From: Pseudomonas extremaustralis | Lineage (GTDB): Bacteria; Pseudomonadota; Gammaproteobacteria; Pseudomonadales; Pseudomonadaceae | Direction: 5' to 3' | Length of the DNA stretch: 64,000 nucleotides | Assembly (NCBI RefSeq): GCF_900102035.1 | Contig: NZ_LT629689.1 | Location: 806,001-870,000 of the forward strand | In this document: piece after piece, positions 1 to 64,000 of the stretch | Numbering within the stretch: position 1 is the first letter of the stretch | Layout: each line of letters opens with the position of its first letter | Notes under the pieces: generated by a model | The model's database searches: none | The model's input: only the letters and a program-made list of their open reading frames with translations | Told to the model about the DNA's origin: nothing | Made by a program: the position numbers and the translations under genes

Positions 1-1
1 G

Positions 2-868
2 GATTACTACTGGTACATGGTGGCCAACACGGCCGACAACGCGCAGTTCAGTTTTGGCGTGGCGGTGGACACCAACATCGATGCCTATGAACCCAATGAC
101 ACGCCCCAGGCCTCGTTTGTACTGCCCGATGCCCTGAACCGAGTGACGGGCAATATCGACAACCCCAACGATGTCGACTACTTCGCGTTCCAGGCCACCC
201 GTGGCCAGAACGTGGCGATGTCCTTGAGCGACGATAAAAAGGGTGTGCGCGACCAGTGGATCTTCGAGCGCCTGGAGGGCAATAACTGGGTCGTGGTGCC
301 GGCCGGTACCAGCCTGACCACCTCGGGCGTGGCGCCGGGTTATGTCGCCCAGGTGCGGGTCCGGGCCAACCCGGCCGTGGTCCAGGACCCCACGGCGCAG
401 TACCGGCTCACCCTGGGGTCGGCGCCGCGCTTGAATACCTTCGATGTGAAGGGCGACAACATCGTGCGCGTGCCGTATTCGGTGTTTTCCCTGGCGACCC
501 AGACCGCGCGGACGTTGAACTGGTCGACCCAGTGGTCCGACTCCACGGGGGCACCACTGTTGGGCGTGACGCCGATCCTGCGTGTCGACAAGCGCTTTGA
601 CGGCGCCGAGTTCCACTGGACCGATTTCAAGGCCACCACCAACAGTGCGGGTGCGTCCCTGGCCAGCGCCGGCCTGGGTGAGTGCTTTGGCGAGTACCGC
701 GTGGTGATCCCGGACAGCAGCACCGGCGTGGCGTACAACTGGGACACCACCTTCAACTTCGGCGGCTGGCGTATCGAGCTGGACGAGTTCCCCGGCGTCG
801 GGGTAGGGGGCGATAACGTGCCGTATGTGAGCCTGGGGCATATCTGCACCCAGGACATCAAACACTGA
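2..868 (+). CDS. C-terminal part of a secreted protein with a PPC-like domain (5' end outside window)
   Basis: The frame is open from base 2 and runs to a TGA at 866-868, so the start lies upstream of the window. The segment around DVDYFAF...GQNVAMSLS looks like a bacterial pre-peptidase C-terminal (PPC) beta-sandwich, a domain common at the C-terminus of secreted peptidases and other exported proteins. The remainder is rich in Gly, Asn, Asp and aromatic residues and ends in a section with two Cys. No catalytic motif is visible in the part present, and I do not recognise the family. A strong hairpin terminator follows at once. The reading frame is well supported; the function is unknown. Confidence 0.6.
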   Translation, partial: DYYWYMVANTADNAQFSFGVAVDTNIDAYEPNDTPQASFVLPDALNRVTGNIDNPNDVDYFAFQATRGQNVAMSLSDDKKGVRDQWIFERLEGNNWVVVPAGTSLTTSGVAPGYVAQVRVRANPAVVQDPTAQYRLTLGSAPRLNTFDVKGDNIVRVPYSVFSLATQTARTLNWSTQWSDSTGAPLLGVTPILRVDKRFDGAEFHWTDFKATTNSAGASLASAGLGECFGEYRVVIPDSSTGVAYNWDTTFNFGGWRIELDEFPGVGVGGDNVPYVSLGHICTQDIKH

Positions 869-889
869 TAGACCGTTGTAAATGAAGGG

Positions 890-917
890 GGGCAGCCTGA
901 GGGGGCTGCCCTTTTTT
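890..917. terminator. Rho-independent terminator between convergent genes
   Basis: Perfect 8-bp stem GGGCAGCC (890-897) / GGCTGCCC (904-911), followed by six T on the + strand. It ends the partial gene to its left and abuts the stop codon of the leftward gene to its right. It could act in both directions, but the T tract favours the + strand. Confidence 0.85.
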
Positions 918-2020
918 CATTCCTCCGGCGCCAGTGCCAAGGCCAGCGGCAAGCGCGCCATGCTCGTGTTCTTCAACGAACCCAGGTACAACCAGTCGCC
1001 ATATTCCCGGGCGGTGGTGATCGGCGAGTAATTGCCCGCGCTGCCGTCCTGCAGGTTGGCGATGACCTTGCCCTCGGTGTCGAGCCCCAGCACAAAGCCT
1101 TTGCGCTCGATGGGCTTGGGCACCACCATCAGCGCGCGCACCATCATCTTGCGCAGCAGCGGGTAGCCGGCAACGCTGTCGAGCAACGGGTTGCGCGGTG
1201 AGTACAGCGCCACCCAGAAGCGGTCCTGGCCGTTGAAGCTGAGGTTGTCCGGCAGGCCCGGCAGGTTGTCGATAAACAGGTCATGGCTGCCGGCGCGCTC
1301 GCCCTTGAGCCAATAGCGGCTGATGCGATAGGCGCCGGTTTCATTGACCAGCACGTAGCGTTCATCCGGGCCCAGGGCCACACCGTTGGCGAATTGCAGC
1401 TGGTCCAGCAACACCTCGGTGTTGCCGGTGCTGAAGTCATAGCGCAACAGCCGCCCATCGCCGCCATGTTCGATCACCGCCTCGCCATCCTGGCCGTAAC
1501 CCCAACGGCTCGAGGCATCGCTGAAATACGCATAACGACCACTGGCGTCCACGGCCACGTCGTCGGTAAAGCCAAAGGGCACGCCATTGGCGCTGGTGCT
1601 CAAAGTGCTCAGCTGGCGATTGGCATCCAGCGCCAGCAGGCCCTTGATCCCATCGGCAATGATCAAGCGCCCATCCGGGTGCAGCGCCAGGCCCAGCGGC
1701 CGGCCACCGGTATTGGCCAGCACTTCCAGGCTGCGACTGTCGGGCGAGGTGCGGATGATGCGCCCGTCATGCAGCCCGCTGATCAGCAAGCCCTGGGCAT
1801 CCAGCACCAAGGCCTCGGGCCCGGCGATGTCCTGGGCGCCGATTCTCTGCACGCCCTTGAGGCGCTGGTTTTGCGCGTAGGGGCCGTCTTTCATCGACGG
1901 CGCCTTGGGCGGCGTCCAGTTCACCGGTTGCACCGGGGTGGGCATCAGCAGCAGAAACGCGATCACCGCCAGCAGCAGGACAAACAACAGATGACGCAGT
2001 TTTTTCGGACGGGTACTCAT
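917..2020 (-). CDS. SMP-30/strictosidine-synthase-like membrane-anchored beta-propeller protein
   Basis: 367 aa. The N-terminus is basic (MSTRPKKLRH) and followed by one hydrophobic helix at about residues 11-29, so the protein is probably anchored with its propeller in the periplasm. The rest has the repeats of the SMP-30/gluconolactonase/strictosidine synthase superfamily, for example LVLDAQGLLISGLHDGRI and DVAVDASGRYAYFSDAS. Members are calcium-dependent lactonases, arylesterases or related hydrolases; the substrate here cannot be told. I chose the ATG at 2020 because AGGAA precedes it and the helix starts near it; an in-frame extension upstream has no signal features. A LysR gene lies upstream on the same strand and may regulate it. 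Confidence 0.8.
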   Translation of the reverse strand: MSTRPKKLRHLLFVLLLAVIAFLLLMPTPVQPVNWTPPKAPSMKDGPYAQNQRLKGVQRIGAQDIAGPEALVLDAQGLLISGLHDGRIIRTSPDSRSLEVLANTGGRPLGLALHPDGRLIIADGIKGLLALDANRQLSTLSTSANGVPFGFTDDVAVDASGRYAYFSDASSRWGYGQDGEAVIEHGGDGRLLRYDFSTGNTEVLLDQLQFANGVALGPDERYVLVNETGAYRISRYWLKGERAGSHDLFIDNLPGLPDNLSFNGQDRFWVALYSPRNPLLDSVAGYPLLRKMMVRALMVVPKPIERKGFVLGLDTEGKVIANLQDGSAGNYSPITTAREYGDWLYLGSLKNTSMARLPLALALAPEE

Positions 2021-2195
2021 GACGATTCCTGGTTGTCGGAGGGGCCCGGCTCTCGTTGCGGGGCCGGACATGACAGCGCGCCCCTGCATCCGCTGCATAG
2101 GGTGAGTCCAAGTCGGTGGCTCGGCGCTTTTTTGTTGGAGAGTGAGCTTAGTTGGTGCTTGAAATTGTGCGAGTTTTTGCGCCAACGCGATTCAA

Positions 2196-2214
2196 GGGGG
2201 GCTTGCTCGCGAGT
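2196..2214. repeat. Degenerate single REP half-site
   Basis: GGGGGGCTTGCTCGCGAG resembles one arm of the family B REP elements found at several places in this window (for example 8899-8998), but its partner arm is missing. It lies between a LysR gene and the SMP-30-like gene. Confidence 0.4.
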
Positions 2215-2225
2215 GCGAGGGCGCC

Positions 2226-3089
2226 TCAAATCATCGGGTCCCAGCGTTGCGACCAGTCGCTCTCGGCTTCGACCACGCCGCGCAGCAACGCCAGCGCCTG
2301 TTGCAGCACCGCCGAATCCCGCGCCCGCGAGTACACCAGGAACGTCGGGAAGCTGAACTCCGGGGCTTTGGGCACGCGTTGCATCACGCCGCTGTCCAGA
2401 TAGCTTTGCACCACCCGCGTGCGGAAATACCCGGCGCCGCCATTCTCGAGGATGTACTGCAACGCCAGCGGCCCGAGGTTGAAACTCAACGCGGCGCGCG
2501 CCCGCTCGGGCAGGGCGGCGTCATGCTGCTGGCGAAAGCCCGGGCCCCAGTCGATGTAGACGTACGGGGCCGGTTTGCTCGCCAACTGCACCAGGATCAG
2601 TTTTTCTTCCAGCACCTGTTCCACCTGCAACCCCGGCCAGTACTGCGGCTGGAACACCAGCGCGGCGTCGAGCACGCCCAGTTCCAGTTGGCGTAGCAGG
2701 TATTCGCCATCACGGATCTCGGTGCGCAGGGCATGGCCGGGGATGTGCTCGCGCAGGGCTTGGGCCCAGCCGAGCATCAGCGGGTTGCACAGGCTGACCT
2801 CGCCGCCGATATGCAGCACGTTGCGATAGCCGTCCGGCAATGGCAGGTCGCGGCGCGCGGCTTCCCAGGTCTGTAGCAACTGGTTGGCGTACACCACGAA
2901 GGCCTCGCCGTCGGCGGTCAGCCGCGCACCGGCACGGTTGCGCACGAACAACGTACTGCCCAACTGACTTTCGAGGTTCTTGACCCGCGCGGTGATGGCG
3001 GTCTGGGTGACGTGGAGTTTCTCGGCGGCGGCGGCCAGGCTGCCGCAGCGGGTGATTTCGAGGAAGGTGCGTGCCAGTTCGATGTCCAT
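2226..3089 (-). CDS. LysR-family transcriptional regulator
   Basis: 287 aa from the ATG at 3089 (MDIELARTF). Residues 1-60 are a typical LysR winged helix-turn-helix: FLEITRCGSLAAAAEKLHVT, then the wing with LGSTLFVR. The rest is the two-lobed effector-binding domain, and the length is normal. A start ten codons upstream is possible but would add an atypical N-terminus. The effector is unknown. It sits 205 bp upstream of the leftward SMP-30-like gene and may regulate it. The far C-terminus is close to a degenerate REP arm. Confidence 0.9.
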   Translation of the reverse strand: MDIELARTFLEITRCGSLAAAAEKLHVTQTAITARVKNLESQLGSTLFVRNRAGARLTADGEAFVVYANQLLQTWEAARRDLPLPDGYRNVLHIGGEVSLCNPLMLGWAQALREHIPGHALRTEIRDGEYLLRQLELGVLDAALVFQPQYWPGLQVEQVLEEKLILVQLASKPAPYVYIDWGPGFRQQHDAALPERARAALSFNLGPLALQYILENGGAGYFRTRVVQSYLDSGVMQRVPKAPEFSFPTFLVYSRARDSAVLQQALALLRGVVEAESDWSQRWDPMI

Positions 3090-3168
3090 GAAGCCCCCCG
3101 GGAGATGAGTGAGGGGCATTGTAGAGGCCGGGGATTGGAATGCGCTGAAAAAATGTGGGAGAGGGTTG

Positions 3169-3256
3169 GTGGGAGGGGGCTTGCTCCCGATAGCGGTGTG
3201 TCAGTCGAGATAAAGGTTGAATGTGCTGGCCTTATCGGGAGCAAGCCCCCTCCCAC
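3169..3256. repeat. Paired REP element (REPIN), family A
   Basis: Two inverted arms, GTGGGAGGGGGCTTGCTCCC and its complement, enclose about 50 bp containing GATAGCGG...GTCAGTC. This is the fluorescent-pseudomonad REP pair type. Other copies lie at 20253, 30397, 33676 and 50634. Such elements are mobilised in trans by a chromosomal RAYT transposase; none is encoded in this window. Confidence 0.9.
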
Positions 3257-3306
3257 ATGGGGTTTGAGTGTTTTTATGAGTAGGCGGCAACAGGTCGTAA
3301 ACAACG

Positions 3307-4056
3307 CTATTCCCAATCACCGGAATCCAGGCAGCGGGTGGACGGCGGTGGCGGCCGGCGATAGATCAGAAAGTCGCCCACCCACTGGTTCACGCAGCCG
3401 CCGGCGCCCGGTTTGGCCGGTTCCTTGAGGCGTAGTTGATCCACCAGCGGCGCGGTCGGTTCACCGGGGGGCGTGTTGACCAGTATCAGGCGCGCGACGC
3501 GTTCGGGATGCAGCGTGGCGTAGCGGTTGCCCACCCGTGTGGCGTCGGCGTTGCCCAGATAGTGCAGCTGGGTGTCGCCCAGTTGAGCGCGCACGAACTC
3601 GATATCCTTTGCCGCCTGTTCGATGGCGGGGGCTGACTGGAGGTCGCGGGGGCTGAGTTCGATGAGGTCGTAGCGGTCGAGCAGCGTGCGATACGCCGGT
3701 GTCGCGTAGGCGCCCCAGCGGCTGGCCAGGTGAATGACGAAGGTGCCGCTGTGGTGCGTTTTCGAGGTGTCGCCGGCCTGGGCGAAGACCACGCCCTGGC
3801 GGCTCAGCGGTTCGCGGGCGCCGACGCGGGTCAGGTGCAGGCGCAGGCTGCCTTGGCGCGGTGCGGCATGGTTGCGGGGCACGGTGACGATGCCGCACTG
3901 GGTGCGCTCCAGCACCTCGGGGTCCAGGCGTTCAACGCTGGGGAGGGGGCAGTCCAGCAGCCAGTCGATGGCGCCGGGCCTGATCAGCGGCTCGGCGTGG
4001 CCGAGGCTTGCGAACAGCCAGAGACAGGCACAGGCGAGGTGCTTTGAAGCAGTCAT
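3307..4056 (-). CDS. Exported alpha/beta-hydrolase-like protein, short and lacking the serine nucleophile
   Basis: 249 aa with a signal peptide ending near LGHAEP (residue 22). It resembles the N-terminal half of the tripeptidyl-aminopeptidase (TAP) type of alpha/beta hydrolases: CGIVTVPRNHAAPRQGSLRLHLTR, then YDLIELSPRDLQ, then the nucleophile-elbow region and HPERVARLILVNTPPG. Where active members read G-G-S-Y-G-T-R, this protein reads G-N-A-D-A-T-R, so the catalytic Ser is Ala. It also ends shortly after this point, well short of the usual 400-500 aa, so the lid and the acid/His part are missing. It is probably a non-catalytic remnant or a repurposed binding protein. It lies next to opmQ on the same strand. 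No good ribosome binding site is seen before the chosen ATG. Confidence 0.65.
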   Translation of the reverse strand: MTASKHLACACLWLFASLGHAEPLIRPGAIDWLLDCPLPSVERLDPEVLERTQCGIVTVPRNHAAPRQGSLRLHLTRVGAREPLSRQGVVFAQAGDTSKTHHSGTFVIHLASRWGAYATPAYRTLLDRYDLIELSPRDLQSAPAIEQAAKDIEFVRAQLGDTQLHYLGNADATRVGNRYATLHPERVARLILVNTPPGEPTAPLVDQLRLKEPAKPGAGGCVNQWVGDFLIYRRPPPPSTRCLDSGDWE

Positions 4057-4163
4057 CAGGAGGTCCCGGGCAGCCGTGTGAGGGCGGCTTTTTTACCAAG
4101 GACCCAGGGGGGAAGAATGTAGGTGTAAAAGACGGCTCGTGTACGAAACCGGAGTTTTGTTTA

Positions 4164-5556
4164 TCAGATGTCGGTTTTCCAGCCGCCGCCCAAGGCCTTG
4201 TACAAGGCGATGCTGGCTTGCAGGCGCGACAGCCGCAGTTGCACGTTCAAATCCTGGGCCGTGTACAGGGTGCGCTGGGTTTCCAGCACGGTGAGCAGGT
4301 CTTCGGCCCCGGCCTGGTAACGGCTTTGTGCGATCTGGAAGGCCGTTTGCGCCTGTTGCAGTTCCTCGTGTTGCCATTGGCGCTGCTGGTCGAGGCGGGT
4401 AATGCTGCTGAGGGCTTTTTCCACATCGGCAAAGCCGTTGACGATCGCGCCGCGATAGGTCTGTAGCAGTTCGTCCTGGCGGGCGCGGGCTTTGTCGCGC
4501 TCGGCGCTCAGGCGGCCGTTGTTGAAGATCGGCCCGACCAGCCCCGCGGTCAACGTGTAGTAAGGGCTGCGCAGGACTTCCACGGCCTTGTAGGCGTCCG
4601 AGCCCAGGGTTGCGCCCAGGGTGATCGTCGGCAGCATCGCGGCCCGCGCCACGCTGACGTCCGCTTGCGCCGCCGCCAGTTGCGCCTCGGCCTTGGCGAT
4701 GTCGGGCCGGCGGCTGAGCAACTGGCTGGGCAGGCCGGCACCGATGCTCGGCCAGGTCAGCGCCTGGAATGGTTCGCTGCCCAGGTCCAGAGCCTGCACC
4801 GGTTGGCCGAGGAGGGCGGCGAGGGTGATCCGTGAGTCTTCGGCCAGTTGCTGGATCAGCGGCAGTTGGCGTTGCTGGCTGGCGACGAGGCTTTTCTGCT
4901 GGGCCAGTTCCAGGGCGGTGGCGGAACCGGCATCATAGCGGGTCTGCACCAACTCCAGCACGTTGCGCGCATTGGCCAGGTTCAGTTCGGCGATCTGCCC
5001 GCGCTCGCGGGCCGCCAGGGTTTGTGCGTAACGGTCGGCGACGTTGCCAAGCAAGGTCAGCTCCACCGTGGCCTGGTCGAAGGCGCTGGCGCGCAGGCTG
5101 TGCAGGGCGCTGTCGCGGGCGGCAGCGCGGCCGCCCCAGAAGTCCACTTCATAGCTGGCGGCCAGGTTGACGCCGTAGTTGTCGACCACCTTGTCGCTTT
5201 GCGACGCATCCAGGCTCGGCCCGCCCTTGCCGCGCAACAGTTGCTGGCGACTGGTGTCGAGGTTGAGCTTGACCTCGGGCAGCAGCGGTGCGCCGGCGAT
5301 CACCGCGCTGGCCTGGGCCTGGTGCACCCGGGCCATGGCGGCGGCGACGTCGAAGCTGTCGCGCCGGGCCTGATCGATCAGGCGGTTGAGCTGCGGGCTG
5401 CCGAAGTGGGTCCACCAGCGCGCAGTGGTGGCCTGGGCCGCGTCACGCTCGGCGAATTGCCAGGCGGCGGGCGGCGCGATGCCGCTGTCGACGGGGGACG
5501 TGTAGCTGGCGCAGGCATTGAGCAACAGGCACAGGCTGAGCAGGCACGGGGATCGT

Positions 5557-5564
<8 letters not shown>
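4164..5564 (-). CDS. opmQ: Outer membrane efflux lipoprotein OpmQ
   Basis: 466 aa outer-membrane factor of the NodT/TolC type. It starts at a GTG (5564) overlapping the end of pvdT by 8 bp. A lipoprotein signal ends in LNAC with Cys18 as the acylation site. Two OEP repeats rich in coiled-coil Gln and Ala follow ([42 protein letters not shown]). It forms the outer-membrane duct of the PvdRT-OpmQ tripartite pump, which in P. aeruginosa exports or recycles pyoverdine. Gene order pvdR-pvdT-opmQ, with the fpvI-like and pvdA genes next door, matches P. aeruginosa and supports the name. Confidence 0.92.
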
Positions 5565-7530
<1,966 letters not shown>

Positions 7531-7531
7531 C

Positions 7532-8701
7532 TCAACCCCCGTTGCCGTCGGCCGGACCGATCAACAGGTGATCGCCTTCGTGCAGGCCGTCGAGCACCTC
7601 GACCCGCAGGCGATCACTGAGGCCCAGGCGTACCTCGCGCGCTTCGATGCTGCCGTTCGCTGCGACCACGCGGGCGATCTGCCGGTCGCTGCCCGAGACG
7701 CCCTGCAATGCGGCGACCGGCACGGTCAGCACGTCCTTGGCCGCGCCGGCGACAAAGAACACTTGGGTGGTCATTTCGGCCATCAGCGCGTTGTCGCTGT
7801 TGTCCACGTCCAGCAGCACGGTGTAGAGCACCACGCGGCCGCTGCCGCTCTTGTTGGAACTGTTGGGGCTGCCGCTGCCCTGGGTTTCAATCAGGGGCTT
7901 GGGCGGGATCGGCAGGATTTGCCGCACGGTGCTGGTCCAGCGCCGGTTGCCGCCGCTCAGGGTGGTGAAGTAGGCGGTCATGCCCGGCTTGACGTGGCCG
8001 ATGTCGGCCTCGGAGACTTCGGCCCACACGGTCATCGGCGACAACTTGGCGATGCGCAGGATCAGCGGGGTCTGCTGCTGGGCGTTGAGGGTCTGGCCGA
8101 CGCGCGCATCCACCGCGACCACGGTGCCGCTCATCGGCGCATAGATGCGGGTGTAGCCCAGTTCGGCTTCGTCGCTGCGCAGGCTGGCCTGGGCCTGAAG
8201 GATTTGCGCCTGGAACATGTCCACCCGCGCCTGGGTCGCGCTCAGTTCGGCCTTGGCGGTCTGCACGTCTTCTTCGCGGGTGGCGTTGCCGGCCGCCAGG
8301 CGTTGCTGGCGCTGATATTTCTGGCGCGCCAGTTGGTGCTGGGCTTTTTGTTCCTGCAACTGGGCCTTGAGGTTTTCGATGGCGTAGCGGCTGGCGTCGA
8401 GCTTGGCCTTTTGCGTGGACGGGTCGATCTCCACCAGCAATTGGCCTTCCTGGACCGGGTCGCCGGCTTCGACGTGGATCTGGCGGATCTGCCCGGAGGC
8501 TTGGGCGCCCACATCCACATAGCGCCGTGGTTGCAGGGTGCCCAGGGCGGTGACGCTGCTTTCGATCGTGCCGCGACTGACGGTCACGGTGGTCAGGTTG
8601 TCGCGCCCTGTCGGCAGCACCTGCCAGGTGGCGACGGCGATGAGGGGGATCATGCAGGCGATAACGAGCAAGGCGCGTCGGGCGGGGCGAGGGCGTTTCA
8701 T
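7532..8701 (-). CDS. pvdR: Periplasmic adaptor PvdR (pyoverdine efflux)
   Basis: 389 aa membrane fusion protein of the HlyD/MacA family. An N-terminal anchor helix spans about residues 9-26. Two half-lipoyl motifs ([14 protein letters not shown], and [14 protein letters not shown] near residue 208) flank an alpha-helical hairpin rich in Gln and Ala. A beta-barrel and membrane-proximal domain follow. An Asn/Ser/Gly-rich insert ([13 protein letters not shown]) sits in the barrel. It links PvdT to OpmQ, and the genes are tightly spaced in one operon. A perfect PvdS box lies 55 bp upstream of the start. Confidence 0.93.
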
Positions 8702-8755
8702 GCTTAGGTTCCAGCCAGGAAGTTCGGAGCGCAGTTGCGCGGAGCTGACAGGTAA

Positions 8756-8779
8756 ACGAGGGAATTGCCCCGGAATTTA
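8756..8779 (-). promoter_or_regulatory. PvdS (iron-starvation) box of the pvdR-pvdT-opmQ operon
   Basis: On the - strand the sequence reads TAAAT, then 16 bases, then CGT. This is the iron-starvation box recognised by the sigma factor PvdS. It ends 55 bp before the pvdR ATG, a suitable distance for a promoter. The same motif precedes pvdA at 9553-9576. Confidence 0.85.
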
Positions 8780-8838
8780 GACAGTTACACAGGCGGATAC
8801 AGGCCCCATGAAGAAAAAAACGCCCGTTGATGCAAGTC

Positions 8839-8870
8839 TTGATTAAAACTAGATGAGAATTACTATAAAT
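8839..8870 (+). promoter_or_regulatory. Candidate promoter with Fur-box-like sequence for the fpvI-like gene
   Basis: A TTGATT (-35-like) at 8839-8844 and TATAAA (-10-like) at 8864-8869 flank GATGAGAATTACTAT, which resembles a Fur half-box array (GAGAAT-type). fpvI of P. aeruginosa is Fur-repressed, so the position fits. Spacing of 19 bp is slightly long; TACTAT at 8861-8866 would give 16 bp. A REP pair separates this site from the gene. Confidence 0.5.
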
Positions 8871-8898
8871 TGCGTCTACCCAAACTGCCATCACCCGT

Positions 8899-8998
8899 TG
8901 TAGGAGCGAGCTTGTTCGCGAGAATCGCCAACGATAACGCGGGCAGTCTGGGGGAACGCGGCGTCTGTGGGATCTTCGCGAGCAAGCTCGCTCCTGCA
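8899..8998. repeat. Paired REP element (REPIN), family B
   Basis: Arms TGTAGGAGCGAGCTTG and CAAGCTCGCTCCTGCA enclose a conserved centre containing CGCCAACGATAACGCGGGCA and GATCTTCGCG. Other copies lie at 11009, 21464, 41002, 58109 and 63817. This copy lies in the leader of the fpvI-like gene, between the probable promoter and the start codon, in the 356-bp gap that also holds the pvdR promoter. Confidence 0.9.
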
Positions 8999-9057
8999 GA
9001 GGCTGTGTTTTTTTCGCACTCAGGGATTTAATACCGCGCCCCCGGCGGTTGGGAGTC

Positions 9058-9540
9058 ATGTTGGAAAACTACTATCGCGAGCTGGTGTGTTTCCTCAACG
9101 CCAAGCTGAGCAACCGTCAGGTGGCCGAGGATGTGGTGCATGACGCTTATGTCCGGGTGCTGGAACGTTCCAGCGACACCCCCATCGAACAACCTCGCGC
9201 GTTCTTGTACCGCACCGCGCTGAACCTGGTGATCGACGGCCATCGGCGCAACGCCTTGCGCCAGGTCGAGCCCCTGGACGTGCTGGACAGCGAAGAACGC
9301 TTCGCCGCCAGCACGCCCCACACCTCCCACGACCACAGCCTGCGCCTGGAACTGCTCGAACGCGCCCTGGCCGAGCTGCCGGCGGTATGCCGCGACAGCT
9401 TCCTGCTGCGCAAGCTCGACGGCCTGACCCATGTGCAAATCGCCGAACGCCTGGGGATTTCCCGCTCCCTGGTGGAAAAACACATCGTCAATGCCATGAA
9501 GCACTGCCGGGTGCGGATGCGCGAGTGGGACGCGCACTGA
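9058..9540 (+). CDS. fpvI: ECF sigma factor, FpvI-like
   Basis: 160 aa from the ATG at 9058, preceded by GGGAG. Sigma region 2 covers about residues 1-70 (AEDVVHDAYVRVLER...RAFLYRTALNLVIDGHRR). Region 4 covers about 100-150 (LPAVCRDSFLLRKLDGLTHVQIAERLGISRSLVEKHIVNAM). It is a FecI-type sigma factor, and size and neighbourhood fit FpvI, which drives the ferripyoverdine receptor gene fpvA. In P. aeruginosa the anti-sigma gene fpvR sits between fpvI and pvdR; here there is none. It could be another iron-responsive ECF sigma, but the order pvdR / sigma / pvdA supports FpvI. It is not PvdS, which has a different N-terminus. Confidence 0.8.
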   Translation: MLENYYRELVCFLNAKLSNRQVAEDVVHDAYVRVLERSSDTPIEQPRAFLYRTALNLVIDGHRRNALRQVEPLDVLDSEERFAASTPHTSHDHSLRLELLERALAELPAVCRDSFLLRKLDGLTHVQIAERLGISRSLVEKHIVNAMKHCRVRMREWDAH

Positions 9541-9552
9541 TCGCTGACCGGT

Positions 9553-9576
9553 TAAATTTTATTTCACTGTCCTCGT
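9553..9576 (+). promoter_or_regulatory. PvdS (iron-starvation) box of pvdA
   Basis: TAAAT at 9553-9557, 16 bases, CGT at 9574-9576: a perfect iron-starvation box, 83 bp before the pvdA ATG. This indicates that pvdA has its own PvdS promoter and does not depend on read-through from the sigma gene upstream. Confidence 0.88.
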
Positions 9577-9659
9577 TTCCTATCAACACATGACCTGTTG
9601 TGCAGGTCTCGAAGGTATTCCCGCCCCATCGCCAAGGGGCTTATCCAGAGGACACTGGA

Positions 9660-10997
9660 ATGACACAGGCAATTGCTTCGCCCGCGGTTCACGACCTGAT
9701 CGGTATCGGTTTCGGCCCTTCGAACCTGGCGCTGGCCATCGCCCTGCAGGAGCGCGAAAAGACGCAGGGCAAACTGGACGTGCTGTTTCTCGACAAACAG
9801 GCCGATTACCGTTGGCACGGCAATACCCTGGTGACCATGAGCGAACTGCAGATTTCTTTCCTCAAGGACCTGGTGACCCTGCGCAACCCCACCAGCCCTT
9901 ACTCCTTCGTCAACTACCTCAAGGCCCACGACCGCCTGGTGGATTTCATCAACCTGGGCACCTTCTACCCGTGCCGCATGGAGTTCAACGACTACCTGCG
10001 CTGGGTCGCAGGGCAGTTCCAGGCCCAGGCTCGCTACGGCGAGGAAGTGCTGGCCATCGAGCCGATCCTGCACCAGCAGCAGGTCGAGGCGCTGCGCGTG
10101 ATCTCCCGCGATGCGCTGGGTGAGCAGCATGTGCGCACCACCCGTTCGGTGGTGGTCAGCGCCGGTGGCACGCCGAAGATTCCCGACGAGTTCAAGGCGC
10201 TCAAGGGCGACAGCCGGGTGTTCCACCATTCCCACTACCTCGAGCGCATGGCCACCCAGCCGTGCGTGGACGGCAAGGCGATGCGCATCGCGATCATCGG
10301 CGGTGGCCAGAGCGCGGCCGAGGCCTTTATCGACCTGAACGACAGTTTCCCTTCGGTGCAGGTCGATATGATCCTGCGCGGTTCGGCGCTCAAGCCTGCC
10401 GATGACAGCCCGTTCGTCAATGAAGTGTTCTCGCCGGCCTTTACCGACCTGGTGTTCCAGCAGGTCGGTGCCGAGCGCGAGCGCCTGGTGGCGGAGTACC
10501 AGAACACCAACTATTCGGTGGTGGACCTGGATTTGATCGAGCGTATCTACGGGATTTTCTACCGCCAGAAAGTCTCCGGCGTCGCCCGTCAGGCGTTCCG
10601 CACCATGACCGTGGTCGAAAAGGCCAGCGCCGGCCCGTTGGGTATCGAACTGGTCCTGCGTCACAACGCCAGCGGGGAAACCAGCGTCAATCATTACGAC
10701 GCGGTGATCCTCGCCACCGGCTACGAGCGCCAGACGCACCGCGAGCTGCTGGCACCGTTGGACGCTTATATGGGCGACTTCGAGGTCAGCCGCGATTACC
10801 GCATCGTCACCGATGAACGCTGCAAGGCCGGCATCTACATCCAGGGCTTCAGCCAGGCCAGCCACGGGTTGAGCGACACCTTGCTGTCGGTGCTGCCGAT
10901 TCGGGCGGATGAGATTGCGGCGTCGCTGTTCGAGCATGATCGCCACCGTGGCCAGGGCCGCTCCGTGCAAGACCTGCTCCTGGCCACCGCCAGCTGA
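9660..10997 (+). CDS. pvdA: L-ornithine N5-monooxygenase PvdA
   Basis: 445 aa. FAD- and NADPH-dependent enzyme that hydroxylates the side-chain nitrogen of L-ornithine, giving the hydroxamate precursor for pyoverdine; it acts at the cytoplasmic membrane. The FAD motif GIGFGPSNLA is at residues 15-24, the NADPH motif IIGGGQSAAE near 212, and the family motif DAVILATGYER near the C-terminus. Length matches PvdA. I chose the ATG at 9660 because the upstream extension is poor and overlaps the leader. It has its own PvdS box, and a family B REP pair follows the gene. Confidence 0.96.
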   Translation: MTQAIASPAVHDLIGIGFGPSNLALAIALQEREKTQGKLDVLFLDKQADYRWHGNTLVTMSELQISFLKDLVTLRNPTSPYSFVNYLKAHDRLVDFINLGTFYPCRMEFNDYLRWVAGQFQAQARYGEEVLAIEPILHQQQVEALRVISRDALGEQHVRTTRSVVVSAGGTPKIPDEFKALKGDSRVFHHSHYLERMATQPCVDGKAMRIAIIGGGQSAAEAFIDLNDSFPSVQVDMILRGSALKPADDSPFVNEVFSPAFTDLVFQQVGAERERLVAEYQNTNYSVVDLDLIERIYGIFYRQKVSGVARQAFRTMTVVEKASAGPLGIELVLRHNASGETSVNHYDAVILATGYERQTHRELLAPLDAYMGDFEVSRDYRIVTDERCKAGIYIQGFSQASHGLSDTLLSVLPIRADEIAASLFEHDRHRGQGRSVQDLLLATAS

Positions 10998-11008
10998 CCC
11001 CACCCCCT

Positions 11009-11108
11009 TGTAGGAGCGAGCTTGCTCGCGAAGATCGCCAACGATAACGCGGGCATTCGGGATGAACGCGGCGTTTGTGGGATCTTCGCGAGCAAGCTCG
11101 CTCCTACA
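11009..11108. repeat. Paired REP element (REPIN), family B
   Basis: Arms TGTAGGAGCGAGCTTGCTCGCGA and its complement enclose the same CCAACGATAACGCGGGCA core as the copy at 8899. It lies 11 bp after the pvdA stop and could act as an RNA 3'-end stabiliser or terminator. A tract GGGGGTGGGG follows it. Confidence 0.9.
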
Positions 11109-11176
11109 GGGGGTGGGGGGTGGCGGTAATCGGGGGGACTGGTACTGTACAAAAAACCAGTATCGGTAGCCCCCCC

Positions 11177-12397
11177 ATGCAGTTGATCGAAAAACTCAGC
11201 ATCCTCGCCGATGCCGCCAAGTACGACGCCTCCTGCGCCAGCAGCGGCGCGCCCAAGCGCAGTTCGGAGGGCAAGGCGGGGCTGGGGTCCACCGATGGCA
11301 TGGGCATCTGCCACAGCTACACACCCGATGGCCGCTGCGTCTCGCTGCTCAAGGTGCTGCTCACCAATTTCTGTCTCTACGACTGCCAATACTGCGTCAA
11401 CCGCCGTTCCAGCGACGTGCCCCGTGCCCGCTTCAGCCCGGAGGAGGTGGTTACCCTGACCCTGGATTTCTACCGGCGCAATTGCGTCAGCGGGCTGTTT
11501 CTCAGCTCCGGCATCATTCGCTCGGCCGACTACACCATGGAACAACTGGTGCGCGTCGCCAAGCTGCTGCGCGAAGAGCATGACTTTCGCGGCTACATCC
11601 ACCTCAAGACCATCCCCGATGCCGACCCTGCGCTGATTGCCGAGGCCGGGCGCTACGCCGACCGCCTCAGTGTGAACATCGAGCTGCCCACCGACGCCAG
11701 CCTGCAGACCCTGGCACCGGAGAAGCACATCGGCTCGATCAAGCAGGCCATGCAGACCATCTACACCGGCGAGCAGACGGTGCTCAACGAACCCCGCGCG
11801 CCGCGCTTCGCCCCGGCCGGTCAGAGCACGCAGATGATCGTCGGCGCCGACGACACCGACGACAGCACCATCCTCCACGGCGCCGAGGCGTTGTATGGCA
11901 ACTTCAAGCTGCGCCGGGTCTATTACTCGGCGTTCAGCCCCATCCCCAACAGCCCGAAAAGCGTACCCCTGGCCGCGCCACCGCTGATGCGCGAGCACCG
12001 TTTGTACCAGGCCGACTTCCTGTTGCGCAGCTATGGCTTCAGGGCCAACGAACTGTTCGAAGGCCCTGGCCACCTGGCCCTGGACATCGACCCCAAGCTG
12101 GCGTGGGCGCTGGAGCATCGCGAGGTGTTCCCCCTGGACCTGAACCGCGCCGAACCGACCCTGATCGCACGCATCCCCGGCATCGGCCTGCGCACCACCC
12201 AGCGCCTGGTGGACCTGCGCCGCGAACGCAAGATCCGCTTCGAAGACCTGGCGCGCATGCGCTGTGTGCTGGCCAAGGCCAAGCCGTTCTTCATCACCAG
12301 CGACTACCACCCGCAACAGGCGGAAAGCACCAGCGTGCTGCTGCGCGAACAATTGCGCGACCGCCCGCAGCCGCAGCAGATGGGGTTGTGGGGATGA
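11177..12397 (+). CDS. Putative DNA modification/repair radical SAM protein (TIGR03916-like)
   Basis: 406 aa. A radical SAM Cys triad C66-x3-C70-x2-C73 (CLYDCQYC) binds a 4Fe-4S cluster. Further Cys lie at 20, 45 and 54. The C-terminal part holds a helix-hairpin-helix DNA-binding element (AEPTLIARIPGIGLRTTQRLVDLR). This matches the family of putative DNA modification or repair radical SAM proteins, whose reaction is unknown. It overlaps the next gene by 4 bp (ATGA); the two are regularly paired in bacteria and probably form one functional unit. The start ATG at 11177 lacks a strong ribosome binding site. Confidence 0.9.
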   Translation: MQLIEKLSILADAAKYDASCASSGAPKRSSEGKAGLGSTDGMGICHSYTPDGRCVSLLKVLLTNFCLYDCQYCVNRRSSDVPRARFSPEEVVTLTLDFYRRNCVSGLFLSSGIIRSADYTMEQLVRVAKLLREEHDFRGYIHLKTIPDADPALIAEAGRYADRLSVNIELPTDASLQTLAPEKHIGSIKQAMQTIYTGEQTVLNEPRAPRFAPAGQSTQMIVGADDTDDSTILHGAEALYGNFKLRRVYYSAFSPIPNSPKSVPLAAPPLMREHRLYQADFLLRSYGFRANELFEGPGHLALDIDPKLAWALEHREVFPLDLNRAEPTLIARIPGIGLRTTQRLVDLRRERKIRFEDLARMRCVLAKAKPFFITSDYHPQQAESTSVLLREQLRDRPQPQQMGLWG

Positions 12398-13224
12398 TCA
12401 GCCTGGAATGCGACAACCTGTTCGGCACCTGGCGCGACCAGGCGCGCTGGTTGCTCAGCCATCAGATCGACCCCAGCCAGGTGAGCTGGGGCGACGCCGA
12501 GGTGGCGGACCTGTTTGCCACCGACGAACCCATCCCGCCGGGACTCGGCCCGTTCCAGGCGCGCATTCCCAAGGCATTGCTGGAGTTGCTGGAATCGGCC
12601 GCCTGTTACCACGGCGACCAGCGCTGGAGCCTGTTGTATGAAGTGTTGTGGCGGGTCAGCCATGGTGACCGCACGGCGATGCTGGCGGGGGACAAGCTGG
12701 GCAGCGAGCTGCAGCGGCGGATCAAGCAGGTCAACCGCGAGGCCCATCATCTGCATGCGTTTGTGCGCTTTATCGCCTTGCCGGCAGAGGCCGGGCCGGC
12801 GTTGCCGGAATACGTGGCCTGGCATGAGCCGGCCCACGACATTCTCAAGAGCGCCAGCCAGCACTTTATCGGGCGCATGGGGCGGCATCGCTGGATGATC
12901 GCTACGCCGCTGGATGGGGTGTATTACGACGGTGAACAGTTGATTCATCAACGCCAATGCCCCGAGGCGTGGCGACAGCTGGCGCAAACGGTCGAAGACC
13001 CCCACAGCGCCATGTGGCTGACCTACTACAGTCACATCTTCAACCCGGCGCGGTTGAACCCCAAGGTGATGGAGGGGCACTTGCCCAGCCGGTTCTGGAA
13101 GAATCTGCCGGAGGGCAAGTTGATCCCTGGGTTGATCAGCGAGGCACGCACGGGCAAGCAGCGGGATGGGCAGGCCAGGCTGATTGCTGCAAAACCGGGC
13201 AAGCGCATCAACACCCTTACGTAG
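12394..13224 (+). CDS. Radical-SAM-linked DNA metabolism protein (TIGR03915/DUF4130-like)
   Basis: 276 aa partner of the preceding radical SAM protein, translationally coupled through an ATGA overlap. The family (TIGR03915, containing DUF4130) is sometimes fused to a uracil-DNA-glycosylase-like domain in other bacteria; that domain is absent here. Conserved-looking blocks are DQRWSLLYEVLWRVSHGDR, HHLHAFVRFI and FIGRMGRHRWMIATPLDG. The C-terminus is basic (IAAKPGKRINTLT), suggesting nucleic acid contact. The biochemical role is unknown; a part in base modification or repair is inferred from partner and family only. Its stop codon lies inside a stem-loop. Confidence 0.88.
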   Translation: MISLECDNLFGTWRDQARWLLSHQIDPSQVSWGDAEVADLFATDEPIPPGLGPFQARIPKALLELLESAACYHGDQRWSLLYEVLWRVSHGDRTAMLAGDKLGSELQRRIKQVNREAHHLHAFVRFIALPAEAGPALPEYVAWHEPAHDILKSASQHFIGRMGRHRWMIATPLDGVYYDGEQLIHQRQCPEAWRQLAQTVEDPHSAMWLTYYSHIFNPARLNPKVMEGHLPSRFWKNLPEGKLIPGLISEARTGKQRDGQARLIAAKPGKRINTLT

Positions 13225-13247
13225 GAACCGGTAAGCCGGCGCCTACG
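13220..13247. terminator. Stem-loop between convergent genes
   Basis: CGTAGG (13220-13225) pairs with CCTACG (13242-13247), with further pairing of CCGG inside. It contains the TAG stop of the + strand gene and lies 10 bp before the end of the - strand Lrp-type gene. No T tract follows, so termination is only likely; it may be a single REP-like hairpin. Confidence 0.5.
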
Positions 13248-13256
13248 GTGGGTGTT

Positions 13257-13754
13257 TCAGGCCAGTTCGGTCGCGGTGTTCTTGACCACTGCGAGTTCGG
13301 GATGGGCCACCAACTTGTCGATGTGTAATTCGTCGTTGTTCAACCAGGTCTCCGTCAGCACCCGGTAGTGCTCCATGTCGCGGCAACGCATGCGCAGGCT
13401 GTAGTCGAACGGCCCGCTGATCAGCTGGCATTCGAACACCTGGGGGCAGGCCTTGACGCAGGCTTCGAAGGCCTTTTGCGCCGAGCGCCCGCTTTGGTTG
13501 GACAAGGCCACCAGCACCAGCAATGACAAGCCCGGCGAGACCATCTGCACATCGATGATCGCCCCATACCCCCGGATCACTCCGCGGCGCTCCAGCTTGC
13601 GCACCCGCTCCAGGCAGGGCCTGGGGGTGAGGTGCACCAGCGACGAGAGCTTTTCATAGGTGATACGTCCCTGGTGGCGCAGCACGTCGATGATCGCTTC
13701 GTCGATGCGGTCCAGCGCAGGGGCGGTATGGGGTCCGTTGGCCTTGGTATCCAT
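13257..13754 (-). CDS. Lrp/AsnC-family regulator of the citrulline/ornithine unit
   Basis: 165 aa. The N-terminal HTH (DRIDEAIIDVLRHQGRITYEKLSSLVHLT) is followed by RVRKLERRGVIRGYGAIID and a RAM effector domain (residues 80-155). Family members bind amino acids and form octamers on DNA. It is the last gene of a leftward group (binding protein, two permeases, ATPase, regulator) and starts only 5 bp after the ATPase stop, so it is co-transcribed with the transporter. I infer that it controls this unit in response to an amino acid such as ornithine, citrulline or arginine. Confidence 0.9.
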   Translation of the reverse strand: MDTKANGPHTAPALDRIDEAIIDVLRHQGRITYEKLSSLVHLTPRPCLERVRKLERRGVIRGYGAIIDVQMVSPGLSLLVLVALSNQSGRSAQKAFEACVKACPQVFECQLISGPFDYSLRMRCRDMEHYRVLTETWLNNDELHIDKLVAHPELAVVKNTATELA

Positions 13755-13759
13755 GGGTT

Positions 13760-14590
13760 TCACTTCAAACGATTGGAAAGAAATTGCTGCAAGCGCTCGC
13801 TGCCGGGGTGATCGAGGATCTGCGCACTGCCTTGTTCCTCGACCCGGCCCTGGTGCAGGAACAGCACTTGGCTGGACACCTGGCGGGCAAAGCCCATCTC
13901 GTGGGTGACCATCAGCATGGTACGGCCTTCCTCGGCCAACGTCTGTATGACTTTGAGGACTTCTCCTACAAGCTCCGGGTCGAGCGCGGAGGTCGGTTCG
14001 TCGAACAGAATGATCTCTGGCTCCATCGCCAATGCCCGTGCAATGGCCACGCGCTGTTGTTGGCCGCCGGACAGAAACGCCGGGTACTGATCCGCTACGC
14101 GGCCCGGCAGGCCGACTTTGTCCAGGTACAGCCGCGCGCGTTTTTCCGCTTCGGCTGCGCTCACGCCCAGCACCCGGCGCGGCGCCATGGTGATGTTTTC
14201 CAGCACGGTCATGTGGCTCCAGAGGTTGAAGTGCTGGAACACCATGGCCAGGCGCGTGCGCAGGTTCTGCAATTGCTCCTGGTGGGGCGCGCGGGTGCCG
14301 GCGGGGCCCTGGCGCATTTCGATGCTGATGCCGTCGAGGGTGATGACCCCGGCGTCCGGTTGTTCGAGAAAATTGATGCACCGCAACAGGGTGCTTTTGC
14401 CCGAGCCGCTGGCGCCGATCAGGCTGATCACATCGCCGTTGCGTGCGTTGAGGGACACGCCCTTGAGCACTTCGTGTTCGCCGTAGCGTTTGTGGATGCC
14501 TTCGACTTGAAGCTTGACCGCCGTCGTTGCGGTTTGGGTAACGGGTTCATCCACAGGATAAGTGGCCAGGGCCTGCGCGGACTGATTCAT
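13760..14590 (-). CDS. Polar amino acid ABC transporter ATPase (HisP/AotP/OccP type)
   Basis: 276 aa. Walker A GASGSGKS, signature LSGGQQQR, Walker B IILFDEPTSALDP. The insert of MRQGPAGTRAPHQEQLQNLRTRLAMVFQHFNLW after strand 4 is typical of HisP/AotP ATPases for basic amino acids. It has a 25-residue N-terminal extension. It energises the two permeases encoded just upstream. Substrate is probably ornithine, citrulline or arginine, judged from the ornithine cyclodeaminase and CtlX genes behind the binding protein. Confidence 0.93.
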   Translation of the reverse strand: MNQSAQALATYPVDEPVTQTATTAVKLQVEGIHKRYGEHEVLKGVSLNARNGDVISLIGASGSGKSTLLRCINFLEQPDAGVITLDGISIEMRQGPAGTRAPHQEQLQNLRTRLAMVFQHFNLWSHMTVLENITMAPRRVLGVSAAEAEKRARLYLDKVGLPGRVADQYPAFLSGGQQQRVAIARALAMEPEIILFDEPTSALDPELVGEVLKVIQTLAEEGRTMLMVTHEMGFARQVSSQVLFLHQGRVEEQGSAQILDHPGSERLQQFLSNRLK

Positions 14591-14593
14591 GGG

Positions 14594-15307
14594 TTAGCCT
14601 CGGGTCGGAACAAGAAAACGCATCCAGCGACGTTCGGCCAGTCGAAACAGGCCCACCAGTGCAAAGGACAGCAGCATGTAGAGCAGCGCGGCGATGCCGA
14701 AAGCCTGGAACGTCAGGAACGTCTCGGCATTGGCATCGCGGGCCACTTTGAGGATGTCGGCGACGGTGGCGGTAAACGCCAGTGAGGTCGCGTGCAACAT
14801 CAGGATCATTTCGTTGCTGTAGGCCGGCAACGCCCGGCGCAGCGCGGCGGGCACCACCACAAACAGGTTGAGCCGCCAGCCGTGCAGGCCATAGGCGCAT
14901 GCCGCTTCGATTTCGCCATGGGGAATATTGCGGATCGCTCCGGCGAAGATTTCCACGGTGTAGGCGCAGGTGTTGAGCACGAAGGCCAGCAGCGTGCAGT
15001 TGAGGGCATTGCGGAAAAACTGGTTGAGCAGGGCGTTGTCCTGCACCACTTCCAGGCTGTAGAGCCCGGTGTAGCAAATCAGCAATTGGATATACAGCGG
15101 CGTGCCGCGAAACAGGTAGGTGTAGGCCTCCACCGGCCAGCGCAGCCAGACGTGTTCCGAGACGCGGGCGATCGCCAGGGGGATCGACAGGAAAAATCCG
15201 AACAGCACCGAGAGGATGAATAACCACAGGGTCATCGCCACGCCGGACAACCCCGCGCCGTCGCTGAACAGATAGGCCAGGCCGTATTGCTGGAACAGTT
15301 CGATCAT
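14594..15307 (-). CDS. Polar amino acid ABC transporter permease (HisM type)
   Basis: 237 aa inner-membrane protein with about five helices. The EAA loop motif is EIEAACAYGLHGWRLNLFVVVPAALRRALPAYSNE, which contacts the ATPase. The segment TYLFRGTPLYIQLLICYTGLY is typical of HisM/OccM. It overlaps the second permease gene by 4 bp (ATGA), so the two are translationally coupled, and ends 3 bp before the ATPase start. Confidence 0.92.
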   Translation of the reverse strand: MIELFQQYGLAYLFSDGAGLSGVAMTLWLFILSVLFGFFLSIPLAIARVSEHVWLRWPVEAYTYLFRGTPLYIQLLICYTGLYSLEVVQDNALLNQFFRNALNCTLLAFVLNTCAYTVEIFAGAIRNIPHGEIEAACAYGLHGWRLNLFVVVPAALRRALPAYSNEMILMLHATSLAFTATVADILKVARDANAETFLTFQAFGIAALLYMLLSFALVGLFRLAERRWMRFLVPTRG

Positions 15308-16005
15308 CGCGCCATCCCCTTGATGCCGAGGTTGTAGCGCCGTTCGAGGCGCTTGAAGATGCGGTTGGACAGGGTGGTGATCAGCAGGTAAACCAGCCCC
15401 GCGAGGATCAGGAAATACAACGGCTCATTGGTGGTCTTGCCGGCGTTTTGCGCGGCCTTGACCAGGTCCGACAGGCCGATGATCGACACCAGCGCCGTGG
15501 ACTTGAGCAACACCAGCCAGTTATTGCCCAGGCCCGGCAGGGCAAAGCGCATCAGTTGCGGGAACAGCACCAGGCGAAAACGCTGCCAGCGGCTCAGGCC
15601 ATAGGCGGTGGCGGCTTCCAACTGGCCCGCCGGCACGCTGAGGATCGCGCCGCGGAAGTTCTCGGTGAAATACGCGCCGTAGATAAACCCCAGGGTGACG
15701 ACCCCGGCGGTAAACGGGTCGATTTCAAAGTAATCCCAGCCGAACACTTCGCTCAGGTCGTTCAGCCACAGTTGCAGGCTGTAGAACATCAGCAGGATCA
15801 GCACCAGGTCCGGCACGCTGCGGATCAGTGTGGTGTAGAGCGTGGCCGGCACTCGCAGCCATTTGGCGCTGGAGAGTTTGGCGGCAGCGGCGATCAGGCC
15901 CAGGGAGAGGCTCAGGGCCAGGGCGAGGAGCGCCAGTTTGAGCGTCATCCAGGCGCCCTGGGCGAGCATCGGGCCGTAGCCCTGCAGGTTGAGGAATTCG
16001 TTCAT
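15304..16005 (-). CDS. Polar amino acid ABC transporter permease (HisQ type)
   Basis: 233 aa from the ATG at 16005 (MNEFLNLQGYGPMLAQG), about five helices. The EAA loop is QLEAATAYGLSRWQRFRLVLFPQLMRFALPGLGNNW, and LIRSVPDLVLILLMFYS is typical of HisQ/OccQ. It pairs with the HisM-type permease. A hairpin-forming sequence lies between it and the binding protein gene, a common arrangement that keeps the binding protein in excess. Confidence 0.92.
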   Translation of the reverse strand: MNEFLNLQGYGPMLAQGAWMTLKLALLALALSLSLGLIAAAAKLSSAKWLRVPATLYTTLIRSVPDLVLILLMFYSLQLWLNDLSEVFGWDYFEIDPFTAGVVTLGFIYGAYFTENFRGAILSVPAGQLEAATAYGLSRWQRFRLVLFPQLMRFALPGLGNNWLVLLKSTALVSIIGLSDLVKAAQNAGKTTNEPLYFLILAGLVYLLITTLSNRIFKRLERRYNLGIKGMAR

Positions 16006-16035
16006 GGGGGAGATCTCTAAAGGGCGCAGACATAC

Positions 16036-16080
16036 CCCTGTGGGAGAGGGCTTGTGGAGGAGGTGGCTTCTCTCACAGGG
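16036..16080. repeat. Inverted repeat between binding-protein and permease genes
   Basis: CCCTGTGGGAGAG near 16036 and TCTCTCACAGGG ending at 16080 can pair. Placed after the binding protein gene inside the operon, the hairpin may cause partial termination or protect the upstream mRNA. It may be a degenerate family A REP pair. Confidence 0.55.
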
Positions 16081-16091
16081 TCGGTGTTGGC

Positions 16092-16871
16092 TTACTCGTG
16101 GTAGATGTCCTGATCGCCGAAGTATTTCTTCTGGATCTGCCCATAGGTGCCATCGGCCTGGACGGCGGCGATGCCCTTGTTGATCAGCGCGCGCAAGTCC
16201 TGGTCGTTCTTGCGCAGGCCCATGGCGATGTCCAGGGGCAGGGTCGGGTCCTTGAAGGCCGGGCCGGTCTTGAAGTCGGCGCCTTCGGGCTTGGACAGGA
16301 AGTTGAGCTGGGCTTCGAGCTTGTCGGTCAGGGTGGCGTCGAGGCGACCGTTTTGCAGGTCGGCGTAGTTCTGTTCCTGGGACTGGTACGCCTTGATCTG
16401 GGCGCCCAGCTTGGCCAGGTGCGCGCGGGCATAGGCTTCTTGCAGCGAACCTTGCAGCACGCCGACCTGTTTGCCTTTGAGCGATTCCGGGGTGTCGCCG
16501 AAGTCGGCGCTTTGGCGGGTGATCACCGACGTGGGGCTGAGGAACAGGCGGTCGCTGAAGTCGATGACTTTCTCGCGTGCCGGGGTCACGGCCATGGACG
16601 ACATGATGGCGTCGAACTTGCGTGCGCGCAGGGCCGGGATCATGCCGTCGAACTCGTTGTGCACCCAGGTGCATTTGACTTCGAGCTTGGCGCAGATGGC
16701 GTTGCCCAATTCGATATCGAAGCCTTGCAGGCTGCCGTCGGCCGCCACGGACTCGAAGGGCGGGTATTCGGGGAATACGCCGAAACGGATTTCTTTCCAG
16801 TCTTGGGCGTGGGCGGCGCTGGCGCACAGTGGCAACAGCAGTGCAGCGAAAAGTGATCGCAATGGCGTCAT
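16092..16871 (-). CDS. Periplasmic polar amino acid binding protein
   Basis: 259 aa, signal peptide ending at SAAHAQ (about residue 22). SBP_bac_3 fold: IRFGVFPEYPPFESVAADGSLQGFDIELGNAICAKL, EFDGMIPALRARKFDAIMSSMAVTPAREKVIDFSD. This is the lysine/arginine/ornithine/histidine-binding type. It delivers substrate to the permeases encoded downstream. ATG at 16871 starts the signal peptide; a longer frame exists but would bury it. Ligand is inferred to be citrulline, ornithine or arginine from the enzymes next to it. Confidence 0.92.
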   Translation of the reverse strand: MTPLRSLFAALLLPLCASAAHAQDWKEIRFGVFPEYPPFESVAADGSLQGFDIELGNAICAKLEVKCTWVHNEFDGMIPALRARKFDAIMSSMAVTPAREKVIDFSDRLFLSPTSVITRQSADFGDTPESLKGKQVGVLQGSLQEAYARAHLAKLGAQIKAYQSQEQNYADLQNGRLDATLTDKLEAQLNFLSKPEGADFKTGPAFKDPTLPLDIAMGLRKNDQDLRALINKGIAAVQADGTYGQIQKKYFGDQDIYHE

Positions 16872-17129
16872 GGTGTGGTCCCTATATTTTGTAATTGATG
16901 TCAGGGCAGTAAAAAGGGGTGCGGCTTGCATTCATTCGGTGACTCTTCGGTCGGGCTCAGAATGCTTCAAGGTGGTGCGTTTTTTGTGTCGTTTAGCCCG
17001 CGCTCAAAGCGCGAATTGCGCTGTAAAAAAGAGCAATGCAGCGGAATCGGCTGCCGCACCCGCTGAATCGGCTTTTCATCCGCCGGAATCCGGCCTGCCC
17101 CGGGCGCAAAGCGGCAGGCCAGAGCGGTC

Positions 17130-18176
17130 TCAGGCGCGCTTTTTCTGCTGCGCGCGCGGTGGTTGGGCCAGGCGGGCGAACAGGTCTTTAGGGTCGGCGA
17201 GGTCCGGTACCAGTTCCAGTTCGCTGCCCACGTCCAGGGCTTTGGCCACGTCCAGCACGTAGCGCAGGGCCGAGTAGTCTTCGATGGCAAAACCCACCGA
17301 GTCGAACAGGGTGACCTGGCGTGCGTTCTCGCGGCCGGGGCGCTGGCCGTTGATCACTTGCCACAGCTCGGTCACCGGCGAGTCTGGCGGCATGTGCTGG
17401 ATTTCGCCTTCGATGCGGCTTTGCGGTTCGTACTCGACGATTACCCGCGCACGCTCGACGATGCGGCGGTCCAGCTCGGTCTTGCCTGGGCAGTCGCCGC
17501 CCACGGCGTTGAGGTGCATGCCGGGCTCGATCATGTCGTCGCTGAGGATGGTGGCGTAGGCTTTGTCGGCGGTGACGGTGGTGACGATGTCCGCGCCTTT
17601 GACCGCTTCGGCCACGCTGCCGGCGAGGATCACTTTGATTGCCGGAAACGCCTTGAGGTTGGCCGCCAGCTTGGCGGTGGCCTTGGCGTCGATGTCGAAC
17701 AGGCGGATCTCATTGATGCCCAGCATGGCGTGGAAGGCCAGGGCCTGGAATTCACTCTGGGAACCGTTGCCGATCAACGCCATGCTGCGGCTGTTGTTGC
17801 GGGCCAGGTAGCGCGCGACCAGCGCTGAAGTGGCGGCGGTGCGGATCGCGGTGGTCAGGGTCATTTCCGCCAGCAGCACCGGTTTGCCGGTGTCCACATC
17901 GCCCAGGGCACCGAAGGCCATCACGGTGAGCATGCCGGCCAGGGTGTTTTTCGGGTGGCCGTTGACGTACTTGAACGCATACAGCGAAGCATCGGAAACC
18001 GGCATCAACTCGATCACGCCATCCGGCGAATGGTTGGCCAGGCGCGGGCATTTTTCAAAGTCCTGCCAGCGCAGGTAGTCGGCGCGGATGTACTCGGCCA
18101 TTTCGGTGATGCAGGTTTGCAGGCCTTTCTGCGAGACCAGGTAGCTGAGGTCGTTGACGTCGATGTAGCGGGTCAT
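17130..18176 (-). CDS. Ornithine cyclodeaminase
   Basis: 348 aa. Converts L-ornithine to L-proline and ammonia with catalytic NAD. It belongs to the ornithine cyclodeaminase/mu-crystallin family: substrate-binding Lys69 in AFKYVNGHP, nucleotide-binding ALIGNGSQ at 133-140, and LNAVGGDCPGKTELD containing the catalytic Asp region. A clear AGGAG ribosome binding site precedes the ATG, and the CtlX gene ends 11 bp upstream on the same strand, so the pair is co-transcribed. The C-terminus is extended and basic (PPRAQQKKRA). Related alanine or lysine dehydrogenases are possible, but length and context favour ornithine. Confidence 0.92.
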   Translation of the reverse strand: MTRYIDVNDLSYLVSQKGLQTCITEMAEYIRADYLRWQDFEKCPRLANHSPDGVIELMPVSDASLYAFKYVNGHPKNTLAGMLTVMAFGALGDVDTGKPVLLAEMTLTTAIRTAATSALVARYLARNNSRSMALIGNGSQSEFQALAFHAMLGINEIRLFDIDAKATAKLAANLKAFPAIKVILAGSVAEAVKGADIVTTVTADKAYATILSDDMIEPGMHLNAVGGDCPGKTELDRRIVERARVIVEYEPQSRIEGEIQHMPPDSPVTELWQVINGQRPGRENARQVTLFDSVGFAIEDYSALRYVLDVAKALDVGSELELVPDLADPKDLFARLAQPPRAQQKKRA

Positions 18177-18187
18177 GGCAAGACTCC

Positions 18188-19114
18188 TTATTGAAATGAG
18201 GCGCGGGCCGGCAGATGCACTTCGGCCAGCATGCAGCGGGCACTGCCGCCGCCGATGCGTTCGATGTTGTCGATGTTCACCACCACCGGCCGCGTGTGGC
18301 GTTCCACATGCCGGCGCTGGGCGGGGGGCAGGGCGGCCCAGGCGCTGGCGGACATCACCAGCAGCGGCTGGCCGTCGCGGTCGTGGACTTCGAGCATGTT
18401 GCCGGCGAAGGCTTCGAGCTGGTCGAAGTCGAGGGCGAGGATGTCCTTGCCGGTGTCGCGCAGGGAACGCTCCAGCGCGCGGCGCTCGTCGGCGTCCGGC
18501 AGGGCTTGCAGGCACACCACCGCGAGGTCGCGGCCGACGCTCATCATCACGTTGCTGTGGTAGATCGGCGCGTGCTGGCGGTCGACGGCGTGGAACACGC
18601 ACAGCCGGTAGTCGAGGCGTTCGGCGAACTGGCGCAGGGCGTCCTGGTGGGTGCGCCCGGAATGGCAGGCGTAGCTGATGCGGTGCTGGCGGTCGAGCAC
18701 CATGCTGCCGGTGCCTTCGAGGAAGATGTTCTGTTGTTCGAGATGGCTGAGGTCAATGGTGTCTTTGATTGCAAAACGCTGTTCGAGGACTTGCAGCACG
18801 CCCTTGTTGCGTTCCAATCGTCGGTTCTGGCCTTCCATCGGGTACAGCACCAGGCTGCCGTCGGCGTGGCTGCTCCACCAGTTATTGGGAAAGATCGAGT
18901 CCGGCGTGTGGGGCGCCGGGGTGTCCTGCACCACCAGCACTTCCACGCCATGCCGGCGCAGGGTGTCGACATAGCCGTCGAACTCTTCCAGCGCTTTGTG
19001 CTGTGCGCTGAGCGGGTCGAGGGGCGGGCGTTGGAAACGGTTGTTGATCGCGGTGTCCGGGTTGAAGGCAAAGCGCGCCGGGCGAATCATCAGGACGGTG
19101 TTGGTGGTTTGCAT
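18188..19114 (-). CDS. ctlX: Citrulline hydrolase CtlX (guanidino-group modifying family)
   Basis: 308 aa of the amidinotransferase/arginine-deiminase-like superfamily. The parts of the catalytic centre are visible: DSIFPNNW (72-79), FLEGTGSMVLDR with the acidic residue, IYHSNVMMSVG with the His, and the nucleophile Cys294 in GGSARCMLAEVHLP. This is the family now called citrulline utilization hydrolase CtlX, which releases ammonia and CO2 from citrulline to give ornithine. The ornithine cyclodeaminase next door would carry ornithine to proline, so the two reactions chain. The longer upstream frame is not needed; the ATG at 19114 aligns with the family start. The name is from family memory. 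Confidence 0.82.
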   Translation of the reverse strand: MQTTNTVLMIRPARFAFNPDTAINNRFQRPPLDPLSAQHKALEEFDGYVDTLRRHGVEVLVVQDTPAPHTPDSIFPNNWWSSHADGSLVLYPMEGQNRRLERNKGVLQVLEQRFAIKDTIDLSHLEQQNIFLEGTGSMVLDRQHRISYACHSGRTHQDALRQFAERLDYRLCVFHAVDRQHAPIYHSNVMMSVGRDLAVVCLQALPDADERRALERSLRDTGKDILALDFDQLEAFAGNMLEVHDRDGQPLLVMSASAWAALPPAQRRHVERHTRPVVVNIDNIERIGGGSARCMLAEVHLPARASFQ

Positions 19115-19269
19115 GGGGGCACGAATCCATGGGGTTGAGCAGTGGGGATATTGTGTGCGGGAGGGCGGGTGAATCCCGGCTGAAACGGGTGGGGGCATCA
19201 GCCGGGAAAGCTGAAAAGCGCGGTGTGGCAGCCGAATCGGCTGTTGGGGCGTCAGTCACATGACAGACC

Positions 19270-19292
19270 GCTATCGCTGGCGAGCCAGCTCC
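19270..19292. repeat. Single REP arm, third type
   Basis: GCTATCGCTGGCGAGCCAGC is a typical Pseudomonas REP arm with no inverted partner close by. It lies in the region between ctlX and the GNAT gene, which otherwise shows nothing clear. Confidence 0.5.
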
Positions 19293-19340
19293 TCCATTAG
19301 TATGGGGCGCTCGTGAGGTACGTTTTAGCAGGGAGTCTTT

Positions 19341-20234
19341 ATGTCTACCGCCGTTCGTCTCGCCGAGGCAGCCGATGCCGAGGCGATCAGCCAGCTGATC
19401 CTGGCCGCCTTGCACAGCAGCAATGCACGGGATTACCCGGCGGATGTGATTGCGCGGGTGGCGGGCAATTTCACCCCTGATGCGGTGCGGGAGCTGCTCA
19501 AGCGTCGCAGGGTGCTGGTGGCGGTGCAGGACGAGGCGATCGTCGCCACCGCCTCCCTGGATGGCAACGTGGTGCGTTCGGTGTTCGTCGACCCGGCGCT
19601 GCAAGGCCAGGGCATCGGTCGGTTGCTGATGATCGAAATCGAATTGCGCGCCCGTGAGGCCGGGGTGACGGTGTTGAGCGTGCCGTCCTCGCTGACCGCC
19701 GAGCCGTTCTATACCAAGCTGGGTTTTCACACCGTGCGCAATGTCTACCATGGCAACGAACGCACAGTGGTGATGGAGAAAGCGTTGTCGTCGCGCCACC
19801 CCATCGGGCCATACCGTGACCGCCTGCACCGGGCGCAGGTGGTGGCGTTATGGCAGGAAGCGTTTGGCTATGACAGCGCCCACAACCTGCCGAGCCTGGC
19901 GATCGATAAGAAACTGGCGGTCAATGACGGGCTGTTCTTCGTGGCGACGGATAAGAAAGTCGTGATCGGCACCCTGCTGGCGGGGTACGACGGGCATCGC
20001 GGTTGGTTGTATTCGGTGGCGGTGCGCGCTGACTATCGCCGGCAAGGGCTGGGGGCGTCGCTGGTGCGGCACGCGGAGCAGGCGTTGACTGCCTTGGGGT
20101 GCATGAAGATCAACCTGCAGATCACCGGCGGCAATGAGGCAGTGGTGGGGTTCTACGAGGCGTTGGGGTACGGGGTGGAGCCGAGGATCAGCATGGGCAA
20201 GAAGATTGCCGACAATATCCCCAATGGCGCTTGA
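19341..20234 (+). CDS. Tandem GNAT acetyltransferase
   Basis: 297 aa made of two GNAT domains. The first (about 1-145) has the acetyl-CoA loop LQGQGIGRLL and ends with FYTKLGFHTVRNVYHGNERTVVMEK. The second (about 155-290) has YRRQGLGASL and FYEALGYGVEPRISMGKK and resembles the stand-alone acetyltransferase YpeA. AGGGAG precedes the ATG. Both acetyl-CoA loops look intact, so both halves may be active, or one may serve as a dimer-like partner. Substrate unknown. Confidence 0.88.
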   Translation: MSTAVRLAEAADAEAISQLILAALHSSNARDYPADVIARVAGNFTPDAVRELLKRRRVLVAVQDEAIVATASLDGNVVRSVFVDPALQGQGIGRLLMIEIELRAREAGVTVLSVPSSLTAEPFYTKLGFHTVRNVYHGNERTVVMEKALSSRHPIGPYRDRLHRAQVVALWQEAFGYDSAHNLPSLAIDKKLAVNDGLFFVATDKKVVIGTLLAGYDGHRGWLYSVAVRADYRRQGLGASLVRHAEQALTALGCMKINLQITGGNEAVVGFYEALGYGVEPRISMGKKIADNIPNGA

Positions 20235-20252
20235 AGACACGGGGGACCAAAT

Positions 20253-20339
20253 GTGGGAGGGGGCTTGCTCCCGATAGCGCAGTGTCAGTCACCGGCAATA
20301 TTGACTGAGCCACTGCTATCGGGAACAAGCCCCTCCCAC
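20253..20339. repeat. Paired REP element (REPIN), family A
   Basis: GTGGGAGGGGGCTTGCTCCCGATAGCG, then GTCAGTC...GACTGA, then GCTATCGGGAACAAGCCCCTCCCAC. It sits between the convergent GNAT and ilvE genes and could serve as a transcription end for either. Confidence 0.9.
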
Positions 20340-20361
20340 AGGGTTTTGCGGTGTGGCGGGG

Positions 20362-21381
20362 TTAGACCTTGACGATCCAGCCTTCTGGCGCTTCGACGTC
20401 ACCGGTCTGTACGCCGGTCAGCTCTTTGTAGAGCTTCTGGGTGATCGGGCCGACTTCGGTCTCGCTGTAGAACACATGCAGCTTGCCGTTGTACTGGATG
20501 CCGCCGATTGGCGAGATCACCGCAGCGGTGCCGCAGGCGCCGGCTTCCTTGAACTCGTCCAGTTTGTCGATGAACACTTCGCCCTCGACCACTTCCAGGC
20601 CCAGGCGGGTCTTGGCCAATTCGATCAGCGACAGGCGGGTGATGCCTGGCAGCACCGACGGCGAGCGCGGGGTGACGAATTTGTTGTCGTGGGTGATGCC
20701 AAAGAAGTTGGCCGAGCCGACTTCTTCGATTTTCGAGTGGGTCATCGGGTCCAGGTAGATCGCGTCGGCGAACCCGGATTTCTTCGCTTCGGAGCCTGGC
20801 ATCAGGCTGGCAGCGTAGTTGCCGCCGACTTTCGCGGCACCGGTGCCCTGTGGCGCGGCGCGGTCGAAGGTGGAGATCTGGAAGTTGTGCGGCACCAGGC
20901 CGCCTTTGAAGTAGGCGCCGACCGGGATGCAGAACACCGAGAAGATGAATTCCGGCGCGGTGCGCACGCCGATGTTGTCACCGGTGCCGATCACGAACGG
21001 ACGCAGGTACAGCGCGCCGCCACTGCCGTACGGCGGGATGAACCGCTCGTTGGCCTTGACCACTTGTCGGCAGGCGTCGATGAACACGTCGGTCGGTACA
21101 TGGGGCATCAGCAGGCGGGCGCAGCTGCGTTGCATGCGGGCGGCGTTCTGGTCCGGGCGGAACAGGTTGATCGAACCGTCCTTGCAACGGTAGGCCTTGA
21201 GGCCTTCGAAGCATTGCTGGCCATAGTGCAGGGCGGTAGAGCCCTCGCTGATGTGCAGCAGGTTGTCTTCGGTCAGGGTGCCAGGTTGCCACTCGCCGTT
21301 TTTAAAGGTCTGGATATAGCGCTTGTCGGTCTTGATGTAGTCAAAACCCAGCTTGTCCCAATTGATGCTTTCGTTACCCAT
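20362..21381 (-). CDS. ilvE: Branched-chain amino acid aminotransferase IlvE
   Basis: 339 aa, PLP fold-type IV (BCAT group II). Exchanges amino groups between Leu, Ile or Val and 2-oxoglutarate. Lys184 in GAAKVGGNYAAS forms the PLP Schiff base; EVGSANFFG and LPGITRLSL are family blocks. GAGGGTG precedes the ATG. It is directly downstream of the bkd operon on the same strand, separated by a REP pair; the keto acids it makes are the substrates of BkdA1A2, so the two steps of branched-chain amino acid breakdown are adjacent. Confidence 0.96.
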   Translation of the reverse strand: MGNESINWDKLGFDYIKTDKRYIQTFKNGEWQPGTLTEDNLLHISEGSTALHYGQQCFEGLKAYRCKDGSINLFRPDQNAARMQRSCARLLMPHVPTDVFIDACRQVVKANERFIPPYGSGGALYLRPFVIGTGDNIGVRTAPEFIFSVFCIPVGAYFKGGLVPHNFQISTFDRAAPQGTGAAKVGGNYAASLMPGSEAKKSGFADAIYLDPMTHSKIEEVGSANFFGITHDNKFVTPRSPSVLPGITRLSLIELAKTRLGLEVVEGEVFIDKLDEFKEAGACGTAAVISPIGGIQYNGKLHVFYSETEVGPITQKLYKELTGVQTGDVEAPEGWIVKV

Positions 21382-21463
21382 GACACCCTCTATCTCTGGT
21401 CAAGTCGGTTTTTTTCTGAATGGGCGCAACAATACTGCATTCGCAGGTCCGTTCGCATCCCCT

Positions 21464-21562
21464 TGTAGGAGCGAGCTTGCTCGCGAAAACCACAAGGGCG
21501 CCGCGTTTGTTCTGGTTTCGTGCGTTATCGTTGACGATTTTCGCGAGCAAGTTCGCTCCTAC
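21464..21562. repeat. Paired REP element (REPIN), family B, overlapping the lpdV stop
   Basis: TGTAGGAGCGAGCTTGCTCGCGAA and its complement enclose a core that includes CGTTATCGTTGACG. The right arm ends CTCCTAC, whose last base starts the TAG stop (21562-21564, complement strand) of lpdV. Insertion may have set the present end of that gene. Confidence 0.88.
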
Positions 21563-22941
21563 TAGAGGTGCAGGGCGTGGCCCAAGGCGCGCAGCGCGGC
21601 TTCCTGCACGGCTTCGCCCAGGGTCGGGTGGGCGTGGATGGTGCCGGCCACGTCTTCCAGGCGCGCGCCCATTTCCAGGCTCAGGCCAAACGCGGTGGAC
21701 AGCTCGGACACGCCGACGCCCACGGCCTGCCAGCCGACGATCAGGTGATTGTCCTGCCGCGCCACCACCCGCACAAAGCCGCTTTTCGATTCCAGGGTCA
21801 TGGCCCGACCGTTGGCCGCGAACGGGAAGCTCGCCACCAGGCAGTCCAGCCCTGCCGCCTTGGCCTCGTCGGGCGTCTTGCCGACCACCACCAGTTCCGG
21901 GTCAGTGAAGCACACCGCCGGGATCGCCGCCGGGCTGAATTCGCGGTGCCTACCGCTGATCAGTTCGGCGACCATTTCGCCCTGGGCCATGGCCCGGTGC
22001 GCGAGCATCGGTTCGCCGCTCAGGTCGCCGATGGCCCACACATTGCGCATGCTGGTCTGGCAACGGTCGTCGATCTTGATCGCCGCGCCGTTCATGTCCA
22101 GGTTCAGCGCCTCCAGGTTCCAGCCCTGGGTATTGGGGGTGCGCCCCACGGCCACCAGCACCTGGTCGGTCTGCAGCGACACAGTGTCGCCATGGGGGTC
22201 GCGTACTTGCAGGCGGTTGTCCGCAAACCCGGTGACGCTGTGCTTGAGGTACAGCTTCACCCCTAGTTGCTTGAGGGATTCGTTCACCGGCTGAGTCAGT
22301 TCGGCGTCATACGCCGGCAGAATCCGCTCCTGGGCCTCGACCACACTGACCTCGGCGCCGAGCTTGCGGTAGGCAATCCCCAGCTCCAGGCCGATATAGC
22401 CGCCACCGACCACCACCAGCCGCTTGGGCACACGGGTCGGCGCCAGGGCTTCGGTGGAGGAGATGATCGGCCCGCCCAGCGGCAGCATCGGCAGGTTGAC
22501 GCTCTTCGAGCCAGTGGCCAGCAGCAGGTGTTCGCACTGGATGCGCTGGTCGCCGACGTCGACGGTCTTGCCATCCACCACTTTGGCCCAGCCGTGGATC
22601 ACCTGCACCTTGTGCTTTTTAAGCAACGCAGCGACGCCGGTGGTCAGGCGGTCGACGATGCCGTCCTTCCATTCCACGCTCTTGCGGATGTCCAGGGTCG
22701 GCACGTCCACTTCGATCCCCAGGGGCGAACCCTGGCTGTGGTGCACGCTTTGCTGGAATTGCTCGGCCACATGGATCAGGGCCTTGGACGGGATGCAGCC
22801 GATATTCAGGCAGGTGCCGCCCAGCGCCTGGCCTTCCACCAGGATGGTGGGGATGCCCAGTTGGCCGGCGCGGATTGCCGCCACGTAACCGCCAGGCCCG
22901 CCGCCGATGATCAGCAGGGTGGTATGCAATGTCTGCGTCAT
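21562..22941 (-). CDS. lpdV: Dihydrolipoyl dehydrogenase LpdV (E3 of branched-chain keto acid dehydrogenase)
   Basis: 459 aa. FAD motif [10 protein letters not shown] at about 13-22, redox-active C44-LNIG-C49, NAD motif [13 protein letters not shown], and the His-Glu pair in IHAHPTLGE. Reoxidises the dihydrolipoyl group of BkdB and passes electrons to NAD. It is the last gene of the bkd operon, beginning 4 bp after bkdB. The ATG at 22941 matches the family start. Position inside the operon separates this copy from the lpd copies of the pyruvate and oxoglutarate complexes. Confidence 0.96.
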
Positions 22942-22945
22942 GTGC

Positions 22946-24199
22946 TTACTCCAGGAACAGGCTGGCGGGTTGTTCGAGCAGGCCGCGAATGGCCTGGATG
23001 AATTGCGCCGCGTCCATGCCATCGACCACGCGGTGATCGAATGAGCTGGAGAGGTTCATCATCTTGCGGATCACGATCTGGCCCTTGATCACCACTGGCC
23101 GTTCGACGATGCGGTTGACGCCGACGATGGCCACTTCCGGCAGGTTCAGCACCGGCGTGCTGACGATGCCGCCCAGCGCCCCGAGGCTGGTCAGGGTGAT
23201 GGTCGACCCCGACAGCTCCTCGCGGCTGGCCTTGCCCGTGCGCGCGGCCTTGGCCAAGCGCGCGATTTCCTCGGCTGTGCCCCACAGGCTGCGCGCTTCG
23301 GCGTGGCGCACTACCGGCACCATCAGGCCCGCGTCGCTCTGGGTGGCGACGCCCACATGCACCGCGCCGAGGCGGGTGATGACCTGGGCTTCATCGTCGT
23401 AACGCGCGTTGATCTGCGGGAACTCGCGTAGCGCCACGACCATGGCACGCACGATGAACGGCAGCAGGGTCAGCTTGCCGCGTGTCGCGCCGTGCTTCTC
23501 ATTGAGGTGCACGCGCAGCTCGTCGAGGGCGCTGACGTCGATCTCTTCCACATAGCTGAAATGCGCGGCGCGCCGGGTGGCGTCCTGCATGCGCTGGGCG
23601 ATCTTGCGGCGCATGCCGATCACCGGGATTTGTGCTTCGTCGTGGCGTTCGGCGTAGGGGTTGGCTGCGCTGGTTTGTTGCCCCGGACGCTGGAGCAAGT
23701 AAGCGTCCAAGTCTTCGTGCAAAATCCGCCCCGCCGGACCGGAGCCCTGCACCAGGCGCAGTTGTATACCTGCATCCAGCGCGTGCTTGCGCACGGCGGG
23801 GGAGGCCAGCGGGCGTTCGTCGGCATCCCGGGCCACGGGGGCCTGAGCGGCAACGACCGGTGCGGGCTTGCTCTCGACCGCTGCCGGTGTGGCCTCGACC
23901 ACCGCAGCAGCCTTCACCGGCGCTACCTCCACGGGCGCGTCCTTGGCATTGCCCGCGCCTTCGACTTCGATGCTGATCAAAATACTGCCCACCGCCATGA
24001 CCTCGCCCGGCTCGCCGCCGAGGGCAATCACCTTGCCGTGGACCGGCGAGGGAATGTCCACCATCGCCTTATCGGTCATCACGTCCGCCAGCACCTGGTC
24101 TTCGACGACCATGTCGCCGACCTTCACATGCCAGGCCGACAGTTCAACTTCCGCGATGCCTTCGCCAATGTCCGGCATCTTGATAACGTGCGTGCCCAT
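22946..24199 (-). CDS. bkdB: Branched-chain keto acid dehydrogenase E2 (BkdB)
   Basis: 417 aa dihydrolipoyl transacylase. One lipoyl domain with Lys44 ([13 protein letters not shown]), an Ala/Pro/Val-rich linker (about 80-125), the peripheral subunit-binding domain ([27 protein letters not shown]), and the catalytic domain ending in DHRVVDG with His389. Forms the core of the complex in the cytoplasm and carries acyl groups to CoA. The gene abuts bkdA2 (stop at 24200) with no gap. Confidence 0.96.
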
Positions 24200-25258
24200 T
24201 CAGACCTCCATGACCCGTTTCAACGCCGCGCCCACTCGGGACGGCCCTGGGAAATACGCCCATTCCTGCGCGTGCGGGTAGGGGGTGTCCCAACCGGTGA
24301 CGCGTTCGATCGGCGCTTCCAGGTGGTGGAAGCAATGTTCCTGCACCAGCGCCACCAGCTCGGCGCCAAAGCCGCAGGTGCGGGTGGCTTCGTGCACCAC
24401 CACGCAGCGGCCGGTCTTTTTCACCGATTTGACGATGGTCTCCAGGTCCAGCGGCCACAGGCTGCGCAGGTCGATGACCTCGGCGTCGATGCCGGTTTCT
24501 TCGGCGGCGACTTGCGACACATACACCGTGGTGCCATAGGTCAGCACGGTGACGGCCGAACCCGGACGCACAATGGCGGCCACATCCAGCGGCACGGTGT
24601 AGTAACCGTCCGGCACTTGCGCTTGCGGGTGTTTCGACCACGGCGTTACCGGGCGGTCGTGATGGCCGTCGAACGGGCCGTTATACAGGCGCTTGGGTTC
24701 GAGGAAGATCACCGGGTCGTCGTTTTCGATCGAGGCGATCAGCAGGCCCTTGGCGTCATACGGGTTGGACGGCATTACCGTGCGCAGGCCGCAGACCTGG
24801 GTGAACACCGCTTCGATGCTCTGGCTGTGGGTCTGGCCACCATAAATGCCACCGCCGCAGGGCATGCGCAGGGTCAGCGGCGCGGTGAACTGGCCGGCGG
24901 AGCGATAACGCAGGCGCGCGGCTTCGGAGATGATCTGGTCGGTGGCCGGGTAGACGTAGTCGGCGAACTGGATTTCCGCCACCGGGCGCAGGCCATAGGC
25001 GCCCATACCAACCGCCACACCGACGATGCCGCTTTCAGAGATCGGCGCGTCGAACACCCGCGAGGTGCCGTACTTGCTCTGCAAACCTTCGGTGCAACGG
25101 AACACGCCGCCGAAGTAACCGACGTCCTGGCCGAACACCACCACATCATCATCACGTTCGAGCATCACATCCATGGCCGAGCGCAGGGCCTGGATCATGG
25201 TCATGGTGGTGGTGGTCATGGCGGTTTCCAATTCGATGCTGTTGTTGTGATCGTTCAT
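24200..25258 (-). CDS. bkdA2: Branched-chain keto acid dehydrogenase E1 beta (BkdA2)
   Basis: 352 aa transketolase-like E1 beta subunit. Blocks: VVVFGQDVGYFGGVFRCTEGL, RVFDAPISESGIVGVAVGMG, and the C-terminal EATRTCGFGAELVALVQE. Pairs with BkdA1 to bind thiamine diphosphate and decarboxylate 2-oxo acids from Val, Leu and Ile. The first 13 residues (MNDHNNSIELETA) precede a second Met; the first ATG lies 1 bp after the bkdA1 stop and fits operon spacing, but the second is possible. Confidence 0.96.
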   Translation of the reverse strand: MNDHNNSIELETAMTTTTMTMIQALRSAMDVMLERDDDVVVFGQDVGYFGGVFRCTEGLQSKYGTSRVFDAPISESGIVGVAVGMGAYGLRPVAEIQFADYVYPATDQIISEAARLRYRSAGQFTAPLTLRMPCGGGIYGGQTHSQSIEAVFTQVCGLRTVMPSNPYDAKGLLIASIENDDPVIFLEPKRLYNGPFDGHHDRPVTPWSKHPQAQVPDGYYTVPLDVAAIVRPGSAVTVLTYGTTVYVSQVAAEETGIDAEVIDLRSLWPLDLETIVKSVKKTGRCVVVHEATRTCGFGAELVALVQEHCFHHLEAPIERVTGWDTPYPHAQEWAYFPGPSRVGAALKRVMEV

Positions 25259-25259
25259 G

Positions 25260-26501
<1,242 letters not shown>

Positions 26502-26560
26502 CTACGCTCGATCTTGTGAATTTCTTGTAGTGGGCGCGCTAGCTGACCGTCATCCTCCGG

Positions 26561-26581
26561 GTAGGAGAAATCTTGTCCTAC
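26561..26581. promoter_or_regulatory. Inverted repeat in the bkdR-bkdA1 control region
   Basis: GTAGGA (26561-26566) and TCCTAC (26576-26581) are perfect inverted arms with a 9-bp spacer, 65-85 bp upstream of the bkdA1 start. BkdR of P. putida binds this intergenic region and activates bkdA1, so this is a candidate operator. The 195-bp region is also AT-rich toward bkdR. Confidence 0.5.
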
Positions 26582-26690
26582 AAACATCATAGGCGTGGCG
26601 AAGAAGAATATTTATCTGTGTTTCATTGCGCCTGGGCTCATTTGCGGATAAAAAAACTGCATAAACACAATAAACAGGTGAATTTGTCTC

Positions 26691-27173
26691 ATGCGCAAAC
26701 TGGACCGTACCGATATCGGCATTCTCAACGCCCTGCAGGAGAATGCGCGGATCACCAACGCTGACCTCGCCCGCTCGGTCAACCTGTCGCCCACGCCGTG
26801 CTTCAACCGGGTCAAGGCCATGGAGGAACTGGGTCTGATCCGCGAGCAGGTCACGCTGCTCGACGCCGACCTGCTGGGGCTGCACGTCAATGTGTTTATC
26901 CATGTGAGCCTGGAAAAGCAGAATGAACTGGCGTTGCAGCAGTTCGAAGGGGCGATTTCCGACCGGCCCGAGGTGATGGAGTGCTACCTGATGGCCGGCG
27001 ATCCGGACTACCTGATCCGCGTGCTGGTGCCGACGATCCAGGCGCTGGAACGTTTCATGATGGACTTTCTGACCAAGGTGCCGGGGGTGGCGAATATCCG
27101 CTCGAGTTTTGCGCTCAAGCAAGTGCGCTACAAGACCGCATTGCCACTGCCACCGGGTGGATTGATGGTCTGA
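26691..27173 (+). CDS. bkdR: Lrp-family activator BkdR of the bkd operon
   Basis: 160 aa. HTH at residues 4-60 ([41 protein letters not shown]), then a RAM domain ([25 protein letters not shown]). It is divergent from bkdA1, the arrangement known for BkdR, which activates the operon when branched-chain amino acids are present. Length matches P. putida BkdR. Confidence 0.95.
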
Positions 27174-27350
27174 TATGGCATGTATTAGGACCGACCATTT
27201 TGATAGTGAGCTATATAACTAATTCGGCGGCTTTATTATTTCTAATCATCGATAAAAAATTACTCAATACTCACGTATTTTTCACATATGGTTTAACACA
27301 GTAACCCCATTGGGTCGTGGAGTTGCGGCCCAGGAACGGGGTTGGCCGCT

Positions 27351-28976
27351 ATGTCCATTAGAGCTTTGAAGTTGAACTTACGTACCACGCTGTGTTTTGG
27401 CGTGGTTTGCCTGCTGCTATTGATACAAGGAGCGATGACGCTGATCAAAGTCGACAAAGTCTATTCTTCGACGGTCGATATAGAAACCAACTGGCTCCCC
27501 AGTATTCGCCTGGGCGGCGAGATAGATGCAGCTTTTTATAAACTGCGTCTTGATCTGCGTCGGTTTGTCATGGAAATACCCCGTCATGACCCTGCGTCCA
27601 TCGAAAAGCTCAAGAGCGTGCGCGCAGACGCGCTCGAAATTGCCGAGCGCTATGCGCCGCTAGTGTCGAGCCCCGAGGAACAAGCTAAATACAACGAAGT
27701 ATTGGGCGGCATAAAGAACTACAGCCAGAAGATGGATGAGTTTCTCGCACAAGCCTCCACCATGTCCGATGAACAGATGTCCACGTACTTGCGTGATGTC
27801 AACGGGCCGATTGCCCTTGAGGTACAGCGCGTCATCAGTGAGTTGATCGCATTGAATTCGCGAGGCTCCAGCGAGGCGGTGCAAGTGGCGTCCGACGAAT
27901 ATCATGCGGCACGCTTGTTCACGTGGATATTGATGATTGGCTCATTGCTGGTCGGCATTGTGATCACCCGCCTGTTTACCCGCAGCATCATTAAACCGGT
28001 CCATGAGTTGTTGGTATCGACCGGCAAGATTGCCGATGGCGATTTGCGCGTGGACATTGCCGTCAATGGCAATGATGAATTGACCGAATTGCAACGCTCT
28101 ACCGCCGCCATGCAGATGAGCCTGAAAAGCACCCTGCAGAATATTTCCCATGCGTCCGGGCAATTGGCCTCGGCGGCCGAAGAGATGAGTGCTATCACCC
28201 GCGAGTCCAGCGCTGGCATCGAGCGCCAGAGCATGGAGACGGACCAGGCCGCCACGGCGGTCAACGAGATGACCGCGGCGGTGGAAGAGGTGGCCCGTAA
28301 TGCGATCTCGGCCTCCCAGTCGACGCAAGACTCTCAGCGCTCGGCCAAGATCGGCCAGGAACGCGTGGCTCAAACCATTGCCTCCATCGAGAAGCTCAGC
28401 ACCACGGTGCAGCAGACCGGTGTGGAAGTCGAAGGCCTGGCCAAGCAGGCCCAGGACATCGCACGGGTGGTGGAGGTGATCCGCTCCATTGCCGAACAGA
28501 CCAACCTGCTGGCGTTGAACGCCGCCATCGAAGCAGCGCGGGCCGGCGAGCAAGGGCGCGGGTTTGCGGTTGTGGCCGACGAGGTCCGCGCGCTGGCCCA
28601 TCGGACGCAAACCTCGACCCAGGAAATCGAGCACATGATTGCGAAAATCCAGAGCTGTTCCAGCGAGGCGGTGTCCTCCATGGAGCTCAATCGCAACGAT
28701 GCGGTGGACTCGTTGAAAATCGCCCATGAGGCCGGTGCGGCCCTGGTCCAGATCACCGAAGCCATCGCGGATATCAACGACAGGAACCTGTTGATCGCCA
28801 CGGCCTCCGAGGAGCAGGCCCACGTTGCGCGTTCGGTGGACCAGAACCTGATCAGCATTCGCGACTTGTCTGTCCAGAGTTCTTCGGCCGCCAACCAGAC
28901 TTCGGTTGCCAGCCATGAGTTGTCAACGCTGGCGGTCGATCTCAAGCAGATCGTTGCGAAGTTCTCCGTCAACTGA
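27351..28976 (+). CDS. Methyl-accepting chemotaxis protein
   Basis: 541 aa. TM1 at about residues 8-30, a four-helix-bundle periplasmic sensor (about 31-185), TM2 near 190-210, HAMP, then the signalling domain with the hairpin tip [35 protein letters not shown]. No C-terminal CheR-binding pentapeptide is present; it ends VAKFSVN. Ligand unknown. The start is uncertain: a TTG at 27342 has AGGAACGGGG at ideal distance, while the ATG at 27351 is further away. An AT-rich stretch of about 170 bp without genes lies upstream and probably holds the promoter. Confidence 0.93.
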
Positions 28977-29021
28977 GTCGCCCCACATCCTCTTGGCCCT
29001 GCGGCCTCGACAAAATGTTCA

Positions 29022-29089
29022 GGCCCGGTCTTACACCCTAAGTGGCGGGCCTGTAACCGGGCCCGTCTTACACCGAATTCGCCGGGCCC
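29022..29089. repeat. Two tandem hairpin units sharing GTCTTACACC
   Basis: Unit 1 (29022-29051) has arms GGCCCG / CGGGCC, unit 2 (29059-29089) GGGCCCG / CGGGCCC. Both carry TCTTACACC in the loop, and they start 37 bp apart. It follows the chemoreceptor gene and may act as its terminator, though no T tract is seen. It is unlike the REP families A and B here. Confidence 0.6.
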
Positions 29090-29098
29090 CCACTGCGC

Positions 29099-29130
29099 GC
29101 CCAAAGCACCCTCCAATCAGCGCCAAGGCA
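29099..29130 (+). promoter_or_regulatory. Pair of CCAARGCA boxes upstream of the porin gene
   Basis: CCAAAGCA at 29101-29108 and CCAAGGCA at 29123-29130 start exactly 22 bp apart, the same arrangement as in front of pqqA and between the quinoprotein ADH and cytochrome genes. They lie 69-98 bp before the porin start. I infer binding by a regulator of the alcohol oxidation locus. Confidence 0.5.
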
Positions 29131-29198
29131 GCGTAGGCCGTGGCCTGGCCGCTTTCGATAATCGCCTCCGACATCACGTCCCCGCTGCGGAGCGCACT

Positions 29199-30374
29199 AT
29201 GCATAACAATAAGAATCTCCCCCTGCGTCTGTTACCTGCTTTTGTCCTCGGTCTCGGTCTGAGCCCGTTCGCCAACGCCGAGATCATGCTGTACGACAAA
29301 GACGACACCACGTTTTCCACCGATGGCTACATCAACGCCTTCTACGTCAACAGCAATGTGGACCGTGCCGGCGACCAATACGACCGCCGCCAGGCGCGGG
29401 TGAAGATGGGCTTTTTGCCCAACTACCTGGGCTTCAACATGGGCAAGCAGGTCGACGACCTCAAGCTCGGCGCCCGTGCGTCGTTCTGGGTGACCATCAA
29501 CGACAGCCAGACCAACGGCACCGATACTGCCATCGATGTGCGCCAGTTCTACGGCACCGTGGCCAACCCGGAATGGGGCGAAGTGCTGATCGGTAAGGAC
29601 TTCGGCCTGTTCGCCCGCTCCAACATCCTGCTCGATGAACTGTTGGCCGGTTACGGCCAGGTCAGCGACAGCCTTGGCCTGGTGGATGGCGGCGGGGTGT
29701 CGTTCGGCAATATCGGCAGCGGTTATCCGTACCCGTTCCCGACCTCGCAGATCACCTACCGCACCCCGGTGATGGACGGCCTGCGCGTCGCCGTGGGCAT
29801 CCTCGACCCGGTGGACACCAACAACAGCAGCCCCCAGGGCAAGGCCTATCAGAAGAACCCGCGCACCGAGAGCGAGATCACCTACCAGTTCGAACTGGGC
29901 GGGGCGAAGATCTACAGCTGGCTCAACGGCAGCTACCAGACTTCGGACAACACCGACTCCAACGTCGACAGCGTCACCTCCAAGGGCGTGGGCTACGGCG
30001 TGCAGGCGAAAATGGGCGGCTTGTCCCTGACCGGTTCGGGCTTCCAGGCCAAGGGCATCAACCCGTTCTTCACCAACAACGCCGGCGAAGCCACCCTGCG
30101 CAATGTCGACAGCAACGGCTACTTGCTGCAAGGCTCCTACAAGCTGGACAAGAACCGCCTGGCGTTGTCCTACGGCAAGACCAAGGACGACGGCAACGGC
30201 GTGGTGGGCAGCGGCGCGGATTACGACACCCGTGGGATTGCGCTGTTTCACGACGTCAACGCCAACCTGACGCTGGTGGCCGAGTACAACCAGTTCCGGA
30301 TCAAGGGGCATGACACCAGCGCGCAAAACGAAGACACCAACACCTTCGCCGTCGGCGCCGTCCTCACCTGGTAG
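29199..30374 (+). CDS. General outer-membrane porin
   Basis: 391 aa. Signal peptide ending SPFANAE (residue 27). Then a trimeric-porin-like beta-barrel: TDGYINAFYVNSNVDR, alternating polar and aromatic strands, and a C-terminal aromatic residue (GAVLTW), as needed for outer-membrane assembly. It resembles Gram-negative porins of the Porin_4 type and not OprD. Its location before nosP and the alcohol oxidation genes, and the paired CCAARGCA boxes upstream, suggest uptake of alcohols or a related solute; this is inference. Confidence 0.85.
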   Translation: MHNNKNLPLRLLPAFVLGLGLSPFANAEIMLYDKDDTTFSTDGYINAFYVNSNVDRAGDQYDRRQARVKMGFLPNYLGFNMGKQVDDLKLGARASFWVTINDSQTNGTDTAIDVRQFYGTVANPEWGEVLIGKDFGLFARSNILLDELLAGYGQVSDSLGLVDGGGVSFGNIGSGYPYPFPTSQITYRTPVMDGLRVAVGILDPVDTNNSSPQGKAYQKNPRTESEITYQFELGGAKIYSWLNGSYQTSDNTDSNVDSVTSKGVGYGVQAKMGGLSLTGSGFQAKGINPFFTNNAGEATLRNVDSNGYLLQGSYKLDKNRLALSYGKTKDDGNGVVGSGADYDTRGIALFHDVNANLTLVAEYNQFRIKGHDTSAQNEDTNTFAVGAVLTW

Positions 30375-30396
30375 CACGTTGAAATGCAACCCCACT

Positions 30397-30483
30397 GTGG
30401 GAGGGGGCTTGCTCCCGATGAAGGCATGTCAGTCAATGCATCTGCAACTGACCTACCGCTATCGGGAGCCAGCCCCCTCCCAC
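30397..30483. repeat. Paired REP element (REPIN), family A
   Basis: GTGGGAGGGGGCTTGCTCCCGATG...TGTCAGTC...CTGAC...CGCTATCGGGAGCCAGCCCCCTCCCAC, directly after the porin gene. One arm has a C for A change (GGGAGCCAGCC). Confidence 0.9.
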
Positions 30484-30534
30484 CGTTGTGCTGGGATCGC
30501 TTGAAACCTAATCCCATTGAAGCCCCCGACCCAG

Positions 30535-30544
30535 TACCCAAGTA
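30535..30544 (+). promoter_or_regulatory. CCAARGYA-like box upstream of nosP
   Basis: TACCCAAGTAGCATAGG begins at 30535, a variant of the locus motif TACCAARGTAGCAT seen upstream of pqqA. It lies 57-66 bp before the nosP ATG. No partner box 22 bp away is evident. Confidence 0.4.
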
Positions 30545-30600
30545 GCATAGGTCCCGTCCCCCACCCTTCGTACACTCATGCTTCAGAGGGGGAACCAACG

Positions 30601-31746
30601 ATGCACAACAGTGAAGGCGTAGTCAGTGCCATGTCCCAGGCCACCGATCCCGGGCAGGCCGCCGAGGAACTGGCCCGTCAACTGCTGCATCCGTACCTGG
30701 GCTTTGTGCTGTTCTTCTGCTCGGCGTCCTACGACCTGGAAGCGCTGGGCCACGCCCTGCAACAGTGCTTCGGCAAGGTACGCGTGGTGGGTTGCACCAG
30801 CGCCGGCGAGATCACCCCCCAGGGTTATGGGCGCAATTGCGTGACCGCGATGGGCTTTAACCATGCGCACTTTTCCATTGCCACCGAATTGATCGACCAG
30901 GTGGAACACTTCAGCCTGATCGACGCCCAGCAGATGGTCGAACGCCTGGTGGGCGGCTGTCGCAGCAATACCCTGGCGCCGATCAAGGGCAACACCTTCG
31001 CCCTGACCTTGCTCGACGGCCTGTCCAGCCGTGAAGAAATGGTGCTCGCTGCCCTCAGCGCGGCCCTGGGCGATATTCCGCATTTCGGCGGATCGGCCGG
31101 CGACGACAACTTCCTCACCCATACCCATGTGTACTTCAACGGCGCATTCCACAGCGGCGCGGCGGTGGTGGTGATGGTCAATACCTGGCTGGATTTCGAG
31201 GTGTTCACCACCCATCACATCCTGCCGCGCACGGAAAAACTGGTGGTGACCGGTGCCGACAGCCCCTCGCGCCGGGTCTTCGAGCTCAATGCGGAACCGG
31301 CCGCCGAGGAATACGCGCGGCATATCGGCGTGCCCGTGGCCGACCTCGACCACCGCATCTTCGCCGCCCACCCGCTGGCGGTGCGTATCCACGACCAGTA
31401 TTACGTGCGGGCCATCCAGCAGGTGCACGACGACCTGAGCCTGAGTTTCTACTGCGCGGTGGAAAACGGCATCGTGCTCACCGTGATGAAACCGGGGCCG
31501 ATCCTGCCGAACCTGCAAACCCTGTTCGATGGCCTGCAAACCCGCCTTGGCGACCTGCTGCTGACCATCGGCTGCGACTGCTTCCTGCGGCGCCTGGAAC
31601 TGGAAGACAGCGATAACCTGGAACCGATCGGCCGTTACCTGCGTGACCAGCGGGTGCTGGGCTTCAATACCTACGGAGAACAGTTCAATGGCATGCACAT
31701 CAACCAGACCTTTACCGGGGTCGCCATTGCCCGAGGCCGACGTTGA
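30601..31746 (+). CDS. nosP: FIST-domain sensor protein NosP
   Basis: 381 aa with FIST N (about 25-210) and FIST C (about 225-365) domains: VRVVGCTSAGEITPQGYG, HFGGSAGDDNFLTHTHVYFNG, LGFNTYGEQFNGMHINQTFTG. It matches NosP (PA1975 type), a haem protein that senses nitric oxide and controls the kinase encoded next to it. GGGGGAA precedes the ATG at 30601. It overlaps the kinase gene by about 20 bp, so the pair is co-translated. In P. aeruginosa the same pair also sits beside the ethanol oxidation genes. Confidence 0.88.
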   Translation: MHNSEGVVSAMSQATDPGQAAEELARQLLHPYLGFVLFFCSASYDLEALGHALQQCFGKVRVVGCTSAGEITPQGYGRNCVTAMGFNHAHFSIATELIDQVEHFSLIDAQQMVERLVGGCRSNTLAPIKGNTFALTLLDGLSSREEMVLAALSAALGDIPHFGGSAGDDNFLTHTHVYFNGAFHSGAAVVVMVNTWLDFEVFTTHHILPRTEKLVVTGADSPSRRVFELNAEPAAEEYARHIGVPVADLDHRIFAAHPLAVRIHDQYYVRAIQQVHDDLSLSFYCAVENGIVLTVMKPGPILPNLQTLFDGLQTRLGDLLLTIGCDCFLRRLELEDSDNLEPIGRYLRDQRVLGFNTYGEQFNGMHINQTFTGVAIARGRR

Positions 31747-33631
31747 CCTGCTGGCCCAGGTTGCCCAACTGCAACAGGACAACCACAAGCTGGCGCGCAT
31801 CAATGCGGCGTTGATCGAGCGCATCGAATCCGGCATGAGCCAGGGCAACAACCCCTACACCACCTTCCAGCATTCGGTGGTGCTGGCCGAGCAAGTGCGC
31901 GAACGCACCGACGCGCTGAACCAGGCGATGGCTGAGCTCAAGGCCAGCAACCACCTGCTGATCAACGCCCAATTGCGCGCCGAAACCCTGCGCGGCGAGC
32001 AGGCGGCCGCGCAAAAGGCCCAGGAAAGCGAACGCTGGATCCGCCTGATCACCGACCATGTGCCGGCCCTGATCGGCTACCTGAATGCCGACCTGGTCTA
32101 CGAGTTCACCAACAAAGTCTACGAAGAATGGTACTGCTGGCCGCGCGGCATGATGCTCGGGCTGAGCCTGCGCGAAGTCCACAGCGAGGAGCATTGCCAG
32201 CGCCTGGATGCCTATGTCTCCCGCGCCCTGGCCGGGGAGAGCGTGACCTTCGAGTTCGCCGAAACCAACATCAACAACCAGGAGCGCTACATGCTGCGCT
32301 CCTATGTGCCGAACATGTTGGCCAGCGGCGAAGTGGTGGGGATCTTTGTGCTGATCCGCGACATTACCGAACGGCGCCGCACCGCCGAAGCCTTGCACCA
32401 GGCCTATCAGCACCTGGAGCAGCGCGTGTCCCAGCGCACCTCGGAACTGACCGCGCTCAATGATCAATTGTTGAAAGAGATCGACGAGCGCCGGCGCATG
32501 GAAACCCGTCTGCGCGAAGCCAAGCTGGAGGCCGAGCAGGCCAACCTGTCGAAGACCAAATTCCTCGCGGCCGTCAGCCATGACCTGCTGCAACCGCTCA
32601 ACGCCGCGCGCCTGTTCACCAGCGCCTTGCTGGAACGCCCCAGCGAAACTCTGGTGCGCAACGTGAGCAACTCCCTGGAAGACGTGGAAAACCTGCTGGG
32701 TACCCTGGTGGATATTTCCAAGCTCGATGCCGGCGTGATCAAGGCCGATATCGCGCCGTTCGCCCTCAGTGAACTGCTCGACAACCTGGCGGCGGAATAC
32801 ACCGAACTGGCCCGTAGCGAAGGCTTGGAGTTGCACTTCGTCGGCTGTTCGGCCCTGGTGCGCAGCGATATCCAACTGCTGGCGCGGATCCTGCGCAACC
32901 TGTTGAGCAATGCCTTGCGCTACACCTACAAGGGCCGTGTGGTGCTGGGCTGTCGGCGTCAGCATCAGCGTTTGTCGATCCAGGTGTGGGACAGCGGCAT
33001 GGGCATCGCCGAGGAGCGCCTGGAGGAGATTTTCCAGGAGTTCAAGCGCGGCGATGTGCAGCGTCCCGACCAGGATCGCGGGCTCGGCCTGGGGCTGGCG
33101 ATCGTGGAGAAAATCGCCGGGATTCTCGGGCACCGCATCAGTGTCAGGTCCTGGCCGGGCAAGGGTTCGATGTTTTCCGTGGAAGTGCCGTTGAGCGCCA
33201 CCGCACCGACCCCTCTGCCGATACCGACCATGAGCGACGCGATGCTCGAACGCCTGCAAGGCGCGCGGGTGTGGGTGCTGGATAACGACGCGGCGATCTG
33301 CGCGGGCATGCGCACTTTGCTTGAAGGCTGGGGGTGCCGGGTGGTGACGGCGTTGTCGGAACAGGACCTGGCACGGCAGGTGGACAACTACCATGCCGAG
33401 GCGGATCTGCTGATCGCCGACTACCACCTCGACGACGACCAGAACGGCGTGGACGCCGTGGCCCGCATCAACGCCCGGCGCGGCCAGGCCATCCCGGCGC
33501 TGATGATCACCGCCAACTACAGCAATGAGCTCAAGCAGCAGATTCGCGAGTTGGGGCATACCCTGATGCACAAGCCGGTGCGGCCAATGAAACTCAAGAC
33601 CGCCATGAGCCACCTGCTCGGCCGGCCCTGA
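31727..33631 (+). CDS. nahK: Hybrid sensor histidine kinase NahK-like (NosP partner)
   Basis: 634 aa from a TTG at 31727 with GGGG six bases upstream; an ATG at 31688 is the alternative. No membrane helix. N-terminal coiled coil, PAS domain (RLITDHVPALIGYLNADLVYEF), a second coiled coil, HisKA with His in AAVSHDLLQPLNAAR, HATPase (NLLSNALRYT, DQDRGLGLGLAIV), and a C-terminal receiver domain with Asp in LLIADYHLDDD. It corresponds to PA1976 (NahK/ErcS'), which receives the nitric oxide signal from NosP and feeds biofilm and ErbR-linked pathways. It resembles the ErcS-like kinase at 52225 in architecture. Confidence 0.88.
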   Translation: MPEADVDLLAQVAQLQQDNHKLARINAALIERIESGMSQGNNPYTTFQHSVVLAEQVRERTDALNQAMAELKASNHLLINAQLRAETLRGEQAAAQKAQESERWIRLITDHVPALIGYLNADLVYEFTNKVYEEWYCWPRGMMLGLSLREVHSEEHCQRLDAYVSRALAGESVTFEFAETNINNQERYMLRSYVPNMLASGEVVGIFVLIRDITERRRTAEALHQAYQHLEQRVSQRTSELTALNDQLLKEIDERRRMETRLREAKLEAEQANLSKTKFLAAVSHDLLQPLNAARLFTSALLERPSETLVRNVSNSLEDVENLLGTLVDISKLDAGVIKADIAPFALSELLDNLAAEYTELARSEGLELHFVGCSALVRSDIQLLARILRNLLSNALRYTYKGRVVLGCRRQHQRLSIQVWDSGMGIAEERLEEIFQEFKRGDVQRPDQDRGLGLGLAIVEKIAGILGHRISVRSWPGKGSMFSVEVPLSATAPTPLPIPTMSDAMLERLQGARVWVLDNDAAICAGMRTLLEGWGCRVVTALSEQDLARQVDNYHAEADLLIADYHLDDDQNGVDAVARINARRGQAIPALMITANYSNELKQQIRELGHTLMHKPVRPMKLKTAMSHLLGRP

Positions 33632-33675
33632 CGTGTGGGAACCACCTGAAGATCTTAGAGCACCGCCATTCCACT

Positions 33676-33762
33676 GTGGGAGGGGGCTTGCTCCCGATGG
33701 CGGGCTGTCAGTCGATATCGCACTGACTGATGCACCGCTATCGGGAGCAAGCCCCCTCCCAC
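33676..33762. repeat. Paired REP element (REPIN), family A
   Basis: GTGGGAGGGGGCTTGCTCCCGATGGCGG...GTCAGTC...GACTGA...CGCTATCGGGAGCAAGCCCCCTCCCAC, in the gap between the convergent kinase and erbR genes. Confidence 0.9.
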
Positions 33763-33789
33763 TTTGGGTTGTGTGTGGTGTCTGGGCGA

Positions 33790-34455
33790 TCAGCGGCGCA
33801 GGTATGAGCCGAAGTCGATATCCCCGGCGCTGAGGATCGCTTGCACCCGGTTGTGCACATTCAATTTGCGCAGGATCGCCGACACATGGGCCTTCACCGT
33901 GGTTTCGGCGATCTCCAGGGTGTAGGCGATCTGTTTGTTCGACTCGCCCTTGGTCATCCGTTCCAGCACCAGCAACTGCTTGCGCGTCAGCGCCTGCAGC
34001 AGTTCGGGGGCGAAGCCGGGGTTTTCGTTCAGGCGTCGGTGGGTGCCGCTTTTCTGCGTGCGGATGATGTCCGGCGGCAGGTACACATTGCCGTTGAGAA
34101 TCTGCTGGATCGCCTCGGTCATCTGCTGGCGCGGCGAGGACTTGGTGATGAACCCCACGGCGCCATAGGTGATGGCTTGCAGCACGATCTGCTTGTCCTG
34201 CTCGGCCGAGACGATCACCACTGGGATGGTCGGCGCTTCGTTGCGCAGGTTGATCAGGCCGTTGAGGCCGTGCATGCCGGGCATGTTCAGGTCGAGCAGG
34301 ATCAGGTCGAGGTCGTCGTGGTCCTGGGTCAACGCCAGGGCACTGTCCAAGTCAGCGGTTTCCATCACTTCACTGCCGGGGAAACCATCGCTGATGACGT
34401 TGTGGATCGCTTCGCGAAACAGTGGGTGATCGTCGGCAATCAGGATTTTGTACAT
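33790..34455 (-). CDS. erbR: LuxR/NarL-type response regulator ErbR (AgmR)
   Basis: 221 aa. Receiver domain with phospho-acceptor Asp55 ([10 protein letters not shown]) and Lys in GFITKSS. C-terminal HTH ([47 protein letters not shown]). It corresponds to PA1978 ErbR/AgmR (PedR1 in P. putida), which activates ethanol and short-chain alcohol oxidation and PQQ genes. AAGGTGA precedes the ATG. It ends the leftward group after the CRADCW protein. It is a candidate for binding the CCAARGYA boxes of the locus. Confidence 0.92.
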
Positions 34456-34479
34456 GGCCGTTCACCTTTCTTATTGTGG

Positions 34480-35019
34480 TTATTCAAATGGCTCGGGTTG
34501 GGCGACCGACACCGGCAGCTTTGCCGCTTCCCACGCATCCAGACCGTCGCGATACCAGTACACAGAGGTATAGCCCAGGCTGGCGGCACGTTTTACCGCG
34601 TTCCAACTCAACCAGCAATCGGCGCGGCAATAGAAGACCAACGGTCGGGCGAGGTTGCCGCCGCTGTAGGTGTACAGGTGGCGCACGAAATAGCTTTGCC
34701 ATTCGGGCGTGAGGTCGCCGTCGCCGGTGTTGGCCAGCCAGTGGCTGCCGGGCAGGTTGGCGTGGGGCTGGTCTTCGATGAAGCGGCCTTGCAGCCACTG
34801 GCGGCGGTACACGTCGATCAGCACCGGGGCCGGGGTTTGGGTCAGCAAGGTTTGCAGGGCCGGGGTGTCGACGATGGTCGCGCCCTGCAGATGATCGGGC
34901 GTGGGGCTGCGGTACAGGCTGATGCGGTAGCCGTCGGCGGAAAATAACGGCGTATCGGCCTGGGTATTGAAGGCGAACAGACACAGCAGTGCCAGCAGGG
35001 GCAGTCGGGCGTGCAGCAT
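34480..35019 (-). CDS. PQQ-catabolism-associated rhodanese-like periplasmic protein (CRADCW)
   Basis: 179 aa. Signal peptide ending at NTQAD (about residue 21). Rhodanese-like fold with the motif FYCRADCWLSWNAVKRA at 129-145 containing Cys131 and Cys135. This family (TIGR03865) is found next to PQQ-dependent alcohol dehydrogenases. The reaction is unknown; the Cys pair could do redox or sulfur transfer. It is read leftward with erbR behind it (24-bp gap), from a promoter region with a TACTAAAGTAGTAG box. Confidence 0.88.
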   Translation of the reverse strand: MLHARLPLLALLCLFAFNTQADTPLFSADGYRISLYRSPTPDHLQGATIVDTPALQTLLTQTPAPVLIDVYRRQWLQGRFIEDQPHANLPGSHWLANTGDGDLTPEWQSYFVRHLYTYSGGNLARPLVFYCRADCWLSWNAVKRAASLGYTSVYWYRDGLDAWEAAKLPVSVAQPEPFE

Positions 35020-35101
35020 GGCAGGTCGATCCTTATCGTTATGCCGCCATTACACGTGAGTCCCGAGCCCTTGGGAATGCGACGATAGACAGGAAAACCG
35101 G

Positions 35102-35115
35102 TACTAAAGTAGTAG
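35102..35115. promoter_or_regulatory. CCAARGYA-like box upstream of the CRADCW protein gene
   Basis: TACTAAAGTAGTAG on the + strand (CTACTACTTTAGTA on the coding strand), 83-96 bp upstream of the start at 35019. It is close to TACCAAGGTAGTAG at 38907-38920. The target gene is leftward, so the motif may work in either orientation. Confidence 0.45.
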
Positions 35116-35127
35116 TTTTATGCGCCC

Positions 35128-35919
35128 TCAGCCCTTTTTGCGCAACGCCGCATGTTGGGGGTTGAAGGTCAGCACCGCCAACAGCGCGAACAGCATTGTC
35201 AAGCCCAGGCACACCGCCAGGGCCAGGCCGGCGAAACGTTCATAGAGGGCAAAGCGCACCAGTTCGACGGCGTGGGTGAAGGGGTTGATTGCGCACAGCC
35301 AATACAGCCACTCGCTGGAGTCGCGCATTTTCCACAACGGGTACAGCGCCGACGACATGAAGAACAGCGGGAAGATCACGAAATTCATCACCCCGGCGAA
35401 GTTCTCCAGTTGGCGGATCGCATTCGACAGCAACAGGCCCAGGGCGCTGAGCATCAATGCCACCAGCAGCAAGGCGGGCAGGGCGATCAGCAGGCCCATG
35501 GCCGGCGGTTGCACGCCGTAGATCCAGGCAATCGCCAGGAAGCCGTACACCTGCAACAGCGAAATCAGCGCGGTGGCGAGCAACTTGCTGCACAGCAAAA
35601 ACGTGCGCGGCAGCGGGCTGGTCAGCAGCACGCGCATGCTGCCCATCTCGCGGTCGTAGACCATTGACAGCGACCCCTGCATGCCGTTGAACAGCAGGAT
35701 CATGCAGGCCAGCCCAGGGATGATGTAGACCTCGTAGGGGATGTAGGTGTCGTAGGGTTCGATCACCGAGATACCCAGCGCGGCGCGAAAGCCGGCGGCG
35801 AATACCAGCAGCCACAGCAGCGGGCGCACCAGGGCGCTGAGAAACCGCGTGCGCTGCAACACAAAGCGCAGCCATTCGCGCAGCACGATGCCGCGCAAGC
35901 ATTGCCAGTAAGCGTTCAT
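35128..35919 (-). CDS. pedC: ABC-2 type permease of the PQQ-linked ABC system (PedC-like)
   Basis: 263 aa with six membrane helices and an ABC2_membrane fold: FLSALVRPLLWLLVFAAGFR, YIPGLACMILLFNGMQGSLSMVYDREMGSMRVLLTSP. This permease family (TIGR03861) occurs with PQQ-dependent alcohol dehydrogenases. In P. putida the equivalent system PedA1A2BC is needed for growth at low lanthanide concentrations. It overlaps the ATPase gene by 4 bp (ATGA). It is the last gene of a four-gene leftward operon. Confidence 0.88.
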   Translation of the reverse strand: MNAYWQCLRGIVLREWLRFVLQRTRFLSALVRPLLWLLVFAAGFRAALGISVIEPYDTYIPYEVYIIPGLACMILLFNGMQGSLSMVYDREMGSMRVLLTSPLPRTFLLCSKLLATALISLLQVYGFLAIAWIYGVQPPAMGLLIALPALLLVALMLSALGLLLSNAIRQLENFAGVMNFVIFPLFFMSSALYPLWKMRDSSEWLYWLCAINPFTHAVELVRFALYERFAGLALAVCLGLTMLFALLAVLTFNPQHAALRKKG

Positions 35920-36656
35920 GCGGCGGCTCCCGTGGCGCTGGGGCGGGTCAGGCGCGCGAAGACGCTGCCCAGGTCGCCGCCTTGTTGTTCGATCAGGGCG
36001 TCGACTTGCCCGCTGGCCACCAAGTGGCCCTGATGCAGAATCATCAAGGCGTCGTCGGCCTGCACTTCATCGAGCAGGTGAGTGGTCCACAGCACGCTGA
36101 TGCCTTGTTCGAGGCACAGGCTGCGCACGTGCTGGTTCAGCGCCAGGCGGCTGGCGGGGTCGAGGCCGACGCTGGCTTCATCGAGCAGCAGCAAGCGCGG
36201 TTCATGCAGCAACGCCCGGGCGATTTCCACGCGGCGCCGGTGCCCGCCGTTGAGCTCGCGGACTTTTTCGCGGCGCCGTTCGCTGAGGGCCTGGCGCGCC
36301 AGTTCGGCGTCCACCCGCAGGCTGGTCTGGCGCCGCGACAAGCCATGCAGCGCGGCGTGGTAGCGCAGGTTCTGTTCGACGCTCAAGTCCAGGTCCAGGG
36401 TGCTTTGCTGGAACACCACGCCCAGTTGGGTGAGGGCCGCGCGCGGTGCGTCGCGCAGGGAATGGCCGCCGACGCGGATGTCGCCGCTTTGCAGGTCATA
36501 CAGCCGCGTGAGCAGGGCGATCAAGGTGGATTTGCCGGCGCCGTTGGGCCCCAGCAACGCGGCAAAGCGCCCCGGTGCCAGGCTGAAACTCACCTCATGC
36601 AAGGCCTGGCGGGCGCCATAGGCGAAGCTCAGGGCGTGCACATCGAGGGCATTCAT
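35916..36656 (-). CDS. pedB: ABC ATPase of the PQQ-linked ABC system (PedB-like)
   Basis: 246 aa. Walker A GPNGAGKS near residue 37-44, Q-loop VVFQQSTLDLDL, signature region LNGGHRRRVEIAR (a variant of LSGGQ), Walker B LLLLDEASVGLDP. The replacement LNGGHRR is typical of this small family (TIGR03864). Four-base overlap with both neighbours ties it to the permease and the propeller protein. Confidence 0.9.
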   Translation of the reverse strand: MNALDVHALSFAYGARQALHEVSFSLAPGRFAALLGPNGAGKSTLIALLTRLYDLQSGDIRVGGHSLRDAPRAALTQLGVVFQQSTLDLDLSVEQNLRYHAALHGLSRRQTSLRVDAELARQALSERRREKVRELNGGHRRRVEIARALLHEPRLLLLDEASVGLDPASRLALNQHVRSLCLEQGISVLWTTHLLDEVQADDALMILHQGHLVASGQVDALIEQQGGDLGSVFARLTRPSATGAAA

Positions 36657-37612
36657 GGCGTGACCACCACGCCCCATGGGTAGCGCCCGACTTTTACCGA
36701 CTTGATCACCTTGAGGCTGTCCACATCGATCACCGACACATCGCCGCTGACGCCATTGGTGGCCAGCAACTGTTTCTCGTCCGGGCTGAATGCCAGCTGC
36801 CACACCCGGCGGCCCACCAGCAGGTAGTCGAGGATCTCGAAGGTCTTGGCGTCGATCACCGCCACATGGTTGGCCGGGCCGAGGGCGACGAAGCCGTACT
36901 TGCCGTCGGCGCTGAGCTTGATCCCCACCGGTTGCACCTTGTCCGGGTGCACGCCCTTGATCTTGAAGGTCAGGGTCTTGAGGATCGCGCGGCTGGCCAC
37001 GTCGAGGATGGTCACGGTGCCGCCGATCTCCGCCGAGGCCCACAACTGTGAGCCATCGTGGTTGAACTCGACGAAACGCGGACGCTGGTCCACCAGGGTG
37101 CTGTCCACCAGGGTCTGGGTGCTGGTGTCGATCCAGTGCAGCATGTTCGTGGTTTCGCTGGTATTCACCGCCCACTTGCCGTCCGGGCTCACGGCCATGC
37201 CTTCGGGCTCGACGCCGACGTTGATCTGGCCGAGCACTTTAGAGGTCTCAGTGTCGATCACCGTGACCAGCGCATCGTCTTCGTTGGACACATACAGCCA
37301 GCGGTCATTGGGGTGCAGGGCGAACTGCTCGGGGTCTTTGCCGGAGGGCAGTTCCTTGATGATCTTGCGCGTGGCCACGTCCATCACTTGCACGCGGTCC
37401 GAGTCGCTGGCGCAGATGTACAGCAGCTTTTTGTCATGGGACAGCAGCAGTCCGCGTGGGCGCTGGCCGACCTTGAGGGTGTCGGTGACTTGCAGGGTCT
37501 GCATGTCGATCAGGCTCAAGGTGTTGTCTTTCTCGTTGGAGACCCAGGCGGTGCTGGCCACGGCGTGCCCGGCGGCAAGCAGCAGGGCGCATGAGAGCAG
37601 GGTGCGGCGCAT
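36653..37612 (-). CDS. Exported YVTN beta-propeller protein of the PQQ-linked ABC system
   Basis: 319 aa with a signal peptide ending AVAST (about residue 20) and seven YVTN-type repeats of about 42 residues (for example WVSNEKDNTLSLIDMQTLQV, LYVSNEDDALVTVIDTETSKV). Family TIGR03866. With the periplasmic binding protein it probably forms the PedA1/PedA2 pair of the PedA1A2BC importer described for lanthanides in P. putida; which of the two names applies I cannot tell. AAGGAA precedes the ATG, and the stop overlaps the ATPase start. Confidence 0.88.
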   Translation of the reverse strand: MRRTLLSCALLLAAGHAVASTAWVSNEKDNTLSLIDMQTLQVTDTLKVGQRPRGLLLSHDKKLLYICASDSDRVQVMDVATRKIIKELPSGKDPEQFALHPNDRWLYVSNEDDALVTVIDTETSKVLGQINVGVEPEGMAVSPDGKWAVNTSETTNMLHWIDTSTQTLVDSTLVDQRPRFVEFNHDGSQLWASAEIGGTVTILDVASRAILKTLTFKIKGVHPDKVQPVGIKLSADGKYGFVALGPANHVAVIDAKTFEILDYLLVGRRVWQLAFSPDEKQLLATNGVSGDVSVIDVDSLKVIKSVKVGRYPWGVVVTP

Positions 37613-37642
37613 GGCGGATTCCTTATTATTGTCGGTTGGCGA

Positions 37643-38827
37643 TCAGGGAAAGCGGCAGGTCACCTCGGGCTTGTCGTAGCCCAGGCTGTCCATTTCGTTG
37701 AAAGGGTGCAGGAAACCGTCCTGGGGCGAGGTGGTGACCAGGGCGCGGGGTTGCACGATGGGGATCGGTTGGCGCAGTTGGCCGTTCCAGGGGCGGTAGC
37801 TGAGCTTGCGGCCCTTGAAACCGTCCAGGGGCAATTGCTCGCTGATTTCCAGTTGGCGGATGGTCATGGGGTCGACCTGGCGCAGTTTGCTCACCGCACT
37901 GGCGACGCTGCGCACGGCCATCCACGCGGCGAAGTCGCGGTCGTTCATCCAGCGCCCGGCCAGGGCCTCGAAGCGTTTTTGCAATTGGGCGGCGCCGTAG
38001 GTCTCGACGGTCTTGTGCCAGCCAGTGGGCGTCAGGCCCTGGGTGCCGGCGACGGGGCGCGGGTACCAGGTCTGGTAGGGCACGTATTCGCCGAAGTCAC
38101 CGCGCTCGTCGGCCACCAGCACCACATCGTATTCGGCGGTCTGGGTGAACAGCGGCATGTCCGCCTGGGCGGTGCGGCGTTGGTCGTTGTCGAAGCGCCA
38201 GGCTTTCTCCGCCACCAGTTGCACGCCGAAGCGCTTGGCGGCGCGGCGCAGGGCAGCGGCGTAGGCTTGGTCGTCGTCGGTGGGGCCGACGATCAGCAGC
38301 GCCTTCTGCCATTTGCGCACTACCAGGAACTGCGCCAGTGCATCGGCGAGCATGGCGCGGCTCGGCAGGGTGTGCAGCACGTTGCCCAGGCAGTCGGTGC
38401 TGCGCAGGCTGTCATCGGGGCTGCCGGCGTTGAACAGCAGGCTGTCGGGCAGCGCCGCGCTGAGTTGGCGCAGGCTGGCGGCGGGGGCGTTGACCACGAA
38501 CAGGCGCAGGCCCTGGGCGTGCTGGGCCTGGGCGGCGGCGAGGAGGGCGTCGGGGCTGTCCGCCGTGGCGGTGGTCAGGCTGTAGCGCTGGTTGAGAAAC
38601 GCGCCGGTGCTGTTGCTGTCGATGATCGCCAGTTCGGCGCCGCGTTGCCCGGCGTCGGTCGGTTCGGGAATCACATTCGACAGCAACGGTCCCGGATCGG
38701 GCCGGTAGCCCAGGTAGCCGATCTGCACCGCCAGCGGTGCCTCGGCGGCCTGGGTGGCGGTGGCCAGCCCGGCGGCGCAAGCGATCGCCAGCAGGTAGAT
38801 CACGGCGTAGGGGGCGAGCTGGCGCAT
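37643..38827 (-). CDS. Periplasmic binding protein of the PQQ-linked ABC system
   Basis: 394 aa. Signal peptide ending ATQAAE (about residue 28). Periplasmic-binding-protein type I (branched-chain amino acid receptor-like) fold: VQIGYLGYRPDPGPLLSNVIPEPTDAGQRGAELAIIDSNSTG. Family TIGR03863, only found beside PQQ enzymes. It is first in its leftward operon. GGAG precedes the ATG at 38827. Together with the propeller, ATPase and permease it resembles PedA1A2BC of P. putida, proposed to import lanthanides. A divergent two-component system starts 160 bp away. Confidence 0.88.
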   Translation of the reverse strand: MRQLAPYAVIYLLAIACAAGLATATQAAEAPLAVQIGYLGYRPDPGPLLSNVIPEPTDAGQRGAELAIIDSNSTGAFLNQRYSLTTATADSPDALLAAAQAQHAQGLRLFVVNAPAASLRQLSAALPDSLLFNAGSPDDSLRSTDCLGNVLHTLPSRAMLADALAQFLVVRKWQKALLIVGPTDDDQAYAAALRRAAKRFGVQLVAEKAWRFDNDQRRTAQADMPLFTQTAEYDVVLVADERGDFGEYVPYQTWYPRPVAGTQGLTPTGWHKTVETYGAAQLQKRFEALAGRWMNDRDFAAWMAVRSVASAVSKLRQVDPMTIRQLEISEQLPLDGFKGRKLSYRPWNGQLRQPIPIVQPRALVTTSPQDGFLHPFNEMDSLGYDKPEVTCRFP

Positions 38828-38884
38828 AAGGCACTCCATGTCAGGTCGCCTCAGCATAGGAAGCCTTGGGGGCGCTGCAAATAT

Positions 38885-38916
38885 GCAGAAAGTAGCGCTG
38901 GGGCAGTACCAAGGTA
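38885..38916. promoter_or_regulatory. Boxes in the divergent ABC operon / pedS2 control region
   Basis: TACCAAGGTAGTAG begins at 38907. A weaker match, GCAGAAAGTAG, begins at 38885, again 22 bp away. The pair lies 58-89 bp from the leftward ABC operon start and 74-105 bp from the rightward small ORF, so it could control either. Confidence 0.45.
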
Positions 38917-38989
38917 GTAGCCACGCGCTGGTGATGGGGTCTTAGCATGGGTTACCGCCCCTTCACGCTGACTCGGGAGATGATCGATC

Positions 38990-39106
38990 ATGCAAATCCT
39001 CAAAGCATTGCTGTTGCCGTTCCTGCTGATCGTCAGCCTGATCGGTGTCGACAAGCTGCACGCGCCCCTGCAAGCGGTGAGCGCGCCCGCCCGCTTGGCG
39101 CACTAG
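38990..39106 (+). CDS. Small hydrophobic protein (38 aa) preceding pedS2
   Basis: ATG at 38990, TAG at 39104-39106, 38 residues. GGGAGA lies about ten bases upstream. The first half is basic then strongly hydrophobic (MQILKALLLPFLLIVSLIGV), the second half DKLHAPLQAV and SAPARLAH. It could be a single-pass membrane peptide or a cleaved leader. The kinase ATG follows after 2 bases, so the two are almost certainly translated from one mRNA. I do not recognise a family. Tight spacing and a sensible ribosome binding site argue for a real gene; conservation has not been checked. Confidence 0.55.
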   Translation: MQILKALLLPFLLIVSLIGVDKLHAPLQAVSAPARLAH

Positions 39107-39108
39107 GC

Positions 39109-40368
39109 ATGTCGGCCCTGTGGCGCATCAACCTGTGGGTGTGCGGTTTCTTCGCCTTGGTCGCCAGTGCCTGCACCGCTCTGTTGCTGCACCAGGCCCT
39201 GGCGGATGTGGAGCGCGAGCTGCAATCGGCCGAGGCGGTGGTGCATTACCTGAGCGAAACCGCCGAGCGCGACCCCGCCAGCCTGCAACCGCGCCTCACC
39301 GCGAGCCTGCGCCATGTGCGCGTGCATTGGCTGGGTCCTGGCGAAACCCTCAACGCATCGCTGCCGGACGGCCTGGATGCCTGGCTCGGCCGCCTATTGT
39401 TTGCCGAGGCGCGACGCAGTGCCCAGGTGCTGGACCTGCCGGATGGCCGCCGCGTGTCCATCGCCGTCGACCCTCGGGATGAACTCGACGAAGTCTGGGA
39501 CTCCCTGCAACAACTGTTGAGCCTGTGCGCCCTGGCCCTGGCCCTGAGCCTGCTGACCATTCGCTGGGCGGTGCGCCGTGGCATGGGCGTACTCGATGAA
39601 CTGCTGCGCGCCTTGCAGCAAGTGTGCGCCGGCCAGCTCAATGTGCGCCTGCGCAGCGCCGGTTCGCCGGAGGCGCGGCAACTGGCGCTGCATTTCAACC
39701 GCATGACCGGCGCCCTGGAGCAGGCGCGCACCGACAACACCCAATTGACCCAGACCCTGATGGCGGTGCAGGAGCAGGAGCGCAACCACCTGGCCCAGAC
39801 CCTGCACGACGACCTCGGCCAATACCTGGCCGGCATCCGCGCCCAGGCCTGCCTGTTGCGGCTGGTCACCGACCAGCCGCAGTTGCTGACGCGCACGGTG
39901 GCGCAACTGGAAGATCACTGCGACCACTTGCAGCAAGGCTTTCGCGCGCTGGTCCATGACCTGTACCCGGTGGCCCTGCAACACCTACCGATGGCCGAGG
40001 CGTTCGCGATGCTGGTGACCCAGTGGCAGGCCAGCCATGGCATCGATTGCCGCTTGCGGGTCAGCGCCGATCTGCCGACGCTGTCCGGGGCCAGCAAGAC
40101 CCATCTGTATCGCCTGCTGCAAGAAGCCCTGACCAATATCGTGCGGCATGCCGATGCCAGCCAGGTGCACGTGCGCCTGCAACATTACGGTTCACGCCTG
40201 CGCCTGTGGGTGCGCGACAACGGACGCGGGGCGCCCGCGCCGCAGCGTCCCGGCGTGGGCCTGTATTCGATGTATGAACGCGCGCGCTGCCTGGGCGGCG
40301 AACTGAAAATCCTCAGCCACCCCGGCGCCGGTTGGGCGCTGGCGTTGAACATGCCATTGGAGGCCTGA
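39109..40368 (+). CDS. pedS2: Membrane sensor histidine kinase, PedS2-like
   Basis: 419 aa. TM1 at about 8-28 and TM2 at about 136-155 enclose a periplasmic sensor of about 105 residues rich in Asp and Glu. HAMP-like segment, then HisKA_3 with His233 (LAQTLHDDLGQ) and an HPK7-type ATPase (DNGRGAPAPQRPGVGLYSMYERA). Its location between the ABC system and the pentapeptide/quinoprotein genes matches PP_2671 PedS2 of P. putida, which senses lanthanides and switches the cell between the calcium and the lanthanide enzyme. An upstream in-frame extension overlaps the small ORF and is unlikely. It overlaps the regulator gene by 1 bp. Confidence 0.88.
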   Translation: MSALWRINLWVCGFFALVASACTALLLHQALADVERELQSAEAVVHYLSETAERDPASLQPRLTASLRHVRVHWLGPGETLNASLPDGLDAWLGRLLFAEARRSAQVLDLPDGRRVSIAVDPRDELDEVWDSLQQLLSLCALALALSLLTIRWAVRRGMGVLDELLRALQQVCAGQLNVRLRSAGSPEARQLALHFNRMTGALEQARTDNTQLTQTLMAVQEQERNHLAQTLHDDLGQYLAGIRAQACLLRLVTDQPQLLTRTVAQLEDHCDHLQQGFRALVHDLYPVALQHLPMAEAFAMLVTQWQASHGIDCRLRVSADLPTLSGASKTHLYRLLQEALTNIVRHADASQVHVRLQHYGSRLRLWVRDNGRGAPAPQRPGVGLYSMYERARCLGGELKILSHPGAGWALALNMPLEA

Positions 40369-40994
40369 TGAATATCTTGTTGGTGGATGACCACGCGGTG
40401 GTGCGCCAGGGCTATGCCAGCCTCTTGCGGGCGTTGTTGCCGGCCATCGAAGTGCGCGAGGCGGCCAGCGGCGAAGAAGCCCTCAGCCGCGTGCAGGAAG
40501 CGGTGCCGAACCTGGTGATCATGGACTTCGGCCTGCCCGGCATCAGCGGCCTGGAAACCACCCGCCGCCTGCGCCAGCGCCTGCCCCAACTGCGCGTGCT
40601 GTTCTTCAGCATGCACGACGAGCTGCCGCTGGTGCGCCAGGCCCTGGATGCGGGCGCCTCGGGCTACCTGACCAAAAGCTCGGCGCCTGAAGTGTTGATC
40701 GAAGCGGTGCGACGTATCCTCGACGGCCACGCCTATATCGAACAGGCCCTGGCCACCGAACTGGCCTACACCCCCAGCGATCAACGCTTGCAAGGCATGA
40801 CGCCACGGGAGCTGGAGATTTTCCTGATGCTGGCCAGGGGCACCCCGACCCGGGCGATTGCCGACCAGCTCAATATCAGCAGCAAGACCGTGTCCAACCA
40901 CCTGACCTTGCTCAAGAGCAAATTGCAGGTCAGCTCCCATGCCGAACTGGTACACCTGGGGATCGACCTGGGCGTGGTGCGCGTGGCCGGCTGA
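40368..40994 (+). CDS. pedR2: NarL/LuxR-type response regulator, PedR2-like
   Basis: 208 aa. Receiver domain with Asp53 (LVIMDFGLPGISG) and Lys in GYLTKSS. HTH near the C-terminus (MTPRELEIFLMLARGTPTRAIADQLNISSKTVSNHLTLLKSKLQ). TGATG overlap with the kinase. In P. putida PedR2 activates the Ca-type ADH gene and represses the lanthanide-type ADH gene when no lanthanide is sensed. I therefore see it as the likely ligand of the palindrome found upstream of both ADH genes here. Confidence 0.9.
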   Translation: MNILLVDDHAVVRQGYASLLRALLPAIEVREAASGEEALSRVQEAVPNLVIMDFGLPGISGLETTRRLRQRLPQLRVLFFSMHDELPLVRQALDAGASGYLTKSSAPEVLIEAVRRILDGHAYIEQALATELAYTPSDQRLQGMTPRELEIFLMLARGTPTRAIADQLNISSKTVSNHLTLLKSKLQVSSHAELVHLGIDLGVVRVAG

Positions 40995-41001
40995 TCCGCC
41001 C

Positions 41002-41101
41002 TGTAGGGGCGAGCGTGCTTGCGAAAAACGTCAACGATAACGCGGAAAACCTGATTCCCCGCGGCGGTCTCGGGTTTTTCGCGAGCGAGCTCGCTCCTAC
41101 A
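41002..41101. repeat. Paired REP element (REPIN), family B
   Basis: TGTAGGGGCGAGCGTGCTTGCGAAAA and TTTTTCGCGAGCGAGCTCGCTCCTACA enclose a shorter version of the ACGATAACGCGG core. Arms have drifted from each other. It separates convergent pedR2 and the pentapeptide gene. Confidence 0.85.
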
Positions 41102-41117
41102 TTTGAATGGCGGTGTT

Positions 41118-41765
41118 TTAACGGTTCCAGGTGGTGGGGCAGCCGTTGCAGCCTTCCATGTTGGCGTCCTGGAAGTTCGCATAGTGCTGGCGGCTGCCGC
41201 TGAGGCTGGCGTTTTCCAGGTTGCTTTCGCCGAACTTGGCTTCCTGCAGATTCGCATCGCTCAGGTCCGCCCCTTGCAGGTCGGCCTTGCTCAGCCAGGT
41301 CATTTCCAGGTCTGCGGCCCGCAGGTTGACCTTGTGCATTTTCGCCCCCGAGAGCCGGGCGAATTGCAGGTAGGCGCCGCCGAGGTTGGCGTTTTCGAAT
41401 TGCGCGCCCTGGGCGAACAGCCCCCAGCCCTGGATCGCCATCAGCGTCGCACCGGTGAAATCGGCCAGGCGCAGGTTGCTTTGTTGCAGGCTGGCGCGGG
41501 TCAGGTTGGCGCCCTGCAACTGAGCTTTCTCCAGGTTGGCCAGGTCGAGGTTGGCGTGGCGCAAGTCCGCATCGCGCAGGTCGGCGCCGGCCAGGTTCAT
41601 GTGGCTCAGGTCCTGGTTGCTCAGGTTGGCACCCTTGAGGTTGGCACCGGGACATTGGCTGTGGGGGGCGAGGGTGCAGCCGTGGATGATCAGGGGTTGG
41701 TCGTCGCCGTCGTCGGCGTGGGCCAGCGGCAAGGCCAGGAGTAGCAGGAAGGGTAGGTAGTTCAT
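41118..41765 (-). CDS. Exported pentapeptide-repeat protein
   Basis: 215 aa. Signal peptide (MNYLPFLLLLALPLAHAD), then about 26 pentapeptide repeats of the A(D/N)LXX type (GANLKGANLSNQDLSHMNLAGADLRDADL...) forming a right-handed quadrilateral beta-helix, with Cys pairs near each end (CTLAPHSQC; CNGC). It is read leftward just after the quinoprotein ADH gene and corresponds in position to PP_2673 (pedD). Function unknown; as an exported protein it cannot act on gyrase like the cytoplasmic members. Confidence 0.88.
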   Translation of the reverse strand: MNYLPFLLLLALPLAHADDGDDQPLIIHGCTLAPHSQCPGANLKGANLSNQDLSHMNLAGADLRDADLRHANLDLANLEKAQLQGANLTRASLQQSNLRLADFTGATLMAIQGWGLFAQGAQFENANLGGAYLQFARLSGAKMHKVNLRAADLEMTWLSKADLQGADLSDANLQEAKFGESNLENASLSGSRQHYANFQDANMEGCNGCPTTWNR

Positions 41766-41830
41766 CACAACACCTCGAAGAGGGGAGAGTGGGCAAGGGG
41801 CCGCCGCGCGACCCCTTGCCCTGGGGTGGG

Positions 41831-43726
41831 TTATTTCTGCGCGGTCTTGTTATCCCAGCTCGGGATCTTGAACACCCAGAACGACCCGCCCTGTGCCACC
41901 GGCTTGGTCAGCTCGGCCATGTCGCCGCCCCACAACGGCACCGCGCCGCCGTAGCCGACGGTCACGCCGATGTACTGCTCGCCATCCTGTTCCCAGGTGA
42001 TCGGCGGCGAGACGATGCCGCTGCCGGTCTGGAACTTCCACAGCTCCTTGCCGGTTTTCGCGTCGAAGGCCTTGAAGAAGCCGTCGCCGGTGCCGGTGAA
42101 CACCAGGTTGCCCTTGGTCGCCAGCACGCCGGCCCACAGCGGCAGGTGTTCCTTGTGCTCCCACACCACCTTGCCGGTGGTCGGGTTCATCGCCCGCAGG
42201 GTGCCGACGTGGTCCTCGTACATGCGCTTGATGCGAAAGCCCATGCCCAAGTAAGCCGAGCCTTTCTTGTAGTTGACCTCTTCGGTCCAGTATTCCTCTT
42301 TCCACTGGTTGCCAGGGATGTAGAACAGGCCTGTGTCCTGGCTGTAGGCCATGGGGTTCCAGTTCTTGCCGCCGAGGAACGGCGGCGAGACTTCCACCGG
42401 CTTGCCCTTGGTTTCGCCCGGCAACGGCTTGGCCGGACGCTGACCTTCGTTTTCTACCGGGCGACCGGTCTTCAAGTCGATGTGGCTGGCCCAGGTGATG
42501 TTGTCGACGAACGGGAAGGCGTTCTGCAGCTTGCCGTTGTTGCGATCGACCACGTAGAAGAAGCCGTTGCGGTCGGCGTGGCCGGTGGCCTTGATTACTT
42601 TGCCGTCCTTGTCCTTGTAGTCGAACAGCACCAGTTCGTTGTTGCCGGAGAAGTCCCAGGCATCGTTCGGGGTGTGCTGGTAGAACCATTTCACTTCGCC
42701 GGTGCTCGGGTCGACGCCGACCTGGCCGGAGGTGTAGAGGCTGTCGAAGTCGTGGGGGTTGCCGTCCTTGGCGGTGCGCGCCCAGGTGTTCCACGGGCCG
42801 GGGTTGCCGGCGCCGACGATGATGGTGTTGGTCTCGGCATCGAAGCTCGCGCTCTGCCAAGGGGCGCCGCCGCCGTGGCTCCAGGCTTCGACCTTGCCGG
42901 TTTCGGTGGTCGGGTCATCCGGCCAGGACGGCGCTTTGACGTCGCCGGTCGGCGTGCTGTCCTTGCCGTTGAGGCGGCCCATGTGGCCTTCCACGAACGG
43001 GCGCATCCACACTTCTTCGCCGGTGTCCGGGTCCCGTGCGAACAACTGGCCGACCACGCCGAATTCATCGCCGGAGCTGCCGTGGATCAGCAGCACCTTG
43101 CCGGTCACTTTGTCTTTGATCAGCACCGGGGCGCCGGTCATGGTGTAGCCGGCGGCGTGGTCGCCGAATTTCTTGTTCCACACCACTTTGCCGGTGTTTT
43201 TGTCGAGGGCGATCAGGCGCGCGTCGAGGGTGCCGAAGTAGATCTTGTCGCCGAAGATCGCCGCCCCGCGGTTGACCACGTCGCAGCACGGGCGAATGTT
43301 GTCGGGCAGGCGGTGGTTGTAGGTCCACAGGCGCTTGCCGGTCTTGGCGTCGAGGGCGAATACCCGGGAGTAGGAACCGGTGACGTAGACCACGCCGTCG
43401 CTGACGATGGCCTGGGATTCCTGGCCGCGCTGTTTCTCGTCGCCGAACGAGTAGGACCAGGCCGGGGTGAGCTTGAATACGTTCTTGTCGTTGACCTGGG
43501 CCAGCGGGCTCCAGCGCTGGGCGTTGGTGCCCATGCCGTATTGCAGCACGTCCTTGGTGGTCAGGTGATCGTTGGCGATGTCTTCCCAGGTGACGTTGCG
43601 GGTTTGCTTGGCCACCGGTTCGGCGGCGGCTTGGCTCGCGGCGCTGAGGGACAGGCCGCCCACCAGCAGGCAGGCTTGCAGGGCAAGACTTAAAGGTGAG
43701 AGGGCGGGTAGCGATCTTATTGTCAT
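41831..43726 (-). CDS. exaA: PQQ-dependent alcohol dehydrogenase, calcium type (ExaA/PedE)
   Basis: 631 aa. Signal peptide ending AASQAAAE (about residue 36). Eight-bladed quinoprotein propeller with tryptophan-docking motifs (for example [38 protein letters not shown]) and the vicinal Cys pair in [11 protein letters not shown]. The active-site region is [11 protein letters not shown]: catalytic Asp358 is followed two residues later by Ser360, not Asp, the mark of calcium enzymes. Oxidises ethanol and other alcohols in the periplasm and reduces cytochrome c550. Promoter region shared with the rightward cytochrome gene. Confidence 0.95.
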
Positions 43727-43811
43727 GGTTGCAGTTCCCAGTGGAGGTTTTGGCCTGCACAGGGTGGAGCGCCGGGGCCTGGGACGGATACGGAAAAACT
43801 CCCGCTGTGGC

Positions 43812-43826
43812 CGGGAAGACTTCCCG
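43812..43826. promoter_or_regulatory. Perfect palindrome upstream of exaA, shared with pedH
   Basis: CGGGAAG-A-CTTCCCG, perfect 7-bp arms about one base, 86-100 bp upstream of the exaA ATG. A degenerate copy, CGGAAAAACTCCCG, lies 21 bp closer to the gene (43791-43804). The same palindrome with R/Y change occurs before pedH at 47143-47159. Candidate PedR2 operator; see findings. Confidence 0.6.
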
Positions 43827-43863
43827 AGGTGCCGCTGTTTTAGGCGTGCCCCACAAGCCCTAC

Positions 43864-43895
43864 TACCAAGGGAGGATAAGGCGGCCACCAAAGCA
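43864..43895. promoter_or_regulatory. Pair of CCAARG boxes between exaA and the cytochrome gene
   Basis: TACCAAGGGA at 43864 and CACCAAAGCAGCATACGG at 43886 begin 22 bp apart. They lie 87-118 bp from the cytochrome start and 138-169 bp from the exaA start. The second box is followed by GCAT(A)CGG, as at 50794. Confidence 0.5.
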
Positions 43896-43981
43896 GCATA
43901 CGGCCCATGCCCCAGGGTTCCTAAGATGGTTGCCATAGCCTCTGCAATGAGGTTTTGCGTGCAATCCTGAGGGCAAAAATA

Positions 43982-44443
43982 ATGACAACAAAACACAATG
44001 CCTTGCTCGTCGCCGGGCTGTTGGCCGGTTTGATCGGTGCAGGCTCGGCCTGGGCCCATGGCAACGTGGTTCCGCAACCGGTCGAAACCAAGGGCCTGAC
44101 CTCCATCAAAGACGCCGGTGTGCCGGTCAACGAAGACGGCTGGGCGGCGGTGAACCCGTATCGCACCTCGCCGGAACATGACCGCGCCGTAGAGATCGGC
44201 TCGTCTGCCTATAACCAGAACTGCGCCGCCTGCCACGGCCTGGAAGCCAAGTCCGGCGGGATCGCCCCGGACCTGCGCATGCTGGATGTCGGCGAAGCCG
44301 GTGATGAGTGGTTCGTTGAACGTGTGCGCCACGGCGCCGTGCGCGACGGCCGCGTGTACATGCCGAAAATGGCCGACTACTTGAGCCAGGAAGCCCTGTG
44401 GGCAGTACGTACCTACCTGGACACCGTGCACGTCGAGGAGTAA
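43982..44443 (+). CDS. exaB: Cytochrome c550-type electron acceptor (ExaB/PedF)
   Basis: 153 aa. Signal peptide ending SAWAHG (about residue 26). Haem motif C81-A-A-C-H85 and axial Met in [11 protein letters not shown]. Periplasmic acceptor of electrons from the quinoprotein ADHs. GAGGG precedes the ATG at 43982. First gene of the rightward operon cytochrome / MoxJ-like / SoxYZ-like / metallo-hydrolase; the next gene starts 3 bp after its stop. Confidence 0.93.
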
Positions 44444-44446
44444 GCC

Positions 44447-45322
44447 ATGCGCCTGTTCGCTTATGTGCTCGGCCTGGCCCTGCTGTGTTGCCAGACGGCA
44501 CAGGCGCAGGTGCGCAGCTATGACCAGATGATCGCCGCCGGCGAGATCAAAGTGGCGGTGTACAAGGACTTCGCGCCCTACAGCTTCCAGGACGGCGACA
44601 CCCCACGGGGTGTGGACGTCGAGCTGGCCCAGGCGCTGGCCAAAGCGATGGGTGTGCAGCTGACCCTGATCTGGGCGCCGGCCGGGGAAAAACTCGACGA
44701 CGACCTGCGCGACTACATCTGGCGCGGCAGCCAGTTGCATAACCAGCAACTGGCCGACCTGATGATGCGCGCGCCCTACGACCGCAATTACGCGCAAAAG
44801 CGTAACGACCAGGGCGAGCTGGAAAACGGCCACGTGGTGATGTTCGGGCCGTACCAGAACGAACAATGGCAAGTGGCCTACGACCGCCGGCGCCTGGACA
44901 AAGTCGCCAGTGTCGCGGTGTTCGAGCAGCACCCGATCGGCGTCGAAGTCGACAGCGTGCCCTCGTTCTACCTGACCTCGGTGTTCAACGGCATGCTCGC
45001 CGCCAAGACCCATCACTACCCCGATGTGCCCCAGGCCTTTGCGGCGATGAAAGCCGGCGAAGTCGATGCGGTCATGGCTATGCGTGGCGAGATCGACTGG
45101 CAGGTGCATGAAGCCCACGACCCGCAACTGGCCCTGGCCGAGAACGCCTACCCGAACATGGGCAAACAGCGCTGGGAGATCGGCATGGCGGTGCACGAAA
45201 GCAATCGCCAGCTGGCCTATGCAGTGGAGGAGGCGCTGGAAGGCCTGATCCGCGACGGCTCGGTGCAAGGCATCTATAGCCATTACGGCCTGCAATACGA
45301 AGTGCCCGAAATGTACCAATAG
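44447..45322 (+). CDS. pedG: MoxJ/XoxJ-like periplasmic binding protein (PedG)
   Basis: 291 aa. Signal peptide ending QTAQAQ (about residue 21). SBP_bac_3-like fold ([36 protein letters not shown]) found as a companion of quinoprotein dehydrogenases (TIGR03871, MoxJ/XoxJ group). XoxJ is thought to help activate or mature the dehydrogenase by binding it in the periplasm; transport is unlikely as no permease is near. Corresponds to PP_2676. Confidence 0.88.
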
Positions 45323-45331
45323 GAGCAGGCG

Positions 45332-46105
45332 ATGATCTGGCGACTGAACGTGCGACTGAGCTGCGTGCTGGCCTGCCTGTTGCCGTGGGCGGCCCATGCC
45401 GCCGACGTCGACCCCGGCAAGGACCCGGTGCCCTCGGTGATGTGGGCCTTCTACCACAAGCAGTTGCTGGCCGACGCGCCGTTCGTGTTCGACGAGCGGG
45501 TCAAGCTGCTGGCGCCGCCGTTCGCCGAGGATGCGCGCCAGGTACCGTTGGAAATCGACGCCCGGGCGTTCAACGGCCATGTGGTGAAAATCCTCGCCTG
45601 GGCCGAGCTCAACCCCCTGCCGAAAATCGTCGACTTCCAACCCAAGGCCGGGGTGCTGCCGTGGCTATCGCTGCGCATTCGCATCGAACAGGCCACGCCG
45701 TTGCGCGCCGCGGTGCTCACCGATGACGGCCTGTGGCACGTCGGTTCGACCCTGATCGACGCAGCCGGCGGCGGCTGCACCGCGCCCAGCGTGGTGCGCA
45801 CCCAGCCGGGTTGGGAGGAGCACATCGGCGAGGTGCTCGGCGGACGCTACCCGCGCGGCGAATTCAGCCGCGTGCGCGTGCAGGTGGCGCACCCGATGGA
45901 CAACGGCATGGTCAGCGGCATCCCCGAGTTCTACATCAACCACGCGCAACTGCGTGGCAGCGACGACCGGGTGCTGGCCGAGCTGGCGCTGTTCCCGGCG
46001 GTCAGCGAAAACCCCAACCTGGCCTTCGACATCGAAGCGCCGGGGCCGACCCGCCTGGTGCTGCGCGACAACAGCGGCAATGAATTCGACGCAGCCATTC
46101 CCTGA
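45332..46105 (+). CDS. Quinoprotein-associated SoxYZ-like carrier protein
   Basis: 257 aa. Signal peptide ending AAHAAD (about residue 24). A SoxY-like domain with a swinging-arm-like motif [10 protein letters not shown] containing Cys149, followed by a SoxZ-like domain ([13 protein letters not shown]...[10 protein letters not shown]). In sulfur oxidation SoxY carries sulfur intermediates on a Cys of the motif GGCGG. Here the domains are fused and placed with PQQ enzymes (TIGR04557 family). No sulfur enzymes are near, so the cargo is unknown. GGAG precedes the ATG. Confidence 0.88.
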
Positions 46106-46121
46106 CCAGAAGGAGCGCGGC

Positions 46122-47054
46122 ATGCGCTGGATTCTATTGCTGTGCCTGAGCCTGAGCCTGCCGGCCCTGGCCGACCTCGACTACGCCCTCAAGCCGCGCC
46201 TGATCGCTGAGGACACCTGGCTGCTCGAAGGCAGCACCGACAACTTCGCCAAGTCCAACGGCGGCAACATCGTCAATACCGCGTTCATCGTCACCGATGC
46301 CGGCGTGGTGGTGATCGACACCGGACCCTCGCGGCGCTACGGCGAGGCCATGCGCCAGGCCATCGCCCAGGTCACCGCCAAACCGGTGATCCAGGTGCTG
46401 CTGACCCACCATCATCCCGACCACGCGCTGGGCAACCAGGCCTTCAAGGACGTGCCCATCGGCGCCCTGGCCGACACCACGCGGCTGCTGCACGAGCAGG
46501 GCGACGGCATGGCGGAAAACCTCTACCGCATGGTCGGCGACTGGATGCGCGGCACCGAGGTGGTGCTGCCGACCCAGGTGCTGGAGCCCGGCGTCATGCA
46601 TTTCGGTCGCCACGATTTACGTCTGCTCGCGCTCACCGGCCACACCGGCGCCGACCTGGCGATCCTCGATCAGAGCACCGGCGTGCTGTTTGCCGGCGAT
46701 CTGGTGTTCTACCAGCGAGCCCTCACCACCCCCAACAGTCCGGGGCTGGCGGTGTGGCAGGCCGACCTCGACACCCTGCAAGCCTTGCCCTGGACCTTGA
46801 TCGTGCCCGGCCACGGCCCGGTGGCCAGCGATGCGCAGCCCTTCGAGCAGATGCGCGACTACCTCGGCTGGCTCGACCAGCTGCTGCGCGACGGCGCCGC
46901 CCACGGCACCGATATGGCCGAGATGATCCGCAGCCCCATCCCAGAGCGCTTCGCGACCATCAACCTGAGCCGCTATGAGCTGATCCGCAGCGTCAGCCAC
47001 CTGTACCCGCGCTACGAGCGCGAACAGATGCAGCGCGTGGATTCGACCCGCTGA
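46122..47054 (+). CDS. Quinoprotein relay system zinc metallohydrolase
   Basis: 310 aa. Signal peptide ending PALAD (about residue 18). Metallo-beta-lactamase fold with H96-H-H-P-D-H101, later ALTGHTGADL and the GHGPV loop for zinc binding. Family TIGR04558, regularly coupled with the SoxYZ-like carrier. AAGGAG precedes the ATG at 46122. Together with the carrier it may form a periplasmic maturation or relay system for the quinoproteins; the reaction is not known. Confidence 0.9.
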   Translation: MRWILLLCLSLSLPALADLDYALKPRLIAEDTWLLEGSTDNFAKSNGGNIVNTAFIVTDAGVVVIDTGPSRRYGEAMRQAIAQVTAKPVIQVLLTHHHPDHALGNQAFKDVPIGALADTTRLLHEQGDGMAENLYRMVGDWMRGTEVVLPTQVLEPGVMHFGRHDLRLLALTGHTGADLAILDQSTGVLFAGDLVFYQRALTTPNSPGLAVWQADLDTLQALPWTLIVPGHGPVASDAQPFEQMRDYLGWLDQLLRDGAAHGTDMAEMIRSPIPERFATINLSRYELIRSVSHLYPRYEREQMQRVDSTR

Positions 47055-47068
47055 GCGGTCGTACCCGC

Positions 47069-47078
47069 TACTAAGGAA
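47069..47078 (+). promoter_or_regulatory. CCAARGYA-like box upstream of pedH
   Basis: CGCTACTAAGGAACTAGCAAT, with core TACTAAGGAA at 47069-47078, about 112-121 bp before the pedH start. It is a weak match to the locus motif, and no partner box is seen. Confidence 0.35.
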
Positions 47079-47142
47079 CTAGCAATCTCGATATTGCGGT
47101 CAATTGTGACAACTGCCCCTGCGCCCAAGAATCAGCACCAGA

Positions 47143-47159
47143 CCGGGAAAATTTCCCGG
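47143..47159. promoter_or_regulatory. Perfect palindrome just upstream of pedH
   Basis: CCGGGAAA-A-TTTCCCGG, perfect 8-bp arms about one base, ending 30 bp before the pedH ATG. It shares CGGGAA-N3-TTCCCG with the site upstream of exaA. Its position close to the gene would suit repression, that at exaA activation. No T tract follows, so it is not a standard terminator. Confidence 0.6.
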
Positions 47160-47189
47160 GTATAACAAAAAACCGCAGAGGTAGCCGTC

Positions 47190-48965
47190 ATGACCCAACC
47201 CGCACGCCGCCAACCCTTCGCCTTGAGTGTGTTGCTCGGTGCCATCCTGTTATCCGGCCAGGCCATGGCCGCGGTCACCGACCAGGACATCCTCCAGGAC
47301 CCGAAAAACCCAGGGCAGATCGTCACCAACGGCCTGGGCGTGCAGGGCCAGCGCTACAGCCCCCTCGACACGCTGAACGTGGACAACGTCAAGGACCTGC
47401 GCCCGGTCTGGGCCTTCTCCTTCGGTGGCGAGAAACAGCGCGGCCAGCAGGCGCAGCCGATGATCAAGGACGGGGTGATGTACCTCACCGGGTCCTACTC
47501 GCGGGTGTTCGCGGTGGATGCGCGCACCGGCAAGAAACTCTGGCAGTACGATGCGCGCCTGCCCGATGACATCCGTCCGTGCTGCGACGTGATCAACCGT
47601 GGCGTGGCGCTGTATGGCGACCTGGTGTTCTTCGGCACCCTCGACGCCAAGCTGGTGGCCCTGAACAAAGACACCGGCAAAGTGGTGTGGAGCAAGCAAG
47701 TCGCCGACCACAAGGAAGGCTACTCGATCAGCGCCGCCCCCCTGGTGATCAACGGCAAGCTGATTACCGGCGTGGCCGGTGGTGAGTTCGGCGTGGTGGG
47801 CAAGATCCAGGCCTACGACCCGAAAAACGGCGAACTGCTGTGGATGCGTCCAACCGTAGAAGGCCATATGGGCTATGTCTACAAAGACGGCAAGGCCGTG
47901 GAAAACGGTATTTCCGGCGGCGAGGCGGGCAAGACCTGGCCCGGCGACCTGTGGAAGACCGGCGGCGCGGCGCCGTGGCTGGGCGGTTACTACGACCCGG
48001 AAACCAACCTGCTGCTGTTCGGCACCGGCAACCCGGCGCCGTGGAACTCGCACCTGCGCCCCGGCGACAACCTGTATTCGTCCTCGCGCCTGGCGCTGAA
48101 CCCGGATGACGGCACCATCAAGTGGCACTTCCAGAGCACGCCTCACGACGGCTGGGACTATGACGGCGTCAACGAGCTGATCTCCTTCAACTACACCGAA
48201 GGCGGCAAGGAAATCAAAGCGGCGGCCACCGCCGACCGTAACGGCTTCTTCTACGTGCTCGACCGCACCAACGGCAAGTTCATCCGTGGCTTCCCATTCG
48301 TCGACAAGATCACCTGGGCCACCGGCCTGGATAAGAACGGCCGCCCGATCTACAACGAAGCCAGCCGCCCAGGCGCGCCGGGCAGCGACACCAAAGGCAC
48401 CTCGGTATTCGTCGCCCCGGCGTTCCTCGGCGCGAAGAACTGGATGCCGATGGCCTACAACCGTGACACCGGGCTGTTCTATGTGCCGTCCAACGAATGG
48501 GGCATGGACATCTGGAACGAAGACATCGCCTACAAGAAAGGCGCGGCGTTCCTTGGTGCGGGCTTCACCATCAAGCCGCTCAACGAAGACTACATCGGCG
48601 TGCTGCGCGCCATCGATCCGAAGACTGGCAAGGAAGTCTGGCGCCACAAGAACTACGCGCCACTGTGGGGCGGGGTGCTGACCACCAAGGGCAACCTGGT
48701 GTTCACCGGTACGCCGGAAGGTTTCCTGCAGGCGTTCAACGCCAAGACCGGCGAGAAGGTCTGGGAATTCCAGACTGGTTCCGGCGTGCTCGGCTCGCCT
48801 GTGACCTGGGAAATGGACGGCGAACAATATGTGTCGGTGCTCTCCGGCTGGGGCGGCGCGGTGCCGTTGTGGGGCGGTGAAGTGGCCAAGCGCATCAAGG
48901 ACTTCAACCAGGGCGGCATGCTCTGGACCTTCAAGTTGCCCAAAGAACTGGTCGCCAAACACTAA
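47190..48965 (+). CDS. pedH: PQQ-dependent alcohol dehydrogenase, lanthanide type (PedH)
   Basis: 591 aa. Signal peptide ending GQAMAAV (about residue 28). Quinoprotein propeller with tryptophan-docking motifs and the vicinal Cys pair [11 protein letters not shown]. The active site reads [11 protein letters not shown]: catalytic Asp323 is followed by a second Asp at 325, the ligand diagnostic of lanthanide-dependent enzymes such as XoxF and PedH. It would replace ExaA when lanthanides are present. AGAGG precedes the ATG. A terminator follows, then the aldehyde dehydrogenase gene. Confidence 0.95.
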
Positions 48966-48986
48966 AACTACGACCAAATGACAAGA

Positions 48987-49030
48987 CCCCCCCTGCCAAC
49001 GGCGCATTCGCCCGGCAGCGGGGGCTCTTT
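48987..49030 (+). terminator. Terminator after pedH
   Basis: CCCCCCTGCC (to 48997) pairs with GGCAGCGGGGG (49014-49024) with one mismatch, followed by CTCTTT. It separates pedH from the aldehyde dehydrogenase gene. Confidence 0.7.
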
Positions 49031-49086
49031 ACTATCGGGTCATCGCCTGTTGACCGACAGGCCCGGACCCAGACAGAGGCCTCAAC

Positions 49087-50607
49087 ATGATCTACGCACA
49101 ACCTGGCACCCCTGGCGCCATCGTCAGCTTCAAGTCGCGCTACGGTAACTACATCGGCGGCGAGTTCGTCGCCCCGCTCAGCGGTCAATACTTCACCAAC
49201 ACCTCGCCGGTGACCGGTGAGCTGATCGCCGAATTCCCGCGCTCCAATGCCGCCGACATCGACGCCGCGCTCGACGCTGCCCATGCCGCCGCCGACGCCT
49301 GGGGCAAGACCTCGGCCCAGGACCGCTCCCTGGTGCTGCTGAAAATCGCTGACCGCATCGAGCAGAACCTCGAAGTGCTGGCCGTCGCCGAAACCTGGGA
49401 CAACGGCAAAGCCGTGCGCGAAACCCTCAACGCCGACGTGCCCCTGGCCGCCGACCACTTCCGTTACTTCGCTGGCTGCATCCGCGCCCAGGAAGGCGGG
49501 GCCGCCGAAATCAACGAACTGACCGCGGCCTATCACTTCCACGAGCCGCTGGGCGTGGTCGGGCAGATCATTCCGTGGAACTTCCCACTGCTGATGGCCG
49601 CCTGGAAACTCGCCCCGGCCCTGGCCGCCGGTAACTGCATCGTGCTCAAGCCGGCCGAACAGACGCCGCTGTCGATCATGGTGTTCGCCGAGCTGATCAA
49701 CGACCTGCTGCCACCGGGCGTGCTCAACATCGTCCAGGGCTTCGGTCGCGAAGCCGGTGAAGCGCTGGCCACCAGCAAGCGCATCGCCAAGATCGCGTTC
49801 ACCGGTTCCACCCCAGTGGGCGCGCACATCATGCATGCGGCCGCCGAGAACATCATTCCGTCCACCGTGGAACTGGGCGGCAAGTCGCCGAACATCTTCT
49901 TCGAAGACATCATGAGCGCCGAGCCGCAGTTCATCGAAAAGGCCGCCGAAGGCCTGGTGCTGGCGTTCTTCAACCAGGGTGAAGTGTGCACCTGCCCGTC
50001 GCGGGCGCTGGTGCAGGAGTCGATCTACGACGACTTCATGAAAGTGGTGATGAAAAAGATCGTCAAGATCAAGCGCGGCAACCCGCTGGACACCGAAACC
50101 ATGGTCGGCGCCCAGGCGTCCGAGCAGCAATACGACAAGATCCTCTCCTACCTCAAGATCGCCCAGGAAGAGGGCGCCGAGCTGCTCACCGGCGGCGCGG
50201 CCGAACGCCTGGAAGGCGACCTGTCCACCGGTTACTACATCCAGCCGACCCTGCTCAAGGGCCACAACAAAATGCGCGTGTTCCAGGAAGAAATCTTCGG
50301 CCCGGTGGTGGGTATCACCACCTTCAAGGACGAAGCCGAAGCCCTGGCCATTGCCAACGACAGCGAATTCGGCCTTGGCGCCGGCCTGTGGACCCGCGAC
50401 ATCAACCGTGCCTACCGCATGGGCCGCGCGATCAAGGCCGGTCGCGTGTGGACCAACTGCTACCACTTGTACCCGGCGCACGCAGCGTTCGGCGGCTATA
50501 AGAAGTCGGGTGTGGGCCGTGAGAACCACAAGATGATGCTGGACCACTACCAACAGACCAAGAACCTGCTGGTGAGCTACGACATCAACCCACTGGGCTT
50601 CTTCTAA
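49087..50607 (+). CDS. exaC: NAD-dependent aldehyde dehydrogenase (ExaC/PedI)
   Basis: 506 aa. Class of AldB/ExaC acetaldehyde dehydrogenases: NAD-binding [29 protein letters not shown], Glu in VELGGKSPN, nucleophile Cys301 in [12 protein letters not shown]. Cytoplasmic; oxidises the aldehyde made by the quinoprotein ADHs. It follows the pedH terminator and has about 56 bp of leader of its own. Corresponds to PP_2680. Confidence 0.95.
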
Positions 50608-50633
50608 CCCTCAGGGGTGAAATACAAGCCAAG

Positions 50634-50760
50634 GTGGGAGGGGGCTTGATGTGGGAGGGGGCTTGCTCCCGATAGCGGTGTGTCAGATGGAACTGTTTTG
50701 ACTGACGCATCGCTATCGGGAGCAAGCCCCCTCCCACAAGGTATAGGCCTCCCACAAGGT
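50634..50760. repeat. Family A REP pair with duplicated outer ends
   Basis: A complete pair (50651-50736) is preceded by an extra partial arm GTGGGAGGGGGCTTGAT (50634-50650) and followed by a second CCTCCCACAAGGTGTAGG copying CCCACAAGGTATAGG. The outer ends look duplicated on both sides, as from slippage or a second insertion. It lies between the aldehyde dehydrogenase gene and the pqqA promoter. Confidence 0.85.
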
Positions 50761-50770
50761 GTAGGTCTGC

Positions 50771-50803
50771 TACCAAGGCATGCTTCAGGCTCGTTCCAAA
50801 GTA
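50771..50803 (+). promoter_or_regulatory. Pair of CCAARGYA boxes upstream of pqqA
   Basis: TACCAAGGCA at 50771 and TTCCAAAGTAGCATTCG at 50794 begin 23 bp apart. They lie 75-107 bp before the pqqA ATG, a normal place for an activator. Confidence 0.5.
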
Positions 50804-50843
50804 GCATTCGCCCCTTTGATCCCCCCATGCATTAATGCCTTTA

Positions 50844-50857
50844 CCGGAATCTTCCGG
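50844..50857. promoter_or_regulatory. Inverted repeat in the pqqA leader
   Basis: CCGGAA-TC-TTCCGG, perfect 6-bp arms, 20 bp before the pqqA ATG. It resembles but does not equal the CGGGAA-N3-TTCCCG palindromes of the ADH genes (even-length centre, one G fewer per arm). Could be an mRNA hairpin or a regulator site. Confidence 0.4.
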
Positions 50858-50877
50858 CACAACAAGAGGAACGCCCC

Positions 50878-50949
50878 ATGTGGACTAAACCCGCGTTTAC
50901 CGACCTGCGTATCGGCTTTGAAGTGACTATGTACTTCGCCAGCCGCTGA
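50878..50949 (+). CDS. pqqA: PQQ precursor peptide PqqA (stand-alone copy)
   Basis: 23 aa. The peptide begins [13 protein letters not shown] and contains E15-V-T-M-Y19, the Glu and Tyr that are cross-linked by PqqE and become the PQQ carbon skeleton; it ends FASR. AGAGGA precedes the ATG. A strong terminator follows at once. No pqqB, C, D or E is near, so this is either an extra copy of the precursor gene placed with the alcohol locus or a split from the rest. Confidence 0.93.
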
Positions 50950-50955
50950 TTCACC

Positions 50956-50989
50956 CCCCGGCCAGCCTCGCGCTGGCCGGGGTCGTTTT
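50956..50989 (+). terminator. Strong terminator after pqqA
   Basis: Perfect 11-bp stem CCCCGGCCAGC (50956-50966) / GCTGGCCGGGG (50972-50982), 5-base loop, then TCGTTTTG. It isolates pqqA as a monocistronic unit. Confidence 0.88.
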
Positions 50990-51077
50990 GGGAATGACTC
51001 TTTGGTCTGATTGCAATCGCGCGAAGATCGGCTAGTGTGGAGCGCATATCCCAAAAAATAATAACAACAGGCTTCCA

Positions 51078-52241
51078 ATGAGCCCCAATCTGAGCCTCCT
51101 GCGTAAATTCGTCTCGCCTGAAATCATCTTTGGTGCCGGCTGTCGGCACAACGTCGGCAATTACGCCAAGACCTTCGGTGCGCGCAAGGTGCTGGTGGTC
51201 AGTGACCCCGGTGTGATCGCCGCCGGCTGGGTCGCCGACGTGGAAGCCAGCCTGCAGGCCATCGGCATCGACTACTGCCTGTACAGCGACGTCTCCCCCA
51301 ACCCCCGTGTCGAAGAAGTCATGCTCGGCGCCGAGGTGTACCGCGACAACCATTGCGACGTGATCGTGGCCATCGGCGGCGGCAGCCCCATGGACTGCGG
51401 CAAGGCCATCGGCATTGTGGTCGCCCATGGGCGCAACATCCTCGACTTCGAAGGCGTGGACACCATTCGCGTGCCCAGCCCGCCGTTGATCCTGATTCCC
51501 ACCACCGCCGGCACTTCGGCGGATGTTTCGCAGTTCGTGATCATTTCCAACCAGCAGGAGCGCATGAAGTTCTCCATCGTCAGCAAGGCGGTGGTGCCCG
51601 ACGTGTCGCTGATCGACCCGGAAACCACGGCGAGCATGGACCCGTTCCTGTCCGCCTGCACCGGCATCGATGCGCTGGTGCATGCGATCGAGGCGTTCGT
51701 CTCCACCGGCCACGGCCCGCTGACCGACCCCCATGCGCTGGAAGCCATGCGCCTGATCAACGGCAATCTGGTGCAGATGATCGCCAACCCGGCGGACATC
51801 GCCCTGCGCGAGAAGATCATGCTCGGCAGCATGCAGGCGGGGCTGGCGTTCTCCAATGCGATCCTCGGCGCGGTGCATGCCATGTCCCACAGCCTCGGCG
51901 GCTTTCTCGACCTGCCCCATGGCCTGTGCAACGCGGTGCTGGTCGAACACGTGGTGGCGTTCAACTACAACTCGGCGCCGGAGCGCTTCAAGGTCATCGC
52001 CGAGACGTTCGGCATCGACTGCCGCGGCCTCAACCATCGGCAGATCCGTGGGCGCCTGGTGGAGCACCTGATCGCCCTCAAGCACGCGATCGGCTTTCAC
52101 GAAACCCTCGGTTTGCACGGGGTGCGCGTCGCGGATATTCCATTCCTGTCCCAGCATGCGATGGACGATCCGTGCATCCTCACCAACCCCCGTGAGTCCA
52201 GCCAACGTGATGTCGAGGTCGTGTATGGCGAAGCACTCTGA
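51078..52241 (+). CDS. ercA: Iron-containing alcohol dehydrogenase ErcA
   Basis: 387 aa, iron-dependent ADH family. Nucleotide-binding GGGSPMDCGKA; metal-binding residues in GIDALVHAIEAF, AMSHSLGGFLDLPHGLCNAV. Corresponds to PA1991 ErcA (PP_2682), which in P. aeruginosa is needed for normal induction of ethanol oxidation and so has a regulatory or signal-generating role. It overlaps the following kinase gene by 17 bp. Confidence 0.92.
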   Translation: MSPNLSLLRKFVSPEIIFGAGCRHNVGNYAKTFGARKVLVVSDPGVIAAGWVADVEASLQAIGIDYCLYSDVSPNPRVEEVMLGAEVYRDNHCDVIVAIGGGSPMDCGKAIGIVVAHGRNILDFEGVDTIRVPSPPLILIPTTAGTSADVSQFVIISNQQERMKFSIVSKAVVPDVSLIDPETTASMDPFLSACTGIDALVHAIEAFVSTGHGPLTDPHALEAMRLINGNLVQMIANPADIALREKIMLGSMQAGLAFSNAILGAVHAMSHSLGGFLDLPHGLCNAVLVEHVVAFNYNSAPERFKVIAETFGIDCRGLNHRQIRGRLVEHLIALKHAIGFHETLGLHGVRVADIPFLSQHAMDDPCILTNPRESSQRDVEVVYGEAL

Positions 52242-53595
52242 CGACCCGCAGCGCGCCCTCGCCGGGTTGCTGGGATTGGGCGACCAGTCGACGCGCAAGA
52301 GCCATTACCCGGAACTGGCCACGCGACTGGGCGAGCTGGAGGCCGAACGCAACCGCTACATCCGCCTGAACGATGAACTGGAACAGCGCGTCGCGGCGCG
52401 CACCGACGAACTGCTCGAAGCCAACCGCAACCTGCAACAGCAGATCGCCCAGCGCGAAAGGGTCGAGAAGGACCTGCGCGACGCCCGCGACGCCGCCCAA
52501 GCCGCCAACCGCAGCAAGGACAAGTACCTCGCCGCCGCCAGCCATGACCTGCTGCAACCGCTCAACGCGGCGCGCTTGCTGATCTCGACCCTGCGCGAGC
52601 GCAACTTGCCCAGTGTCGAGCAGGTGCTGGTGGAGCGCACCCACCAGGCCCTGGAAGGCGCCGAGGATTTGCTCACCGACCTGCTGGACATCTCGCGGCT
52701 GGACCAGGCGGCGGTCAAGCCGGATGTGGCGCTGTATCGCCTGGACGAGCTGTTTGCGCCGCTGATCTCCGAATTCCAATCGGTGGCCCTGGCCGCCGGG
52801 CTCAACCTGCGGGCCCACATCGGCCATTACGCGATCCGCACCGACCTGCGCCTGGTGACGCGCATCCTGCGCAACTTCCTCAGCAACGCCTGCCGCTACA
52901 CCGACGACGGCTGCATCCTGCTCGGCGCCCGCCGTCGCGGCGATCGCCTGCGCCTGGAAGTGTGGGACACCGGGCGCGGCATCGCGGCCGACCGGCTCGA
53001 GGCGATCTTCCTCGAGTTCAACCAGCTGGATGTGGGCCGCGCTTCGGACCGCAAGGGCGTGGGCCTGGGCCTGGCGATTGTCGAGCGCATCGCCGAAATC
53101 CTCGGCTACCCGGTGTCGGTGCGTTCGTGGCCGGGGCGCGGCTCGATGTTCAGCATCGAAGTGCCCATCAGCGAAGAGATGCCGTTGGCCATCAGTCAGT
53201 TGCCGGCGCAAGCGACCACGGGCAACCCGCTGCCGGGGCGGCGCCTGCTGGTGATCGACAACGAGGTGAGCATCCTCGAAAGCATGCATGCGCTGCTCGA
53301 ACAGTGGGGCTGCGAGGTGATCACCGCCACCGATCAGGCCGGGGCCATGCTGGCGTTGCAGGGCAGGGCGCCGGAATTGATCCTCGCCGACTATCACCTT
53401 GACCACGGGGTGGTGGGCTGTGCGGTGGTCAAGCACCTGCGCGAGCATTTCGAACAGCCGATCCCGGCGGTGATCATCACCGCCGACCGCACCGACCAAT
53501 GCCGCCGCGCGCTACGGCGCCTGGAAGCGCCGATGTTGAACAAACCGGTCAAACCCGGGAAGTTGCGGGCGGTGTTGAGCCAGTTATTGGCCTAG
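52225..53595 (+). CDS. ercS: Hybrid sensor histidine kinase ErcS-like
   Basis: 456 aa from the ATG at 52225 with GAGG upstream. No membrane helix; N-terminal coiled coil (about 30-110), HisKA with His in AAASHDLLQPLNAAR, HATPase (NFLSNACRYTDDG, DRKGVGLGLAIV), then a receiver domain with Asp in LILADYHLD. It lacks the PAS domain of the NahK-like protein at 31727, to which it is otherwise alike. Corresponds to PA1992 ErcS (PP_2683). With ErcA and ErbR it forms the cytoplasmic regulatory branch of ethanol oxidation. Confidence 0.88.
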   Translation: MAKHSDDPQRALAGLLGLGDQSTRKSHYPELATRLGELEAERNRYIRLNDELEQRVAARTDELLEANRNLQQQIAQRERVEKDLRDARDAAQAANRSKDKYLAAASHDLLQPLNAARLLISTLRERNLPSVEQVLVERTHQALEGAEDLLTDLLDISRLDQAAVKPDVALYRLDELFAPLISEFQSVALAAGLNLRAHIGHYAIRTDLRLVTRILRNFLSNACRYTDDGCILLGARRRGDRLRLEVWDTGRGIAADRLEAIFLEFNQLDVGRASDRKGVGLGLAIVERIAEILGYPVSVRSWPGRGSMFSIEVPISEEMPLAISQLPAQATTGNPLPGRRLLVIDNEVSILESMHALLEQWGCEVITATDQAGAMLALQGRAPELILADYHLDHGVVGCAVVKHLREHFEQPIPAVIITADRTDQCRRALRRLEAPMLNKPVKPGKLRAVLSQLLA

Positions 53596-53674
53596 AGGTT
53601 TGATACCTGTCAACACGGCCTGCGGCATTTTGCATCATGCTCCGGGCCTGATCTGAAGGCTGACGGAGAAACCC

Positions 53675-55153
53675 ATGAGCGCGCCCGCAACAACCGCAAC
53701 ATCCTTCAAGTTGCCCTTGGGCCTGGTCGTCGCCGTGCTGGTGATGGCCGGCGTGCTGCTGTTGCCGCTGCCGGCCGACTTGCCGGTGGCCGGGCATCGC
53801 ATGCTGGCGATCCTCGCGTTTGCGGTGGTGGTGTGGATCACCGAAGCGGTGTCCTATGAAGCCAGCGCGATCATGATCACCTCGCTCATGGCGTTCCTGC
53901 TCGGCACCGCGCCGTCGCTGCAAGACCCCACGCACCTGATCGGCTCCAGCCCGGCGATCAGCATGGCGTTGACCGGCTTCTCCAACCCGGCCCTGGCCCT
54001 GGTGGCGGGCGCGTTGTTCATCGCCGCCGCCATGACCCACACCGGCCTGGACCGGCGCATCGCCCTGGTCACCCTGACGCGGGTCGGCACCAGCACCCGC
54101 GGCATTCTGCTGGGGGCGATCGCGGTGACCATCCTGCTCAGCCTGGTGGTTCCCAGCGCGACGGCGCGCAGTGCTTGTGTGGTGCCGATCATGATGGGCG
54201 TGGTCGCCGCGTTTGGCGTCGACAAGCGCTCGAACATCGCCGCCGGCCTGATGATTGTCGTGGCCCAGGGCACCAGCATCTGGAACGTCGGCATCCAGAC
54301 CGCCGCCGCGCAGAACCTTCTGACCGTAGGATTCATGGACAAGATGCTCGGCCAGCGCGTGTCGTGGATCGACTGGTTGATCGCCGGCGCGCCGTGGGCG
54401 CTGATCATGTCGGCGGTGCTGTTGTTCCTGGTAATCAAGCTGCTGCCGCCGGAAACCGACAGCATCCCCGGTGGCAAAGAAGCCGTGGCCCAATCCCTGG
54501 TGGACATCGGCCCGATGACCGGCCCGCAGAAACGCTTGCTGGCCGTGTCGTTGCTGTTGCTGCTGGCCTGGGCCACCGAAGGGCGCCTGCACAACTTCGA
54601 CACCACCTCGACCACCTACGCCGGGCTGGTCGTCCTGCTGCTGCCGGGGATTGGCGTGATGACCTGGAAAGACGTGCAGTCGCGGATTCCGTGGGGCACG
54701 GTGATTGTGTTCGGCGTCGGCATCAGCCTGGGTACGGCCCTGCTCACCACCCAGGCCGGGCAATGGCTGGGCGCCCAGGTGGTGGCGCACACCGGGCTGG
54801 ATCAAGTCGGGCCGCTGGGGGTGTTTGCGATCCTCGGCGCGTTTTTGATCGTGATCCACCTGGGCTTCGCCAGCGCCACGGCGTTGACCTCGGCATTGCT
54901 GCCGATCCTGATCGCGGTGTTGCAGACCTTGCCGGGCGAGTTCAACCGGTTGGGGGTGACGATGCTGTTGGGGTTTGTGGTCAGTTACGGGTTTATCCTG
55001 CCGATCAACGCGCCGCAGAACATGGTGTGCCTGGGGACCGGGACGTTTACGGCGCGGCAGTTTGCCAAGGTGGGGATCTTGGTGACGTTGATTGGCTATT
55101 TGTTGATGTTGGTGTTTGCCGCGACGTATTGGAGTTGGCTCGGCTGGATCTGA
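53675..55153 (+). CDS. DASS/SLC13-family anion symporter
   Basis: 492 aa with about 12 membrane helices. Two family repeats are visible: SATARSACVVPIMMGVVAAFG and GFASATALTSALLPILIAVLQ, around the Na-dicarboxylate/anion site (the S-N-T equivalents read S-A-T and S-A-T). GGAG precedes the ATG. It is 79 bp after the ercS-like gene and not clearly part of that operon. Substrate may be a dicarboxylate, sulfate or other anion. Confidence 0.88.
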   Translation: MSAPATTATSFKLPLGLVVAVLVMAGVLLLPLPADLPVAGHRMLAILAFAVVVWITEAVSYEASAIMITSLMAFLLGTAPSLQDPTHLIGSSPAISMALTGFSNPALALVAGALFIAAAMTHTGLDRRIALVTLTRVGTSTRGILLGAIAVTILLSLVVPSATARSACVVPIMMGVVAAFGVDKRSNIAAGLMIVVAQGTSIWNVGIQTAAAQNLLTVGFMDKMLGQRVSWIDWLIAGAPWALIMSAVLLFLVIKLLPPETDSIPGGKEAVAQSLVDIGPMTGPQKRLLAVSLLLLLAWATEGRLHNFDTTSTTYAGLVVLLLPGIGVMTWKDVQSRIPWGTVIVFGVGISLGTALLTTQAGQWLGAQVVAHTGLDQVGPLGVFAILGAFLIVIHLGFASATALTSALLPILIAVLQTLPGEFNRLGVTMLLGFVVSYGFILPINAPQNMVCLGTGTFTARQFAKVGILVTLIGYLLMLVFAATYWSWLGWI

Positions 55154-55304
55154 CGGGCATGTGGTCTCCCAGACAAAGGGCGATCCCACAGGTGGCCAGG
55201 GATCAATTGTGACCTCGACATGGCAAGATGAACTCCACTCAGGTTTACTACTGCCTGAGTAACGGAGCCCCCGACCTTGCGTGTCGGTTCATCAAGGTCA
55301 CTGA

Positions 55305-56951
55305 ATGGACAAATACACCCCCCGCACCTGGCAGCCCCACGAGCGCCCGGCGCTGCCGGGTTCGCCGTCGACGCCGCTGCATCCCACCCACAAACGCTGG
55401 CTCTACGCCCTGGTCGGTGTGCTCGTCGCGATCACCGGCGGGCTGGGCAATTCGCTGGTGATCGCCAACCTGCAATACCTGCAAGGCGTCCTCGGCGCGA
55501 CCACGGCGGAAATGGCCTGGCTGCCCGCCGCCTATGTGATGACCAACGTCTGCATGAACCTGCTGCTGGTCAAGTTCCGCCAACAGTTCGGCCTGCGGGC
55601 GTTTACCGAGGTGTTCCTGGTGCTGTATGCGCTGGTGACCTTCGGCCACTTGTTCGTCAACGACCTCAACTCGGCCATCGCCGTGCGGGCCGCCCATGGC
55701 ATGGTCGGCGCGGCGCTCAGTTCCCTGGGTTTGTACTACATGATCCAGGCGTTCCCCGCCAAGTGGCGCTTGAAGGCGCTGGTGTTGGGCCTGGGCACCG
55801 CGCAGTTGGCCTTGCCGCTGGCGCGGCTGTTCTCCGAAGACCTGCTGCAAATCGCCGAATGGCGTGGCTTGTACCTGTTCGAATTGGGCTTGGCGCTGAT
55901 CTGCCTGGGCTGCGTGTTCCTGCTCAAGCTGCCGCCGGGCGACCGTTTCAAGACCTTCGAAGCACTCGACTTCCTCACCTTCGCTATCCTCTCCAGCGGC
56001 GTGGCGCTGCTCTGCGCGGTGCTGTCGCTGGGGCGTATCGACTGGTGGCTGGAAGCGCCGTGGATCGGCGTGGCGTCGGCCTGTTCCCTGGTGCTGATCA
56101 TGACCGGCCTGGCCATCGAGCATAACCGCGCCAACCCGATGCTGATGACCCGCTGGCTGGGCAGCGGCGCCATGATTCGCCTGGCGCTGGCGGTGATCCT
56201 GATTCGCATGGTGCTGTCGGAGCAGTCCACCGGTGCGGTGGGCTTCATGCAGATGCTGAACATGAGCTACGAGCAGATGCACACCCTGTATGTGGTGATG
56301 CTCGCGGGAGCGATTGCCGGGTTGGCGGTCAGCGCGTTGACGATCAACCCGGCGCACTTGCTGATGCCGTTGGTTATCTCCCTGGCGCTGATGGCCGTGG
56401 GCTCGGTGATGGACAGTTTCTCCAGCAACCTGACCCGCCCGCAGAACCTGTACATCAGCCAGTTCCTGCTGGGTTTTGGCGGCACCTTTTTCCTTGGGCC
56501 GACCATGGTGCTGGGCACCAAAAACGTGCTGACCAACCCGCGCAACCTGGTGAGTTTTTCGGTGATGTTCGGCATTTGCCAGAACCTCGGCGGCCTGATC
56601 GGCGCGGCGTTGCTCGGCACCTTCCAGGTGGTGCGCGAGAAGTTTCACTCGAGCATGATCGTCGAACACCTGACCCTGCTCGACCCACGTGTTGCCGCGC
56701 GGGTGCAGAGCGGCGGCTCGGCCTATGGCGGCATCGTCGCCGACCCCGAGTTGCGCAACCTCATAGGCATTCGCAGCCTCGCCACGGCGGCGACCCGCGA
56801 GGCGAATGTCATGGCCTATAACGATGTATTCATGCTGATCGCGATCATCGCGATACTGACCATGCTCTGGATCTTTACCCGCAGTCTGTGGCTGCTCAGC
56901 ACCACCAAGCCGGCAGCCACTTCCGTTCAACCCAGCGGCACTTCTCAATGA
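55305..56951 (+). CDS. MFS multidrug efflux transporter, EmrB/DHA2 type
   Basis: 548 aa with about 14 helices and long polar N-terminus (35 residues). Features of DHA2 transporters: NSLVIANLQYLQGVLGATTAEMAWLPAAYVM, VRAAHGMVGAALSSLGLYYM. It works with the EmrA-type adaptor, whose gene overlaps its end by 4 bp (ATGA). Probably exports a toxic compound or metabolite across both membranes together with a TolC-like duct encoded elsewhere. Confidence 0.9.
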   Translation: MDKYTPRTWQPHERPALPGSPSTPLHPTHKRWLYALVGVLVAITGGLGNSLVIANLQYLQGVLGATTAEMAWLPAAYVMTNVCMNLLLVKFRQQFGLRAFTEVFLVLYALVTFGHLFVNDLNSAIAVRAAHGMVGAALSSLGLYYMIQAFPAKWRLKALVLGLGTAQLALPLARLFSEDLLQIAEWRGLYLFELGLALICLGCVFLLKLPPGDRFKTFEALDFLTFAILSSGVALLCAVLSLGRIDWWLEAPWIGVASACSLVLIMTGLAIEHNRANPMLMTRWLGSGAMIRLALAVILIRMVLSEQSTGAVGFMQMLNMSYEQMHTLYVVMLAGAIAGLAVSALTINPAHLLMPLVISLALMAVGSVMDSFSSNLTRPQNLYISQFLLGFGGTFFLGPTMVLGTKNVLTNPRNLVSFSVMFGICQNLGGLIGAALLGTFQVVREKFHSSMIVEHLTLLDPRVAARVQSGGSAYGGIVADPELRNLIGIRSLATAATREANVMAYNDVFMLIAIIAILTMLWIFTRSLWLLSTTKPAATSVQPSGTSQ

Positions 56952-58099
56952 CCGAACCGACGACCACCTCGACCACCACCAACGCGATCGCCGCCACCCC
57001 GGAAGGCGCCTTGCCGCCGGGAGCGACGATCACCGAACCGCGCTCCCTGTGGGTGCGCATCCTTTCGTCCCTGGGCTTTGCCGCGATTGCCATCGTTGGC
57101 GTGTTGATCGTGCTGTATGCCTGGCAATTGCCGCCGTTCAGCAGCGCGGTGGAAACCACCGAGAACGCCCTGGTGCGCGGCCAGGTGACCATCATCGGCC
57201 CGCAGCTCAGCGGCTACGTGTTCGAGGTGCCGGTGCAGGACTTCCAGTACGTCAAGACCGGCGACCTGCTGGTGCGCCTGGATGATCGCATCTACAAGCA
57301 GCGTCTGGATCAGGCCCTGGCGCAACTGGCGGTGCAGAAGGCCGCGCTGGCCAATGTGCTGCAGCAACGCAACAGCGCCGAAGCGACGATCAAGCTGCGC
57401 CAGGCCGCCGTGGTGGACAGCCAGGCCCAGGCGCGTAAAAGCACCGCCGACCTGCGCCGCAACGAAGAACTGATCAGCGACGGTTCGGTGTCCCGGCGCG
57501 AGCTGGACGTGACCCGTGCCGCCAATGCCCAGACCCTAGCCGCCGTGGTCCAGGCCCAGGCGAGTCTGGACATCGCGCGCCAGGACTTGCAAACGGTGAT
57601 CGTCAATCGCGGCTCCCTGGAAGCAGCGGTGGCCAGTGCCGAGGCCGCGGTGGAACTGGCGCGCATCGACCTGTCCAACACCCGCATCACCGCGCCGCGC
57701 GACGGCCAGTTGGGGCAGATCGGCGTGCGCCTGGGCGCCTACGTCAACTCCGGCGCGCAGTTGATGGCGCTGGTGCCGAAGCAACTGTGGGTGATCGCCA
57801 ATATGAAAGAAACCCAGATGGACAATGTGCAAGTGGGGCAACCGGTGACGTTCACCGTGGACGCGCTCAACCACCGCAGGTTTCGCGGCACGGTCGAGCA
57901 TATTTCCCCGGCGACCGGCTCGGAGTTCAGCCTGTTGCAGGCCGACAACGCCACCGGCAACTTCGTCAAGATCGCCCAGCGCGTGCCGGTGCGGATCACG
58001 GTGGACCCGGATCAGGTCGACAGCGAACGCTTGCGGCCGGGGTTGTCGGTGGTCGTCAGCATCGACACCGCCGGACGCCTGAAAAACTCGCCCCCCTGA
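56948..58099 (+). CDS. Membrane fusion protein, EmrA/HlyD type
   Basis: 383 aa. Thr-rich N-terminus (TEPTTTSTTTN), one membrane helix (about 38-60), two half-lipoyl motifs (GQVTIIGPQLSGYVFEV and RITAPRDGQLGQIGV), a coiled-coil hairpin, and the beta-barrel (QLWVIANMKETQMDNVQVGQPV) typical of EmrA. ATGA overlap with the transporter gene. A family B REP pair follows. Confidence 0.92.
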   Translation: MTEPTTTSTTTNAIAATPEGALPPGATITEPRSLWVRILSSLGFAAIAIVGVLIVLYAWQLPPFSSAVETTENALVRGQVTIIGPQLSGYVFEVPVQDFQYVKTGDLLVRLDDRIYKQRLDQALAQLAVQKAALANVLQQRNSAEATIKLRQAAVVDSQAQARKSTADLRRNEELISDGSVSRRELDVTRAANAQTLAAVVQAQASLDIARQDLQTVIVNRGSLEAAVASAEAAVELARIDLSNTRITAPRDGQLGQIGVRLGAYVNSGAQLMALVPKQLWVIANMKETQMDNVQVGQPVTFTVDALNHRRFRGTVEHISPATGSEFSLLQADNATGNFVKIAQRVPVRITVDPDQVDSERLRPGLSVVVSIDTAGRLKNSPP

Positions 58100-58108
58100 G
58101 CCGGCCCC

Positions 58109-58208
58109 TGTAGGAGCGAGCTTGCTCGCGAAAAACCTCAGGGCAACGCGGGGCATCAGGCACGCCGCGTTATCGTTGACGATCTTCGCGAGCAAGCTCG
58201 CTCCTACA
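58109..58208. repeat. Paired REP element (REPIN), family B, overlapping the next stop codon
   Basis: TGTAGGAGCGAGCTTGCTCGCGAAAA and its complement enclose a core with CGTTATCGTTGACG. The right arm ends CTCCTACA, and its CTA (58204-58206) is the TAG stop of the leftward aldose-epimerase-like gene. The lpdV stop at 21562 has the same arrangement. Confidence 0.9.
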
Positions 58209-59064
58209 GAGGGGTGTATTTCAGGGTGAAGTCGAGGTGGGTGGACTGGTGTGGTTCCAGCAGTTTCAGGCCCGGCCTGCCCGGCAGGTGGTGGGCGTTT
58301 ACGGGGTGGCTCACCGGCTCGATGCAAAAGAACCCCAGCCCCGGCGGGCAGTACAACAGGAAGTAATCGGCACCGCTGGCCTGGCATTCCAGGGCATAAC
58401 CCAGCTCCGGCTGTTCGATCCGGCAATGCCCGTCCCATGGGCAGAAGCCGTTGTCCACCAGGCCCGTCGGTAGTGCCTTGAGCTGGCGAAAATCCCAGTC
58501 CTGCGGCACTGATGCCAACCCAGTCGGCAACTTGGCCCCATCGCTCAACCACACCTGCGAAGCCTTGGCCTGCAATCGCGTGCCCGCGCGGCGCGGGAAG
58601 TACGGGTGCAACCCCAGGCCATGCCACGCCGGGTATTCGCCCAGATGCGTTACGCGCAAGCCGATACTCAACGCACCGTCCCGCAACCGAAAGCGCTGCT
58701 CGGCGCGATAGGCGAACGGCGTGGCGCATTCCAGTGCAAGCAGCACTTCATCCGCCGACTGACTGACCACGTGCCACGCCTGTTGCCAGGCTGAGCCGTG
58801 AATCGGCAGCGGGTCGGTGAGGCTGTTGGGCGCGAGGGCCAGCCAGCCGGTGGGGGTGTCGAAGCCGCCTTGGGCAATCCGGTTGGACCAGGGCGCCAGT
58901 GGGTAGCACCCCAGCTTGCCGGGCAAACCGCTCTCGATCGCCTGCGCATCGCTGTGCCGCAGCAACGGTTGCCCGCTGGCGCGCACCGTCCAGTTGACGA
59001 TACTGCCGCCCACGGCCGGGGCGAGGGTGAGGTGGGTCAGGTTATCTTCGAGTTCAATCAGCAT
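58204..59064 (-). CDS. Aldose-1-epimerase-family protein
   Basis: 286 aa, GalM-like beta-sandwich. Blocks: GCYPLAPWSNRIAQGGF, PIHGSAWQQAWHV with the first His, HGLGLHPYFPR with the second, IEPVSHPVNAHH. Interconverts sugar anomers. The gene is read with the TRAP transporter (1-bp stop/start overlap TGATG), so the substrate is probably a hexuronate, supplying the anomer used by uronate dehydrogenase. The stop codon lies in a REP element. Confidence 0.9.
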   Translation of the reverse strand: MLIELEDNLTHLTLAPAVGGSIVNWTVRASGQPLLRHSDAQAIESGLPGKLGCYPLAPWSNRIAQGGFDTPTGWLALAPNSLTDPLPIHGSAWQQAWHVVSQSADEVLLALECATPFAYRAEQRFRLRDGALSIGLRVTHLGEYPAWHGLGLHPYFPRRAGTRLQAKASQVWLSDGAKLPTGLASVPQDWDFRQLKALPTGLVDNGFCPWDGHCRIEQPELGYALECQASGADYFLLYCPPGLGFFCIEPVSHPVNAHHLPGRPGLKLLEPHQSTHLDFTLKYTPL

Positions 59065-60344
59065 CACAGCACCACGCCTGGCAGCCACAACGACAAGGCC
59101 GGAATGTAAGTCACCGCCATCAGTATCAGGAACAGCACCCCATAGAACGGCAGCAACGCCTTCACGGTTTTCTCGATGCTCACCTTGCCCACCGCTGCGC
59201 CCACGAACAGCACCGCGCCCACCGGCGGAGTGATCAAGCCGATGCCGAGGTTGACCAGCATGATCATGCCGAAGTGCACCGGGTCGACGCCGATACCCAG
59301 CACCACCGGCAGCAGGATCGGTGTGAGGATCAGAATCAGCGGCGCCATGTCCATCACCGTGCCGAGCAACAGCAGCATGGCGTTGATGCACATCAGGATC
59401 ACGTAGCGATTGTCCGACAGGGTCAGGAACAGCGTGGTGATCTTCGCCGGGATCTGCATCAGCGTCATGATGTAGCCGAAGCTGGCGGCGAAGGCGATCA
59501 GGATCATCACGATGGAAATCGTGCGCACGGTGCGGTGCATCAGCTTGGGCAGCTCGCTCCATTTGTAGTCGCGGTAGATGAACATGGTGACGAAGAACGC
59601 CCACAGCACGGCAATCGCGGCGGATTCGGTGGCGGTGAAAATGCCCGAGAGGATGCCGCCGAGGATGATCACCATGGCCATCAGGCCCCACAGCGCGTCG
59701 GCGCAGATTTTCAGCGCTTGCTTGAGGGGGATGACTTCGCCCTTGGGGTAGTCGCGCTTCTTCGCGAAGATCAGGCACAGCACCATCAGGCACGCGCTCA
59801 TCAGCAGGCCCGGGACCACGCCGGCCATGAACAGCGAGGCGATGGACACCGTGCCGCCAGCCGCCAGGGAATAGAGCACCGAGTTGTGGCTGGGCGGGGT
59901 CAGCAGGGCCTGCACCGAGCCGCTGATGGTCACCGCCGTGGCGAACTCGCGCGGGTAGCCGCGGCGTTCCATTTCCGGAATCAGCACCGAGCCCACCGAC
60001 GCCGTGTCGGCCACCGACGAACCGGAGATCGCGCCGAAAAACGTCGAGGCCATGATGTTCACCAGCGACAAGCCGCCGCGCACAAAGCCCACCAGCACCC
60101 CGGCAAACGCCACCAGCCGCCGCGACATGCCGCCCTCGGCCATGATCGCGCCGGCCAGCACAAAGAACGGAATCGCCATCAGCGAAAACTTGTTCACCCC
60201 GCCGGCCACCTGAATCATCAGGGCCTGGAACGGAATGTCGATCCACCACGCGCCAATCAACGCCGACATCCCCAGGGCATAGGCCACCGGCATGCCGATC
60301 AGGATCAAGGCGATAAAGCTGCCCAACAAAATCAATGCGTCCAT
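59064..60344 (-). CDS. TRAP transporter large permease (DctM type)
   Basis: 426 aa with about 12 helices: IPFFVLAGAIMAEGGMSRRLVAFAGVLVGFVRGGLSLVNI, ISGSSVADTASVGSVLIPEMERRGYPREFATAVTISGSVQALLTPPSHNSVLYS. Secondary, sodium-driven uptake with the small permease and binding protein encoded upstream. ATG at 60344 chosen; a start 9 codons upstream has no clear ribosome site. Confidence 0.93.
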   Translation of the reverse strand: MDALILLGSFIALILIGMPVAYALGMSALIGAWWIDIPFQALMIQVAGGVNKFSLMAIPFFVLAGAIMAEGGMSRRLVAFAGVLVGFVRGGLSLVNIMASTFFGAISGSSVADTASVGSVLIPEMERRGYPREFATAVTISGSVQALLTPPSHNSVLYSLAAGGTVSIASLFMAGVVPGLLMSACLMVLCLIFAKKRDYPKGEVIPLKQALKICADALWGLMAMVIILGGILSGIFTATESAAIAVLWAFFVTMFIYRDYKWSELPKLMHRTVRTISIVMILIAFAASFGYIMTLMQIPAKITTLFLTLSDNRYVILMCINAMLLLLGTVMDMAPLILILTPILLPVVLGIGVDPVHFGMIMLVNLGIGLITPPVGAVLFVGAAVGKVSIEKTVKALLPFYGVLFLILMAVTYIPALSLWLPGVVL

Positions 60345-60345
60345 A

Positions 60346-60873
60346 TCAGGCAGCCCCTTCGCTTTCTTCAACCAAATCGAAGCGCACCACGCGCCGGTGG
60401 CTCTGATCGCCCAGCAGGAGTTTTTCCATCACGAACACCAGGGTCAACAGCCCGCCTATGGGGATCGGCATATAGGTGATGCCCACGCGCAGGGAAGGAA
60501 TGGCGCTCATGAACTGGTTCCAGGTGGACAGGCACAACTTGGTGCCCCAGATCGTCATGAACAGGCAGATGGTGCCCATCAGCAGTTGCGAAAGGATGCC
60601 GACGAGCTGGCGTTGGCGCGGCGGCAAGCGATCGGTGACCACGGCCACCGACATGTGCGCGCCGGCGCGATAACTGGCGGCGGCGCCGATAAAGGTGAAC
60701 ACCAGCATCAGCAGGATGGCGGTGGGCTCCGGCCAGCTTGCGCCGGTGCCGAGGATATAGCGGGCGAAGATGCCCCAGGGAATGATCAGCGCGACCCCGA
60801 GGACCGACAGCCCGGCGACCCAGATGCAGGTCATGTACAGGCGGTCGTTGATGCGCAGCAGTAGATTCTTCAT
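60346..60873 (-). CDS. TRAP transporter small permease (DctQ type)
   Basis: 175 aa with four helices and the DctQ pattern (IIPWGIFARYILGTGASWPEPTAILLMLVFTFIGAAASYRAGAHMSV). Starts at ATG 60873 (a GTG three codons upstream is possible). It ends 1 bp before the large permease start. Confidence 0.92.
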   Translation of the reverse strand: MKNLLLRINDRLYMTCIWVAGLSVLGVALIIPWGIFARYILGTGASWPEPTAILLMLVFTFIGAAASYRAGAHMSVAVVTDRLPPRQRQLVGILSQLLMGTICLFMTIWGTKLCLSTWNQFMSAIPSLRVGITYMPIPIGGLLTLVFVMEKLLLGDQSHRRVVRFDLVEESEGAA

Positions 60874-60937
60874 GGCGTTCACCGTAACCGGGCGCGTCGA
60901 TACGGACCGCGCCGGGCCTTGCTAGGAGAGGAGGGCG

Positions 60938-61912
60938 TTACTGAACGGCGTCGATGCGCGCGATGATGTCGGCGTAAGGCGCGCCGTACTTGGCGCGAAC
61001 CGCTGCGGTGGCGTCATAGAAGGGTTTTTTATCGACAGTGATGAACTCCACGCCCGCGGCCTTGAGCTTGGTTTCGCTGCTGGCGGACTTGGCGTCCCAC
61101 AATACGCGTTCATCGGCCTGGGCGGCTTTGGCGGCGTTTTTCACCATGACCTGTTGCGCGGGGGGGAGCTTGTTCCAGGTGATTTTCGACATCACGATGG
61201 GCTCGGGCAGGATCAGGTGTTCGGTGAGGGTGTAGTACTTGGCGTTCTGGAAGTGATTGTGTTCGAGCAAAGTCGGCGGGTTGTTTTCGGCGCCGTCGAT
61301 GACCCCGGTCTGCAAGGCGCTGAAGATCTCGCCGGTATCCATGGCGATGCCGTTGGCGCCCATGGCGTTGAAGGCGTCGATGAACAGCGGGTTGCCCTGC
61401 ACACGGATCTTCATGCCCTTGAGGTCGGCGAGGCTGCGCACCGGCTTCTTGGTGTAGAGGTTGCGCGTGCCGCCGTCCATCCACGCCAGGGCCACCAGGC
61501 CGAACTCGGAGTCGGTGATCTTGGCGAGGATCTCGTCGCCGATCTCACCGTCGATGACCTTGCGCATGTGCGCCTGGTCGCGGAACACGAACGGCAGGTT
61601 GAACACGTTCACGTCCGGCACCACGGGCCCGACGATGCCGAGGCTGACGCGGGTCATCTGTACCGCGCCGACCTGGGCCTGTTCGACCACTTCTTTCTCC
61701 GAGCCCAGCACACCGCCGGGGAAGTATTTGAAGGTCAGTTCGCCGTTGCTCGCTTTGGTCAGGGCCTTGCCCATGTTTTCTTCGGCGACGACGGTGGGGT
61801 AGCCGGCGGGGTGAACGTCGGCGAATTTGATTTCCAGCGCGTGGGCGGCGCTGCTGAGGGTGGCGACGAGGGGGAATGCAGCAACGGCGAGCAAGGTGCG
61901 TTTGAAGTCCAT
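60938..61912 (-). CDS. TRAP periplasmic binding protein (DctP type), probable hexuronate binder
   Basis: 324 aa. Signal peptide ending SAAHALE (about residue 26). DctP fold: EIKFADVHPAGYPTVVAEENMGKALTKASNGELTFKYFPGGVLGSEKEVVEQAQVGAVQM; the carboxylate-binding Arg lies in GMKIRVQGNPLF. AGGAGA precedes the ATG. Adjacent uronate dehydrogenase and lactonase genes suggest galacturonate or glucuronate as ligand. Confidence 0.92.
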   Translation of the reverse strand: MDFKRTLLAVAAFPLVATLSSAAHALEIKFADVHPAGYPTVVAEENMGKALTKASNGELTFKYFPGGVLGSEKEVVEQAQVGAVQMTRVSLGIVGPVVPDVNVFNLPFVFRDQAHMRKVIDGEIGDEILAKITDSEFGLVALAWMDGGTRNLYTKKPVRSLADLKGMKIRVQGNPLFIDAFNAMGANGIAMDTGEIFSALQTGVIDGAENNPPTLLEHNHFQNAKYYTLTEHLILPEPIVMSKITWNKLPPAQQVMVKNAAKAAQADERVLWDAKSASSETKLKAAGVEFITVDKKPFYDATAAVRAKYGAPYADIIARIDAVQ

Positions 61913-61963
61913 GGGGTGTGTCTCCTGTCTTGTTATTTTTGTATTCAAGGCACAGCGATGCAG

Positions 61964-62839
61964 CTAGAGGATGAAGCGGGGTTCGGGCAGTCCTTGGACG
62001 CCGGGGTCGAGGGCGAACACGCCGCCGGACAGTGATTGTTCGCTCTGATCGTCACGGATCGAGGTGACGAACAGGGTGTCCAGGCGACTGCCGCCAAAGG
62101 CGCACATGGTGGGTTTTTTCACCGGCACGCTCAGGGAGCGGTCCAGGCGACCTTCGGGGGTGAAGCGGTGCACCAGGCCAGCGTCATTGGCGCAGATCCA
62201 GTAGCAGCCGTCGACATCCACCGCCGCGCCATCGGGGCGACCGGGATATTGGTGCATGTCGACGAACACCCGGCGATTGGACGGCGTGCCGGTGTCGGTG
62301 TCGTAGTCGAAGGCCCAGATCTGTTGCACCAGCGGGTGCGAATCCGAGACGTACATCGTGCGACCGTCAGGGCTGAAGGCCAGGCCGTTGAGGGTAATGA
62401 AGCCGTCCAGCAGGGCCTGGGGCGCGTGGCCCGATGCATAGCGATAAAGCATGCCTGCGGCGGCGTTCGCGCCCATGTCCAGCACCATACTGCCCGCCCA
62501 GAAACGGCCCTGGCGATCGCAGCGTCCGTCGTTCAGGCGCATGTCCGGGCGCGGGTGCTCGACCCTGGCCAGGGGCGTGGCGTCGAGGCTGCCATCGTTG
62601 TGGGGGGTGAGTTGGAAAAAGCCGGTTTCCAGGCCGGCGACCCAGTTGCCCGCTGTGGTGCGGGCCATGCAGGCGAGCATCTGCGGGGCTTTCCAGGCGG
62701 CGATATGCCCGGTGGCGGCGTTCCAGCGTTGCAGGCCGCCGTTGGGGATATCCACCCAGTACAGGGCGTTTTCCTCCGCCACCCACACCGGGCATTCGCC
62801 CACGGCGTTGCGCGCATCGACAATCAAGTGTGCAGTCAT
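61964..62839 (-). CDS. SMP-30/gluconolactonase-family lactonase (aldarate pathway)
   Basis: 291 aa. Metal-binding residues of the family: Glu in VGECPVWVAEE (about 16-20), Asn in RLNDGRCDRQGRFWAGSM, Asn in LNGLAFSPDG, Asp in VSDSHPL. Between uronate dehydrogenase and the TRAP genes it most likely opens the aldarolactone released by that enzyme, to give galactarate or glucarate. ATG at 62839; a GTG two codons upstream is possible. Confidence 0.9.
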   Translation of the reverse strand: MTAHLIVDARNAVGECPVWVAEENALYWVDIPNGGLQRWNAATGHIAAWKAPQMLACMARTTAGNWVAGLETGFFQLTPHNDGSLDATPLARVEHPRPDMRLNDGRCDRQGRFWAGSMVLDMGANAAAGMLYRYASGHAPQALLDGFITLNGLAFSPDGRTMYVSDSHPLVQQIWAFDYDTDTGTPSNRRVFVDMHQYPGRPDGAAVDVDGCYWICANDAGLVHRFTPEGRLDRSLSVPVKKPTMCAFGGSRLDTLFVTSIRDDQSEQSLSGGVFALDPGVQGLPEPRFIL

Positions 62840-62869
62840 GGCCACTCATTCCCTTGGGTTGGTCTGGCG

Positions 62870-63691
62870 TCAGTCACCGAACGGCCCCGCGACGCAGAAC
62901 GCGCCACCCTGATAGACCTTGGCCGGATCGTCGGCGGCCACCGGCGGCTGGGCCTCGACCTGGGCGCGGAACACTTCGGAGCTGTCCTTGGGGACAAAGC
63001 CCAGATGCGCGGCGTAGCGGTTGTCCCACCAGGTATCGAGGTTGGCCGACATGCCGTAGACCACGGTGTGACCGACGTTCGGCGTGTACAGCGCGCGTTC
63101 GAGCAGTTGGGTGAGGTCGTCGAAGCTCAGCCAGGTGTGCATCATGCGGCGGTTCTGCGGTTCGGGGAACGATGAGCCGATGCGGATGCTCACGGTCTCG
63201 ATGCCGTAGCGATCGAAGTAGAAATTGGCCATGTCTTCGCCGTAGGACTTGGACAGGCCGTAGTAGCTGTCCGGACGGCGCGGGGAGTGGGCGTCGAGTT
63301 GTTCGCCCTGCTTGTAGAAGCCGATGACGTGGTTGGAACTGGCGAAGATCACGCGCTTCACCCCGTGGCGGCGTGCGGCCTCATAGATATGGAAGGTGCC
63401 GCTGATATTGGCGTCGAGCACTTCTTCGAACGAGCGTTCCACCGACACACCGCCGAAATGCAGGATGGCATCGACGCCTTCCACCAGGTGGTGCACGGCT
63501 TGCTTGTCGGCCAGGTCGCAGGGGTGCACTTCTTCATGGGCGGCGGCGGGGGCCATGGCGGCGATATCCGACAGGCGCAGCACCTGGGCATAAGGGCGCA
63601 GGCGTTCGCGCAGGACTTTGCCCAGGCCGCCGGCGGCACCGGTGAGGAGGAGGCGGTTGAATGGAACAGGCGGGGTCGTGGTAGTGGTCAT
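62870..63691 (-). CDS. udh: NAD-dependent uronate dehydrogenase
   Basis: 273 aa short-chain (extended) dehydrogenase. Rossmann motif TGAAGGLGK near residues 17-25, catalytic Y-x3-K in SYYGLSKSYGE, and SIRIGSSFPEPQNRRM for substrate carboxylate binding. Oxidises D-galacturonate and D-glucuronate at C1 to the aldarolactone. Closely matches the Pseudomonas Udh group. It is the first gene of the leftward unit udh-lactonase-TRAP-epimerase. GGAA precedes the ATG. Confidence 0.93.
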   Translation of the reverse strand: MTTTTTPPVPFNRLLLTGAAGGLGKVLRERLRPYAQVLRLSDIAAMAPAAAHEEVHPCDLADKQAVHHLVEGVDAILHFGGVSVERSFEEVLDANISGTFHIYEAARRHGVKRVIFASSNHVIGFYKQGEQLDAHSPRRPDSYYGLSKSYGEDMANFYFDRYGIETVSIRIGSSFPEPQNRRMMHTWLSFDDLTQLLERALYTPNVGHTVVYGMSANLDTWWDNRYAAHLGFVPKDSSEVFRAQVEAQPPVAADDPAKVYQGGAFCVAGPFGD

Positions 63692-63816
63692 GAGGGTTCC
63701 ATTGTTGTTGTAAGTTGTCGTATGACTGTGCCGAAGTATCGTTAGGGTGTCCCTGGATTGTCAACGCCTCGTCGACTCCGATTGATCGCTGGCACCCCGC
63801 AAAAAAACACATCCCC

Positions 63817-63916
63817 TGTAGGCGCGAGCTTGCTCGCGAAAAACCCAAGAACGCCACGGGCTATCAGCCTCTGCGCGTTATGGTTGACGACCTTCGCGAG
63901 CAAGCTCGCGCCTACA
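63817..63916. repeat. Paired REP element (REPIN), family B variant
   Basis: TGTAGGCGCGAGCTTGCTCGCGAAAA and its complement CTTCGCGAGCAAGCTCGCGCCTACA. Arms carry GGCGCGAG instead of GGAGCGAG on both sides, a compensated change that keeps pairing. It lies between udh and a porin gene. Confidence 0.9.
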
Positions 63917-63939
63917 AGGGTGGGGCGTTGTTTGGGGGC

Positions 63940-64000
63940 CTACAGCAGTGAAATCGGATAGCTGATGAAGATGCGGTTTTCGTCGAATTCGTTATTGCTG
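63940..64000 (-). CDS. C-terminal end of an OprD-family porin (rest outside window)
   Basis: The last 19 codons of a leftward frame, ending in TAG at 63940-63942. The peptide reads SNNEFDENRIFISYPISLL, which matches the final strand of OprD-type specific porins (basic residue, aromatic-rich strand, YP, hydrophobic last residue). Its place beside the hexuronate unit suggests uptake of uronates or aldarates. Confidence 0.6.
   Translation of the reverse strand, partial: SNNEFDENRIFISYPISLL

Follow-up and report, generated by a model that had tools for sequence, protein, structure and literature searches.

Sequence comparison indicates that the palindrome CGGGAA-N3-TTCCCG, found before the genes of both the calcium-type (exaA/pedE) and the lanthanide-type (pedH) PQQ ethanol dehydrogenase of this cluster, is very probably the operator of PedR2, a LuxR-type response regulator whose gene belongs to this cluster. 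We show here that selective constraint on the pedH palindrome depends on the pedS2-pedR2-pedD-pedE block.

Palindromes and genes of the cluster

The window, i.e., the whole 64,000-nucleotide stretch that was analysed, contained the following genes and sites.

33790..34455, minus strand: agmR/pedR1-like response regulator (Response_reg and GerE domains), proposed reader of element A
38947..40368, plus strand: pedS2-like histidine kinase (HAMP, HisKA_3, HATPase_c), true start probably near 39109
40368..40994, plus strand: pedR2/exaE-like response regulator (Response_reg and GerE), proposed reader of the palindrome from its co-occurrence with the site
41831..43726, minus strand: exaA/pedE, calcium-type PQQ ethanol dehydrogenase (TIGR03075; WDFS at the metal site)
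43790..43804, no strand assigned: proximal exaA palindrome B2, CGGGAGTTTTTCCGT in the exaA sense (ACGGAAAAACTCCCG), predicted PedR2-type operator
43812..43826, no strand assigned: distal exaA palindrome B1, CGGGAAGACTTCCCG, 86-100 bp upstream of the exaA start codon (ATG at 43726), predicted PedR2-type operator
43864..43899, plus strand: two copies of element A in tandem at exaB, spaced by 22 bp (TACCAAGGGAGGAT and CACCAAAGCAGCAT), candidate PedR1/AgmR site
43982..44443, plus strand: exaB/pedF, cytochrome c-550 (TIGR04494, c550_PedF, above cut-off)
47069..47082, plus strand: element A at pedH, TACTAAGGAACTAG, candidate PedR1/AgmR site
47104..47132, plus strand: inferred pedH promoter, TTGTGA (47104-47109), 17-bp spacer, AAGAAT (47127-47132), start at about 47139
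47144..47158, no strand assigned: pedH palindrome, predicted PedR2-type operator, core of the 17-mer CCGGGAAAATTTCCCGG at 47143-47159
47190..48965, plus strand: pedH, lanthanide-type PQQ ethanol dehydrogenase (TIGR03075; WDYD at the metal site)

The second Asp at the metal site is taken by us to mark the lanthanide-type dehydrogenase. A scan of the window found the exact palindrome only at 43812-43826 and 47144-47158, where the initial annotation had placed two perfect copies before exaA and pedH, and the PedS2/PedR2-like pair which it had put 3 kb away has its end at 40994, so that 2.8 kb separate it from the exaA site. Under a dinucleotide model 0.006 exact copies were expected per window and 0.66 per genome, and the chance of an exact copy was 2.5e-5 in the exaA-exaB gap and 1.3e-5 in the pedH gap. 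When up to two mismatches were allowed the window held 5 matches against 4.4 expected, and since these looser matches were not enriched it is the exact form alone which stands out. A chance origin of the palindrome was ruled out by the window scan, the dinucleotide expectation and the conservation in orthologues described below.

The claim that there is no third copy held for the window and failed for the genome (6.67 Mb), which contained four exact palindromes, two at exaA/pedH and two elsewhere. One of the off-cluster copies (L001) was within a long coding frame resembling gamma-glutamyltransferase and the other (L004) was in a GC-rich hairpin just 3' of a frame resembling opgH, both frames being named by eye, and neither copy looks operator-like. 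With up to one mismatch there was no excess in this genome (16 matches, compared with 19 for the reversed control). The genome-wide scan proposed in the initial annotation was extended to 20 PedR2-bearing genomes and showed that the palindrome is not common: 31 of the 35 exact copies were at exaA or pedH, while the reversed control gave 5. A common repeat was ruled out by the own-genome count and this confinement. A third conserved target was not supported by the four off-cluster exact sites in the 20 genomes; G204 and G159 had the same site, which overlapped a reading frame common to both, that of G010 overlapped long frames and that of G054 overlapped no listed frame.

Conservation of the exaA and pedH sites

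From 112 loci we obtained 74 exaA-exaB gaps; in the other 38 the two genes were not recovered side by side, the pair being either absent or interrupted by the limits of the stretch. In 74/74 gaps B1 scored 10-12/12 and was accompanied by B2, which was located exactly 22 bp away on the exaA side, and these conserved loci included all 13 (L135-L147) whose genomes had no strong match at pedH. Ten of the 15 alignment columns of B2 were invariant across the 74 loci. By these alignments B2 is a conserved element and a chance match is excluded; the initial annotation had noted it as a degenerate second copy, which was correct as to its presence at 43790-43804 and understated its conservation. The exaA palindromes occupy 64-100 bp upstream of the start codon, and a pair of sites upstream of the gene suggests an activator arrangement. 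The consensus scanner called no sigma-70 promoter at exaA. Plasmid relatives of the exaA-exaB gap were also searched for and no match was obtained.

Alignment of orthologous promoters, another check that had been proposed, found the palindrome present at pedH as well. After one of 95 pedH regions had been dropped (L133, no usable pedH start), the site was perfect (12/12) in 84 of 94 Pseudomonas promoters and matched 11/12 in the remaining 10. Among 80 named PedR2 loci, 46 yielded a pedH promoter and every one was perfect. At the order level the exaA palindrome scored 10-12/12 in all 11 PedR2-bearing genomes, and two distant genomes (G462, G437) had no pedH palindrome despite having PedR2 and the exaA site. 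The PedR2-less genome G327 had a 10/12 match near exaA without a tandem partner. Upstream of pedF in 30 PedR2-less loci lacking exaA, 24 sequences scored 9/12 or less and 6 kept 10-12/12.

The 17-mer CCGGGAAAATTTCCCGG is located 31-47 bp upstream of the pedH ATG (47190). The inferred pedH promoter had its 17-bp spacer in 90/94 sequences and the distance from AAGAAT to the palindrome was 17 in 91/94, and these conserved spacings place the palindrome at about +5 to +20, which suggests a repressor position. The consensus scanner did not call this promoter or any other sigma-70 promoter at pedH, and a scan for terminators at pedH found none. A TATAAC beside the palindrome was our second choice for the -10 box, since AAGAAT keeps a fixed distance whereas the bases preceding AACAA differ among species; if TATAAC were the -10 box, the palindrome would be between the -35 and -10 boxes, likewise a repressor position. 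One site far upstream at exaA and one near the pedH start had been proposed, and the positions seen in the sequence fit this, with the difference that exaA has two tandem sites.

Constraint on the pedH site and the PedR2 block

The pedH site was perfect in 59/59 genomes with PedR2 compared with 25/35 without it (Fisher 2e-5), being mutated in 10 of the 35 PedR2-less genomes. Absence of PedR2 was called by search at E<=1e-60 and some of the genomes were drafts; G133 (88% complete, with exaA and close to a contig end) was counted as PedR2-less, and moving it changed the Fisher value from 2.0e-5 to 1.5e-5.

A gene tree of 89 tips was made with FastTree, 6 of 95 being omitted for missing sequence and branch support not being used, and on this tree a model that permits losses only gives 16 losses of the PedR2 block. 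No change in the palindrome arms fell on PedR2-bearing branches, where 116 were expected at the third-position rate. All nine arm changes fell on loss or PedR2-less branches, where 45 were expected and which hold 28% of third-position change (binomial P ~1e-5). For comparison with neighbouring elements 88 rows were available, one more tip being without an upstream row. Three neighbouring pedH elements together showed 29 changes on PedR2-bearing branches and 21 on the other set, and a Fisher test comparing these with the 0 and 9 arm changes gave 0.002. Individually they placed 44%, 37% and 47% of their changes on loss or PedR2-less branches, which is above 28%, and the element GGCAATTGTTG departed in 14/32 PedR2-less compared with 13/56 PedR2-bearing genomes (P 0.056). 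A fourth element, ATAACAA, did not change on any branch and was left out of the pooled control.

Since PedS2, PedD and PedE were lost together with PedR2, the tree test implicates the block and not PedR2 singly. After block loss the arms changed at about one fifth of the third-position rate (9 compared with 45), and this slow change together with the 25 intact PedR2-less sites means either that something else may hold the site or that the losses are recent. These many losses of the block offer a natural experiment in how an operator decays once its regulator has disappeared.

Element A

A separate element A (TACCAAGG...TAG) precedes exaB, pedH and pedA1/pedS2 in the window and also a PP_2666-like gene, and a looser pattern was found upstream of pqqA in two of three genomes with the pqq operon in the stretch examined. 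On the exaB side a possible -10 sequence, TAAGAT, is at 43922-43927. There is some indication from this distribution that element A may be the PedR1/AgmR site. The agmR gene was present in 17/17 Pseudomonas genomes checked and in 27/28 genomes in another test. No exact palindrome preceded pedA1/pedS2 in the window, and none preceded pqqA in the three PedR2-less genomes inspected. As exaB shares its gap with exaA it cannot discriminate a PedR1 from a PedR2 operator. Passages of PMC13390443 report that in P. putida KT2440 PpedS2R2 needs PedR1 alone while PpedE needs PedR1 and PedS2/PedR2, and these requirements match the counterparts in the window, which have element A alone and element A with palindromes, respectively.

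Alternative readers of the palindrome

It is very unlikely that the palindrome is instead a PedR1/AgmR operator which serves alcohol induction and not a lanthanide switch. AgmR was found in all 8 PedR2-less pedH genomes first tested, PedR1 acts on pedE genetically apart from PedR2 according to PMC13390443, and linking element A to AgmR is itself a weak assignment: its pattern (up to one mismatch) was no commoner in the own genome than the control (20 compared with 24), and no PqqB motif was found within the 3-kb locus around any of these 20 matches. Against this, element A is a separate box with its own set of promoters, the exact palindrome is missing from the other AgmR-type promoters, four exaA genes from genomes with AgmR and without PedR2 lacked the tandem palindromes, and constraint relaxes where the PedR2 block has been lost even though AgmR is still present. 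We give very little credence to the pedH palindrome being mainly an RNA hairpin at the 5' end of the transcript (transcript protection or tuning of translation), its likeness to the exaA sites being inherited or accidental. The inferred pedH leader does fold into a 7-pair hairpin of -13.9 kcal/mol (9 of 200 shuffles were as good), and persistence of the site in PedR2-less genomes favours this reading, but all nine arm changes on the tree were one-sided with no compensating partner, the exaA copies, 64-100 bp before the start codon, carry the same letters, which a hairpin would not need, and in other families the letters were retained beyond mere pairing.

A further reading is compatible with the PedR2 operator, namely that a third regulator, possibly the lanthanide-dependent pedH activator left open by PMC6115532, recognises the pedH palindrome too, in competition with PedR2. 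Perfect sites in the PedR2-less majority, the residual constraint on the arms after block loss, and the finding that in 6 of 7 PedR2-less genomes searched the single exact copy genome-wide was the pedH copy all speak for such a factor; its inferred position downstream of the start would be unusual for an activator and some of the retained sites could be due to losses being recent, and we regard this reading as unlikely. It is likewise improbable that the pedH palindrome has two readers, the PedR2 repressor and a second factor, maybe the missing lanthanide-dependent activator, that keeps the site intact without PedR2. In the neighbourhoods L277 and L288 some frames unmatched by the window-protein search resemble, on inspection by eye, regulators from other families.

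The PedR2 switch and related systems

The reading of PedR2 as activator at exaA and repressor at pedH, already put forward in the initial annotation, is supported by the conservation of the sites, their near-confinement to the two promoters and the restriction of arm changes to branches where the block was lost. A dimer of phosphorylated PedR2 would bind a single CGGGAA-N3-TTCCCG site. At exaA two dimers would be positioned side by side upstream of the gene, with a spacing of 22 bp (roughly two turns of the helix), and would activate it. At pedH one dimer would cover the promoter, in all likelihood immediately 3' of the transcription start, and block it; the pedH promoter would otherwise be driven by PedR1/AgmR through its separate box. 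In the published model lanthanide lowers PedS2 kinase activity, so that exaA would lose its activator and pedH its repressor. With a predicted operator, a candidate PedR1 box and a predicted pedH promoter, a handful of point mutations would suffice to test the switch, and the predicted sites provide parts for lanthanide-responsive reporters.

The PedS2/PedR2 switch of P. putida KT2440 (PMC6115532) is alike in cluster type and in both targets. Passages of that paper report that phosphorylated PedR2 activates pedE and represses pedH, which fits the predicted site positions; to this the present analysis adds the DNA element, its tandem arrangement at exaA and a predicted pedH promoter. The rare-earth switch of Pseudomonas is established by genetics. 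A term search of its main text found no 'binding site', 'motif' or 'palindrome', and the literature passages searched named no DNA site for PedR2, so that on those passages direct and indirect regulation are hard to separate.

The PedR1/AgmR (ErbR) regulon belongs to the same cluster and the same protein family and its candidate box is also a 22-bp tandem at exaB, but this box (TACCAAGG...TAG) differs from the PedR2 palindrome. Like the NarL-type regulators NarL, VraR and UhpA, which act from symmetric sites, PedR2 consists of receiver and GerE domains. NarL activates from upstream sites and represses from a site over the start region, and the predicted sites, whose positions are derived from sequence, fit this logic, being upstream at exaA and over the predicted start region at pedH. 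The palindrome presumably differs from the NarL heptamer, and unlike in NarL-type systems the targets are two PQQ alcohol dehydrogenases. By sequence, the nearest solved relatives of PedR2 were VraR and NarL.

Gene cluster and copies of the palindrome

The genes form a ped/exa cluster and were named by likeness to the published cluster. TIGR03075 (methanol/ethanol-family PQQ alcohol dehydrogenases) was matched on both sides, and the metal-site motif reads WDFS in exaA/pedE and WDYD in pedH, the second Asp being the mark of the lanthanide-type enzyme. Further genes encode the cytochrome c-550 PedF (exaB, adjoining exaA), a quinoprotein relay hydrolase, a SoxYZ-like carrier and transporter parts of the PedA1/PedA2 type. 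Signalling proteins include a HAMP-domain histidine kinase and the response regulators PedR2 and AgmR/PedR1, both of the LuxR type.

Palindromes, and conserved element A/TACCAAGG...TAG boxes recurring in ped promoters
43812-43826, palindrome upstream of exaA
47144-47158, palindrome upstream of pedH
35102-35115, element A ahead of the PP_2666-like gene
38907-38920, element A in the pedA1/pedS2 gap
43864-43899, element A ahead of exaB
47069-47082, element A ahead of pedH

Both perfect palindromes (CGGGAA-N3-TTCCCG, scored over 12 arm bases) reported in the initial annotation are present in the window, where a dinucleotide model predicts 0.006 exact copies (0.66 in the genome). The genome contains four, at exaA, at pedH, within a coding frame and in a GC-rich hairpin that follows a frame resembling opgH (named by eye). 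Scans of window and genome gave no excess of copies with one or two mismatches, so the signal lies in the exact form at exaA and pedH. Nor is the palindrome common throughout genomes: 31 of the 35 exact copies in 20 PedR2-bearing genomes are at exaA or pedH by coordinates, a reversed control gave 5, and inspection of the 4 off-cluster copies revealed no third target.

Conservation within Pseudomonas

PedH was sought in 249 Pseudomonas genomes, and 94 pedH upstream regions and 17 exaA regions were fetched; 94 of 95 pedH promoters, the window included, were readable. The occurrence of the palindrome before both dehydrogenase genes extends to orthologous promoters, with 11-12/12 in 94/94 at pedH (12/12 in 84, 11/12 in 10; mostly 30-32 bp from the ATG) and 10-12/12 in 74/74 exaA-exaB gaps. 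The exaA distal site (12, 11 and 10 of 12 in 29, 35 and 10 gaps) is therefore less strict than the pedH site. In all 74 gaps a proximal site (consensus CGGGACTTTTTCCGT, read in the exaA sense) begins at a distance of exactly 22 bp on its downstream side. A set drawn by PedR2 (80 named loci, the best 80 of 374), which shares species with the pedH-drawn set, gave 12, 11, 10 and 9 of 12 in 30, 26, 9 and 1 of 66 exaA gaps and 12/12 in all 46 pedH promoters.

Constraint and loss of the PedR2 block

Eight pedH genomes were chosen for having no exaA beside pedF in the fetched stretch. PedR2 was found in none of them (best match 36-37% identity) and AgmR in all (87-91% identity), and the pedH palindrome was kept at 11-12/12; seven of them were scanned genome-wide for exact copies, and six contain a single copy, the pedH one, against zero in the seventh. 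As this seemed to speak against PedR2, we scored PedR2 across the 249 genomes (E<=1e-60; 80 positive). The pedH site is 12/12 in 59/59 PedR2-bearing genomes, versus 25/35 without PedR2, the other 10/35 having 11/12 (Fisher 2e-5).

On an 89-tip tree built from neighbouring ped genes, with only losses allowed, the pedS2-pedR2-pedD-pedE block was lost 16 times. The 12 pedH arm bases underwent 0 changes on PedR2-bearing branches (116 expected at the third-codon-position rate) and 9 on other branches (1 on a loss branch, 8 later; 45 expected). Loss and PedR2-less branches account for 28% of third-position change and 9 of 9 arm changes (binomial 1e-5). The central three bases changed on every branch class. 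For three other pedH elements, 29 changes fell on PedR2-bearing and 21 on other branches, versus 0 and 9 for the arms (Fisher 0.002). Constraint on the pedH site is thus ended, in part, with the PedR2 block; because PedS2, PedD and PedE are lost alongside PedR2, the test concerns the whole block. The rest of the cluster was mostly retained while the block was apparently lost many times.

Upstream of pedF in PedR2-less loci lacking exaA, 24/30 score <=9/12, and the 6/30 at 10-12/12 look like relics. Two PedR2-less loci with no adjoining exaA, L046 (genome G040) and L070 (genome G177), have 12/12 and 11/12 there, likely a relic of the exaA-side palindrome.

Promoter anatomy and proposed switch

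At pedH, 17 bp separate TTGT.. from AAGAAT in 90/94 promoters, and AAGAAT begins 17 bp ahead of the palindrome in 91/94. Read as -35 and -10 boxes, they would place the transcription start near 47139 and the palindrome at about +5 to +20. A consensus scanner gave no call for this promoter, which therefore rests on conservation. The 58 nt from the TACCAAGG-like box to AAGAAT at pedH equal those from TACCAAGG to TAAGAT at exaB. No clear -10 box was seen upstream of exaA, where the pair of sites occupies the stretch 64 to 100 bp ahead of the start codon. Stretches rich in AACAA at 47161-47172 and near 43975-43990, next to the pedH and exaB start codons respectively, resemble the Crc/Hfq CA motif of catabolite control.

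The sites, their spacing and their constraint are best read as a position-dependent PedR2 switch. PedR2-P would bind the tandem sites upstream of exaA and activate it, and would bind over the pedH promoter, probably its early transcribed part, and repress it by blocking; lanthanide would lower PedR2-P. According to the available text of PMC6115532, an effect of PedR2 on both exaA/pedE and pedH was established earlier and these are its targets, the two genes at which the palindrome stands. A review, in its available text, has the system repressing pedE and inducing pedH under rare earths (PMC12997753). The pedH palindrome might instead act as an RNA hairpin (predicted -13.9 kcal/mol), but compensatory changes are absent, which weakens this reading. 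Once PedR2 is lost, the pedH site decays at a lower rate than third codon positions, which could reflect recent losses, the hairpin or a second reader.

Element A

Element A (TACYAAGGNANTAG) occurs in the window at the four places listed above, and the TACCAAGG...TAG box is itself an imperfect palindrome. At <=2 mismatches there are 7 matches in the window versus 1.4 expected, some outside promoters. Six neighbouring stretches were read, all from PedR2-less genomes; three contain the pqq operon, and two of these have a looser element A upstream of pqqA. Genome-wide the pattern is not enriched (20 versus 24 in the control) and none of the 20 places has a PqqB motif nearby, so its assignment as a candidate PedR1/AgmR site is a lead. 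In KT2440 reporters, as given in the accessible part of PMC13390443, the pedS2R2 promoter requires PedR1 alone and the pedE promoter PedR1 plus PedS2/PedR2, which agrees with two boxes and two regulators. The listed pedS2 start (38947) is only 27 bp past element A, and the gene probably begins instead at a Met near 39109 (MSALWRINLWVCG).

Comparison outside the genus

PedH was matched in 32 of 293 genomes of the order (E<=1e-180). At 24 pedH loci outside the genus, the palindrome is 11-12/12 upstream of the start codon in 16, both arms with a 2-bp spacer are found in 2, 1 scores 9/12, and in 5 it is missing from its usual place; 11-12/12 is reached in 10/12 genomes with PedR2 and 6/12 without. 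The exaA palindrome is 10-12/12 in 11/11 order-level genomes with PedR2. Four PedR2-less genomes have best exaA matches of 10, 9, 9 and 8 of 12, in each case lacking a tandem partner; an incomplete genome in which PedR2 was not found has 9/12. The pedH site is missing from two genomes (G462, G437) that carry both PedR2 and the exaA site, which makes exaA control the more constant role. By eye, the exaA promoters of three loci from three genomes of one other family (L337, L340, L347) seem to have three tandem copies in 21-22 bp steps.
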